This document shows positions 1-64,000 of a stretch of 64,000 nucleotides of DNA, in pieces. A program made the position numbers and the translations under genes. Source of the DNA: Chlorops oryzae (lineage: Eukaryota > Arthropoda > Insecta > Diptera > Chloropidae); contig CM035807.1 in assembly GCA_020466095.1 (NCBI GenBank), positions 17,222,985 to 17,286,984 of the forward strand, written 5' to 3'. The notes beneath the pieces are model-generated. The model was not told the DNA's origin and did no database searches. It saw only the letters and a program-made list of their open reading frames with translations. The stretch's first letter is position 1, and every line of letters starts with the position of its first letter.

Positions 1-149
1 GTTTGCGCGTACATGGCTTGTACCGTTTGTGTTGGAGGATTTATCGATAAATTGTATGGAATTGTGCAAATACTTGTAGGTCTAAGCTAATTCCCTCGGC
101 AGAGCTTGTGTTTTCGCTATACCAGTTTGTGTCCGAACTGGGTTTGTAT
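1..149. repeat. Degenerate partial linker at the array edge
   Basis: This stretch precedes the first full array unit. Its second half (about 100-149) weakly matches the array linker: words such as TTTTCGCTAT and GTCCGAACTGGGTT correspond to TATTCGCTAT and ATCTGAACTAGGTT in the linker. It is probably a diverged, truncated unit, or the end of a related repeat that continues left of the window. The first half matches nothing else here. Confidence 0.4.
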
Positions 150-3100
150 GAAAAAGCTTGTCAAAAGCTTTTGTATTCGCTATGCTAGTTGTTTGAGTCT
201 TAGCTATGCATGTTATCTGAACTAGGTTCATACGTCACGAAATTAGTGACAGAGGTCTTTGAGTGGGCGTAGCACAAAAAGTAGGCGTGGCAGAGTTACG
301 AAGTTGAACTTTTCCGACTTTGGGGCACAACATTAAGTTAAATTCCGAATGTCGGTCCCGTGGGTTCAAAATTGTGGATTTTGGAAAAACCCGTTTTCTG
401 TTTGAGGGGGTTGGGGTGGTTCGATTTCAAAAATTTTTTGGGAATCTCTTAGATCTAGAGATAGAAACGTCCATGCCAAATTTCAAAGCCCTAGGGCAAC
501 TCCTTCTATGATTTACCAAGAAATGTATGGAGTTCAAGCGCTTAACCTCCATACATTTCTTGGTAAATCATAGAAGGAGTTACCCTAGGGTCTTGAAATT
601 TGGCATGGACGCTTCTATCTCTAGATCTAAGAGATTCCCAAAAATTTTTGAAATCGAACCACCCCAACCCCCTCAAACAGAAAACGGGTTTTTCTAAAAT
701 CCACAATTTTGAACCCACGGGACCGACATTCGGAATTTAGCTTACTTTTGTGCCCCAGAGTTGGAAAAGTTCAAGTTCGTAACGCTGCCACGCCTACTTT
801 TTGTGCTACGCCCTCTTAAAGTCCTTTATCAGATATTCGTGACGTAAGAGCAGACTTAAGACGCGAACGTGAAAAAGCTTGTCAAAAGCTTTTGTATTCG
901 CTATGCTAGTTGTTTGAGTCTTAGCTATGCATGTTATCTGAACTAGGTTCATACGTCACGAATTAGTGACAGAGGTCTTTGAGTGGGCGTAGCACAAAAA
1001 GTAGGCGTGGCAGAGTTACGAAGTTGAACTTTTCCGACTTTGGGGCACAACATTAAGTTAAATTCCGAATGTCGGTCCCGTGGGTTCAAAATTGTGGATT
1101 TTGGAAAAACCCGTTTTCTGTTTGAGGGGGTTGGGGTGGTTCGATTTCAAAAATTTTTTGGGAATCTCTTAGATCTAGAGATAGAAACGTCCATGCCAAA
1201 TTTCAAAGCCCTAGGGCAACTCCTTCTATGATTTACCAAGAAATGTATGGAGTTCAAGCGCTTAACCTCCATACATTTCTTGGTAAATCATAGAAGGAGT
1301 TACCCTAGGGTCTTGAAATTTGGCATGGACGCTTCTATCTCTAGATCTAAGAGATTCCCAAAAATTTTTGAAATCGAACCACCCCAACCCCCTCAAACAG
1401 AAAACGGGTTTTTCTAAAATCCACAATTTTGAACCCACGGGACCGACATTCGGAATTTAGCTTACTTTTGTGCCCCAGAGTTGGAAAAGTTCAAGTTCGT
1501 AACGCTGCCACGCCTACTTTTTGTGCTACGCCCTCTTAAAGTCCTTTATCAGATATTCGTGACGTAAGAGCAGACTTAAGACGCGAACGTGAAAAAGCTT
1601 GTCAAAAGCTTTTGTATTCGCTATGCTAGTTGTTTGAGTCTTAGCTATGCATGTTATCTGAACTAGGTTCATACGTCACGAATTAGTGACAGAGGTCTTT
1701 GAGTGGGCGTAGCACAAAAAGTAGGCGTGGCAGAGTTACGAAGTTGAACTTTTCCGACTTTGGGGCACAACATTAAGTTAAATTCCGAATGTCGGTCCCG
1801 TGGGTTCAAAATTGTGGATTTTGGAAAAACCCGTTTTCTGTTTGAGGGGGTTGGGGTGGTTCGATTTCAAAAATTTTTTGGGAATCTCTTAGATCTAGAG
1901 ATAGAAACGTCCATGCCAAATTTCAAAGCCCTAGGGCAACTCCTTCTATGATTTACCAAGAAATGTATGGAGTTCAAGCGCTTAACCTCCATACATTTCT
2001 TGGTAAATCATAGAAGGAGTTACCCTAGGGTCTTGAAATTTGGCATGGACGCTTCTATCTCTAGATCTAAGAGATTCCCAAAAAATTTTTGAAATCGAAC
2101 CACCCCAACCCCCTCAAACAGAAAACGGGTTTTTCTAAAATCCACAATTTTGAACCCACGGGACCGACATTCGGAATTTAGCTTACTTTTGTGCCCCAGA
2201 GTTGGAAAAGTTCAAGTTCGTAACGCTGCCACGCCTACTTTTTGTGCTACGCCCTCTTAAAGTCCTTTATCAGATATTCGTGACGTAAGAGCAGACTTAA
2301 GACGCGAACGTGAAAAAGCTTGTCAAAAGCTTTTGTATTCGCTATGCTAGTTGTTTGAGTCTTAGCTATGCATGTTATCTGAACTAGGTTCATACGTCAC
2401 GAATTAGTGACAGAGGTCTTTGAGTGGGCGTAGCACAAAAAGTAGGCGTGGCAGAGTTACGAAGTTGAACTTTTCCGACTTTGGGGCACAACATTAAGTT
2501 AAATTCCGAATGTCGGTCCCGTGGGTTCAAAATTGTGGATTTTGGAAAAACCCGTTTTCTGTTTGAGGGGGTTGGGGTGGTTCGATTTCAAAAATTTTTT
2601 GGGAATCTCTTAGATCTAGAGATAGAAACGTCCATGCCAAATTTCAAAGCCCTAGGGCAACTCCTTCTATGATTTACCAAGAAATGTATGGAGTTCAAGC
2701 GCTTAACCTCCATACATTTCTTGGTAAATCATAGAAGGAGTTACCCTAGGGTCTTGAAATTTGGCATGGACGCTTCTATCTCTAGATCTAAGAGATTCCC
2801 AAAAATTTTTTGAAATCGAACCACCCCAACCCCTCAAACAGAAAACGGGTTTTTCTAAAATCCACAATTTTGAACCCACGGGACCGACATTCGGAATTTA
2901 GCTTACTTTTGTGCCCCAGAGTTGGAAAAGTTCAAGTTCGTAACGCTGCCACGCCTACTTTTTGTGCTACGCCCTCTTAAAGTCCTTTATCAGATATTCG
3001 TGACGTAAGAGCAGACTTAAGACGCGAACGTGAAAAAGCTTGTCAAAAGCTTTTGTATTCGCTATGCTAGTTGTTTGAGTCTTAGCTATGCATGTTATCT

Positions 3101-6100
3101 GAACTAGGTTCATACGTCACGAATTAGTGACAGAGGTCTTTGAGTGGGCGTAGCACAAAAAGTAGGCGTGGCAGAGTTACGAAGTTGAACTTTTCCGACT
3201 TTGGGGCACAACATTAAGTTAAATTCCGAATGTCGGTCCCGTGGGTTCAAAATTGTGGATTTTGGAAAAACCCGTTTTCTGTTTGAGGGGGTTGGGGTGG
3301 TTCGATTTCAAAAATTTTTTGGGAATCTCTTAGATCTAGAGATAGAAACGTCCATGCCAAATTTCAAAGCCCTAGGGCAACTCCTTCTATGATTTACCAA
3401 GAAATGTATGGAGTTCAAGCGCTTAACCTCCATACATTTCTTGGTAAATCATAGAAGGAGTTACCCTAGGGTCTTGAAATTTGGCATGGACGCTTCTATC
3501 TCTAGATCTAAGAGATTCCCAAAAAATTTTTGAAATCGAACCACCCCAACCCCCTCAAACAGAAAACGGGTTTTTCTAAAATCCACAATTTTGAACCCAC
3601 GGGACCGACATTCGGAATTTAGCTTACTTTTGTGCCCCAGAGTTGGAAAAGTTCAAGTTCGTAACGCTGCCACGCCTACTTTTTGTGCTACGCCCTCTTA
3701 AAGTCCTTTATCAGATATTCGTGACGTAAGAGCAGACTTAAGACGCGAACGTGAAAAAGCTTGTCAAAAGCTTTTGTATTCGCTATGCTAGTTGTTTGAG
3801 TCTTAGCTATGCATGTTATCTGAACTAGGTTCATACGTCACGAATTAGTGACAGAGGTCTTTGAGTGGGCGTAGCACAAAAAGTAGGCGTGGCAGAGTTA
3901 CGAAGTTGAACTTTTCCGACTTTGGGGCACAACATTAAGTTAAATTCCGAATGTCGGTCCCGTGGGTTCAAAATTGTGGATTTTGGAAAAACCCGTTTTC
4001 TGTTTGAGGGGGTTGGGGTGGTTCGATTTCAAAAATTTTTTGGGAATCTCTTAGATCTAGAGATAGAAACGTCCATGCCAAATTTCAAAGCCCTAGGGCA
4101 ACTCCTTCTATGATTTACCAAGAAATGTATGGAGTTCAAGCGCTTAACCTCCATACATTTCTTGGTAAATCATAGAAGGAGTTACCCTAGGGTCTTGAAA
4201 TTTGGCATGGACGCTTCTATCTCTAGATCTAAGAGATTCCCAAAAAATTTTTGAAATCGAACCACCCCAACCCCCTCAAACAGAAAACGGGTTTTTCTAA
4301 AATCCACAATTTTGAACCCACGGGACCGACATTCGGAATTTAGCTTACTTTTGTGCCCCAGAGTTGGAAAAGTTCAAGTTCGTAACGCTGCCACGCCTAC
4401 TTTTTGTGCTACGCCCTCTTAAAGTCCTTTATCAGATATTCGTGACGTAAGAGCAGACTTAAGACGCGAACGTGAAAAAGCTTGTCAAAAGCTTTTGTAT
4501 TCGCTATGCTAGTTGTTTGAGTCTTAGCTATGCATGTTATCTGAACTAGGTTCATACGTCACGAATTAGTGACAGAGGTCTTTGAGTGGGCGTAGCACAA
4601 AAAGTAGGCGTGGCAGAGTTACGAAGTTGAACTTTTCCGACTTTGGGGCACAACATTAAGTTAAATTCCGAATGTCGGTCCCGTGGGTTCAAAATTGTGG
4701 ATTTTGGAAAAACCCGTTTTCTGTTTGAGGGGGTTGGGGTGGTTCGATTTCAAAAATTTTTTGGGAATCTCTTAGATCTAGAGATAGAAACGTCCATGCC
4801 AAATTTCAAAGCCCTAGGGCAACTCCTTCTATGATTTACCAAGAAATGTATGGAGTTCAAGCGCTTAACCTCCATACATTTCTTGGTAAATCATAGAAGG
4901 AGTTACCCTAGGGTCTTGAAATTTGGCATGGACGCTTCTATCTCTAGATCTAAGAGATTCCCAAAAAATTTTTGAAATCGAACCACCCCAACCCCCTCAA
5001 ACAGAAAACGGGTTTTTCTAAAATCCACAATTTTGAACCCACGGGACCGACATTCGGAATTTAGCTTACTTTTGTGCCCCAGAGTTGGAAAAGTTCAAGT
5101 TCGTAACGCTGCCACGCCTACTTTTTGTGCTACGCCCTCTTAAAGTCCTTTATCAGATATTCGTGACGTAAGAGCAGACTTAAGACGCGAACGTGAAAAA
5201 GCTTGTCAAAAGCTTTTGTATTCGCTATGCTAGTTGTTTGAGTCTTAGCTATGCATGTTATCTGAACTAGGTTCATACGTCACGAATTAGTGACAGAGGT
5301 CTTTGAGTGGGCGTAGCACAAAAAGTAGGCGTGGCAGAGTTACGAAGTTGAACTTTTCCGACTTTGGGGCACAACATTAAGTTAAATTCCGAATGTCGGT
5401 CCCGTGGGTTCAAAATTGTGGATTTTGGAAAAACCCGTTTTCTGTTTGAGGGGGTTGGGGTGGTTCGATTTCAAAAATTTTTTGGGAATCTCTTAGATCT
5501 AGAGATAGAAACGTCCATGCCAAATTTCAAAGCCCTAGGGCAACTCCTTCTATGATTTACCAAGAAATGTATGGAGTTCAAGCGCTTAACCTCCATACAT
5601 TTCTTGGTAAATCATAGAAGGAGTTACCCTAGGGTCTTGAAATTTGGCATGGACGCTTCTATCTCTAGATCTAAGAGATTCCCAAAAAATTTTTGAAATC
5701 GAACCACCCCAACCCCCTCAAACAGAAAACGGGTTTTTCTAAAATCCACAATTTTGAACCCACGGGACCGACATTCGGAATTTAGCTTACTTTTGTGCCC
5801 CAGAGTTGGAAAAGTTCAAGTTCGTAACGCTGCCACGCCTACTTTTTGTGCTACGCCCTCTTAAAGTCCTTTATCAGATATTCGTGACGTAAGAGCAGAC
5901 TTAAGACGCGAACGTGAAAAAGCTTGTCAAAAGCTTTTGTATTCGCTATGCTAGTTGTTTGAGTCTTAGCTATGCATGTTATCTGAACTAGGTTCATACG
6001 TCACGAATTAGTGACAGAGGTCTTTGAGTGGGCGTAGCACAAAAAGTAGGCGTGGCAGAGTTACGAAGTTGAACTTTTCCGACTTTGGGGCACAACATTA

Positions 6101-9100
6101 AGTTAAATTCCGAATGTCGGTCCCGTGGGTTCAAAATTGTGGATTTTGGAAAAACCCGTTTTCTGTTTGAGGGGGTTGGGGTGGTTCGATTTCAAAAATT
6201 TTTTGGGAATCTCTTAGATCTAGAGATAGAAACGTCCATGCCAAATTTCAAAGCCCTAGGGCAACTCCTTCTATGATTTACCAAGAAATGTATGGAGTTC
6301 AAGCGCTTAACCTCCATACATTTCTTGGTAAATCATAGAAGGAGTTACCCTAGGGTCTTGAAATTTGGCATGGACGCTTCTATCTCTAGATCTAAGAGAT
6401 TCCCAAAAAATTTTTGAAATCGAACCACCCCAACCCCCTCAAACAGAAAACGGGTTTTTCTAAAATCCACAATTTTGAACCCACGGGACCGACATTCGGA
6501 ATTTAGCTTACTTTTGTGCCCCAGAGTTGGAAAAGTTCAAGTTCGTAACGCTGCCACGCCTACTTTTTGTGCTACGCCCTCTTAAAGTCCTTTATCAGAT
6601 ATTCGTGACGTAAGAGCAGACTTAAGACGCGAACGTGAAAAAGCTTGTCAAAAGCTTTTGTATTCGCTATGCTAGTTGTTTGAGTCTTAGCTATGCATGT
6701 TATCTGAACTAGGTTCATACGTCACGAATTAGTGACAGAGGTCTTTGAGTGGGCGTAGCACAAAAAGTAGGCGTGGCAGAGTTACGAAGTTGAACTTTTC
6801 CGACTTTGGGGCACAACATTAAGTTAAATTCCGAATGTCGGTCCCGTGGGTTCAAAATTGTGGATTTTGGAAAAACCCGTTTTCTGTTTGAGGGGGTTGG
6901 GGTGGTTCGATTTCAAAAATTTTTTGGGAATCTCTTAGATCTAGAGATAGAAACGTCCATGCCAAATTTCAAAGCCCTAGGGCAACTCCTTCTATGATTT
7001 ACCAAGAAATGTATGGAGTTCAAGCGCTTAACCTCCATACATTTCTTGGTAAATCATAGAAGGAGTTACCCTAGGGTCTTGAAATTTGGCATGGACGCTT
7101 CTATCTCTAGATCTAAGAGATTCCCAAAAATTTTTGAAATCGAACCACCCCAACCCCCTCAAACAGAAAACGGGTTTTTCTAAAATCCACAATTTTGAAC
7201 CCACGGGACCGACATTCGGAATTTAGCTTACTTTTGTGCCCCAGAGTTGGAAAAGTTCAAGTTCGTAACGCTGCCACGCCTACTTTTTGTGCTACGCCCT
7301 CTTAAAGTCCTTTATCAGATATTCGTGACGTAAGAGCAGACTTAAGACGCGAACGTGAAAAAGCTTGTCAAAAGCTTTTGTATTCGCTATGCTAGTTGTT
7401 TGAGTCTTAGCTATGCATGTTATCTGAACTAGGTTCATACGTCACGAATTAGTGACAGAGGTCTTTGAGTGGGCGTAGCACAAAAAGTAGGCGTGGCAGA
7501 GTATCGAAGTTGAACTTTTCCGACTTTGGGGCACAACATTAAGTTAAATTCCGAATGTCGGTCCCGTGGGTTCAAAATTGTGGATTTTGGAAAAACCCGT
7601 TTTCTGTTTGAGGGGGTTGGGGTGGTTCGATTTCAAAAATTTTTTGGGAATCTCTTAGATCTAGAGATAGAAACGTCCATGCCAAATTTCAAAGCCCTAG
7701 GGCAACTCCTTCTATGATTTACCAAGAAATGTATGGAGTTCAAGCGCTTAACCTCCATACATTTCTTGGTAAATCATAGAAGGAGTTACCCTAGGGTCTT
7801 GAAATTTGGCATGGACGCTTCTATCTCTAGATCTAAGAGATTCCCAAAAAATTTTTGAAATCGAACCACCCCAACCCCCTCAAACAGAAAACGGGTTTTT
7901 CTAAAATCCACAATTTTGAACCCACGGGACCGACATTCGGAATTTAGCTTACTTTTGTGCCCCAGAGTTGGAAAAGTTCAAGTTCGTAACGCTGCCACGC
8001 CTACTTTTTGTGCTACGCCCTCTTAAAGTCCTTTATCAGATATTCGTGACGTAAGAGCAGACTTAAGACGCGAACGTGAAAAAGCTTGTCAAAAGCTTTT
8101 GTATTCGCTATGCTAGTTGTTTGAGTCTTAGCTATGCATGTTATCTGAACTAGGTTCATACGTCACGAATTAGTGACAGAGGTCTTTGAGTGGGCGTAGC
8201 ACAAAAAGTAGGCGTGGCAGAGTTACGAAGTTGAACTTTTCCGACTTTGGGGCACAACATTAAGTTAAATCCCGAATGTCGGTCCCGTGGGTTCAAAATT
8301 GTGGATTTGGAAAAACCCGTTTTCTGTTTGAGGGGGTTGGGGTGGTTCGATTTCAAAAATTTTTTGGAATCTCTTAGATCTAGAGATAGAAACGTCCATG
8401 CCAAATTTCAAAGCCCTAGGGCAACTCCTTCTATGATTTACCAAGAAATGTATGGAGTTCAAGCGCTTAACCTCCATACATTTCTTGGTAAATCATAGAA
8501 GGAGTTACCCTAGGGTCTTGAAATTTGGCATGGACGCTTCTATCTCTAGATCTAAGAGATTCCCAAAAAATTTTTGAAATCGAACCACCCCAACCCCCTC
8601 AAACAGAAAACGGGTTTTTCTAAAATCCACAATTTTGAACCCACGGGACCGACATTCGGAATTTAGCTTACTTTTGTGCCCCAGAGTTGGAAAAGTTCAA
8701 GTTCGTAACGCTGCCACGCCTACTTTTTGTGCTACGCCCTCTTAAAGTCCTTTATCAGATATTCGTGACGTAAGAGCAGACTTAAGACGCGAACGTGAAA
8801 AAGCTTGTCAAAAGCTTTTGTATTCGCTATGCTAGTTGTTTGAGTCTTAGCTATGCATGTTATCTGAACTAGGTTCATACGTCACGAATTAGTGACAGAG
8901 GTCTTTGAGTGGGCGTAGCACAAAAAGTAGGCGTGGCAGAGTTACGAAGTTGAACTTTTCCGACTTTGGGGCACAACATTAAGTTAAATTCCGAATGTCG
9001 GTCCCGTGGGTTCAAAATTGTGGATTTTGGAAAAACCCGTTTCTGTTTGAGGGGGTTGGGTGGTTCGATTTCAAAAATTTTTTTGGAATCTCTTAGATCT

Positions 9101-11940
9101 AGAATAGAAACGTCCATGCCAAATTTCAAAGCCCTAGGCAACTCCTTCTATGATTTACCAAGAAATGTATGGAGTTCAAGCGCTTAACCTCCATACATTT
9201 CTTGGTAAATCATAGAAGGAGTTACCCTAGGGTCTTGAAATTTGGCATGGACGCTTCTATCTCTAGATCTAAGAGATTCCCAAAAAATTTTTGAAATCGA
9301 ACCACCCCAACCCCCTCAAACAGAAAACGGGTTTTTCTAAAATCCACAATTTTGAACCCACGGGACCGACATTCGGAATTTAGCTTACTTTTGTGCCCCA
9401 GAGTTGGAAAAGTTCAAGTTCGTAACGCTGCCACGCCTACTTTTTGTGCTACGCCCTCTTAAAAAGTCCTTTATCAGATATTCGTGACGTAAGAGCAGAC
9501 TTAAGACGCGAACGTGAAAAAGCTTGTCAAAAGCTTTTGTATTCGCTATGCTAGTTGTTTGAGTCTTAGCTATGCATGTTATCTGAACTAGGTTCATACG
9601 TCACGAATTAGTGACAGAGGTCTTTGAGTGGGCGTAGCACAAAAAGTAGGCGTGGCAGAGTTACGAAGTTGAACTTTTCCGACTTTGGGGCACAACATTA
9701 AGTTAAATTCCGAATGTCGGTCCCGTGGGTTCAAAATTGTGGATTTTGGAAAAACCCGTTTTCTGTTTGAGGGGGTTGGGGTGGTTCGATTTCAAAAATT
9801 TTTTGTTGAATCTCTTAGATCTAGAGATAGAAACGTCCATGCCAAATTTCAAAGCCCTAGGGCAACTCCTTCTATGATTTACCAAGAAATGTATGGAGTT
9901 CAAGCGCTTAACCTCCATACATTTCTTGGTAAATCATAGAAGGAGTTACCCTAGGGTCTTGAAATTTGGCATGGACGCTTCTATCTCTAGATCTAAGAGA
10001 TTCCCAAAAAATTTTTGAAATCGAACCACCCCAACCCCCTCAAACAGAAAACGGGTTTTTCTAAAATCCACAATTTTGAACCCACGGGACCGACATTCGG
10101 AATTTAGCTTACTTTTGTGCCCCAGAGTTGGAAAAGTTCAAGTTCGTAACGCTGCCACGCCTACTTTTTGTGCTACGCCCTCTTAAAGTCCTTTATCAGA
10201 TATTCGTGACGTAAGACAGATTAAGACGCGAACGTGAAAACCTTGTCAAAACTTTTGTTTGCTAGGATTTTTGAGTTTAGCTATTGCATTGTTATTGAAC
10301 TAGGTCAACGTCACAATTAGTGAAGGTTTTGAGTTGGGCGTAGGAACAAAAAAGGCGGGCAAGAGTTACGAAGTTGAATTTTCCGACTTGGGCAACAACA
10401 TTTGGAAATTGAAGTCGGTTCCCTGGGTTCAAATTGTGATTTGGAAAAACCGTTTCTTTTGAATTGGGTGGTTCAAAAAATTTTTGGGAATCCAACTAAG
10501 ATAGAAACGGGTTCCAAATCCAAATTTAAGGCTGGGCAAACTTTCTATGGATTTACAAAAATTTATGGATTTAACCTTAATCCATACATTTCTTGTTAAA
10601 CATAGAAGGAGTTACCCTAGGCTTAAATTTGGATGGACCTTCTTTAATCTCTAGGATCTAGAATTCCAAAAAATTTTTAAATCAAACCCAACCCTCAAAC
10701 AGAAAACGGTTTTTCTAAAACCACAATTTTGAACCCACGGGAGACATTGGAATTTAGGTTATTGAGAGTTGAAAAAATTCAAGTTGTAACGTAAAAGCCT
10801 TTTTTTTACGCCCTCTTAAAGTCCTTTATCAGATATTGTATAAAGAACTTAAACCAATAAAAATTTAAAACTTTTGATTCGTATTAGGTTTTGATTTACT
10901 TTGATGACAATTTTACGCACGAATTAGGACAAGGTCTTTGATCTAACAAAAAGTAGGGTGGCAGGTTGAATTGAATTTTCCATTTGGGGCAAAACATTAA
11001 TTAAATTCCGAATTGGTGTGGGTTAAAATTTGGATTTTGGAAAAACCCGTTTTCTTTTGAGGGGTTGGGGTGGTTCGATTTAAAAATTTTTTGGGAATTT
11101 TGCAAATGAAATCCATGCCAAATTTCAAAGCCCAGGGAATCCTTCTATGTTTCCAAGAAATGTTGGAAAGCCAACCTCCAACTTTTTGGTAAATCATAGA
11201 AGGATTACCCTATTTGAAATTTGGCATGGAGTTTTCTCTGATCTAAAATTCCCAAAAATTTTAAATCGAAAAACCCCCTCAAACGAAAACGGGTTTTTCA
11301 AAATCCCAATTTTAACCCAGGGACCGACATTCGGAATTTAGCTTACGGCCCCAGAGTTGGGTTCAAGTTCGTCGCTCCACGCCTCTTTTGTGCTACGCCC
11401 TTTAAATTTTATAATATTCGGACTAAGAGAGACTTAAGCGGAACGTGAAAAACTTGTCAAAAGCTTTTGTATTCCATGCTGTTGGAGCTTAGCTATGCAT
11501 TTACTGCTAGGTTCATACGTACGAATTAGTACAGGGCTTTTGGGCTCACAAAAAGTAGGCGTGGCAGAACGAAGTTCTTTTCCGACTTTGGGGCAAACTT
11601 AAGAAATTCCGAAGTCGGTCCCGTGGGAAAAGGGATTTGGAAAAACCCGTTTTCTTTTAGGGGGGGGGGGTTATTTAAAAATTTTTTTGGGAATTTTAAT
11701 TAGGATAGAAACTATGCCAAATTTCAAAGCCCTAGGGCAACCCTTTTGTTTCCAAGAAATTTGGGTTCCGCTTCCTCCAACATTTTTGGAAATCAAGAAG
11801 GAGTTATAGGGTCTTGAAATTTGGCAGGACCTTCTATCTCTAGATTAAGAGATTCCCAAAAAATTTTTGAAAGAAAAATAAACAGAAAAGGGTTTTTTAA
11901 AATAAATTTTGAACCCACGGGACCGACATTCAATTTTATT
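150..11940. repeat. Tandem array of about 17 inverted-repeat (hairpin) units of 720 bp
   Basis: Unit length is 720-721 bp; the word TACGTCACGAATTAGTGACA recurs at about 951, 1671, 2392, 3112, 3833, 4554, 5275, 5996, 6717, 7437, 8158, 8877 and 9596, with a one-base variant at 231. Each unit is one large dyad. In unit 1 the left arm starts at 231 and the right arm ends at about 846, with the centre near 539 at AAGCGCTT and almost no loop. Arms are about 308 bp and complementary except for scattered mismatches and small indels. A linker of about 104 bp separates hairpins. Units 1-14 are nearly identical, differing by single-base indels mostly in A or T runs near the arms. Three more hairpin centres lie near 10575, 11175 and 11770 in a degraded tail. 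A 63-codon ORF recurs in the left arm but has no sign of selection. It could be a satellite, an amplified foldback element or an hpRNA locus. Confidence 0.95.
10216..11940. repeat. Deletion-rich degraded end of the hairpin array
   Basis: From about 10216 the array changes abruptly from nearly perfect copies to copies with many 1-4 base deletions. The distance between matching landmarks falls from 720 to about 602 and 604 bp (CGTCAC near 10309, CGCACGAATTA near 10911, CGTACGAATTAG near 11515). Substitutions are few compared with losses. That is unlike normal satellite divergence and more like an uncorrected single long read joined to polished sequence. Real decay at an array edge cannot be excluded from sequence alone. 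Confidence 0.8.
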
Positions 11941-11949
11941 TTTATTTTT

Positions 11950-14900
11950 GCCAACTCCGAAATTGTGCTTGGAAAATGATCCAGAACCTCACCGCACTTT
12001 TGTTTGTAACTGTAAAATTGTTTACAATAAGATAGACGTTTTAATTGAATCATCATTAGAATAGTTTTGTAGGGCAATGAGTATATAGAAATAATATTTT
12101 TTCTTGCGGCCCCCGTTCGATCTATACACTCTTTGCCTTTAGGCATTTTAAATTCGAAAAACTTACGCTACAGCAACTTTGATTTCGGACAATGTATCCA
12201 AAATATCCAATTTCGTTACACAAATGCAAGTGTAGCCGTTCACAAGTGACGTATATTTTAGCAATGGAATATCCAACCAGCCACAACGACGCTTGCGTTT
12301 CGTAGTAACTCCGATTTCAGCTCCACGCGTCTGAAGTAGCTCACCGAATTCCTATTAAATAAAAAATTATTATTTATTTTCATTTCACGAGAATTTCATA
12401 CGAGAGAGAACCTACATTCAATTGCTCCGTTGGGAACGGGCCGTCGCCAACACGTGTCGTATAGGCTTTTACAACGCCAATAACTTCACCAATTGCTTGT
12501 GGCGGCAAGCCCAAACCGGTAAGTACGCCACCAATACTGCAATTACTGCTAGTTACATACGGATAAGTACCGAAATCGATGTCCAACATTGCGGCATTTG
12601 CGCCTTCAACCAAAATCGTTTTTCCCTGCCGCAAGGCCGTATGCAGAAAACAGACAGTATCCTTTACATAAGGTCGTACTTTCTCAGCAAAATTCTTATA
12701 GCGAGCCAATTCAGCATCCACGTCGACACGTATCGATGGGAAAAGACGCAAATGCGTAGCAACAATCGATTTGAATCTTTCAAGGGGCGAGGGAGAAGAT
12801 ATATTAATAAATTTTTACATGGTTAGATAAGTTATTTTTTAATTAGCTTGCTTACTTTTCAGAAAACAAATTGAAATCGCCCAACAACTCTCCTACTCTT
12901 ATACCGTTACGAGTTGCTTTACTCGAATACGCTGGACCGATACCCTTTTTCGTTGTGCCCAATGATTTACCACCCTTTTCGGCCTCCTGCATTCCATCAA
13001 CATCTTGATGGAAATCAAAGACCAAATGTGCACGATCTGAGATAATTAGACGCGTCTCGATTTTGTGCAAGCCCTTAGCTTCATTCTTGGATAACTCATC
13101 GAACAGGGATGGAAGATGAATCACAACGCCGTTACCTGAAAAATAAGAATTCGAAAAGAAAAAAATTTAAAAAAAGCATGTTAAAAAATGGGTTCAAAAT
13201 TTTGAGATGAAACGGTCTTTAACTCAAACTGAGGCTGCATGGCGATTATCCGCAGAGCTGGATTACAAAATTTTGATTTATTTAATTACTTATCCGACAA
13301 AATTCCCATTTTTTTTTTTTAGATGCTAAATTTAGAAGCGGCAGTATTAGTAGAATTTTTTAAGATCTTTAATTATTAATTACTTAATATTTGTGTTTTT
13401 GTTCTTCTTTAATTATCGTGTTTTTCCCAGTAAACGGATATCCGTTGCATCTCCATCGATAACACTAGTTTACAGAATTTAAAACTTTCGCGAGAGCAGA
13501 GACGGAATGATGGTTTTTAGACTAAATTTGGTCGCTGATCACGAAAATGGCATCGTTTTTTTTTCAAGAATAGTTTTTGAGATATGGGCAAAAAACGTGT
13601 TTTTTGGTACTTAATGAAATTTTGCCAAATAACTCCAAAACGGCTAGTCTAATAAATAAATTTATCAGCATGAAGCAGAAAACTTTCCCTTTGCAACGAT
13701 ATATCATTTGTTACAATCGGTGTCTATTTTGAGCTACAGGCATTGAACTTGAAAAAAGTTGACTTTTTTGGGTTTTTTTGAATTTCAAATTCATTTTAAC
13801 TTTAAGTAAAAAATTTTTTTTATTTTCGATTATAAACATATATTTAACGTTATTAGAAAACCAATTTCTTTCAATCGGTTGGAAAACAAAGAATTTATAG
13901 AGGTTTTCCAAATTTACTCAAATTTAGAGCCTTATATTGTACAAATTGGATTATTGCTTTCATGACGTTGAGTGGACCGGTTGATTTAGTACTGCGACGT
14001 CTATGAGTAAATTTCGAAAATTTATAATTCTTTGTTTTCCACCGATTGATAAAATTTATTGTTTACGAGCCGTTTTGGAGTTATTTGAAAAGTCTCGTAA
14101 GTACCCAAAAAACACGTTTTTTGCCATATCTCAAAAACTATCTTTGGAATAAAAAAACGAATGCATTTTCGTGATCAGCGACCCAAATTTAGTCTAAAAC
14201 CATCATTCCGTCTCTGCTCTTTTTTTTTGTAAACGATTATAATCGTTTTGTTCTACAATTTTTCAAAATACTTTGAATGATATAAGTATTGTTGCGCCAT
14301 TATTCTATTCATATTTAGTACTCGTTCATCACAGTAATTTATATAAATTTAAGCAAACTGCGATAAAAAGCAAAAGCGGCACTTTTAACTAACAAGATAA
14401 CGCTTTTTTTAAAAAAAAAAAAGAAAAAAGAATAAAGCCAAGAGTAACGTGATGTTTATACTGCTAAATCATTTAAGGCACATGGCAAAATGTATGGACA
14501 CAAGAGCGAGTGTGCTAGAGGAAATTCGTTCCACTACCACTACTGCTGCGGGTAATATTACTTCGACAAGTGCAAAATTTTTCATACAGTATAATTTGAT
14601 TATCTAACAAATTAGTCTTGTGACAACCGACGACATCGAGGAGTAATGAATATCAGCGAATGGTTTTAAAAAATTATCATCGATTAAACAATTGGCGAAA
14701 AAGGTTTTTTTTTTTTTTTTGAAGTTGAAATTCAATGAGTTATAAAAATAAAAAGAAAAACATTTAAAAACTATATTAAAAAGGTCGTTAAAAGATGTCA
14801 CGCAATAAGTAGATATTCATTGTCAAGTCACAATGTCATCGTTTGTTTACTTGGTACAGAGAGGGATTCCCATTATGCATTTCCTTATTTTCAAATAAGA

Positions 14901-17900
14901 GCGTTACGTGAACGTTGTTGTTGTTGTGCTGTTCAATTGATTTAATTGCTAGAAAAGGCAGCATTTAATTTCCTTTCAATTTATTACAGAGAATATCTCA
15001 AAATTCAAACGTCATTTGAGAGTCGGCCTAAATTGTTTTCGCTTTTTTCTGTTTGACTACTTTTTAAATTCAAGTCTTCTCAATTATATGAAAACAGTAC
15101 AAAGAAAAAAATAAAATAAATAAATAAATAATAGGTCTGTTTCCCGTACTGCACGCAACTGCTCAAAACTGGCCAATTTTCAAAGAGTTTTCAAAAAAAA
15201 ATTTGTCAGTTTTGAGCAGTTTCGTGCGGTACGGGAACAGACCTAATATAGTCACAGTTAAATAACGAGAGAACTGCTAAGCGAACTTCTGTTAGGCATT
15301 GAATTCGTTCGAGAACGCAATAACACTAAGCTCTTTGCACTTCCGAATGCTGCTGATTTATGACATGACTTCTGATTAATAACTTTGATTGACTATGCAA
15401 ATAACGATAAAATTTGTTGAGAATCAAAAATCTGGCTTGAATTATTCTTCCTTATAGGCCTCACAGCCTAATTTTTTTTATGATACATTTTTATAAGTAT
15501 TTTGATGAAATTGAAATTGAAAACAGGAGGAATGAGTTGAGAGAATATAGGGATTGATGCAGCTTTGAAAATAGGTTTGTTTCCGTACTGCACGAAACTG
15601 CCCAAAACTGCCCAATTTTGCCTAATTTTCATACAGTTTTCAAAAAATTGGGCCGTTTCGTGCAGTAGGGGAACAGACCTAATGCCTTTGTAACTTTTAC
15701 CATCGGAAATTTTCATATAAATTTTGACAGTTCAGTGACAAATTTCTTGTTTCGTAAAGTTTCCGATGCCGAATGAATCCCTATATAAATGAAAAATAAA
15801 AAATTAATAAAATTAAAAATATAAACAGCCCTATTCTTGATGAATATTCCCCGCGAATTTTTTTCATAGAAATTTTTCTCCGCAGAAAAGGAGGTTTATA
15901 AGGGTCAATAAAAGAATGTGATGACCTTTGCTTAAAAATGTTCAACATTCTTGGTCCCTTTACACATTCCATTTCCAGTGTGCTTAGAAGACCACAATAG
16001 GGGTATTCACAAAGGCGTATTAAAATCGTTGGAAAGTCGGGAAATCGGAAAATTGCCACTTATTAAAAAATTTTTAAACTTTTTTGTATCTTGCACCACT
16101 TTTTAAACAGATAAAATTTTCCGATTTTCCGACTTTACTATTTTCCGACGCCTTTGTGAATACCCCTAATATTTTTCAAATTCGCGCGGAAAAATTCTCC
16201 GGGAATATTTAGAATCGGGCTGAATAAAATCAAACCGAATGCTGCGCACTTGAACACTTTTTCGGGCTTGGCGATTTTTTTTTTTTTTTTGTTCAAACTA
16301 ATCAAAAGAAAATAAAAATGAAAGCTTAATGAAGAAACAAAAATTAACCACGAAAAGATTAAATTAATTGTCATTGTTATCAAGAAATTTGAATTTAAAG
16401 ACGCGAATTTTTTCTTTTTTCTAATAGAATTTTTTTTTTTTTTTTTGTATTACGTATTAACGAGAAATCGTGTGAACATGAGAAGAGAAAAGAATTTACT
16501 TGAGAAATTCAATTTCATGCAGTGTCAATGTTTCTCGTCAATGATTCTTGGCATCTGATTCAATGTTAGATTTTGAAAACGGTGGGCACATGTCCATACG
16601 TTTTCCGTTTAATGTGGAATTTATTGCTAATATTTTAAATAAGAGTATATAATAAATAAATAAATAAATAAATAAAAAATAATTGGAATAAAAACCAAAC
16701 TTCTTTAACTCGAATTGCCATAATCAAAAGAATGAACACGTTTGACCTATGGAGATTTCATCAAGTTTAATGATTTTAGGTTTAACTATCTATAAACACT
16801 GTTTTGCTGTTGAAAATTGGAGTGTTCTCGAAGTTTGACAAAATATATCCTTCTTTTTGTACTAAGCTCTTCCAAGAACCATCTGAGAATTATGAAAGCA
16901 CCAATACAGTTTTTTGAAAGGGTATCAAAAATGTTTGAGAAATAGATTCTTCGTAGTGATTTTGAGATCCATTATCCCAACGCATCAGTGCAAAAAAAAA
17001 TGATTTACTATCCAGTTACCCAAATCGCTGTTAATGTCCCTCAAAAATTTAACGGTCTCTATACTTAATTCTTTGTTAAAATTAAGGTGAGTGTCTTAGA
17101 TAAGGAGCCATTAGAGTCTCCTAATCAAAATTTGAGTTTTTTAATCATCCCAACTAGGACAATTTTGTGCATATTTAAATGAAAATCTGAAACCGGGAAA
17201 TTTTCTTTGAAGAATGTTTTTTTTTTTTTTACTTACCGATAACAGAAACGCATTTTTCATTGACAATCCCACTTGGCAAAAGGTGGAAGTCAAATTCTGT
17301 TCCATTGGCAACGACAGTGTGTCCAGCATTATTACCGCCCTAAGGAAATGGAAAATTGGCATTTCTCAAAAACAAGTTTTTTTTTTTCTTTTCTTTTTGC
17401 TCCGAAGCAGAACAAATTCTTACATACAAAATGTGAAATAAGAAGGCACAGTGGGCTTGGGCATATACCGATGATCGGCTAGTTCTTTATCATCGATCTT
17501 TCGGTGGTTATCGGCAAGGGAATATTTTTCCTTATTAAAAAAAAAAAAAAAATGAAAAATCGACAAGAAAAACTAGGTCGATTATCGGTATATGTAAAAG
17601 TCCACATCGAACGAGAAAGAAGAATTGTGGAAAAGATTTAAGAACAAAACGAAATTTTACCTAATTTTCGTCTATTTTGTCCCTGCAATAAAGAATTAAC
17701 ACAGCTTTCGAACAATTCTATCTTTGTATACGAATACTATGTAATATATTTTAAAATATGTATTACTTTTCAAAAATTCTATCAGGAACCATTTTTTTTC
17801 TTCTATTGAAATCACAAAAAAAAAAAGCTTTGACATTGACCAGAGAACTTGCGCTCTCTTTAGTGTTTTTGTGTGAATTTTTTTTTTGTATTTAAAAGAT

Positions 17901-20774
17901 CACACGTGTATGTACATACATATATGCATATGTGCGAAAGTTTAGAAAAGAAGCAATGTAATGGAAATTCTTTACGCCCAGTAAATTCACTGACGCACAA
18001 AATCAATCGCGTCAAACGTTTTTTTTTTTTTTTCGATTATGAGAGAAAAATATGTAAATGATAAGATAAAATTTAAGCTGGAAATTACAAAAAAAAAAAT
18101 ATACCCCTTCTACACTTCTGCGGATATTTTGGCAGTGTATATGTATGAGGTGACCATACTAATATAAAGTCATAGCAATTGTAGGAATTTTTGAACTTAT
18201 TTACTTCTCCTTTTGGAAGTTCTTCTTGCGGACTCTTCTCTTAAACGGACACTTTTTGGGAATGCTCTAATTTTTAAATAGTTTCCGCTTTGGTGGACAC
18301 CTATATTAAGCGCACATATTTTTAGGTCCCATAGGTGCCCGCTTAAGAGAGAGTTCACTGTATTAATATTTAGGGTGGTCGGTGGTCTTCATGTCGGTTT
18401 AAGATTTTCAAAACTTTAAAATTTCGCCAAATTCGACTTTTCTAAAAATTTTCATATAACATTCTATGAATTTTTATTATATATTTTTTTTATAAGGCTA
18501 GTATTAACTTTCAGGAAGACTATCATTTTAAAGCTTAAATTTTGAAAGAGTTAAAACTAACATGGAGCCAAATTTTCTAAGTAGAGCTCGGAAAAAAATA
18601 CCCTAAAACGACAGAAATTGCGTTAGAAACAATGAAAACATGTTTCAGTCTTAATGCATCTAGAAAATGTTTTTAAAATCTTTGACTATTGCCCAAAAAA
18701 TCATTTTAAATAATATTTTTTGCCTATTTTATTAACATTTTCTCGCATTGAAGCTTTAATTGCAATGAATACGAAGAAACCCCTTAAAAATAAAACATTT
18801 TTAATTAGCTTCAAGCCATAAATCAAAGACCCTATGGAAGTTTTTCAGAGGAACGAGCCTGGAGACTTAAGTTGGACTTTTTCATTGTTTGAAATGCATT
18901 TTCCCCACAATTTTATTGAATTTTTCCCGATCCCTACTAATACGTTAAATTATTTCAAATCCAGCTGGTCACTCTATTCGCTTTCAAATTCTACGTTTTT
19001 TTCATTTGTACAAGTAAAACAAGTAAGGGTGTTATAGTCAGGCGAGCCTGACAATAGAATACCCGACACCGACACACATGTTCAAATAATTTTTAATATC
19101 ATATACCGCCATATACCGACTTTTGTTGAATTTCTTTATGAAAACCGCCTTTTTGCCACGCCCACTTTTCAATTTTTTTTGTTTTATAATCGGAGGCCTT
19201 AATATACGCTCAAATTCTAAGTTTCAGTGGAATATCTAAAAAAAAAAATCCGAATTTGGGGCAGTTTTGAGATTCTTGTGACAGACCCTTGTACTGGAGG
19301 TACCACTAAAAATGGTCCGATCGGATCCATTCTCGAACTTGTTCTTACTCATGTGCCTGTGAGTACGCATATCAAAATTCATCAAGATAGCTTAACTCCT
19401 TCGATAAGAAAACTGTATACAAACAGACGGACATGGCTAAATCGAATCTCCTGGTGACGCTGATAAAATCTATATACATTTTGTATGGTCTATCTCGACT
19501 AGTTCTGGGTGTTACACACAACCACACAAACGCAATATACCCTCGACACAGAGTGTGTCGGGTATAATAACAGTCATCGTTTCATATCTTCTTTCAACTG
19601 AAAAGTATTTTCCCATCAAACTAAAAATTATAAACTGATTAAAGTCGTAGACCAGATTTCGTTGACACTTTCGTTAGATTGTAAAAAAAAAAAGTGATCT
19701 CATTTCCGGCATTTCCTTACTTTTTCTACAATGTAATAAAACCTTCAGATATCAATAAAATAAAACAATGAGGGAGAACTTTTCAAACACTCAAATTTGC
19801 GACTTTAGTATTTCAAATATTTCAGAAGTTAATGGATTTTAAATTCCGTTACGGATCGAATATGGACCATTCACTTTAAAGCGAATCGGTAATTAAGCTT
19901 TAGCTTGTTTAAACAGCTGGCTTCCAGTTATGAACCACTTTTGGGAAGTACATTGTATTTCATTCGAAAGGGCAAACTCACAAAGGCGTTGAATTCATTT
20001 TTGTCGCTATCAGCAATTTTGAATTAAAAAGAACTCGTAAAGTGATATTTTCTTTTGATGAAATGGCAAACTCCGCGCAGTCATCATCCGTAAACAAAGC
20101 AAGAAGGATTTTTTGCTGAATATGGTTATTATTATGGACCTGCAATATCGGACGGACGTCTATCGAATTTTATGAATTGGGAGCTTATTATGGGTGCTTG
20201 TTAACGATGGAAATTCAAGAGAACGCAAAAGAAGGCGGATATGTTATGTAAACATAGAAAAGTTAATAAAGTTCAAAACAACGACGACGACGACGGCGGC
20301 GGCGACAATACAACGACGAAGTAGGAGAAGAAGAATGCGATGACGAATAACTTTTGAGTTAAGCGCGCGCGTCAGTAAAAGAAATCTGAATGGTCTATAT
20401 ACATATCTATCTTAACGTGTATGTATACACAAGTGTAGTTTGGACTGGACTATATACTGACGTACAAAAATATATACACATTGTATACATCTATATAGAT
20501 ATTGATGCTGATGGAACAACGAAATGAGAACGAACATATGACTAAAAACACAAAGGATTTTTTTCAAATTTTTGCAATAGATCTTTTCAATGTCTCTTAC
20601 CTGGCATCTGCAAACTATATCTACAGTCGACGCCAGCATGTCTACTACTTTTCCTTTTCCCTCGTCTCCCCACTGCGCTCCAAGAACCACGTCCACCTTG
20701 GATTTGTACATATTCAGACGATTCTTATGAAGCGTTTCGTAGTGATTTCCGTTAACCAGACTGCTATCAGACAT
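11950..20774 (-). CDS. AdSS: Adenylosuccinate synthetase, C-terminus missing
   Basis: The enzyme joins IMP and aspartate using GTP, the first step from IMP to AMP in the cytosol. Coding exons on the minus strand are 20774-20601, 17339-17237, 13135-12856, 12776-12416, 12351-12167 and 12009 to about 11950. All junctions are GT-AG and phases are consistent (0, 1, 2, 0, 2). Exon 1 carries the catalytic loop WGDEGKGK. Exon 2 starts GGNNAGHT with the catalytic His. Exons 3-4 carry [24 protein letters not shown] and SSNCSIGGV. Exon 5 has [10 protein letters not shown] and the guanine-binding TKLD. Exon 6 gives [20 protein letters not shown], then the reading enters the repeat array. About 390 of roughly 445-450 residues are present; the tail with the final nucleotide-binding GVGxSR region is absent. 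The start is the first ATG of the exon 1 frame. The loss is either a rearrangement or a misjoin. Confidence 0.93.
13493..14220. mobile_element. Foldback-type element with long terminal inverted repeats, in AdSS intron 2
   Basis: The outer arms of this 728-bp segment are inverted copies of about 165 bp. AGAGCAGAGACGGAATGATG at the left end is mirrored by CATCATTCCGTCTCTGCTCT at the right end, and the match continues inward past GTCGCTGATCACGAAAATG. No intact transposase is encoded. I see no clear target duplication, so the superfamily is not assigned. It interrupts only intronic sequence. Confidence 0.8.
15134..15243. mobile_element. Short palindromic MITE, copy 1
   Basis: This 110-bp element is almost wholly an inverted repeat: GGTCTGTTTCCCGTACTGCA at the left pairs with TGCGGTACGGGAACAGACC at the right. 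It is flanked by TA on both sides, consistent with a Tc1/mariner-type TA duplication. A second copy lies 330 bp downstream in the same AdSS intron. Confidence 0.75.
15574..15679. mobile_element. Short palindromic MITE, copy 2
   Basis: This is a 106-bp copy of the same family, starting GGTTTGTTTCCGTACTGCAC and ending GTGCAGTAGGGGAACAGACC, with TA on both sides. It differs from copy 1 by several substitutions and small indels, so the two are independent insertions rather than a recent duplication. Confidence 0.75.
16000..16166. mobile_element. MITE with GGGGTATTCAC ends, copy 1
   Basis: The element is 167 bp long. The left end GGGGTATTCACAAAGGCGT and right end ACGCCTTTGTGAATACCCC are perfect 19-bp inverted repeats. 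TA flanks both ends. The interior is also partly self-complementary (TCGGAAAAT and ATTTTCCGA). It lies in AdSS intron 2. A second family member is at 30395. Confidence 0.8.
17451..17605. mobile_element. Imperfect inverted-repeat MITE in AdSS intron 1
   Basis: GTGGGCTTGGGCATATACCG at the left is mirrored imperfectly by CGGTATATGTAAAAGTCCAC at the right, with ATCATCGATC-type sequence and a T/A-rich centre between. The segment is about 155 bp. No convincing target duplication is seen. Some mismatches suggest an old copy. Confidence 0.55.
18205..18360 (-). mobile_element. Degenerate pogo-like MITE fragment (CAGTG end)
   Basis: The right end reads CGCTTAAGAGAGAGTTCACTG followed by TA. This is the reverse complement of the CAGTGAA...CTCTCTTAAGCGG end of the well-preserved element at 44543-44722. 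The left end is decayed, with only TTCTCC and GCGGAC words recognisable. It lies in AdSS intron 1. Confidence 0.6.
19031..19570 (+). mobile_element. Helitron (DINE-1-like) non-autonomous fragment
   Basis: The segment carries words I recognise from the dispersed Helitron-like repeats of flies: GCCACGCCCACTTTT, CAGACGGACATGGCTAAATC and a 3' hairpin CGACACAGAGTGTGTCG (19544-19560) followed by GGTATAATAA. The 5' side opens with a small dyad, TCAGGCGAGCCTGA (19038-19051). There is no coding capacity. A decayed piece of the same 3' part is near 47925-47990. Exact termini are uncertain. Confidence 0.55.
20278..20335. repeat. ACG/GCG trinucleotide microsatellite
   Basis: A run of ACGACGACG passes into GGCGGCGGCGAC and then imperfect GAAG repeats. 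It lies in the first AdSS intron, close to exon 1, and no reading frame uses it. Confidence 0.8.
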
Positions 20775-21950
20775 TTTCAGATTTTTCCGTTTTTACTTTG
20801 TGGCGCGAAACTGGGTTCAATTTTTTTTTCTTCCACTGGTCTTGCACGTTGCGGCACCAATACCACCTGGTCCAACGATACTTCTCCGCCTTTCACAAAC
20901 GAGGTCTGATTCACTACAAGCCAAAACTTATAAAGAAATTTAGCCAGGAAATAGTAACATACGCTATTTGTAGATTGGGGTTGCCATACGCTTGCAATTT
21001 TACAGCTGCAAAATAAATTTAACTTTCTACCAAAGAATTTTGTATCGCCTCTTTATGAAAGTGTTTAAAATTTTAATTCGAATATTTGAAAAATATAATT
21101 ATTGCACATCGATTTTAAGAAACTAGCCTGCTATATCGATCGTTTGTCATTTGAAACGTAGTTTTGTAAAATTTGAACAGACCTCATTTGAATTCCAATA
21201 ATTTAATGTAGGAATACATTCTTGCCGGTTTTCATAATAACGATGATTTTGGTGGATTAAGTGAATTTTAGACTCATAGTCTTCAGCACAGTTTAAACTT
21301 TTTGATAGTTTAATCTTTCAAATTATTTAAACTAGTTTATATATGTGAATTTTTTAAAAAGTTCTGTATAGCAAAGCATATCTTGATAGCTTGGCAGCCC
21401 TGCTTGTATGTCAGTTCAACAGCTGATCACTCGCATGCGTACAAAATAGTCTTCGTGCGGGGTCACACGTCACACGTTTGAAACAAGCGAAAGCGCTTTA
21501 ACTGAAATGTTAATTTTTGGTATTTTAAAATATTGTAGGTCAATTTCTTAAATACTACATTGAGAAAAAAGTGATTATTTTTGATTCACATCAATATTCA
21601 TTTTAAAAAGAATATAACCCGCCAATAACATTGACAATATCGTTAGAAAGTGTATAAGGTTGACGTTATCGGACTTAAATTTATTGAATGTCCATTAATA
21701 TATACAGTAGATGATTTCCTGTTTGTTTTTTTTTTCCTTAAGGGATTCTTGACAGACCATTTTGTACCGTGTTTACAATCATGCCATCAGAATTGCCCCG
21801 CTATTCAGAACTTATTTGCGTGACTCAGCTATTTGAAAATAATAATTAAAGTCGGCGTTTACACGCTCAATTTATCTATTTGAAAAATTGGACGTATAAA
21901 CTTAGTAACTATTAACGTAATTTTAACTGCATTAACTTATTTTATATTTA
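20775..21950. other. AdSS upstream region; no gene seen
   Basis: This is the 5' side of AdSS, leading to the divergently oriented hydrolase gene 1.9 kb away. The AdSS leader probably lies in about 20775-20950, but no clear TATA box or initiator was identified. Short ORFs on either strand have no recognisable domain. Confidence 0.4.
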
Positions 21951-22332
21951 GGCTAGGCGCCGACAACTCAATTGGACAATTCAGTTGGCCAATTTTAAGT
22001 TGTGTGTTTGTGGCACACAGCACTATATGAGAGCACGCCGACTTCCAAATTTTAGTTGACCCAATAAAAAATTTCTGTTTTGCCACAAATTTTAAATTGG
22101 TCAATTGTGTTGTTACATACGTTCTTATGGGGCGCCGCACACTACTCAATTGTTAGTGGGCAGTGTTCCATAAACACATGGTACCGAAAAATTTATAAAT
22201 TATTAAGTAATTAATTAATAATAAATTAATTGAATTGAAAGTACCCAATTTTTAAATTGTATAGTCGGCGCGCAAGAGAACTTTTCCAACTAAACATTGG
22301 TCAACTAAAAATTGAGTAGTCGGCGCCTAGCC
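21951..22332. mobile_element. PIF/Harbinger-like MITE
   Basis: The element is 382 bp with terminal inverted repeats of 23 bp at one mismatch, beginning GGCTAGGCGCCGAC and ending GTCGGCGCCTAGCC. A TTA triplet flanks both ends (21948-21950 and 22333-22335), the 3-bp target duplication typical of PIF/Harbinger. The interior contains further AATTGG and CCAATT dyads and no transposase. It sits between the divergent AdSS and hydrolase genes. Confidence 0.8.
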
Positions 22333-22657
22333 TTAATGTATTTAAAATACACCTTGCTCAAGACCCAGTAGCCTTTGTAACAAGCTATAAAATTCAAATT
22401 TTCAAATATATAGCGATCGAGTAGCCGTAATAATATTGTAATCATTTTTCTTCCAGTCTATTTCAAATTAATTCGGAGATGTCTTATATCAATTTTAATT
22501 ATTAATTTCATACATTTCTTTTCTCTAGAAATGTATTATAAGCATAAACGTTAAACGATTCCAGGCAGTTAACTTAATAGCTCTGGGCCCATATAGCCAA
22601 CGCTGCCCCAATAAAAACATATCAGTTCGCAAAAATACAGTACATATATAACTAAAT

Positions 22658-23629
22658 ATGGCTTTACGACCAAATTATATCTGGTGGGCTAAGAAGTTGC
22701 AGCGAACTTTTAGAAAAAGTCTACACACAGAGCAATCCATAAGTGTGTATGGCAAAAAGATCAACTTTGTACAGGCGGGTAAAGGCGAAGAAACATTACT
22801 ATTGATGCCCGGAGCGTTAGGTTCTGCCTGGACCGATTTTCGTATTCAAATTGAGGAGTTACCAAAATTGTTACCAAATCATACCTTAATTGCATGGGAT
22901 CCGCCTGGATGTGGTAGAACTCATAGATTCGCTAGGTCGCCGCAATTGAATATATTTGAAGCTGATGCTTTTTGTGCAATAGATCTCATGCAAACGATAC
23001 AGCGGGATAATTTTTCTGTACTCGGATGGAATACGGGTGGAACCACGGCACTCATGATCGCAGGTCGATTTCCGCAATTTGTTGACAAGCTTGTAATCTG
23101 GGGCTCCAGTGCATATCTCACTGCGAGTGAAATGAGGAAACTTGACGGTGATTTTTTTTTTTGTATTGTACTTCAAGGGAATTTTTATTTTCGATTTATT
23201 ATGAATTTTAGAGATGCGTGGGGTAAAAAGCATGGATAAAGATCCGGATCTAGGTAAACCATTGAAGGCAGCTTATGGCGAGCAAAAATTTGCAGAAATG
23301 TGGGAAGAATACAAAGATGCGCTGGAAAAGATCATTTATGAGAATAACGGTAATCTTTGCAAAACCGAAGTTGACTGTATTCAAGCTCCGACCCTGATTC
23401 TTCACGGCTTGAGAGATCCAATCATACCCTTGGAACATGTTAAATTTTTACTGAGGCACATCAAAAATTCAAGGTAAAATTCCCTTTTACGTAGCTGCAT
23501 TTTGTTAATTGTTTTTTTTTTTTTTTTTTCAGATACCATGAGTTCCCCTATGGCAAGCATGATATTCACATAAATGAAGCACAGGAATTCAACAACCACG
23601 TTTCCAAATTCTTGCTGGAGAAACCCTAA
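22658..23629 (+). CDS. BPHL/valacyclovir-hydrolase-like alpha/beta hydrolase, nucleophile Ser replaced by Asn
   Basis: Three exons (22658-23147, 23212-23473, 23533-23629) with GT-AG junctions give 282 residues. The order follows biphenyl-hydrolase-like proteins: LLLMPGALGSAWTDF (oxyanion region), AWDPPGCGRTHR, the nucleophile elbow LGWNTGGTTAL at about residue 130, LVIWGSSAY, LILHGLRDPIIP with the acid Asp, and PYGKHDIH with the catalytic His. Family members have Ser in the GWSxGG elbow; here it is Asn. Acid and His are kept, and the frame is open through all exons, so it is not an obvious pseudogene. BPHL enzymes cleave amino-acid esters. With Asn this protein may have no ester hydrolase activity, may use another chemistry, or the base may be miscalled. 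The N-terminus (RPNYIWWAKKLQRTFRK) is basic and could be a mitochondrial presequence. Confidence 0.88.
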
Positions 23630-25157
23630 ATCATTAAATGGTAACAGTCTAAAATTTGTGTACAATTAAAATTGCTACGAAATCTGGAGAATACTTTTGA
23701 TTAATTGAAGTGAGGACTTTTAGGTGGCTTGCGTAGGTTAATATTGTACCTTTTTCCGATGATTTCGACAGCCAGATCGTTATGCTTTTTCAAAACAGTT
23801 CCCCAGATTCTCAAAAGAAGCAAATAGAAAAACTTCAATAAAAAAATTTTTGTCTAAAATGCCTCGCCGACCAAAGAGTAGACGAAAAAATCGGCGACTA
23901 AAATCTGCCTGAAATCGGCGTGTCTGAAGGCACACTAACGCTCACTCCGTAAGTCCCAAGCCACACCACTTATTCCTTGATATCAACTCACATGAAAGTG
24001 TGGCATCCCTCTTCTTGTGATTTTTAACATTCTTCTAGCTTATTTGTTCACGTATAAAATAGGTCATTGCTATGATTTTTTTAAGCTAAGGTCTCGTTGT
24101 ATATAAGAGATTTCGGTTACATGACTTCGCTGGTTATCTTGCAAAAAAAAAAATGAATGCTTTCTGGGCATATCAAGAAAATAGAAATACGATATCATAT
24201 GCAATTATAGAAAAATTAAACATTGGTGCTTTTCGAATTGGTTTTTATTGAAAATTTATGGCAACGAAGCTCGTTAGGAACTCCTTCCGAATTTTCATGA
24301 AAAAGGTTGATTCTCTATTTAAAGGCAAATAAATATTTACGCATTTTCGCATGCATGAAAAATCACGTCGTTTATGCATATGTAAAAAAATTGTGCTGCG
24401 AATGTTTTGTAGTGAAAATCATAAGCAGTAGCTCGTTACAAGAGATCTTTTCAAAGAAATTTTCTTGAAAAAGGAACCCAATATTTATTTCTTTAGAATC
24501 ATGTAAAATTTCAACAAATTTTCTGATGATTAACTTTTGATACTGATTTTCATACTGCAGTTGATTTATAACTAAAAAAATTGATGGAATCGTAATGTTT
24601 TATGTATGTTGTCAACACTTATGAGCTAGCGTATGTTATTAACATTAGTCAATGAAGTACTTTTAACAGACATGGAAATAAAACATTTTATATTAAAAAA
24701 AAAAATATTTATATTTCTTTACTCCCAGATCCCAGTAGCGTAAACTTATTTCAAACGAAACTTTCATTTGTATTAGGATTATATACTCTATTTTCAATGA
24801 AATAATCATGCACGTTGGATCCTTCTTAAGCCAACCAGCACGTGCTCTTTTCCCAAATGAAGTTTTCATGCGGACAAGGTCATACACTCCTTTACCAAAT
24901 GAATAACACATGCATTTTGAAGTACTGAAAATAGCGGCCATGTCCGAACAAACTTCATTAGAAGTAAGGGTTAGTAATGCGAGTACTCGCAGCATGAATT
25001 TTCACCACTTCGGAAGTACTGCAGAAGTAGTGAAATTTCCGGCTGGGTTTCCTTGGCTTATCAGATTTTTCGTAAAAAAATGATCTGGTAGCACTAGTTG
25101 CAATTGGCGCGTAAACTGTTTACAACAACGATTCCAAACCAAAGCAGCTTGATTACA
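23630..25157. other. Intergenic spacer; no gene seen
   Basis: AT-rich sequence between the hydrolase stop and WRNexo. An AATAAA near 23838 could serve the hydrolase transcript. A short run GCGAGTACTCGC lies near 24980, upstream of WRNexo. No domain-bearing ORF or repeat with clear ends was found. Confidence 0.5.
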
Positions 25158-26600
25158 ATGCCAGTGAAAAAAACACTTAAAAACGCTAATTTGAAAATGT
25201 ATTTTGCGAACGAGAAAGTGGAAAATGAAACTAAGAAGTCTGAGCTTCCTGCACAAAAAGAAGAAACTAACGAGACTCCTCCCAAACGAAATTCACGCTC
25301 AAATGCGAAGACTGTTGCCATCGATAAGGAGGAAGCCAACGAGAATACTCTAAAGCTGAGAACTTCACGTTCTAATGTCAAAACTGAAGTTCCTGTAGAA
25401 AAAGAGGCAATCAACGAGAGCGCTTTAAAACGCAGAAATTCACGTTCAAATCCAAAGACTGAGACTTTGAAACAAGAAAAAGAGAACGACGAAAATCCTC
25501 CTAAGAGACGGAGCGCTAGACTCACAAGAAATACAAATTCAATGGCTGAAGACACATTGCATGGTGAGGTTTTAGAGGAACCAGAAGAGCCGAAAGAAGA
25601 AACTGCCGTTCATCAAATATACTGGCAGCATCAAGTATTACACTGAATTCAGGGAAATAGCGGAATCATCCGACACTATCATGTAAGTAAAGATTAGAAA
25701 GAAAGATAATGAGGGAAAGAACATTTAAAATATTGAAATAATAAACATTATGAATTCAATAGGCAATGGGTTGAAAAGCAAACGGATAAGGAAATCGTTC
25801 CTGTGTCTTTTGACATGGAATGGCCATTTTCCTTTCAAACCGGACCGGGAAAATCAGCAGTTATACAAATCTGCGTCGAGGAGAATTGTTGCTATGTCTT
25901 TCAATTGAGCAAACTCAAAACGATTCCACCTGCTTTGCTAGCACTGCTTAATCATCCTAAAGTTCGCTTGCATGGCGTCAATATAAAAAGCGATTTCCGG
26001 AAACTGGCGCGAGACTTTCTCCGGTGTGGATGCCGATGCTTTAATTGAAAAATGCGTTGATTTGGGCGTTTGGTTCAATCGAATCACTGGATTCGGTGGC
26101 CGTTGGAGTCTTGAACGTTTGGCAAATGTTGTTGTAAGTAAATAGCTTCAAAATTGAATTTAAAAAAAAATATATTTCGAATACACTTTTATCATCTGTA
26201 TAGACCAAGAAAGGCATAGACAAGAACAAGAAGATACGTATGAGTAAATGGCATGTTATACCGCTGGACGAGACTCAATTAATGTATGCATCCATTGATG
26301 TTTATGTAGGTTCTGAAAATTAATATACAAAATGCGAAGGTTTCATTTAAAAAATGAATTCAATTCCAGATTGGTCACATCATCTACCAGGACTTGGAGA
26401 AACGCGAAAAAATCAAGTTGGAAAACGAAAAGGAATTCTTGGAGAAACATGGCGATGCAGCTTTTAAGGCTGTAAAAGCATTGGGTGAAACTTTCGTAGA
26501 CCAAAATGGAACGACAAAACCAACTAAGGCTGAAAATGTAGCCAAGTCTGTAGCAGATGACGTCTGGTCCGAATTACAAAATGAATCGATGGACGAATAA
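25158..26600 (+). CDS. WRNexo: WRN-like 3'-5' exonuclease, with two frame breaks
   Basis: A DEDDy-family exonuclease, the fly counterpart of the Werner protein exonuclease domain, acting in nuclear DNA repair and replication. Exons are about 25158-25682, 25763-26133, 26204-26305 and 26370-26600. The N-terminal 150 residues are Lys/Glu-rich with repeated RSN and KRR words, as in a nuclear linker. The core has [11 protein letters not shown] (catalytic D and E), [16 protein letters not shown] (catalytic D) and MYASIDVY (the D of motif III). The C-terminus [15 protein letters not shown] matches Drosophila WRNexo as I recall it. Two single-frame shifts are needed: near 25605 (GAAGAAACTG), where the frame moves to [16 protein letters not shown], and near 26017 (CTTTCTCC), where it moves to [16 protein letters not shown]. 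An ATG at 25098 is an alternative start. The gene ends 139 bp from hmw. Confidence 0.9.
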
Positions 26601-26739
26601 AAAAATCATATTTCTACAAAAAATTTAAAAATATAATTTTATAAAGTAGATGTGCAATTGTATGTGAATTAACAATCTAAAATAGAAGCAAAATTGCTTT
26701 TAGAATATTTAAGTTTTTTTTTTTGAATTTTTGAATAGC

Positions 26740-29318
26740 TTATTTTTTAGCTTTTGGCTTGCGCTTTGAAATAGTCTCGAGTTTTCGTTTCAACAATTGG
26801 TTATCCATATCAATTTGGCGCTGTTGTTTCTTGCGATTTATTTCCGCGCTGGTCACACGTGTGGTGGGGGGCAATGCGGCGAACTAATCGGATTGAAGGG
26901 AATTTTACATTAGACAAAATGGAACCAATATTTTTTTTTTTGTCAAAGCAATAAGAATATACCTTGCCCTTTTTCTTCTTTTTCTCATCGAGTACATATG
27001 TTGGCTTTTGATTAAGTATTTTATGCAGAAGTATATTATTATGGCGTTCAATATCGCGCAATCGTTCGTTTGAAAAACTTTTGTTGCGCCTCTCATTGGG
27101 CTTTAATCTTGGAAGAATCAATCAATATGAAAACTTGGAATGGAAAATTTTTTTTGAAGACTTACTTTTTTCGTTGCGTTGAAGTCTCCTTTGGACCCGT
27201 AAACATATCCAAATGCATAGAATAACTACACAAGGCGGCAGCATTTTGGGTAGTGACACTCGCATTATACTCGGAATATCCCTCCTCACACACTTCGTAC
27301 ATGTAATCATCATCTTCACCTTCGTTTTCGTTTACATTTTCATCATCATAGTTATCGTCGTCCTCGTGTGGCGTCAAAGTGTCGGCATCACTAAAATCTG
27401 GTTGCGAACCATGTTTACGTACTTCTGATACTGGTATCATAGAACTTAAGCCTGGCTCGCTTTGCGAGATTTTAGCTGAATCGCCTAGCTTTCCAAGTTG
27501 CCTTCTTCCGACCCACACGGGTATGCTACTCTTTCTTGATCTAACATGTGCACCGTCGCCGGCGCCATCACTAACACAGCGCATCCGTTGACTTAACATA
27601 ACTTTATGTTTAAATTCTTCCATCGAATCATCAGTTCGTAAGCTTTTCGTCTCACTTTGAACATCTTCGTTCACGTTCTGAGCGATCGAAGAACTTGCTC
27701 CTAAAGTCTTTGTATCAGCATCGTCTTCATCATCGTCGTCGTCTCGTCGTCGTCATCATCATCGTAGTCATAGTTATTGTTATCCTCATCGTTAACGTTA
27801 TCGTCATCGTTAACGTTATCCTCATCGTTAAGGAAATCGTCATCGTTAACGAAATCGTCATCGTTCAAGTTATCGTTAATATCATTATCGTCATCGTCAT
27901 TGTCGTCATTGTCATCAACATTATTTTGCATACAAAACTCTCCATCTCCATAACCAGTTTCAAAAATTTCATCACTCAAAAATCCAGCATCTTCCTTTTC
28001 TCTTTCAGCAAATAATTCTTCATCACGTTTATCCACTTCGGCAAGCTCTTCGTATATATTTGGCTCACCGACGTCCACTTCACCGCCATCGCAATTATCA
28101 TAGACTACAGCGAATTCTTCATCTATCTCGATGCCACTCGATTCCACCACTATTTGCTCATTTGCTGTAAGTAGCATTTCCGATCTTGCAGTGATTTTAT
28201 CGTTTCGTTTAATACTTCTTTCCGATCACCAGTGTATTGTAGTATCACATCATCATCCTCTTCAATATCATCATCGAATCCTTCGCATGCAGCTATTTCA
28301 TTGGCTATCATTCCATCGCGTGTAGCCGAAGCCAATTTGAACACACGAGCAGCTGGCGTATGCGATAAACTATCATCATCGAATTCAATGGGATCCGTAT
28401 TGATTTCCGCAATTGTTTGTCCGACCACCACATCATCATCATCGTCATCCGAAGAGCTCTCGCCTGGCCAGAAATCCGTTTTCTTGGGCAATACCTTCGT
28501 CTGCTTTGAAAGAGATTTTTTTTTTTTCAATTTTTTTTTAAAACGTTGAAATTTTTAATTAAAAAAAAAAAAAAAAAATGGCCACCAATGGCTTTTGGGT
28601 CATAAGGAATAGTTGCTTAAGTCGGATTCGAAGTAAATCCATTTTAATTCCACGAATTTCGTTGGAAGATTAAAGCGTCTTTTCGACTCAAGAAATCGTT
28701 CCTTATAACCTACAAACGGAGCAGACTAACCCTCATTGTCAGAGATTAAGATGGGCGGCTGTTGTGAAGTAGTAACTAGGAAAGCGCCTCAATATGGTCA
28801 CAAAGATTTACGATGAAACTTTTGGAATGATAAAAATTGCCTTTCACAATCCTTTTAAGGTTAAATTTGAATATTTCAAGAATGAATGAAAATTTTCGGA
28901 AATTTTTTCCATACAACAAAAACACACACACACACACACATTATGCGTTGACAAATATGCACGTGGCACACTGATAGATTTTCGATTTCTATAAAAGTTG
29001 AGTTGAGATTTGAAAATTTTTATTTTTACAGGAACTGTCAAAAAATTTAGCCAAAAAAAAAAAAAAAATGCACCAAAATTGTGAAGGACTCAAACTCCTC
29101 TTTTTCCCCATGTGCCTTTTGATGCCACGAAGGATCTAAACACATTTCACATTTGCTCATTCATACATACATACCTCCGGGGTATCAGATTTTTTCTCAT
29201 CATCGTCGATCAATTCGTCTTCGCTGCCATAAACAGAAGATTCGGGAACCAACGTATCAAAAGATTCATTGTCGTATTTGTCCTCATCAGAAAAATGATT
29301 GCTTTGCGTATCAGACAT
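26740..29318 (-). CDS. hmw: Hemingway/CFAP97-family protein, with two frame breaks
   Basis: CFAP97 proteins act in assembly of motile cilia and sperm flagella; Drosophila hemingway is the named member. Exons on the minus strand are 29318-29175, 28500-27166, 27107-26963 and 26883-26740. The N-terminal half is very acidic, with DDDDDD and a long Asp/Asn stretch. Exons 3-4 encode the conserved CFAP97 (KIAA1430) domain: RRNKSFSNERLRDIERHNN, LLHKILNQKPTYVL, then RVTSAEINRKKQQRQIDMDN and LLKRKLE. Frame shifts are needed at about 28177 (a three-base A run, between LQDRK and MLLTANEQ) and at about 27742, inside the GAC microsatellite. Splice phases are consistent. The codons upstream of MSDTQSNHF in exon 1 are open for 74 more residues but look like leader. 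The tail-to-tail position beside WRNexo supports orthology with the Drosophila pair. Confidence 0.88.
27720..27905. repeat. Asp/Asn-coding microsatellite block inside hmw
   Basis: On the plus strand this is a run of TCATCGTCGTCGTC passing into a repeated 12-18 base pattern of CATCGTTAACGTTATCGT. On the minus strand it codes acidic NDDD/NDED repeats. A one-base break in the triplet register at about 27742 (GTCGTCTCGTCG) changes frame. The hemingway reading continues on both sides in different frames. Confidence 0.8.
28922..28942. repeat. CA dinucleotide microsatellite in hmw intron 1
   Basis: An uninterrupted run of ACACACACAC within the 670-bp first intron of hmw. Confidence 0.8.
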
Positions 29319-29540
29319 TTCTCTGATGGCTAAATCCGAATATAAACCTTCGACTATTTTATTCAAGTTTCCGTTCAACGGATCCAACAACAACAACAAA
29401 CAAAAAACGAAAAGCTCCTCCCAACACCAACACCAAAAGAAAACAAACAAACAAAAAATAAAAATTGAAATTAAAATTTTTCCTTTCAATTCCAGTCGAT
29501 AATGATTAAATTCCAATCGAAATGAAAACAACTTTTTCAA

Positions 29541-30390
29541 GATTGACCCATTCCGGCAAAGGCCTGCTCAGTTCAACGGGAAATGACTGAGAGAAGAAAG
29601 TGGATTTCGATTTTGTTGTTATCGCTGTTTTTGTTGTTGTTGTTAACGGCACACCGTTTGTCAATATCCGTTTGCTGCACGAATTGTGCCGATTGTTTCC
29701 TCGTCGTTTTTGTGGCAGGTGCATTCTTGGTTGTTGATTGCCGCTGCCATGCCGCACAAACGTACAACGGTTTCTTATTATTTTTTGTTTGTTTATACTC
29801 TTCAATAATAATCGAAGCCATGCCTCCGTTGTGGGGTAGTGGACAAAAAAAATAGCACTCAATCGGAGAAAATCTATGGAAATCGATATTCAATTTCGAT
29901 TCTTCAGTATATTTTTAGACGTTTATTTAGACGTTAATAGGCCATTGAACCCTCATTGGGTTTGGTTTTCAATCACTGGACTCCTTAAGGACTGTCAAAC
30001 AATTCACGCTGAAAAGCTCCCCATATCGATGAATGACGGCCGCCGATTAGTTGTCTTTCAATTCACGTTTTTATTGATGTTGAAATGAAAATAATTGTTT
30101 GAATGAAAAAAAAAAAAAAGGAAAAAATAGTTAAGACGTTTTTAATTTAGGACGAACGAAGTTGTGTAGGTCTTTCTGTGTGTTGCTAATGGCGACTTAA
30201 AAATAGCGCATGCCTCCTGACAAAGGCGAATTATAATAACGTGCTCTTTTTGTGAACGATTCGTAATCAGAACAGCTTTTCTCTAAATTAATAAATAGAA
30301 AAAAAAATTTTTTTTAAGATCATAAATACATCAATCAGCACTGATTTCTATCGGGTCAGATCGGAAAAAATTTTTACAATTTGCATAATC
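29541..30390. other. Upstream of hmw; no gene seen
   Basis: AT-rich sequence with several short overlapping ORFs on both strands. None has a domain, consistent splice sites or low-complexity-free coding character. The hmw leader probably begins here. A poly-A tract lies near 30107. Confidence 0.4.
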
Positions 30391-30394
30391 GCTA

Positions 30395-30573
30395 GGGGTA
30401 TTCACAAGGAAGGTGAGATTCTATCGGAAAATGTCATATTCATTCAAAAAGAATATAAATTCAACTAATCCGTGCAAACCGGGTAGTTTCCCCCAGTGCA
30501 TGACGAATTAAAATCGAAAATATTCCGACGTCGACCATTTCCAACAGAATTCCACCTTCCTTGTGAATACCCC
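30395..30573. mobile_element. MITE with GGGGTATTCAC ends, copy 2
   Basis: A 179-bp element starting GGGGTATTCACAAGGAAGGTG and ending CACCTTCCTTGTGAATACCCC, a perfect 21-bp inverted repeat. The outermost 13 bases match the element at 16000. TA precedes the left end directly; on the right one G intervenes before TA. Confidence 0.75.
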
Positions 30574-30923
30574 GTAGTGTTTGCATTTTACGAAACTTGA
30601 GCCTTTTCACATCACTCTTGATAGGACTTTGAAGGACATTGATTAAAATGACATAAATTATTTCGAATTATAATTATGGCGTTGTTTCACAGAGTCATTG
30701 TTTTTCAAATTCTAGAACCAGCAAATACCAGTAGTCGTGAATCCCCTTCTGTGGGGACTCGAACTTCGCAACTCTCGTTAAAAAAAAGTGATTTATTGAA
30801 GCGCTTTCAGGAAAGGGCAATTTTGTATAAAAGGAAAGCTTTTATAGGTAGCTCTTGAAAAAGTCAGACTGAGAAGTAGTGATAGATCAATTACATTGAC
30901 CAATAAGTATACAATTGATAATG

Positions 30924-31640
30924 ACTAAGGCCACCATATTTTTTTCGCACCAAAGCAGTACAAATTGCCAAGTACAGAGTAAAAAATCAGTACAAATCAG
31001 TACACTGTTATATATATAAAAAAAAATTATCTTTTTATTCAAGTGGAAAGAGATTTCGAAGTGAAAACAAGATCTAAGATCTTTTAAAAAGATCAAAACT
31101 TTGTTTGTTTACCAAATTTTTGGATTAGCTTGGTAATATTGGCTCTAAAATGTTGTATTCCTTCAGAAATTCGAAAAAATCAACGCAATTTTAGTTTGAA
31201 TTAAATTTTACTAATAAAATTGATTTAAAGGTGTCGATTTTAAGATTGGACGACTCAGATTTCCAAACTTTTTTATTAAAGAAAAAATTCGTTCAACTGG
31301 TGCGGTGCGCTGGTTCCCGACAAGCAAAGAATGAATTGAATGAGAACCGAAAGTTCCAAATAGGGCACTTGCGCAGCATCTATGTGCTTAAAAATTTCAA
31401 CCCATCTACTTTCCATTTTAACTTTCTCTGGGTTCCACTCAAGATTTTATCCGGTGTACAATACGATTTCACGTAGCCATACTAAGTGTGAGACATTTTG
31501 AGTCCGTGTTTATCGTAGAATATTTGATTTGAGAAAAGTTCAAGAATCAGTACTAAATCAGTACCGATTTTCAATCAGTACAATGAGCCGAAAATCAGTA
31601 CCTACTGTACTGATAAAATCAGTCCGTCTGTTGGGCTTAA
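30924..31640. repeat. Segment bounded by AATCAGTAC repeats
   Basis: Two AATCAGTAC words lie near 30990-31005 and four near 31544-31605, with about 540 bp of ordinary AT-rich DNA between. The outermost parts are weakly inverted (CTAAGGCCACCA against TGTTGGGCTTAATAA). Clusters of short subterminal repeats suggest a non-autonomous DNA transposon, but the ends are not certain. Confidence 0.4.
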
Positions 31641-31984
31641 TAATGACCTATCGAAGCGGGTATTCACAGCTAGTTTAAAATAAATTGAAAATATCTTATT
31701 TTGCTTTCATTCCCTCACATATAAAGTTATAAATATTTTTACCATTTATGCATTGATTTTGAAAACTTATAGACCTTATTTTGTTTGGTAAGGAACCGAC
31801 TTTGAAATAAAAAATGCAAATTATCTGGTTGCGATCGAGTTTTTAAATGTCGATGAAAGGAGAAAGATAAATTTTCTCTAAAAATATGTACTATATTTAT
31901 TATTATCAAAGGTCTACAGAATCCCATTTTCTCAACCGATCTTAAAATGGCGCAGGAAAAAGTCATAAAGGAATAATTTTCTTT

Positions 31985-32065
31985 TATTTGATGGATAATA
32001 ACTTGTTCAAATCGGATAGTTTAGTGCCGACCTCTGCTCGAAAAAGTTGCAATAACCCCCTGAAA
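31985..32065 (-). repeat. Fragment of a dispersed repeat shared with 50870-50945
   Basis: The reverse complement of this stretch resembles 50870-50945 around the words CTCTGCT, CGATTTGAACAAGTTAT and TTGCA. The match is partial, about 75 bp with several differences. It marks two old copies of one unknown repeat. Confidence 0.45.
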
Positions 32066-34886
32066 ATTTTTTTCAAAAATTTATTTAAAAAAAACATGTT
32101 TTTCAAACATTTTTTTTTCGTGTTTAGAAGGCCAAAATCCATAAAAAATTTGAATTGTAAAAAATGGCTGCGAACTATTGACATTAATGCTAACAATTTT
32201 TATATTGCAACGGGTTTAGAAATTCGCTTATCACGTCTCAAGACCAAATGACTCGACGAGGAAATCCGGCTCTCAGAACGTAGTAGCTCGCTTCGTAATG
32301 AATTAAGCGTCCCATACCCATACGCGCCATATCAGCTGGTGTATCCAATTTCCTTGAGAGCTTTTCAAAGCTCCTTGGACTTTTTAGAAGCATTCAGAGG
32401 AGCACAGCTAACTTCAAGTGTAAATAAAAATTTTTTTTTTATAAGAATTTAGTAGAAGAGTAAAAATTCTTGCACTCAAAAGGATACTGCGCACGCGCAT
32501 ATTTGACAGTTGTGACCAACAGTTTGCCAAAATGCATTCTGTTCAAGAGAGTAACGTTGAGAGACCGAAAAGGCACATGTCGAATTGGTGGACCGAAGCG
32601 AATTCCAATAGAACTTAAAACGAATACGAATACTCGTCCAAATAGTCTTGCTGCGTACGGGTGAGCTGTCGGGCTAATTTTCTTACGCGCCTTAAGTTGA
32701 TAAAAATAATAAAAAAACAAAAACAAAAAAAAAACAAAAACAAAAACGATTTAAAACAGAATAAAGTGAAGTGAATGAAGAAACGCACGAACGTCTTATT
32801 AACAAGAAGCACATGTGAGACAAAAACAAATTAATTTCGAGATAAAAATCAAATAGAAAGAAAATAATTTTGAATTAAAAAATATTTTTAAATACTTAAT
32901 ATAAAAATTAAAAAAAATTATTACACATTCAAGTCGATTTAAAAGAAAATTCAAAATTTGTTTTATCAATACGTGAGTGAAAAATTCAAGTTCGATTCAA
33001 ATTAAGCGGATTTGTTGATTGTTCCCATAACGAATCGCGAATTTGAATGGCTTTTGTAGAAAAGAATTAAAATAAAATTGTTAAAAAAATAATTAAAATT
33101 AAAAAAATAATAAAAGAAAAAAAGGAATCAGCGTTCATTTTTAGCGCTTAAATTTTTTCGTTTTTATAAGTACTTTAATGATGCCAAAGGATAATATTCC
33201 CCCAACGTTCTGAGAAACCTGTGAAATAAATTTTTTTTTGCTTCAACGGTTGAAGCTCGGCAAGCTTCCTTCAACAACATCGACCGACCGTATTCTTTTC
33301 ACAATAAGATAATCCTTTTCTTCTTCTTCTTCTCTAAGTCTTTATTTAATTTATTTAGTTTTTCTTTATGATTTCATTTTATTTTTTCTATTTAAAAAAA
33401 GAAGCTTCCATTCCATTTGACGGCAAAGCGACCTACATATATCCACATGCAAATAACATTCGATCGCATGGGAGTATGTGAAATGTCGTCTAGCGTCGCG
33501 TAATTGAAGCAGTAACACACGATACAACAACAACATCCAGTAAAGTATGCAAAGCAGTAGTAAAATAAAAATACGTCAAATTCACAGCAACGCGCACACA
33601 CACACTAGCACACACAAGCAAACGCGCGCGCCGAGATATGCAAAGCAATGTGCGATAAGCACGAACGAACCTCGCACACGCATCGACGAAAAGCAAACGC
33701 AAGCGACTGTACGATACGATACGAGAACATGAAGTCGGCATAAGGACGCTCGAGCACTCCAGCTGTGCGACTGACTTATATAGTGCGCTTAAAAATATGC
33801 AAGGGATTATGTGAATTCCGTGCCAACATAATCATTAGGAAAATGGATTTTTGCTCGAAATCAAATAAAAAAAAAAAAAAGAAAAAAGGAAAGTCGAAAC
33901 AAAAGTGCAAGCCATAACTATTTTCATTTTCATTTTCCTATTCTAATAGGCTTCATTTCCACAAATGGTTCAAGTTTTATTTTTATTCTTTTTTTTTTAT
34001 ATCGATTTCCACTTGAACCTAAAGCTTAGCAATACGAATAGGTCGCTAATTTTCTCATGACAGCTCCCTATTATTCCATAAAAGCCATTACTCAAAATTT
34101 TTTGTTCATTTATTTAGTTTTTTTTATCATTTATTTTTGTTATATTTTTTTTTTTTTTGGTAGTAATGAGGTAAGAAACAATAATGGAAGACGGAATTGC
34201 GAAGCTTACTCCTGCAAACTGTTTTTTTTTTTTTTTTCATTGAGTCAAACTAACAAATAGCTTACGTATGCCATCAGTTTGGTAAACGACTTCACGGATT
34301 ATATACATTGACCTCTTCAACGGGCTGCAGTGAGAAAGCAGCAAAGCAAACGTGAAAGGGGGGCGCACCAGCGCCAACGATTTCGTGCATAAAAAAATTT
34401 CACAAGCTGGAGGAATCGTGCCGGATAATTGTTTAACTCAAGGCACCACCACCAACGCCAGCCACGTAGAGTGCCCACCAGCATAACTGATTCTTGTAAC
34501 AAATTAGGAAGCAAAAACAAAAACCAGAAAAAAAATAAGCAAAAGCAAAAATGTATGAAGGAAAAGCGAAGAATGAAGAAAGGAAAAACTCAAGAACTCC
34601 AACAAGTCCAGTGACTAAAAATATAACTAATGAAACTAGCATAAAGAATTGCTTCGCCGTACTCTTGAACGCAATTGCTGGGTGTGCGCGCTTATTTTTT
34701 TTTTCTATTCTTCTTCATTTCGATTCATTTTTCTTCTTCTTTTTCTTTTTCATATTTTTTTTTTTTTTTTTTTTTTTGTTGCTGTCAGGAGCGCGCGAGC
34801 TTTTGCTGTGCTCGTCCGAGCATAACAAACTTGGCACAGACATTGCTTTGCTGTGAAAGGAACACCAATAAAAAAATGTGTACCAA
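32066..34886. other. AT-rich spacer; no gene seen
   Basis: Long A-rich and T-rich tracts and CAAAAA-type repeats (about 32700-33240), a short CA/GC-rich patch (33590-33640), and a T-run (34755-34780). No open frame has domain character. The Phe/Ser- and Lys-rich frames here come from homopolymers. Confidence 0.5.
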
Positions 34887-35262
34887 CCCTGCAGGAAGCC
34901 TGTCGCCATATGGCCTCATGTCTATATTGATGTCAATATAGACAAGAGAACTAGTTCCAACGTCAACAGTTATTATAGGCGGTGTCATTATAGAAACTGT
35001 ACTGCAAGAGTATAGTATCTATTGACCATGTCAACAAAATGATTGCTTTAGCGAAAGTACTAATTTGTTTCTATTATTGTACCGACGTCATAGGTCGTCA
35101 TAGTTCGTCAATAGTTTTTCGGTCTACTGTTGACATTCAATGACAACTCAATGTTAAATGTCAATAACGCAAAGCATTGCGACGGGTTTAACTGGTCAGT
35201 AGTACTGTTGACGCAGTCAGTAGAGAAAGAGTATAGATTCACTATTGACATTTCCTGCAGGG
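34887..35262. mobile_element. MITE with CCCTGCAGGAA ends and TGACA-type subterminal repeats
   Basis: A 376-bp segment with an 11-bp perfect inverted repeat at its ends (CCCTGCAGGAA and TTCCTGCAGGG). The interior repeats short words such as GTTGAC, TTGACAT and TATAGAC in both orientations. The ends resemble those of the element at 53587 (CCCAGCGGGAAAT), so they may be one family. No clear target duplication is visible. Confidence 0.6.
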
Positions 35263-36687
35263 AAAACACAATCACACACACATTCGCGCACACTCATACA
35301 CGCACACGTGCATGGAGCTAGGTGTGGAAAGCCAATTTCTTCAATTTCAGAATAATAGAGCACCGCAAGAAAGGATAAAATCATTAGTTTCACTAATCGA
35401 AATGGAATTTGTGCGAATTATTTGAAATAATGACTGAGAACAGGACTGTATGCAGCAGTTCCCAGTGCTTTGGAATAGCAATTCTGTTCAATGAAAATTG
35501 CAAATCATCTTTTTCACGAAACCCTTATTGAATTACAGTCCGACGAAGAAGTAGAACAGAAAATTGAATAAGAAAGAACAACATTTTCATGCAAACAGGT
35601 TTCCATTGGTATTTCGAAGAGAATGCGAAAAAGTTCTTAAGAACCATTGAAGTGATTCCAACTGCCATTGGAGAAAAAGTAAACAGTTTCCTTTAAATTA
35701 ATTTTGAAAAAAAAAAATTCATTCTTTGTAAAGCTGTTCACGATGAACCTTCCTTTGGTCTAAGTGCTCCACCTTCTGGTGGGCGGCCCCTACAAACTAA
35801 CCTACCTAAACGTGTAAAGCTGTTTTTCTTTGTGATGAATTAGAGAGTACCTATTTTTCCTTAAGATTTCCTTCATGTAACGAAAAGTGTCCCTGTAAAT
35901 CATGCCATATTTTAAGTCGGCTATTCTTCTTGCTGTCCCGGGCTATCGTGAGGTCCGCAAAACGCAACAAAGATCCTCCATTTTATTTTGTAGGTTGTAG
36001 GTAAGTCCTACATTCTACAGGTTCTATTTTATTATGGGAATTCATTCCAACCCTCGAAGGAGTGAACTCTGAGAACTTCTTTGCGTTAACTGTCAAAATA
36101 CATGGAAGCTTTAGCGGCTGTTTAAAAAGTTCTCAAAGTTCACTAAGTTCGAGGTCTGAATGAATATCCATATTGTGTCCATCCTACGCTGTTTCGGACG
36201 CCCTCATCGTCGGGAACCTTGTATTTTAAGTGTGTAGTCCTTTTTAGCCAAGCTGTCCTCATTTGCTCTCAGAAGCTTATGTTAGCCATGATTCATTTTT
36301 GGTATTGGAATAGTTTTTGAACATTCAGCTTTAGTTAAGGTGACCTACCAGAACACCTACAAATAACCGGATTCGAGCATTTTTTCACTTTTCCCAAATG
36401 CATTGTAGAAATTCCCTAAAGGAAAAATAGCTTCAATAAGTTCCTAATAAACTTAGCTGTCAAGTTTGCTCTCGATTCTTCTAATCTCTCAAGTTAATTT
36501 AAGTAGAAATGATGGGTCTGTTCATTAAACTCTTAAGTTATGTAAAATATTAAATAACTACAGACATGGGTGTTCTAGAAGGGGAGGGGTATGCACTCTT
36601 CACGCCATTTAAAATGAATAAAACGTCTTTAGCAATCAAATACTTCTAAATAGAAAAAAATGTAATCCTTTGGTTGCTTAGTAATGA
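35263..36687. other. Spacer; no gene seen
   Basis: Ordinary AT-rich sequence. A loose pair, GAGTGAACTCTGAGAACTTC near 36060 and GTTCTCAAAGTTCACTAAG near 36130, forms a local dyad that may be a small decayed element. No coding region was recognised. Confidence 0.4.
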
Positions 36688-36935
36688 CCAGGACGCGGAA
36701 TTTTTTTGACTTTTATAAATTTAAAGCATACTTTATGGAGTAAATGTTTTGTTCAACTCAGAAAAAGTTAAAATTCAAATCGATTTTTAACTTCAATATG
36801 ATTTTTTTTTTTAAGTTAGAAAACCAGTTTGAAGTTCAACTTCACCAAACTCATTCGCAAAATGTTGATAAGAAAAATTTTTGCCCCATAAAGTATGCTT
36901 AAAAATTTTAAAATCCGACAAAATCCGCACCCTGG
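36688..36935. mobile_element. Palindromic MITE 1 of a TAATAA-flanked cluster
   Basis: A 248-bp element with inverted ends CCAGGACGCGGAATTTTTTTG and CAAAATCCGCACCCTGG, plus inner matches AAGCATACTTTATGG and CCATAAAGTATGCTT. The flanks are TAATGA on the left and TAATAA on the right. It is related to the element at 36969 by the inner words GCATACTTT and GCCCCATAAAGTA. Confidence 0.75.
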
Positions 36936-36941
36936 TAATAA

Positions 36942-36961
36942 CCAAGATTTATAAATCTTGG
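36942..36961. repeat. Perfect 20-bp palindrome between two MITEs
   Basis: CCAAGATTTATAAATCTTGG is its own reverse complement. It is preceded by TAATAA and followed by TAATAA (36963-36968), the same hexamer that flanks the neighbouring elements. Confidence 0.85.
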
Positions 36962-36968
36962 GTAATAA

Positions 36969-37211
36969 CTAGAGCGTGTATTTTTAAGCATTTATAAATT
37001 TGAAGCATACTTTGTGGGGGGGATATATTTTTTCTTATCACCATTTTGGAAATAAGTAGCGAATTTGAACTTCAAGGAGATTTCCTAGCTTTGAAAAAGT
37101 CTTAAATAGGCTAAAAATCGATTTGAATCTTAACTTTATGTAAATTGAACAAATTTTTTGCCCCATAAAGTACGCTTCAATTTTATAAATGCTTAAAAAT
37201 ACACGCTCTAG
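36969..37211. mobile_element. Palindromic MITE 2 of the TAATAA cluster
   Basis: A 243-bp element with ends CTAGAGCGTGTATTTTTAAG and CTTAAAAATACACGCTCTAG, perfect over 20 bp. Inner words GCATACTTTG and AAAGTACGC correspond less exactly. TAATAA lies directly on both sides (36963-36968 and 37212-37217), a convincing target duplication. Confidence 0.85.
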
Positions 37212-37217
37212 TAATAA

Positions 37218-37881
37218 CTAGGTTAATAACTAGGAAAACAGAAAATATTTAAATTCAGCACCCAAAAGTATGCAATTAAATATTCCGAATATTTCCGAAT
37301 GACGCAAATCTGTTCATTCTTGTAAGTTTGCTAAGCCCCATTTGCAGAGACATTAGCCTACATTCGTGTCCTGTGTACTTGTGTCTGAGGTAAAGTTATT
37401 TATTCAAACAAAGCCGATTTAAGTGTATCTCCTCTTCGACGTGATAATATTGATTATTTTAACTTGATTCCCAAACGCATTAATCTACTTAACACTGCTG
37501 TCATTACTCATTTAAAGCCATTACCAGTGCAGAAACTTTGGTGTTAGAAAGCATTAAAAATGAATGAGCCCAAAAGCGGAGGCTCAATAAAACTTTGAAA
37601 GGCGAACTTTTGTCGTCTTTGGCTGTAGTTAAATTGAAGTGTAGGTACTTCCAACGATGAAGAACAGACAACATTATTGAAACAATGGTGCCAACAATTA
37701 TTTTTCCTCAAACGCTCCCACACACACACCACACACACACTCACACAAAGACACACTCGCATTCAGCAATTGAACACATCCGCCTGGCATCATTAACCTG
37801 CTCAACACAACGAATCACCGCAAACACCAACCATTGCCATTGCCAACGCCATTTTTCTTGCTATCTTCATTGTCATCGTCG

Positions 37882-37933
<52 letters not shown>

Positions 37934-39101
37934 TTCCATTATCATCATTGGCACAGTTACAGTTTTTCGAAAGTACCCGCGCGATGTAGGTACCCAATGC
38001 AATTACTGAGCGAAGTAAGAAAACGGAAGACTGAACGGGTTTGATAGCAAGAAACTTGGGGGGGAGAAACGCACAAACGCGACGTTTTGACAATGGCACC
38101 GTTAATTACGTTAAAGGCGTTTTCTGCTTTAACTTTGCTTTGCATATGTTTGCATGTGTGTTTCACATACATACATACATACATACATATACTGTGATGC
38201 ATGTGTGACGTCACTCTTGAACACTCTTGAAACAAAAGAAAAGAAAAAATCAATTTTTTCCCCCGCAGCATCGCGAACGGTGTCCTGAATTATTTAGTGT
38301 TGCCATCACCATTAAAACGAAATCATGCCGCAATATGCCGCTGGATATACATAAACTCGCTTTGTGGCATTGATTGAATCACTTGCGGCATGTAGGCGAG
38401 GCGCCACCATGACGGAAGTGCAGGAAGCCTGGAGGGCCTTGTTGTGCTGCAATGCTTTCCGCGGGAGTTGATTACACACATATTATATAGAGAGAGAGCA
38501 TATAACAACAATAACAACAATAGCAAAAATGAAGAACAAAAACTCCATGACGAGGGCGAATTAATTGTTCATAGTGTGTTAACAAAAAAACGGCTGAGAA
38601 AACACACACGCGCAGTAATAAATAAGTAGACTAACAAAGGTAAAAAGACTTGATATACCCTTAACAGTGTTGCCGTTCTTAAGTAACAAATATACCGATA
38701 CTGCAGTGATTATTTAAATTAAAACAATTAAAGAAAAAAGCGCAAGAAAAGTTCATAATTCCATGCGAATAAATATTAAAAAAAAATATATATAAAAAAA
38801 AAATAAAAAAAAATAAAAAATAAAATAATTAAGAGAAAAAATCTACCAATTCAAAATACCACATTGAAGCGGCAACGTCGATTATCGACAATCGTCCATA
38901 CGTCATGTTAGCAGCCGTAAGTGACGTTTACACCTCACAGCAAGAGCAACAGCAGCAACAAAAACAACAACGACAACAACGTCAGAAACGTCAACGAGAA
39001 GAGCGAACGCGAGATCAACGATCGATCGGGTTGCTGAGAGCTCTAAAATTCGGGCATACGAAACGATTTTTTTGCCGTTGCACGTCGTTATCGACGTCGC
39101 C
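37218..39101. other. Spacer and probable 5' leader of the Patj-like gene
   Basis: No exon was recognised. The stretch holds CA repeats (37720-37745), a long TCG microsatellite (37871-37934), ACAT repeats (38165-38190) and an A-rich block (38780-38835). An overlapping upstream ORF at 38905-39111 is Gln/Arg-rich (QEQQQQQKQQRQQ) and passes out of frame through the likely Patj start, so if transcribed it would act as a uORF. Confidence 0.45.
37871..37934. repeat. TCG trinucleotide microsatellite
   Basis: A nearly pure run of TCGTCGTCG broken by two CATCG variants. It gives poly-Asp, poly-Thr or poly-Arg in different frames. None has coding support. Confidence 0.85.
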
Positions 39102-41884
39102 ATGGTTTTGAGCACCGAATGGTCGCAGGTTGAAGTTATCGATTTGGTTAACGATGGCAATGGTTTGGGTTTCATATTGGTTGGCGGTCGTAGCACTGGC
39201 GTCGTAATTAAAGCCCTTACGCCCGGCGGTGTCGCAGAACGTGATGGTCGCTTGCAGTGCGGCGATCATTTATTACAAATTGGCGATGTCAATTTACGTG
39301 GCTTCAGTTCCGAGCAAGTAGCAACGGTTCTTCGTCAGACTGGAGCTCAGGTTCGATTGATTGTGGCAAGGCCGGTGGAACCGTCATCCACCGATTATCA
39401 AACGTCATTGGCAAGTCATGCGCCAATTATTCCAACTAAGCTCCTCTCCGATCAGGAAGAACTGTCGCGTCATCTATTTCAGAATCCGAGCTTTGCGACA
39501 AGTGCTACCACTACTACTACAACTGTTACAGCTGCAGCTGCTGCTTCTGCCGCTGCCGCTGCCTGCTGCGCTGCGCTGCTCTGGCTGCAAGTAGCGTGAA
39601 TGTTAGCGTTAGCGGTACGACCGCTGTTATAATAAATGCCAGCGGTTGTTTCCTGCCAACGCCGGATACTGAGCTAGCTGATTTGCCACTGCCACCGTTA
39701 CCAATTGACTTGCCAGCGAGTCTAGCAAATACAAATACAATGGCGGCGACGGCTGCAACGCGCATATGTCCCAAAGATTTGGATATTATACCGTTTTCAA
39801 TCATCTCACCGCCACCGACAACGACACGTTCGGCCACAACATCACCAGGCGCAATACAGCAGCAGCAGCAGCAGCAGAGAACGAGCACGGCTGCAAGGAG
39901 AATTTCATCGATGACGTCTGCTGCGAGCATGACTAAGCATACTAATAATTTTATGGACCACATTGAAACTGTGATAGCTACTGCACCAACTGATGTTGCG
40001 TGCAGTGGCGCCTTGAATCTACCATTACCACCAGCACCAGCATTGGCACCAGCACCACCACCGCCATCGCCATCGCCATCGGCACTGCCTCGAACAACGG
40101 CAACAACGCCTGAAATTGAGACCTGTTCGACTGCATCGTCCGGCGAGTACATCGATTCGCCCGAGACTGAAACCTACGAGGTGCAGTTGCGCAAAAACGT
40201 CTACGGCCTGGGCATAACCGTTGCAGGCTATGTCTGTGAAGAGGAGGATCTATCGGGTATATTCGTGAAGAGTATTATCGAAGGCAGTGCGGCCGAGACG
40301 AGCGGCCAGATACAGATAAATGATCGTATTGTCGCTGTCGATGGCAAGACATTCGCGGGTGTTACGAACCATCAGGCGGTCGAGCTACTTCGCAATACGG
40401 ACATCGAGGTCCATTTGACACTCGAACGTTTTCTACGCGGACGTAAATACGAGCACCTTCAGGTTGCCTTGACCGAACTGAAGGCCGATTCACAATCGCA
40501 AACATCGCTGCCGCCTTCACCATCGATCGCAACATTATCATGGGTACCACCAAAGTCCGATGCCGATTCGATAGTCACCGATGGCGGTGCTGTAATTATG
40601 GAATATGGTGATCTACCATCGCGCGATACCGTCGAGTCGAATATGTCACAAATGCTCGATCGTAGCGATCACAGTGGCACGGGCAATGGAATGAAATGGC
40701 AAAAGACCCCAACCACACCGGATGCAGGAAAGCATTTGGCCAATGGTAGTGCTGTACACATTAATGGCAATGGCATCGATAGCAGTGGTCTTGATAATGA
40801 TGATGATGATGATGATGATAATAAATGTTGCTGCCACTCATTTACCACCACCATTGAAGAGACAACAAAATTGCGATGGCTCGAAAACACCAACAATGGA
40901 AAATATTGCCTCTTTAGTTAAAAGCCCGTCTGGTGTGTGTGGTGTGGTGGTGGTATTGGTGCTGGCGCTGGCGCTGGTTCTGGTGCTGGTGTAACATTGG
41001 CAGTACCACAATCAAGTATAGCCGACGCGGATTCACTGAAAGTGGCCTGGAAAAGTGAGTTTCCCGAAAGTGAAATTATTGTAGCCGAAATAAATAAACT
41101 TTCAGGTCTAGGGATCAGCCTTGAAGGCACGGTCGATGTAGAGGGTGGCATTGAAAAACGACCACATCACTATATACGTTCGATACTCGAAGATGGACCC
41201 GTCGGGCGGCAAGGCATACTCAAACCAGGCGATGAGCTGCTACAAGTTAACGAATTCAAATTACAAGGTCTCAAGCACATCGAAGTTGTTAAAATTCTAA
41301 AAGAACTGCCCGCACAAGTTAAATTGGTGTGTGTGCGTGGACCGACGGCACCATCGGTTATAAATACGTCACAAAATCCGGAGGCGTTCGAAACGCGTAG
41401 CATACTACCGGGCGGACATCAAGGTCTGCAGAGTCTAATGACAAAAGCGCAATCGGAGAGCTCGCTCTATACGTCAAGCACTGCCACGCTCACGGATCAA
41501 CAGCGCTCGAAGTCCTTGGAGAATGTCTCCGGACTGGCGTTATGGAGCAGCGATGTTACAACAATTGAAATTTCAAAGACCGAACACGGATTCGGTTTCT
41601 CGATATTAGACTATCAAGATCCAATCGATCCGGAGGGTAGTGTTATTGTGATACGCGGTCTTATACGCGGCGGCGCCGCCGAAGCGACCAATGATATATT
41701 CCCCGGTGATCGTTTAGTTAGCGTCGGTGAACATTCACTTCAAGGACTGAGTCTTGATGAAGCTGTGACCATATTAAAAGGCATGCCACAGGGTGTCACG
41801 AAATTGGGAATTTGTCGTCCATTGTCGACGTCGGACAGTAATATAGCATCACCTGTGGGCGAAAATGACTCTCCAAGCACATAG
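39102..41884 (+). CDS. Patj: Patj-like scaffold with four PDZ domains, frame-broken
   Basis: Patj binds Crumbs and Stardust at the apical membrane of epithelia. The four PDZ domains appear in Patj order. PDZ1 (about 39117-39390) has GLGFILVGG and RDGRLQCGDHLLQIGDVNL. PDZ2 (about 40165-40440) has GLGITVAGYVCEEEDLSGIF. PDZ3 (about 41045-41340) has GLGISLEGTVDVEGG and PHHYIRSIL. PDZ4 (about 41545-41825) has GFGFSILDYQDPIDP. Linkers are Pro-, Ala- and Asp-rich. The first good start (CGTCGCCATGG, 39102) lies only about five codons before PDZ1, and no N-terminal L27 domain, which Drosophila Patj has, was found upstream. No intron is needed. Frame breaks fall in simple repeats: the Ala (GCN) run near 39530-39590, the GAT run near 40797-40820 and the GGT run near 40940-40970; a TAA at 40919 is bypassed if the last two pair. 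An ortholog with an unseen first exon, or a paralog, are both possible. Confidence 0.82.
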
Positions 41885-42005
41885 CTTTTGATGGATCTTT
41901 ATTGTAAGTAAAAGTTTCAAATGTTTTAAAATTCTCCTTTTTGGTCCTGTCATTGATTATAATAATTATTTTATGAAGTCAGTTCTCAGCTAATATACAT
42001 AGTTA

Positions 42006-42945
42006 TGACTCCGAAAATTTTTATGTATAATTTTAGGCTGAGAAACATGACTGTATAGGCTAAGAAACATTACTCCGAAATACGACGCTTAGAAAAATGA
42101 GTCGAAATTTTATATAAGGCTCAGAAAATCGACTCCGAAATAAGTCCGTAATATATTAGAGAGATGACTCTCAGAAATATGACTCCGAAACGAGACCGAA
42201 ACTTTTACCTAATATTAAGCTCAGAGACTTGACTCCGAAGGAGGTCCGAAATTTGTGAGAAATAAGACGCTCAGAAATATGACTGCTAGATGAGTTCGAA
42301 ATTTTTACTGAATATTAGGCTCAGAAACTCGACTCCGAAATACAAACATAAGTCCGAAATGTTGCAGAAATATGACGCTCAGAAATCATGCTCCGAAATG
42401 AGTTCAAAACTCATAGGCTCATAAGCTTGACTCCGAAATAAGTCCGAAATATGTGGGAAATATGATCCTCAGAAAAATGACTCCGAAATGAGTTCAAAAT
42501 TTAAAAAAGTTTTTAAGGTTCGAAAGAAATAATCACTCCGAAGTGTGTGAGAAATATGACGCTCGGAAATATATGACACCGAAATGAGTCTCGAATATTA
42601 ACCGAATGTTAGGCTCTGGAACTTGACTCCGAAAAAATTCCGAATATGAGAGAAATTTGATTCTCAGGCAAATGACTCCAAAATGATTTCAAAATTTAAA
42701 CAAAAGATAAGGCTCGAAAGCATTACTCCGAAATCTGTGAGAAATATGACGCTCGGAAATATATGACTCCGAAATGAGTCTCGAATTTTAACCGAATATT
42801 AGGCTCTGGAACATCACTCCGAAATAAGTCCGAAATAAAGCAGAAATCTGACGTCCAGAAATATGATTCCGAAATAAACACGAAATTGATAGAAAATATT
42901 TTGCTCACAGAAATGAGTCCGAAATGAGCTTAAAAATATGTCAGC
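42006..42945. repeat. Minisatellite of CTCCGAAAT units, period about 100 bp
   Basis: About nine degenerate units, each opening with GGCTC(A/T)GAAAC and containing GACTCCGAAAT, AAGTCCGAAAT and CGCTCAGAAATATGAC. Unit starts lie near 42117, 42219, 42319, 42413, 42518, 42609, 42711 and 42801. Within a unit the same half-motif recurs about every 25-50 bp. From 42518 alternate units match better than neighbours, so the array has a dimeric order of about 192 bp. It begins roughly 120 bp after the Patj-like stop. Confidence 0.85.
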
Positions 42946-42967
42946 TTCTTATGAACATATTTGTACG

Positions 42968-42998
42968 CGCGCGCGTGTGTGTGTGTGTGTGTGTGTGG
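42968..42998. repeat. CG/GT dinucleotide microsatellite
   Basis: GCGCGCG followed by an uninterrupted GTGTGTG run, directly after the CTCCGAAAT minisatellite. Confidence 0.8.
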
Positions 42999-44509
42999 CG
43001 AGTATTAATTGTTGGATGGTATTCAATCTCGCATCAAATCGACTGCAGAACAGACTCAATGTGCGAATGAAATCAATTTCCTCCGTCTAAATGAAACATG
43101 AAAGAAAATCTGAGATTTATATCCACTCTCAGTGCAAATGTGGCCTATTCTGCTCCATTTAAGGCACTCGCATTTAACCTGTGCAAGACTGAATGAGTGT
43201 GTGTATGTGTGTTTTTGGGTGTGTACTCCGCTGAACGCTGGCCCATGTCGTTTCCAAACTTTAACACTTTTATTTACTACCTGTGCGCGCTGCTTCTTTG
43301 CTACAAGTTGAAAGCATGGATTAAGCAGTGGCGTCCTCGGCTCTGCTGTGCAGTGTGCTTTGAGGAATTCCTTTGGGCGTAGCAAAACTCTGACATGTCA
43401 TTGACAAATGTTGCAAATCAATACAATACGCTTGACTTCGGATTACTGCTCCTGGGACCGCCCATGTTGCAATCAATGTAGACGGTAGCAGTCAGCGCTT
43501 GCATGCACGGAATATTCGAAGTTCCTCCCACCCCGTGCGATGCTCTACGGAATATCCAGTTGGAATAAGCAATATACATATGTAGCTTTCTCTACGATTC
43601 GTCAGGATGTTTGCCGTCTCTTTTATTTCACTCACAAAAAGCTCCTTGCAACGTGCTCACCTACGCGAAAACGTACGTTTGTGCACACACATTGTATATA
43701 CTACCACACATATACATAGGTACACATGTGTATGCATACGTATGTACATATGTGTGTGCGAAGATTCATATCCGTATCCGTATTCGTTCCGTTCATCTCA
43801 CAAAAGGATATATCGCATTCGAGTTCTGTTTTATATTAAATTTTTTATTGCTTTAAGATTGGAACAGACGTTTCCCGAGACTCATTTTTTTCTCATAAAG
43901 GATTGCTTTATTTTAATGTTAACGGATTTAGGATGTGTGCTCTGCGGGCTTCTTCTTTTTTTTACTGTATGAGCGAATGGAATTCGTCGAGATAAAAGGA
44001 AAAGGTTCTTTGAATAAGAGCAAAAAAAAAAAAGGAAATAAATTTTATGTGTTAGATAGCAATAAAAAATTTATTGGTTTCTGAGCTGCCTCTTAAATGT
44101 GAGAAGAAACACATCAGCACAATACCCTCGACAAAAGAAGCCACAATCTTGGCTCGATGATGGCCCAATTCCCAATTATAAATTTAGGCACAAATACGCA
44201 ATTTAGTCAAGGAAATATTTCTCAATTTGGCTAAACTTTTTGAGTGATTTTGAAGTCGTAGAAGGTTTTTATGGATCCGATCGAAAAGTGCCTTTCAAAT
44301 TTAATTTCCATTTATATTTTATTCGCAAATTCTCTAAGCTACCAGGTGCCCGACCAGTAGCCGTGCTTGATAAGGGGAAAATTTGTTATGAGACGAAAGA
44401 AAAATAGGTACATTTTTTTTACATCTGAGTATGACTGCCAAGTCAAAAATATGGCGATAATTATTTTTCCGTCCCACTTTGCTCCTTTTGGGCAAAAAAG
44501 TTGAGCAAT
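42999..44509. other. Spacer; no gene seen
   Basis: AT-rich sequence with GTGTAT and ACATAC tracts around 43190-43210 and 43680-43760. Short ORFs are made of these repeats or have no domain. Nothing with clear repeat ends was found. Confidence 0.45.
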
Positions 44510-45069
44510 ACTGCTCTAAGCTTTAACAATCGATTGAAATTACAGTGAAATCTCTCTTAAGCGGACACCTACGTGACCGAAATATACATATGTCCGCTTA
44601 AAAGAGGTGTCCGCTTAAGAGGAAACTATTTGAGACGCAGTAACACTAGATCATTCCCAAAAAGTGCCCTTTTAAGACGGGTATCCGCTTAAGAGGAGTG
44701 TCCGCAATGAAGGAGAACACTGTAATCCATTTCATTCGAAATCAAGAGACTTGGAAATTGTCATGAAAATGTCATTTCAACTGTCAGGGACAAACAACTT
44801 TCAATTAAAATCAATCCACATACGAATTCTTTGAACAACCTTTCGAATACCTGAAAGGCGAGTCGAATCGAAATGTCGGAGAATCGAGTCCAATTGCCAT
44901 CGACAGCAAAGGAAAATACGCTTATAATTTTGCTTCTGCAATTACAATTCAAAATTGCTGACATTTGATAAAATATTCAGGTATCGATTTTGAGTCGAAA
45001 CATTCGAGCCGCAAACAAAAAGAAAACAAAGGTTTTCGCAGTAAAAAATAACAATTCTTCAATAAAACA
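44510..45069 (+). repeat. Inverted pair of a 0.4-kb repeat, left copy
   Basis: Apart from the 180-bp MITE inserted at 44543-44722, this copy is the near-exact reverse complement of about 50275-50660. Best-matching words are GACTTGGAAATTGTCATG, CGAGTCGAATCGAAATGTCG and CAGGTATCGATTTTGAGTCG. The match fades outside AACAATCGATTG on one side and TTCTTCAATAAAA on the other. No ORF of interest is present. Confidence 0.85.
44543..44722. mobile_element. Pogo-like MITE with CAGTG ends, TA duplication
   Basis: A 180-bp element beginning CAGTGAAATCTCTCTTAAGC and ending GAGAACACTG, with TA on both sides. GTCCGCTTAA(G/A)AGG repeats four times in the interior. The mirror repeat near 50630 has the uninterrupted target GAAATTAATTG, proving insertion at TA. 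CAGTG with TA duplication is usual for pogo/Tigger-type elements. Confidence 0.85.
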
Positions 45070-46289
45070 TTTCTAACAAATCGAACCATTTTTTTTTTAC
45101 CCATTCGAAACCCATATCTTCACATGCTTCTAAATATATGTATATCCGTACATGCATATGTGTATAAATTTTTGATTTTGTTCGAAGAACATGCTTTGGA
45201 TTTATTTATCCCGTTGACCATATTATATTATGTATGTATGAATGTCTGCCATCGAAGGTCTGCTTTAATCCTCTCTAGCCACATGTGCCCAGGTAAAACG
45301 ATATGTTCCGAAGCTCAAGAGCGAAGGGAGGAAATTGAACAAATCAAAAAGAATCACTTGCGGTCTTAAACGTTTCCGATTGGATTTATGTTCAAGTCTG
45401 AGCGATCATAGAGCTTCAAAAGGAGCTAATTTAATAGCTTGGATTTTTTATTTCATTTTCATTTTGGTCGAAATTGAATTTTCAAAACTTTAAAATTCTT
45501 AGAAATTGAAGCAATTAAATAGCAAGGAAAAGCAATCTTGACTAGCAAACACTGATGGATTTGATTATTTTGAGCTAGTATGAGGAAAGTTTTGAGTCAC
45601 AAATATCATTAATTATTTAGTATTTTCGAATATCATTCATACAGTTAGCCAAAAGAGTTTAAACCACAAACAACAACATGTCGGATTCTTCGAAGCCAAC
45701 AAAAAAACCTTTGATTGCTGTAGTACCTAACCTAATTAAATTTTAAACAAAAACTTTAAGAATGAGAAAGTTTCAAAATATTTCAAAATTTTTTTTGTTA
45801 AACTGTCCTCTTTCATTGAAAATGTTTGCAGTGAAATGGTTTTTCTTCAATCGAGATGAAGGATATTCCTTAAGTCTTAATGAAATAATTGAACACGTCA
45901 AAGTTAAGTTCCTTATTTAAAGGTACTCATAAAATACTAAATAATTTATTTAATTAATTTGAAACAAACGATTTTCCAATCGATTAGGTAAGTTGTGCCT
46001 GCTTACCAATTATCCAAAAAAATTCAACTCATCCCAACATATCGGACCACTTTCAATCGACTGCTCTTTTGATTGTAATAGGTTGCATACATTTACATGG
46101 GTTGAGTAATTTCAGGAATTTTTGCGCTAGTGGAAGCCAGGAAACAAGAGATATTTCAGTGCCCAGATTATATTAAGACCCCTTTGTGTATTTTAAGGGG
46201 GGACCTTCTTTAAAGGGTCACATTAACAATCAGTCTGACTGAGACGTACGAAGAAGAGAGAAAAACGCTTCCAAAGATCGATTTTAGAT
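45070..46289. other. Spacer; no gene seen
   Basis: AT-rich DNA inside the 5.2-kb space between the two inverted 0.4-kb repeats. The short frames were inspected and none has a recognisable domain. Confidence 0.4.
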
Positions 46290-46620
46290 ATATTCGAAAG
46301 TAATCGATTATTTCAATAATGGGTAATATTAATAATCGATAAGTTCGATAAATCTAAAAATTGATAATTTAGATCATTTTAATAATCGATGAAATCGATA
46401 ATTTCAATAATCGATCATGTAGATATCGATAATTTCAATAACGGATAATTTCAATAATCGAAAATTGAGTAACTGATAATTTAAATAATCGATAGTTGCA
46501 ATAATCGATTATTTCGAAATTTCATGATAGATAATTACGATAGATAATTCCAATAATCGATAACTTAGATAATCGATAATCTCGATAATTTCATTAATCG
46601 AAAGCGGATATGGTCGATAT
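46290..46620. repeat. ATCGAT-rich minisatellite
   Basis: A degenerate repeat of about 15-20 bp built on AATAATCGATAATTTC. It contains at least ten ATCGAT and many CGATAA words within about 330 bp. Spacing is irregular and no unit is exact, so it is old or under weak homogenisation. Confidence 0.8.
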
Positions 46621-47385
46621 GTACAGATGCCTAAAGCTCAAAATAAACATTAATTGTGTTAGTTTGATAAGAACTGTCTTCATTTTCCCACAAATTAATT
46701 GCAAAACAGAATTTTTTTCCGACCGCTGAAAGTAGTTCTCCCTCTTCGGTCAGTCCTTAATGTTCCCTCTCCCTGCTTCGGAGACAGCTTGCGGGTCCTT
46801 AAGAGTGACCTAGCCCTTTGAAAAACTTCTAGCGTTTAATATAAGCCACACGTAAAACGGAAAATTCCGAATTCCTTACGTCAAAACTAACGGAAAATCA
46901 AAATTTTCATACAAAAAGAAAGGAGCGAAAAACTTGATGTAAATAATAACTGAAATAAATAGAAAAGGCACCAATTTCCATATTCATATGCATTTCATTT
47001 GGTTTTGGCAATTTTCCCAAAACCGCGCAATGAACTCAACCCATCATCATCATCATGATCATTATCGTCATCATTATCTGTGGTTTACGTTTTGCGTTTT
47101 GAAAATTAGAATTTATGGAAATTTCCATTTTGCTTTGAAAAGTAATTTATATTGAAAATGAAAATTCGAAAATTATTCAATAAATTATCGAATGCTGGGT
47201 TGAGAGCGGACATTGATGAAGTCTCTAAACATTTCATTAGCCATTGAAAATTATTTAAGATAAACACATTTTTCATTTTATGCATTATCCGAAAGTCACT
47301 AGAAAGACACGAGTGAAAACACCAAAGGGACTAAATTTTAAATGCAACAAAAAAAAAGAGGAAAAATTCAAATCCGATACCTTCA

Positions 47386-48420
47386 GACGCCTGAAAACTA
47401 AATTCGAATGTTAACCATTTTTCATTTTAAGCTCAATTGACTTTCGAAAAATATTCAATTTTATTTCCCAATTCAAATGGTTCCTTAAATCCGATTTGTT
47501 TATTAAAAGCTCAAATATTATTGCCGATAAATGGCTTGAAATTATGATTTCGCATCGTTTTCCACGCTCGGTTGGCAGCTTTCAAATGGGAAGCTTTTCC
47601 ACATTCACGTCTAATTATTGAAAATAAATTGTGGCATTGTTCCGATCACATTTCGTGCAATCAATATTGGGCGGGCATTTCGAATAAAAACCGTGCTCAA
47701 TGGTATGAAAAATTAATCGAAATGACGGATGGAGGAGTTTGCATGTATGGAAAATTGATGGTAAATAAAAGACTGTCATTGAAATTGTCTATAGACATAT
47801 ACATTAGGGTGTCCCACAAAAAAATTGTTTTTTGGAAACGTAGTTTTTTCGAAAGCCTATGGGTCAAAGACTTTCTTGTTAAGTCCACTCTGGTTGGGGG
47901 CCTAACCTAACTTTATACCTAACCTATTAACTGGTTCTTTTAGCACTATGAACCACACAAAGCGGAATATACCCTTCGACACAATTTCGGTAAAAAAAGA
48001 AAATTAAATTATCTCTTCAGACGCCTGAAAACTAAATTCGAATGTTAACCATTTTTCATTTTAAGCTCAATTATTAGAAAAATATTCAATTTTATTTCCC
48101 AATTCAAATGTTCCTTAAATCCGATTTTTTATTAAAAGCTCAAATATTATTGCCGAAAATGGCTTGAAATTATGATTTCGCATCGTTTTCCACGCTCGGT
48201 TGGCAGCTTTCAAAAAAATTTTCCACATTTACGTCTAATTCAGTTTAAATTGTGGAATTTTTCGTACATTTACGTGAATCAATATTAATTGGGCGGGCAT
48301 TTCGAATAAAAACCGTGCTCAATGGTATGGAAAAATTTCTCGGATGCGGTACGTTTGCATGTAATTAAATATGTATAAAAATGTCCATGAAATTGTCTAT
48401 TATAATTACATAGAGATTTA
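47386..48420. repeat. Local direct duplication, second copy deletion-rich
   Basis: Segment 47386-47800 recurs at 48017-48420. Shared words include CAGACGCCTGAAAACTAAA, TTTCCACGCTCGGTTGGCAG and TCGAATAAAAACCGTGCTCA. The first copy is longer; the second lacks many single bases and short stretches. The gap between them (47925-47990) contains a decayed Helitron 3' part with GGAATATACCCTTCGACAC. The deletion bias is the same as in the array tail at 10216-11940. Confidence 0.8.
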
Positions 48421-50274
48421 TTATCAACATTAATAAAACTTATTGCGAAAGAAAAAGAAGAAAAATGAGAGAGAGAGAGAGAGAATTTATAAGGAGTTTA
48501 ATTAAGGGTAGCTTTTAATTGAAAACACTAAGGAAATCTCTAAGGAAATCCTCATGTATGTATAACTATAATTATGAAAATTATAGAAACTTAGGCAAAA
48601 GAAGCAAGAGGCAAGGAAAAGCTTCTTTGCCCCCTTGCATTTCTTGCCATCGAACTGAATGCTCCGGAACATGTTTTAGGTATGTCTGACTCTCGAGAAA
48701 CGAGGCATTGAGGGTCACTTTCTTTCGAGTTCGAGGTAATTTTTCTAATTTGGATGGAGAATATATTACAGTGTTTATGGTCTGAGTTTAATCAAAAATC
48801 CTGTGATCATAAATCTGTCATAACTTTATATGAATTAAAAGCTATTTTTCTATATAAAAAACCTTAAGGGTTTGGAATCGAAATAATTTTGGTATCGATA
48901 TACTATGAGAAACCAATTTGTTTTGTAGAGCAAAAAGAAAATTTGTGTTATTTTTTCATACATGTATTTGTGTTATTCTCTGCACATGCCATCGATAAGA
49001 AACATTGAGTAGCACAGATGGAAATTTGAAAAATCCCATTTTATTGATATTGTTGTTTTCTTTTCTGTTTTTTTCTCACAAATATTTTCATTTCATTCTT
49101 CCGGTTTGCTTTGTCCTTTGGATTTTATATTTATTATTTATTAATTTGTTTTTCAGAATATTTTGTTTTCTATTTAAACTGTGCAAAGAGAGAATCAAGC
49201 AAGACTCAAAGTCTTATGAGCTCCGGTTTGGGAGGCATGTATGACTCCTTTAGGACTAAGAATGTGCTTGGGGGTGAATACATACGTACTCTTTAGCTCA
49301 TTAGCGAAAGTATTTTCATACATTAAAGGTCGCATTTAAAAGTTATAAAAGATCCCTTAAACTGTGAATGGTTAAATCCCTGCAGTAATATGGACTGGCC
49401 CAAGTGTAGCCTTCGGTCAGTCCTTCATGTTACCAGTACTAGTCCCCTTATAATTCCACTTCTAAATGTATTCAACTGGCCTTTTTAACATGGCCCTGTC
49501 ATTGGAGAGGGACTAGTCCGCAAAACGGCTGACCGTAGGCCCATTTTTTTTGGTGTATTGTCGTAATTTTGTCTGGTTTTACGATAGTCAAATAAGGAAA
49601 ATAAAAAACCAATTTCTTATATATATTCTAAGTTGATGAAAGTGTCATTTACAGACTACCCTCAAACCCGTTTATTACCGACCGTCGGCTAGCCGAATTC
49701 GATGGAGCAAACTGCCATAATATAACCGGTAGGATTTGGACCGGTCAAAGGCCAGTCCTTCTTAGGAAATTGGCCTGTTCTGTTCTTATTTTATTGTCCT
49801 AGCCGAAACATTTGTACATTTAAAATCGATTTTTATCGCAAAATAGAAAAGTGTAATTAAGTCGTTTTGCCGGTCAAGCACAGAATTGAATATTAAGAAA
49901 ACTAAGATTTTATATCGAAATCGAAATTTGTGTTCCATATTCTATTTCAAGACTATTTCCTTTCGCAAGCTTCTTCTTCTTTATTAACATTTTTTTTTTT
50001 TTTGATCCTAAGAAAAAAATTATTCCTTAACTATTGCCTCGAAATGAAGTTTTTTAAAGTGGATCTATGAAAGCTTTCTTCATTCATTTGAATTAAAAAT
50101 GAAAACGAAATTTTGCTAATTTTTATAGCCCAAGTATTTCGAGGTAAAGAAAATCTTTTTCATTTTAAATTGTAATCTTTTAATCTTTCCAAAGTAGAAA
50201 TTTCTTAACATTTAAGTGCCTAATCGTTTCCCGGAATCATCAAGAACGGAATTTTTCCCAGTTGAAAGCGATTT
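48421..50274. other. Spacer; no gene seen
   Basis: It contains an AG microsatellite near 48468-48483 and an imperfect dyad near 49395-49535 (GCCTTCGGTCAGTCC against GGCTGACCGTAGGCC) that may be an old MITE. Remaining sequence is AT-rich without recognisable coding. Confidence 0.4.
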
Positions 50275-50660
50275 TATTGAAGAATTGTTATTTTTTATTG
50301 CGAAAAGCTTTGTTTTTTTTTTTTGTTTTTGTTTGCGGCTCGAATGTTTCGACTCAAAATCGATACCTGAATATTTTATCAAATGTCAGCAATTTTGAAT
50401 TGTAATTGCAGAAGCAAAATTATAAGCGTATTTTCCTTTGCTGTCGATGGCAATTGGACTCGATTCTCCGACATTTCGATTCGACTCGCCTTTCAGGTAT
50501 TCGAAAGGTTGTTCAAAGAATTCGTATGTGGATTGATTTTAATTGAAAATGTTTGTCCCTGACAGTTGAAATGACATTTTCATGACAATTTCCAAGTCTC
50601 ATGACTTCGAGTGAAAATAAAAATTCTTCATCAATTAATTTCAATCGATTGCAAAAGTTC
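50275..50660 (-). repeat. Inverted pair of a 0.4-kb repeat, right copy
   Basis: This is the reverse complement of 44510-45069 without the inserted MITE. The pre-insertion site reads AATTAATTTCAATCG on the plus strand. The two copies lie about 5.2 kb apart in opposite orientation and are nearly identical in the core. Confidence 0.85.
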
Positions 50661-50999
50661 AAAGCCATTATGAGAAAATTTTCGGGAAAAAATTCTGTGT
50701 GCAATCTTGAAATTACACTAGCTTACATAGTTTTTTTCCCGGTACATCTAAATGCGCTTTTCTTATAGAGTTTGGGCTTCTGAACACGAAAAAAAAATAT
50801 TTAAAAATATTTTTATGGAAGCGTTTTTACATGGATTAAAAAATTTTGTTTCAATGGGAGTATTGCAGCTATTTCAAGCAGAGACTCGACAATGCATCAT
50901 CCGATTTGAACAAGTTATCTCTCAAATGAAAGAAAATAATCCCTCCTAAAGCTTTCTTAAAAATAGTTTTGAAATCTGTCACAAAAAATAAAATTTTGT

Positions 51000-51325
51000 A
51001 GACCATTAAAGCTGAACCAAGCACATATTTTTACTTAGAAGAAAATTCATCATATATTTCATTTATCGGCATCTAAAAAACCGATCGTAGGTTTTAACGT
51101 ATACAGGATCTTAGTTTATTGATCGATCTCAAAGTTATGTCAAAAAGTTGTAGAATGGTTTAGAGCCATTAAAGTTGCAAGCGATAATTTTACTTAGACA
51201 AAAATTCATCATGATTTCATTTCGAATTCGGCATCTGAAAAACCGGATCGATAGTTTTAATCGTATTCAGTGATTCTTATTTATTATGACTTAATCTAGT
51301 ACAAAAAGTGTAGTTAATGGCTTAC
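51000..51325. repeat. Two tandem copies of a unit of about 160 bp
   Basis: CCATTAAAG...TTTTACTTAGA and CATCATGATTTCATTT followed by CGGCATCTGAAAAACCG occur at about 51004 and 51168. The second copy differs by small indels. A partial third copy with CTTATGCTTAATCCTAGTAC appears near 51712, beyond the element at 51332. The function is unknown. Confidence 0.6.
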
Positions 51326-51331
51326 CGTATA

Positions 51332-51599
51332 CAGGCATACTTAAGTTAAGGAATTTAAGCTTAAAAACCTTAATTCAAAGTCTTACAGAATTGTTTCCAA
51401 AATCAAAATTTTTGGCAGGCAAAGTGAAAAAAAACCTATACTTTTTGTTTATAGTTTTTTAAAATTCGTAAAATTAGTGAAATTCCTTCATTAAATTAAT
51501 TTGAAAACTTATTTAAGGAGCACTTAAAATTTGTACTGTTAAAATGCTTTACAGACTTAAGCTTTACTTAAGTGCTAAGGAGACCTTAAGTATGCACTG
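51332..51599. mobile_element. MITE with CAG..GCATACTTAAG ends, TA duplication
   Basis: A 268-bp element beginning CAGGCATACTTAAGTTAAGG and ending CCTTAAGTATGCACTG, TA on both sides. CTTAAG words repeat inside both ends. The CAGTG-type terminus suggests a pogo-like source. It interrupts the 160-bp tandem repeat block. Confidence 0.7.
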
Positions 51600-51601
51600 T
51601 A

Positions 51602-53586
51602 ATATCGGGCCTTAGAGTCTTTAATTTGAGGGATAATTTCTTCAAATCATATGATTCATTGTCTAATTCTGCTCGAAAAAGGAGCAACATTTATTTTCAT
51701 TTTTATTTCACTTATGCTTAATCCTAGTACAAAAAGAGAGTTCTTATAGGCTGTACTGGTCAATACAACAACCTCTTTAAAAAAATTTTTAATTCAAAAA
51801 TCATTATAAAAAAATTCTTTCAGAAATTCAATTTAAGAAGCCCAAATTTTAAAGGAAAAGTGCCTTTAGGTGAAAATAAAAATTGATAATATGTTAACTA
51901 TGGTTATAGAAACTCTATCCATGAAGAAAAATTACGACCGACTGATTTTGAAATATGTAAATGATTGATTTTTTTCTCTATTATAAGAATCCTAAAATTT
52001 TTGTTTCGAAGGACTTATTGACGAGTGTTGGAGAAAGTTTTTTTTTTTTTTTAAACCGAATTGAAAGGAAATCGATTTGGAATTTTATTTTTCTTGTGGC
52101 TTTGATTTTTCCATTTTCCTTTTTTCATTGAACTAAGAAGACTTTCAAAAGTCTGTGAAATTAAAAAGAAACTCAATCGTAGAAATCTTAAAAACAAAAA
52201 AGGGGGAGAGAAAGAGTATTAAATGCAAACAAAAATCGAATTTTTTATTTCCTTATCCAGTTCTGTTCTTACCTTAAAGCGATTTTGCGGTCCGCTTCAG
52301 ATTTGATTTAAGGACCTTTTTTTTTTTTGCTCTCCAACCCGCCAGCCCACGTGAATGACCTCCAGCAGCGTAAATGCCCCCCTTGCGAGATGACAAATCG
52401 CCAATGTCAGTTTGGGGAGAACGTTTTTTTTTTATTGTATTGTCATGTCATTTTTATCTGCCAAGCCAAAGCTCTTTCCCTCCTCTTTTTTTCTTCTTCT
52501 CCGAATCCGATGTAAAAGACAAATTTTACGCCATAAATCTTGCAAATCATTGCGTATCTTTAAGCAGCTTAGCGGCGATATGAAAAACTTCCGTTTAATG
52601 TCGAAATCAGATTTAATTAACAAAGCCACATAATGTCTTGTTGGAAATCTTGACAATGAAAATACACCATAAACCAGAAAACAACAAAGAAAAATTTTCT
52701 AAAAAAAAAACAAGATGAACCTAAACTTAGCGCTCTCAAAACATTCATGAGATAAATCAGATGCGCTTGAAGGTGCAGGATTAGCATCGCAAAACTGTGC
52801 TGACGAACGAGTGTGACGAAAGTGCCCTCTCATGAAGGTACTTAAATTCTTACCCACACTAAACAGATGGGCTCACGATGTTTTTGTTTACATTAATCTT
52901 ATATTCTTGACGAAAAAAAACACAACAACAAACAGGTTAAAAACAACAAAACAACGAAAACGAAAAAAAAAGAATCTACAAAATCTTGTCTAAGGCACTC
53001 ACAAGTTTCTGCGGTAAGTGCCTTTCGAAAGGATCAGATCAGCATATCCTCATAGCTGCATAGCAACATGTCGGCTATGAAGGCGTAGGTAAACCGTTTT
53101 GCTGGAACTCTTGTCGATACACATGTTCATTCAAAAAATAGCAAAAAAGAAAACGAAAAAAAAAAAAAAAAATGTACCTACATTGTATGAACTTTCGTCA
53201 TTGAAGAGATAACAAGAAACAGAAAATTAACTCACAACTTTGTAAAAGAATTCATCCTTCTGAATGATGAACTGCACCATTGAAGGTTAGTCGTTGAGTC
53301 GGTTTATATGTCGTATTACGAAATATATTCTGGTTAACGCATTGTTGGAGAAACATTGTCAATCATGCTAATGTGATGCAGCTCTGCAATATTTGCAAGA
53401 AAGAGAACTAACCTCAAACTTCTGGTTAACGGAAGATTTTCAGCAACTGTTCACTAATTTCATGGAATTTTAAATATTTCTTCCTCAAAATTAAATTAAA
53501 GTTAAAAAAAATTCAAGTAAAATTCGTCTTAAATCTCCCTAGAATTTCAACACTTGAACACACACACACAATCGTTGACGGCCCTA
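51602..53586. other. Spacer; no gene seen
   Basis: AT-rich DNA with homopolymers near 52040, 52320, 52910-52970 and 53157-53172. No exon or well-defined repeat is supported, apart from the partial 160-bp unit near 51712. Confidence 0.45.
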
Positions 53587-54159
53587 CCCAGCGGGAAATG
53601 TCCCGCGGACATCCCCGATGATGTCCTAGTGACTTCGGAGCCGGAATGCATGCTATTTCCGGTGACACTTTGTATGACATTCACACAGGAGCTGACAGGG
53701 ACTTCAGCGGTGACATTATCACCGGAAGATAAGAAAATGTCACTGGTCATGCTAGGGGATGCAATGGAGAAAAAAGCATTTGAGAGCAGCACATTGCTCT
53801 TTTCTCTCTAAATGTCAATTTATATTTAAAGAAACCAGTTTGATAACTTCTCTTCTTTGCCATCTCTTTGCTTATTTCGCAATTTTTAAAAAATCTATTT
53901 TTAAAAATTTTTGTTCGCCTCAGCCAGAGATCGAACCCGCGATCTTCGGATTCAAAGTCGAGCACTCACCATCTACGCCACACGTTCAACTGACGCTAAA
54001 ACCTTATTTAAATTTCAGTAGCCAATGAGATTCAAGCACATGAACAGCATCCCTCCACGATGACATGTCCTCCAAGATTTCACACATGACAATGTCACCT
54101 ATATGTCATCGATGACATCACTCATGACATTGTCATGCAGGAGATAATTTCCCGCTGGG
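53587..54159. mobile_element. Transposon with CCCAGCGGGAAAT ends and TGACAT repeats
   Basis: A 573-bp element whose ends are perfect 13-bp inverted repeats (CCCAGCGGGAAAT and ATTTCCCGCTGGG), with TA on both sides. Near both ends short words such as GTGACA, ATGTC and GACAT repeat in both orientations, a pattern typical of subterminal transposase sites. No transposase is encoded. A tRNA-like sequence lies inside. Confidence 0.75.
53913..53984 (-). other. tRNA-like sequence (tRNA pseudogene or SINE head)
   Basis: On the minus strand TGGCGTAGATGG (53969-53980) resembles a Pol III A box and GGGTTCGATC (53929-53938) matches a B box. CTTTGAA sits where an anticodon loop would be (TTG, Gln). The anticodon and acceptor stems pair poorly, so a working tRNA is unlikely. 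It is followed by an A/T-rich tract. It lies wholly inside the transposon at 53587. Confidence 0.5.
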
Positions 54160-54161
54160 TA

Positions 54162-56569
54162 ACAACGCGTATTGTTGCTGCAGTGTAATCACGTTACTCA
54201 TACGTCGTGCGTTCCCCCATACAAAGCGTCAACTGTGTTCTATGACGCCAGCAACATGATAAAATATTATTAAAATGTAAATAAAAATACGCCATTTTAT
54301 CACACAATTTATGCATGTATGGATGATAAAAATAGAGTATCGAACAATGCGAGAACACGCGCTCGGTCATCTATATGTGCACATTTAACCGAGGAAGCCA
54401 GGGAAAATAAACACACACACACACACGCGTACATATATCGACACGAACTTATGAATTCTGTAATTCAATGGAAAGAAACAATGGAATTCGCACACTCGCA
54501 CAAGCATACTCGTTTTTGCAAATGCAACAATAAACATAAACAAGGTTCGACATGATTTTGCAGCGCATGTATTGCGTTTACATGATATGAATGGAGAATA
54601 TATCCTTAGCTGACAATATCGTCCTTTAACATTACGTAGCGTTCTGCATGAAGGCTCACAAAAAAAAAAAGTTTAAAAGGAAAAGAATTTCAAGGAAAAA
54701 TCTATATATTTTCCGAATAAAATGCATGAATGCGATAGTCAAGTCATGTTTGCTTTCGAGGAAAAGATGACTTCGACTTTCTGTAGTCGCTTCTCTTATC
54801 CTTCCATGAAATATTCAATTTTCTACCTGTATTGTATGTTCTAGATGAAAAGACCTTTTTGACGTGTACCTACGGATGTTGTATACAAGAGGACATGATC
54901 TATTGAAGATATCATTTTCGTTTGCTACAGATGCTCTGTTAGTTTAATCCACTTATTTATAATTGAATCTTGAACATTTTGCAAAGGTCTCAAAAGGCTT
55001 ATGCATTTGTATACTCCCTGTTGTCGGTAATAATCCTGTATACATAAGATAAATAATCTCAATTGTGTTCTACTAAAATTTTAAGATCACAAAGATAATT
55101 TAATTAAACTATTTTGCAAGCCATTGAGGCAAGAATGAGTTCATAAAACTACTGGAAGTACTTAGAAAGGCCGATTGTGTTTAAGTGGTTCATATGGCAG
55201 GAAATTTTTCTCTTATTGCGAATCTATTTCAATCTTAATTTTCTAATCATTTGGTAATTTCAAAAAGTTTTCTACTTACGCACATCTGAAAATATTTATT
55301 CGATAGTCCAAATTTTGGTTAATTGGGTTACTGTTGACGTACTTAATTTTGAAAGATTGTAATTGAATATTTGTCATCGAATATAATATCGAATCAAATT
55401 AATTCGTTGAAAAACAATACTGAATGAAATAAATATAAAATCAATGTTATTTCAGCTCCAATGAGGTATACGTGTCGTATGAGTAATGTGCAACACACAT
55501 ACGACAAGACCTCAAAATGAATTTGATTGCCATTCACAACCACAATGACAGAACATTATCGACTTTAAATACTTCAATTTAAGTTGTTTAAATGCCGCTT
55601 CATGCAACTATTTTTCGAATTTCTCATCGATCGATCTAACGATTGCGGTTGTGTAGTGGCTACGCTGGAAATCTAGAGCCGAGAGTACCCATAACAAAGT
55701 AACTATTTAAAAATTCAACTATCTCTAGAATGTATTTTCTCGCTGGAACTAACAACGTTGAATGCCAAAGAGCAGAATGGCATTTGCATAAAAGGGGGCG
55801 AAATGTTGATAAATAGGATCTTAGCTGATAGAATCCTTGAGCCATGTCGATAGCACTATTTGTGTTGAGTAAATCCATTGAGCTAGGCATAAGCCAATGC
55901 ACACATGTATGTTTCGTTAGCGACAGTGGTTCACCGTTTACCATGAGTGGTAAGCATATTAACAAGTCGCTGTATATTTTAAGCGTGTTTTTGTTTTGTT
56001 TTTGTTTTTTTGTGAATCATTTTGCTCGTTCATAGATTCACGTTGACTGTGGTCTTGCACTGAATCACAGTATTCGAAGTAAAATATCGCTTTAGGAGTA
56101 GGTGGATACCTTAAAAAAAGACCAACGAAAGAGAACAACAACAGTAGTTGCCATGAGTGTGCTTCAAGGCTTGCTTAGCAATTCTAAGGGCATGCAACTG
56201 ACTTGTCACTTGAATATGAAGCAGTTTCGTTCATGTTATTCAAATGTTAATGGATTTTTCCCCCCCCTCCTTTTCTTAACATTTACAGATTATTCAAATG
56301 AATTTTTTTTTAAAATAATTTTCATATTGCAGAGAAAAGAGAATTTCTAAATAAAAATTGTCTCTTTATTTTCAAATTGAATTAATTTAGAAACAATAAA
56401 CAAATTTTCAGTTTCATGGGACATGGTGTCGTATGCGTGTTATGGTTATCCAGCAATAAGCATTACGTACACGCCTCCACGCGTTTAACTGAATTTGCTG
56501 CGATGCATAAAAGCGATTTTTATGAATACATAAAAATACAAGCGAGAACGACAAAATTTAACACCGCGC
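54162..56569. other. Spacer; no gene seen
   Basis: AT-rich sequence with an AC microsatellite near 54411-54427. ORFs up to about 100 codons occur on both strands. They lack domains and convincing splice context. Confidence 0.45.
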
Positions 56570-56906
56570 ATTGCATTGAAATTCCCATCGCAAGCATCAA
56601 TAATAATGGCGTCGGTCGTTATTTTGTGATTGTCAACGTGTTCTGTCAGGTTGACATCATTTTGGGAAAGAATTTCTTATTGAATGTAATTTTTTAATGG
56701 CAGCATTACGTGCATTTGCGATGCGATTTTACGGCGTGAATTCACTTACAGCATAAATTGCATGCACTGACTTACAGACTCACATGCGTATAACAATATA
56801 TGTATGTATCCGTTTATTTACGGCTGTGAATTTTTGCATTCAAAATGACAAACTGCTGAATTGAAATGACATTAACGATGAATTTTCCGCATAAAGCGTT
56901 ACGAAA

Positions 56907-57167
56907 TTGATGCATGAAATTTTATTTTTCCCGTCAGGAACCGTCACAACTCTAAACGACTCGACAGTATGGCAATATTTACGCATGTCGGTTGACCCAC
57001 GTCAACAGGAGATCAAGCATCATACTCATCGGAATTGTGGGGAAATAAAATATGTGAACGGAAAGAGAAAACATGCATCAAAATGTGCGATAATTTCACG
57101 ACACAATTGCTCAGGGAGCTGCAGTTGCAACGATGGTTACAGTGGCAATTTCACTTTAATAGTTTAG
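56907..57167 (+). other. Unassigned 86-codon ORF in duplication copy A
   Basis: The frame ends with a Cys-rich stretch (KCAIISRHNCSGSC, NDGYSGNFTLIV) somewhat like an EGF-type motif. It is kept almost unchanged in copy B, but so is the surrounding non-coding DNA, so conservation says nothing about selection. No splice partner was found. It could be an exon remnant or chance. Confidence 0.2.
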
Positions 57168-58294
57168 TTCAATAAATATTTGGAAATTCATTGGCCAATT
57201 TTTGAACGATGTGATTCTGGAAAGTGAATATATTAATGTCAGCTTTTTTTTCGAGCACAACTTTCTCATAGAGGAATTATTTGTCATAATTCAAATTTAA
57301 AAAATTTACTCAACCACAACCATGCCCACTATGGAAAAATCCGTTTGTTCTTATCAATTTTTTTCCAAAGAATTTTTAATATTTTGATATGTAGGGTATG
57401 GCGATATTAAGCTACGATAACCTAATGGTACCTAGAGAGCTACGTGTCCCAAAATTTATAGCTCTTCAACAGCTTCTTCTGATTTTTCCCAAAAAATGTT
57501 TAAACCCGAACCACTGTGCGTCGTGACTCACAAGCGCCATTTGAGTGCCTAAAGAGTTTCAATAATGAAACATCCTTATAGGCAACAAAATTTCAAGCTT
57601 CTGAAAATTATAGCAAAAATATGATGGCATTTTCAGGGAACTCCAAGCATCGGAAACGAATTTCCGCAGTTTGGTCTAAGTCATGAATTAGACTGTAGTC
57701 CTTACTCGTGCTCTAGTATTGTTTATTTAACGAATGCATAATTGTGGTGTTGCTTTTTTTCATTCAAGCTAAATCCTACTTTCAAGACCTGGCCATTGTT
57801 GAATTCGAATAGGTTTTTTTCACGTCCGAACCGCCCAACTGTAGCACACCAACCTATCATCTTAAAAGCCCACGCAATAGGGGTCTTCCCTAAAGGGCTC
57901 AACGTTGTTAAAGTAAATTGAAAGGAAGTAACGAGCTCATTCTTTTGAAGAAAGGAAATCAGAGTTGAAATTTCGATAACAGGTCGACAGAAATATAGAA
58001 AATGTATGACTTTAATGCAACCCTGTGAGTCCGATTACTTTCAGTTAGCGTATGCGTTCAAGTAGCAAAAGTAAGCCAAAGTACTTCTTTGTTTTTTCTA
58101 CATGTGTTTGGTATAGGAAATTTACTTGCTGCTTTAGAGCGTAGAGCCCTTTAGAGCGTAGAGCCCTTTAACCGTGAAAAGATCGAAAAAAGCGGAAAAA
58201 TGTAAAATTTTTCATACAAAACTTCGTTCATTATATTCTAAGCCTTTCTTTATGTACGAGTTTTTGAAAGTTTTCGAGGCAAATACACGTTTAA

Positions 58295-59032
58295 GGGGGT
58301 CTTCTCATTGAGCAACTTTTTTTTCGACTTTTTTTTTTTTGCATTTATTTATAGCTTGGGTAGTTGTGAATATGCCCCTAAAAGGATTTTTTGAAATTCG
58401 AAATAGTTTAGAGGATATAGCCTTCTTTGTCGAGCAAGATCTGCGCTAAAACGAGTAATTTTTGCGTTGCTTTCAAACTTTAAACGCGTTTATCTCGAAA
58501 CCACGTTTTTCGAACTGGCGGCCATGATATCTCCAGTTCAACTGAACCGATTTTCATGAAACAAAGTGGAATCGACGCAGAATTGTCACCATTCTCGGGT
58601 GAACCTCGACCATAATTTTAAAAAATTTTTTACTATTTTTTTTTTTACACTAAACTACAAAAAAAAAGCCCGAAATTGAAATTTTTTTTTGAATGGCCGC
58701 CATTTTGTCAAAAAAAAATCACAAAATTAAGCTTGAGGTTCACCCGAGAATTACATCTATACTGATTATAACCCCGTTTTTTTTTTCCATTTCGGACGCT
58801 CCGGAGACCCGGAATCGTGGCCGCCGTGACGACACCTTTTTTTTTCACCACCAACTTTGAAGTCTCATTACTTTTTGAACAGCCCACGTATCGAGGCAAA
58901 AAAATTTTTTTATTTACTTTGAACCTTTTGTAATACAATAAATAAAAAAAGTTTTCAATTATTATTTGCGTTTTCAAATAAGATTTTTTTTAAAAAGGGT
59001 CCAAAAAACGGGTTTTCAATGAGAAGACCCCC
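58295..59032. mobile_element. piggyBac-like MITE, copy A
   Basis: A 738-bp element with ends GGGGGTCTTCTCATTGA and TCAATGAGAAGACCCCC, perfect over 17 bp. TTAA lies on both sides (58291-58294 and 59033-59036), the hallmark target duplication of piggyBac elements. The interior has a second dyad around TTCTCGGGTGAACCTC and GAGGTTCACCCGAGAA. No transposase is encoded. Confidence 0.85.
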
Positions 59033-59264
59033 TTAAGGTAAGACCCCTAATGTGCTTTATTAATTTATTTATTTGACTTAACATTAAGCACTCGGGGACT
59101 TTTTTTTTATTCACAAACGCATTAGCCTTGCAAACTGGCACGATGGCTGCATGAATTGTATCTTCACTCGACTCAGCACTTCACACTTTACGCAAATATT
59201 GAATTTTTCCCATTGACATCAGTGCGAATACACATTGACATTGAGTCGTGACATTTTCAACATA

Positions 59265-60558
59265 TTAGGTTATAAAAAGAAATCTCATTCCCTCTTCCAA
59301 TAGATGGCGTTATTTATCGTGCATTCGCGTTGTATAAGTCTCGATCGTGTTCCGCTAGGGCATTAGAAAGATGACAGTTCCTACTTAAAGCATTTGTTAG
59401 CGCATCTATTTCTTGATTGATTGCACCACAGTTTTGTTGAGAGCTTGTCAAAGATGGACAATCAGTCAAAGAAAAATTCAGTACATTGTTACAGTTTTAC
59501 TTCGATCACCGGAGAAAACGCAAGCAAGGCGGAAGAAAAAGAAATAGCGTTTAGGACCTGATACTGTAAAATCCAATCAAGACGCAATTGCCTTCGTCGT
59601 TGCCATCTCGAGTAACTTCGTATGTCAAGCTTGTTTGGCTTACCACGCACTGGAAAACAAATTGTCGTTAAATGTCGATAAGAATCATGTGATTTGCGAG
59701 TCGGCATACCATCGGGTGTGTTTTACGGTTTCTGCACTTGCCACTCAATTGTCGTTTTAAGTTGACAATAGAATAACGTTGAAACCATTTGAATAGGCTG
59801 GATACGACAAAGACAGCTTTAAGTATGGAGTTGCCACACGAGTTAACGCAAATAAACCTCAATAGACCGAATTTCCATTGCGAATCGCTGCTGAACCGCA
59901 ACAAAATCACATTTCTGAAGCGGTTGGTGACTGCTGATGAAAAGTGTCACTTTTGACAAGTCAAGTGCGAAACGGTGTGGTCGAAACACGGTGAACGCGG
60001 AAACGGTGTCAAGCCGGATTGACGGCAGGAAGTTTTGCTAGGCTGTTTGGTGATTGGCAGGGAATTATTACTATGAGCTGCTCCCATACGGCAAAACTCT
60101 TAACTCGGTACTCTATTTTGAAAACGAATTTGACCGTCTGAAGGATGCAATCGCCCATAAGCGGCCAGCTTGGCCAATAGGAGAGGTTGTGTTCCATCAG
60201 GACAAGCCAGGCCCACAATCGTAGTGACTCGCCAGAAGCTCTGGGAGTTTGGTTGGGAGGTTCTTCTGCATCCACCTTATAGTCGGACCTGGCACCAAGT
60301 GATTACCATCTGTTCCTGTCCATGGCGAACAATTTTGCTGTGAAACATTCGCTTCAAGAGAGGCTTCTGAAATTCGACTGTCTCAATTTTTTGCTAATAG
60401 GAACGAGGGCTTCTAGAGAGGGCATAATGAAATTACCTTTAAAACGGCAACAAGTTATCGAACAAAACGGCGCATATTTGACCTAAATGGGTTATTCTAA
60501 CTATTTAAATAAAGCCTCAATTTAATGCAAAAAAATGGACTTCTTTTTATACACCTAA
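59265..60558 (+). mobile_element. Mariner element, 1294 bp, inserted in copy A
   Basis: The ends TTAGGTTATAAAAAGAA and TTCTTTTTATACACCTAA are imperfect inverted repeats. TA is duplicated on both sides (59263-59264 and 60559-60560). The total of 1294 bp is the usual mariner size. Copy B of the duplication has the unoccupied site at 63828-63829, which fixes the boundaries exactly. The transposase inside is broken. Confidence 0.95.
59454..60486 (+). pseudogene. Mariner transposase pseudogene (DD34D type)
   Basis: Translated fragments in shifting frames match mariner transposases in order: PHELTQINLN, FLKRLVTADEKCHF (first Asp), KCETVWSKHGE, YELLPYGKTLN, VVFHQDKPGPQS (second Asp), APSDYHLF after a frame change (third Asp), and QQVIEQNGAYLT at the end. 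Several stops and at least a few frameshifts interrupt it (for example near 59578 and 60285), so it cannot be active. The likely subfamily is irritans or mauritiana; this is a guess from memory. Confidence 0.92.
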
Positions 60559-60640
60559 TATTTTATTTCTTTCCCTCTTCCCTCTGGTCTCGTGCATTCG
60601 TTTTTCTCACTTCTTCGAAACGTGAAAGGAGTTTTTCACA

Positions 60641-61151
60641 TTGTGCGCAAGCCCTACTTTTTTCGCTTATTTGAATCGAATCTATGTTTAAAAAAATTTT
60701 TATAGACATGTGTTTGCTGCTATGATTCGCCAAATAAACTAACAACATACTATTGGTCACACAAATGTACTAAAATCAGTATGAAAAAAACTTTATAGCT
60801 ACAATACAACTCACGATGGCTACAATGACAAGTTTTTTTAGTCGCTATAAGTATTGTATGAAGCCCTTTTGTGCCTACTCTTACTTGCCACAGAGCAGTT
60901 TTCTCGAACGCGCTCAGTAACAAAAATCTAAATAGGTTGCATTGAACTTATTCGAAACTTGACAGTGATTCGCAGTTTCAATTCATATAATTTGTAACCG
61001 ATAAATATAGTTATGTGTGACTCCTTAAAAACATAAGTTACAGAAAACCTTTTTTTTGACATCTCGGCAACTGGATTGGTTTCATGAAACTCCTTTTACG
61101 ACTTTTCAGCAACTGATTTTGGTTTCAAAGCATTCTTGTGTTCTGCTCGGG
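60641..61151. other. Short spacer between duplication copies
   Basis: Unique AT-rich sequence between copy A and copy B. Nothing coding or repeated was recognised. Confidence 0.5.
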
Positions 61152-61488
61152 ATTGCATTGAAAATTCCCATCGCAAGCATCAATAATAATGGCGTTGGTC
61201 GTTATTTTGTGATTGTCAACGTGTTCTGTCAGGTTGACATCATTTTGGGAAAGAATTTCTTATTGAATGTAATTTTTTAATGGCAGCATTACGTGCATTT
61301 GCGATGCGATTTTACGGCGTGAATTCACTTACAGCATAAATTGCATGCACTGACTTACAGACTCACATGCGTAAATAATATATGTATGTACCCGTTTATT
61401 TACGGCTGTGAATTTTTGCATTCAAAATGACAAACTGCTGAATTGAAATGACATTAACGATGAATTTTCCGCATAAAGCGTTACGAAA

Positions 61489-61749
61489 TTGATGCATGAA
61501 ATTTTATTTTTCCCGTCAGGAACCGTCGCAACTCTAAACGACTCGACAGTATGGCAATATTTACGCATGTCGGTTGACCCACGTCAACAGGAGATCAAGC
61601 ATCATACTCATCGGAATTGTGGGGAAATAAAATATGTGAACGGAAAGAGAAAACATGCATCAAAATGTGCGATAATTTCACGACACAATTGCTCAGGGAG
61701 CTGCAGTTGCAACGATGGTTACAGTGGCAATTTCACTTTAATAGTTTAG
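61489..61749 (+). other. Unassigned 86-codon ORF in duplication copy B
   Basis: The counterpart of the frame at 56907, differing by Thr to Ala near residue 14. The same doubts apply. Confidence 0.2.
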
Positions 61750-62863
61750 TTAAATAAATATTTGGAAATTCATTGGCCAATTTTTGAACGATGTGATTCT
61801 GGAAAGTGAATATATTAATGTCAGCTTTTTTCGAGCACAACTTTCTCATAGAGGAATTATTTGTCATAATTCAAATTTAAAAAATTTACTCAACCACAAC
61901 CATGCCCACTATGGAAAGTTGATTTTGTTCTTTTGTTTCTTATCAATTTTTTTCCAAAGAATTTTTAATATTTTGATATGTAGGGTATGGCGATATTAAG
62001 CTACGATAACCAATGGTACCTAGAGAGCTACGTGTCCCAAAATTTATAGCTCTTCAACAGCTTCTTCTGATTTTTCCCAAAAAAATGTTTAAACCCGAAC
62101 CACTGTGCGTCGTGACTCACAATCGCCATTTGAGTGCCTAAAGAGTTTCAATAATGAAACATCCTTATAGGCAACAAAATTTCAAGCTTCTGAAAATTAT
62201 AGCAAAAATATGATGGCATTTTCAGGGAACTCCAAGCATCGGGAAACGAATTTCCGCAGTTTGGTCTAAGTCATGATTAGACTGTAGTCCTTACTCGTGC
62301 TCTAGTATTGTTTATTTAACGAATGCATAGTTGTGGTGTTGCTTTTTTCAACCAAGCTAAATCCTACTTTCTAGACCCGGCCATTGTTGAATTCGAATTG
62401 GTTTTTTTCACGTCTGAACCGCCCAACTGTAGCACACCAACCTATCATCTTAAAAGCCCACACAATAGGGGTCTTCCCTAAAGGGCTCAACGCTGTTAAA
62501 GTAAATTGAAAGGAAGTAACGAGCTCATTCTTTTGAAGAAAGGAAATCAGAGTTGAAATTTCGATAACAGGTCGACAGAAATATAGAAAATGTATGACTT
62601 AAATGCAACCCTGTGAGTCCGATTACTTTCAGTTAGCGTATGCGTTCAAGTAGCAAAAGTAAGCCAAAGTACTTCTTTGTTTTTTCTACATGTGTTTGGT
62701 ATAGGAAATTTACTTGCTGCTTTAGAGCGTAGAGCCCTTTAACCGTGAAAAGATCGAAAAAAGCGGAAAAATGTAAAATTTTTCATACAAAACTTCGTTC
62801 ATTATATTCTAAGCCTTCTTTATGTACGAGTTTTGAAAGTTTTCGAGGCAAATACACGTTTAA

Positions 62864-63598
62864 GGGGGTCTTCTCATTGAGCAACTTTTTTTTCGACTTT
62901 TTTTTTTTTGCATTTATTTATAGCTTGGGTAGTTGTGAATATGCCCCTAAAAGGATTTTTTGAAATTCGAAATAGTTTAGAGGATATAGCCTTCTTTGTC
63001 GAGCAAGATCTGCGCTAAAACGAGTAATTTTTGCGTTGCTTCAAACTTTAAACGCGTTTATCTCGAAACCACGTTTTTCGAACTGGCGGCCATGATATCT
63101 CCAGTTCAACTGAACCGATTTTCATGAAACAAAGTGGAATCGACGCAGAATTGTCACCATTCTCGGGTGAACCTCGACCATAATTTTAAAAAATTTTTTA
63201 CTATTTTTTTTTTTACACTAAACTACAAAAAAAAAGCCCGAAATTGAAATTTTTTTTTGAATGGCCGCCATTTTGTCAAAAAAAATCACAAAATTAAGCT
63301 TGAGGTTCACCCGAGAATTACATCTATACTGATTATAACCCCGTTTTTTTTTCCATTTCGGACGCTCCGGAGACCCGGAATCGTGGCCGCCGTGACGACA
63401 CCTTTTTTTTTCACCACCAACTTTGAAGTCTCATTACTTTTTGAACAGCCCACGTATCGAGGCAAAAAAATTTTTTTATTTACTTTGAACCTTTTGTAAT
63501 ACAATAAATAAAAAAAGTTTTCAATTATTCTTTGCGTTTTCAAATAAGATTTTTTTTAAAAAGGGTCCAAAAAACGGGTTTTCAATGAGAAGACCCCC
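62864..63598. mobile_element. piggyBac-like MITE, copy B
   Basis: The copy of the element at 58295 carried along by the segmental duplication. It has the same GGGGGTCTTCTCATTGA ends and TTAA on both sides (62860-62863 and 63599-63602). It is three bases shorter, from homopolymer differences. Confidence 0.85.
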
Positions 63599-63912
63599 TT
63601 AAGGTAAGACCCCTAATGTGCTTTATTAATTTATTTATTTGACTTAACATTAAGCTCTCGGAGACTTTTTTTTGATTCACAAACGCATTAGCCTTGCAAA
63701 CTGGCACGATGGCTGCATGAATTGTATCTTCACTCGACTCAGCACTTCACACTTTACGCAAATATTGAATTTTCCCATTGACATCAGTGCGAATACACAT
63801 TGACATTGAGTCGTGACATTTTCAACATATTTTATCTCTTCCCTCTTCCCTCTGGTCTCGTGCATTCGTTTTTCTCACTTCTTCGAAACGTGAAAGGAAT
63901 TTTTCACATTGT

Positions 63913-64000
63913 AGCGCATCTATTCTGTGTGCACCACAGCCTTGACTTGCTATAACAATCAGTCAAGAAAATCAGTTCCTTGTACATACTTATCACCGAA
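63913..64000 (+). mobile_element. Deletion-rich mariner fragment at the window end
   Basis: After the duplication ends, TAGCGCATCTATT, TGCACCACAG and ACAATCAGTCAAGAAAA follow the mariner interior from about 59398 onward, but with many single-base losses. No mariner 5' end precedes it. It resembles the other deletion-rich patches in this window and continues past the edge. Confidence 0.6.

Follow-up and report, generated by a model that had tools for sequence, protein, structure and literature searches.

The tandem array of long hairpins at the left end of the window (the whole 64,000-nucleotide stretch analysed here, C2:17222985-17286984) is best explained as one member of a foldback-type repeat family, dispersed and apparently non-coding, in what is probably a schizophoran fly, a reading to which we assign a probability of about 0.75. 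The array is an ordinary kind of repeat, real and with an unusual unit, and on its right side an assembly fault is probable. The genome searched for related sequences comprises 442 Mb, and loci elsewhere in it are referred to below by L numbers.

Anatomy of the array and its units

Seventeen units of approximately 721 bp apiece run head-to-tail from about position 160 to about position 11960 of the window, in agreement with the initial annotation, which had described a tandem array of about 17 hairpins; each clean unit is palindromic. The array has the following features:

79..148, + strand: left terminal module, common to other repeats; in inverted orientation with respect to the right array flank in L016
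160..10244, + strand: 14 clean tandem units of 719-721 bp
216..538, + strand: 5' arm of the palindrome in unit 1 (unit positions 57-379; consensus coordinates transferred, +/- 1-2 bases)
539..861, + strand: 3' arm of the palindrome in unit 1 (unit positions 380-702; consensus coordinates transferred, +/- 1-2 bases)
10245..11960, + strand: three further units with deletion-dominated damage; right end unreliable

The 14 clean units are 99-100% identical to the consensus. Each of units 1-13 differs from their own majority consensus by 0-2 substitutions and 0-6 indel columns, with six of the 13 (u3 and u5-u9) matching the majority sequence exactly; unit 14 differs from the consensus by 2 substitutions and 4 indel bases. 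Consensus polishing may be a partial cause of the near-perfect likeness among units 5-9. An almost loop-free palindrome spans unit positions 57-702 of every clean unit, and the arm layout given for unit 1 holds for the other clean units. The unit length of about 720 bp proposed at the outset stands, but the arms, first put at about 308 bp, are somewhat longer at 323 positions, comprising 295 Watson-Crick pairs, 8 G.U pairs (303 standard pairs in all) and 20 mispaired positions in the consensus. At its left edge the array runs on into the terminal module at about 79-148.

As RNA, one unit of the + strand folds into a hairpin with a 14-nt loop and an energy of -544 kcal/mol (shuffle mean -184, 20 shuffles, z -56), and one unit of the - strand reaches -524 kcal/mol (shuffle mean -175, 20 shuffles, z -66). 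By both the folds and the pairing count, the unit is a long inverted repeat capable of forming double-stranded RNA (dsRNA). These long, near-perfect hairpins on both strands lend weight to the idea that the element family, rather than this locus, is an incidental source of endo-siRNAs or piRNAs, its dsRNA being processed and acting to silence that same family. Transposons and inverted repeats are named as siRNA sources in D. melanogaster in PMC3890300 and PMC5392987. Such incidental production, which is compatible with the foldback explanation, is a serious possibility that falls somewhat short of even odds.

Across the window, Rfam returned 0 matches at gathering score. A phage-derived origin was considered and rejected, window positions 100-900 being without a match, as was a coding unit, the single frame of at least 90 aa that lies fully within the array being 90 aa long. 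A 124-aa frame at 11796-12167 crosses the join with the neighbouring adenylosuccinate synthetase gene (AdSS).

The near-identity to the consensus extends to units 1-14 but not to units 15-17, which are riddled with deletions (107, 129 and 103 bases across 73, 96 and 69 events, respectively). The same three units carry 22, 0 and 5 inserted bases and 11, 3 and 0 substitutions. Pairwise, they have 26, 16 and 22 deleted sites in common, compared with 20.2, 17.1 and 20.2 expected from a simple product; since this sharing is close to the chance expectation, the deletions look mostly independent. We read the damage as a consensus-quality artefact, resembling poor long-read consensus. Biological decay was rejected as an explanation because deletions dominate in these units, whereas in diverged arm copies substitutions exceed deletion events (33:6 in L026, 29:8 in L033 and 20:4 in L032, with 15, 20 and 4 inserted bases, respectively). 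Units with comparable damage are contained in L009 and L023, and the L015 array includes 100 consecutive N, which mark either a gap or withheld sequence.

Dispersal, edge units and end modules

The unit is present in at least 12 other arrays, four on C1 and eight on C2 by manual grouping, a count that is a lower bound, with 12 of 998 first-look candidates scored. These arrays span 2.3 to 12.8 units (n=12) compared with 17 in the window, and internal tandem repeats of variable number are one of the traits by which foldback elements were recognised here. Unit identity in the other arrays is 92-99% for units without heavy deletion damage. A 33-base arm motif gave 342 + 356 = 698 genome matches at up to 3 mismatches (a single unit may score once or twice), and a 22-base terminal motif gave 1102 at up to 1 mismatch; the reversed control of each motif gave 0. 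The arm-motif matches listed are scattered at many places on two contigs of 173 and 118 Mb, and the exact sites among them include C2 7.6, 17.0, 80.6, 82.2, 89.0 and 97.1 Mb. Diverged single arms also occur at other places. Because the array is one of many dispersed and similar arrays, descent from a transposon-like foldback repeat is most likely, and a single regulatory RNA gene is improbable.

Edge units were compared with interior units in a set of 75 (more than 90% identical to the consensus and covering unit positions 60-655, with damaged units excluded). At four sites, a base carried by 7, 7, 8 and 7 of the 10 right-edge units was found in only 0, 2, 2 and 1 of the 65 others; the right-edge units were marked by hand, and that of L015 adjoins the N run. 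Mean unit distance was 0.9% within an array, 3.2% between arrays and 6.1% between edge units, with L016/L017 and L019/L020 counted as separate loci though each pair represents the two ends of one array. Given that the edge-unit bases are rare in interiors and that the distances follow this pattern, the edge units and tails look, as judged from sequence, old and common to loci, and the interiors young and homogenised.

The left terminal module of the window matches L016 over 62 bp (87%, E 9e-15), with shorter matches also to L058, L065, L026 and L009, and the left flank of the window matches the right flank of L016 in inverted orientation over 56 bp (87.5%, E 4.6e-12). A tail is common to 6 of 13 right flanks (L011, L014, L018, L019, L021 and L022). 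When flanks were compared, omitting the right flanks of L012/13 and L015 (array units or N), 7 of 13 left flanks matched a right flank inverted, versus 4 of 13 in a direct-orientation control. The direct matches comprise L009, which has end modules in both orientations and tails that match both ways, L017, where the piece is itself palindromic, and L011 and L023, which match other repeats. Since L009 and L017 match both ways, two of the seven inverted matches are uninformative and five remain; left flanks that match tails only inverted are those of the window, L012/13, L014, L020 and L023. Six of the 13 left flanks have no inverted end, and no inverted end module was found in the right flank of the window. 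Inverted ends at both sides of one array occur in 2 of the 12 other arrays, over short lengths only (82 bp in L014 and 74 bp in L019/L020).

The terminal motif is found in array units, in flanks and in a palindromic MITE that occurs solo, at about 166 bp, in L029, L030 and L041, and terminal sequence in common with a MITE is a further trait by which foldback elements were recognised. A literature search with the MITE end sequence returned unrelated results only, among the matches listed. L027, L034, L038, L039 and L043 contain another kind of repeat, about 1.1-1.5 kb long, whose inverted ends are near CGCACAGTGCTTCG and in which a MITE piece is nested at the same internal place.

The dispersed arrays, common inverted end modules and common edge variants support the amplified foldback satellite that the initial annotation had offered as an alternative. 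A plain satellite that arose as an inverted dimer and was dispersed in short arrays, with no mobile element involved, would agree with homogenised interiors and a variable copy number, but it is an unlikely source of end modules that are common to loci and inverted in at least five flanks, of the same edge variants at different chromosomal places, and of the link to a solo MITE. It is also important to note that common edges could stem from segmental duplication too, as at L021/L022, where the right flanks match over 2.3 kb and the two loci are therefore not independent.

Other repeats were also observed in the window. Inverted arms of about 340 bp at 44730-45067 and 50272-50616, 5.2 kb apart and 99% complementary over 232 bp, resemble the termini of a young DNA transposon; two frames in or at the edge of this putative transposon (44730-50616) had no Pfam match. 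ATCGAT-rich degenerate tandem repeats at 46324-46589 and in the right flank of L023 perhaps belong to one family, and at 42112-42837 a GACTCCGAAA-like motif underlies tandem repeats of 50/100/190 bp.

The hairpin-RNA question and the AdSS junction

PMC10317233 describes fly hairpin RNAs (hpRNAs) as loci that give rise to Dcr-2-dependent siRNAs and whose complementary targets number one or a few. According to passages of the same source, they may be tandem, dispersed (hp70, four copies) or derived from transposable elements (hp-ODox2), so that repetition alone is no refutation of hpRNA function; for hp-CG4068 the copy number is 20 in D. melanogaster and 9 in D. simulans (PMC10317233). The array had been put forward as a candidate hpRNA locus, and the strength of the one-unit folds on both strands, a tandem copy number like that of hp-CG4068, and the precedents of transposon-derived arms and dispersed copies all speak for that proposal. 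However, only the shape of the fold points to hpRNA function. Compensatory change was no greater than in shuffles (6 compensatory pairs versus a shuffle mean of 5.6, and a paired fraction of 0.9334 versus 0.9335, using one unit from each of 13 loci and shuffles that do not preserve relatedness). Of the pairs affected by rare alleles, 31 are broken, 10 are restored and 21 stay as they were, and G.U pairs show no strand bias (G.U versus A.C mismatches 8 to 5, p 0.58). In addition, the arms match nothing else within the window at E <= 1e-3, and a homologue search with a 65-aa arm frame, a weak test with one frame, was empty.

The dispersal of the unit also counts against this proposal. By our own yardstick an hpRNA would occupy few loci, yet the arm motif has hundreds of dispersed matches and the unit recurs in the arrays described above. 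These hundreds remain well below the millions of heterochromatic copies that the initial annotation had named as grounds for abandoning the hpRNA reading. Taken together with the failure of the proposed AdSS read-through (see below), these results make an hpRNA locus very unlikely, its fold shape being the part of the proposal that holds.

AdSS lies on the - strand, and its exons match PF00709. Two exons lie next to the array:

11945..12010, - strand: start of the last AdSS coding exon (about 22 codons), cut by the array junction; about 58 codons missing
12166..12351, - strand: AdSS exon, PF00709 positions 278-340

The last exon opens at about 12010 after a splice acceptor and, about 22 codons on, turns into array sequence; joined to the preceding exon, it matches adenylosuccinate synthetase with an E of 1.1e-28 (PDB 2v40). 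AdSS is 92% identical to that of Lucilia cuprina, 91% to that of Musca domestica and 89% to that of Teleopsis dalmanni, with none closer in the best 120 of 7991 matches; these identities point to a schizophoran fly. The final 58 or so codons were not found in the window or in the 9984 bases to its left (tblastn with the Lucilia protein), and PF00709 profile positions 341-416 had no genome match at E <= 0.001. All five genome matches to PF00709 (E <= 0.001) lie at the AdSS locus, and thus no second AdSS gene is seen. The initial placement of the array directly downstream of AdSS is not borne out, as the array joins inside the last coding exon; the accompanying argument for read-through transcription from AdSS fails as well, since the junction falls within an exon and next to damaged sequence.

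Because AdSS codons are missing and the junction lies within an exon beside damaged units, the join between the array and AdSS, together with the three damaged units, is most likely an assembly fault, which renders the array-AdSS distance, the junction and the copy number at this locus unreliable. Genuine insertion of the array into the last AdSS exon, truncating the gene in the sequenced animal, would fit a junction that as assembled falls inside the exon, but it is hardly credible when the remainder of the exon is absent both beyond the array (in the 9984 bases left of the window and up to the window's end) and genome-wide for PF00709 at E <= 0.001, and when 1.7 kb of deletion-riddled sequence adjoins the junction. 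Hard-to-assemble arrays seem to have damaged the model of a housekeeping gene here, which serves as a practical warning for annotation. To the left of the window, at a distance of about 1.1-1.3 kb, visual reading shows a frame that resembles ribosomal protein S20. Between AdSS exons, window positions 13493-14220 hold a foldback-like inverted repeat (arms of about 103 bp, 74%), to which the array consensus has no match.

Proposed history and comparison with known elements

Under the foldback explanation, the 721-bp palindromic units of an element would stand in tandem between end modules, whose matched parts measure about 55-220 bp. In several cases the modules on opposite sides are apparently inverted to one another, and they are made partly of the same pieces as the MITE. 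Elements with the old edge unit and tail would have spread to many places, whether by transposition, with a transposase supplied from elsewhere, or by duplication. The divergence pattern suggests that interior units may then have expanded at each site, with unequal exchange or gene conversion making them homogeneous. Any transcripts of the units would form long dsRNA and may incidentally feed the siRNA pathway. In a bolder version, the dispersed arrays of units with 640-bp palindromes would act as a distributed source of long dsRNA, and siRNAs against a mobile foldback element, and perhaps against the host, would arise at many sites from the element itself. This version seems quite unlikely.

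Galileo and FB foldback elements have modular inverted ends with internal repeats, an arrangement that the array described here appears to share, a likeness drawn from description. The best anatomical match is Tetris of D. virilis and D. americana, an apparently nonautonomous foldback-like element whose inverted-repeat ends are common with the MITE DAIBAM, as described in PMC4079207. Its internal TIR-220 tandem repeats vary in number and have expanded into arrays (610 repeats in 69 contigs; PMC4079207), and the match in MITE-sharing termini and internal tandem arrays is one of description. In contrast to the 721-bp unit, which is itself palindromic, TIR-220 repeats measure about 220 bp and lie inside the inverted arms. 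Passages of the same source place the amplification of Tetris in beta-heterochromatin and give target-site duplications of 8-10 bp, whereas here an exact flank pair was present in 1 of 5 solo MITE copies (TTATG at L029, and none at L025, L030, L036 or L041), the comparison covering solo copies.

The gadMor-hAT-1784 repeats of Atlantic cod are likewise tandem MITE-derived inverted repeats, with 600-bp inverted ends and no transposase in the description given by PMC12368964. They differ in having units of 167-169 bp, in being called hAT-derived and in lying at inversion breakpoints (PMC12368964). The array also resembles hp-CG4068 in its tandem long inverted repeats and variable copy number, but passages of PMC10317233 report for hp-CG4068 siRNAs that are lost in dcr-2 mutants and a target, mus308, whereas the present unit, described from sequence, is genome-dispersed. 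Among the matches listed in a search of the literature on palindromic or MITE-derived satellites, no case was closer than Tetris and the cod MITEs.

This fly probably adds a further example of tandem arrays that grew from a foldback-type element, an unusual one in that every unit forms a long palindrome on its own. Should the family prove to be transcribed, it would lend itself well to asking whether the siRNA pathway is fed by palindromic repeats dispersed in a genome.
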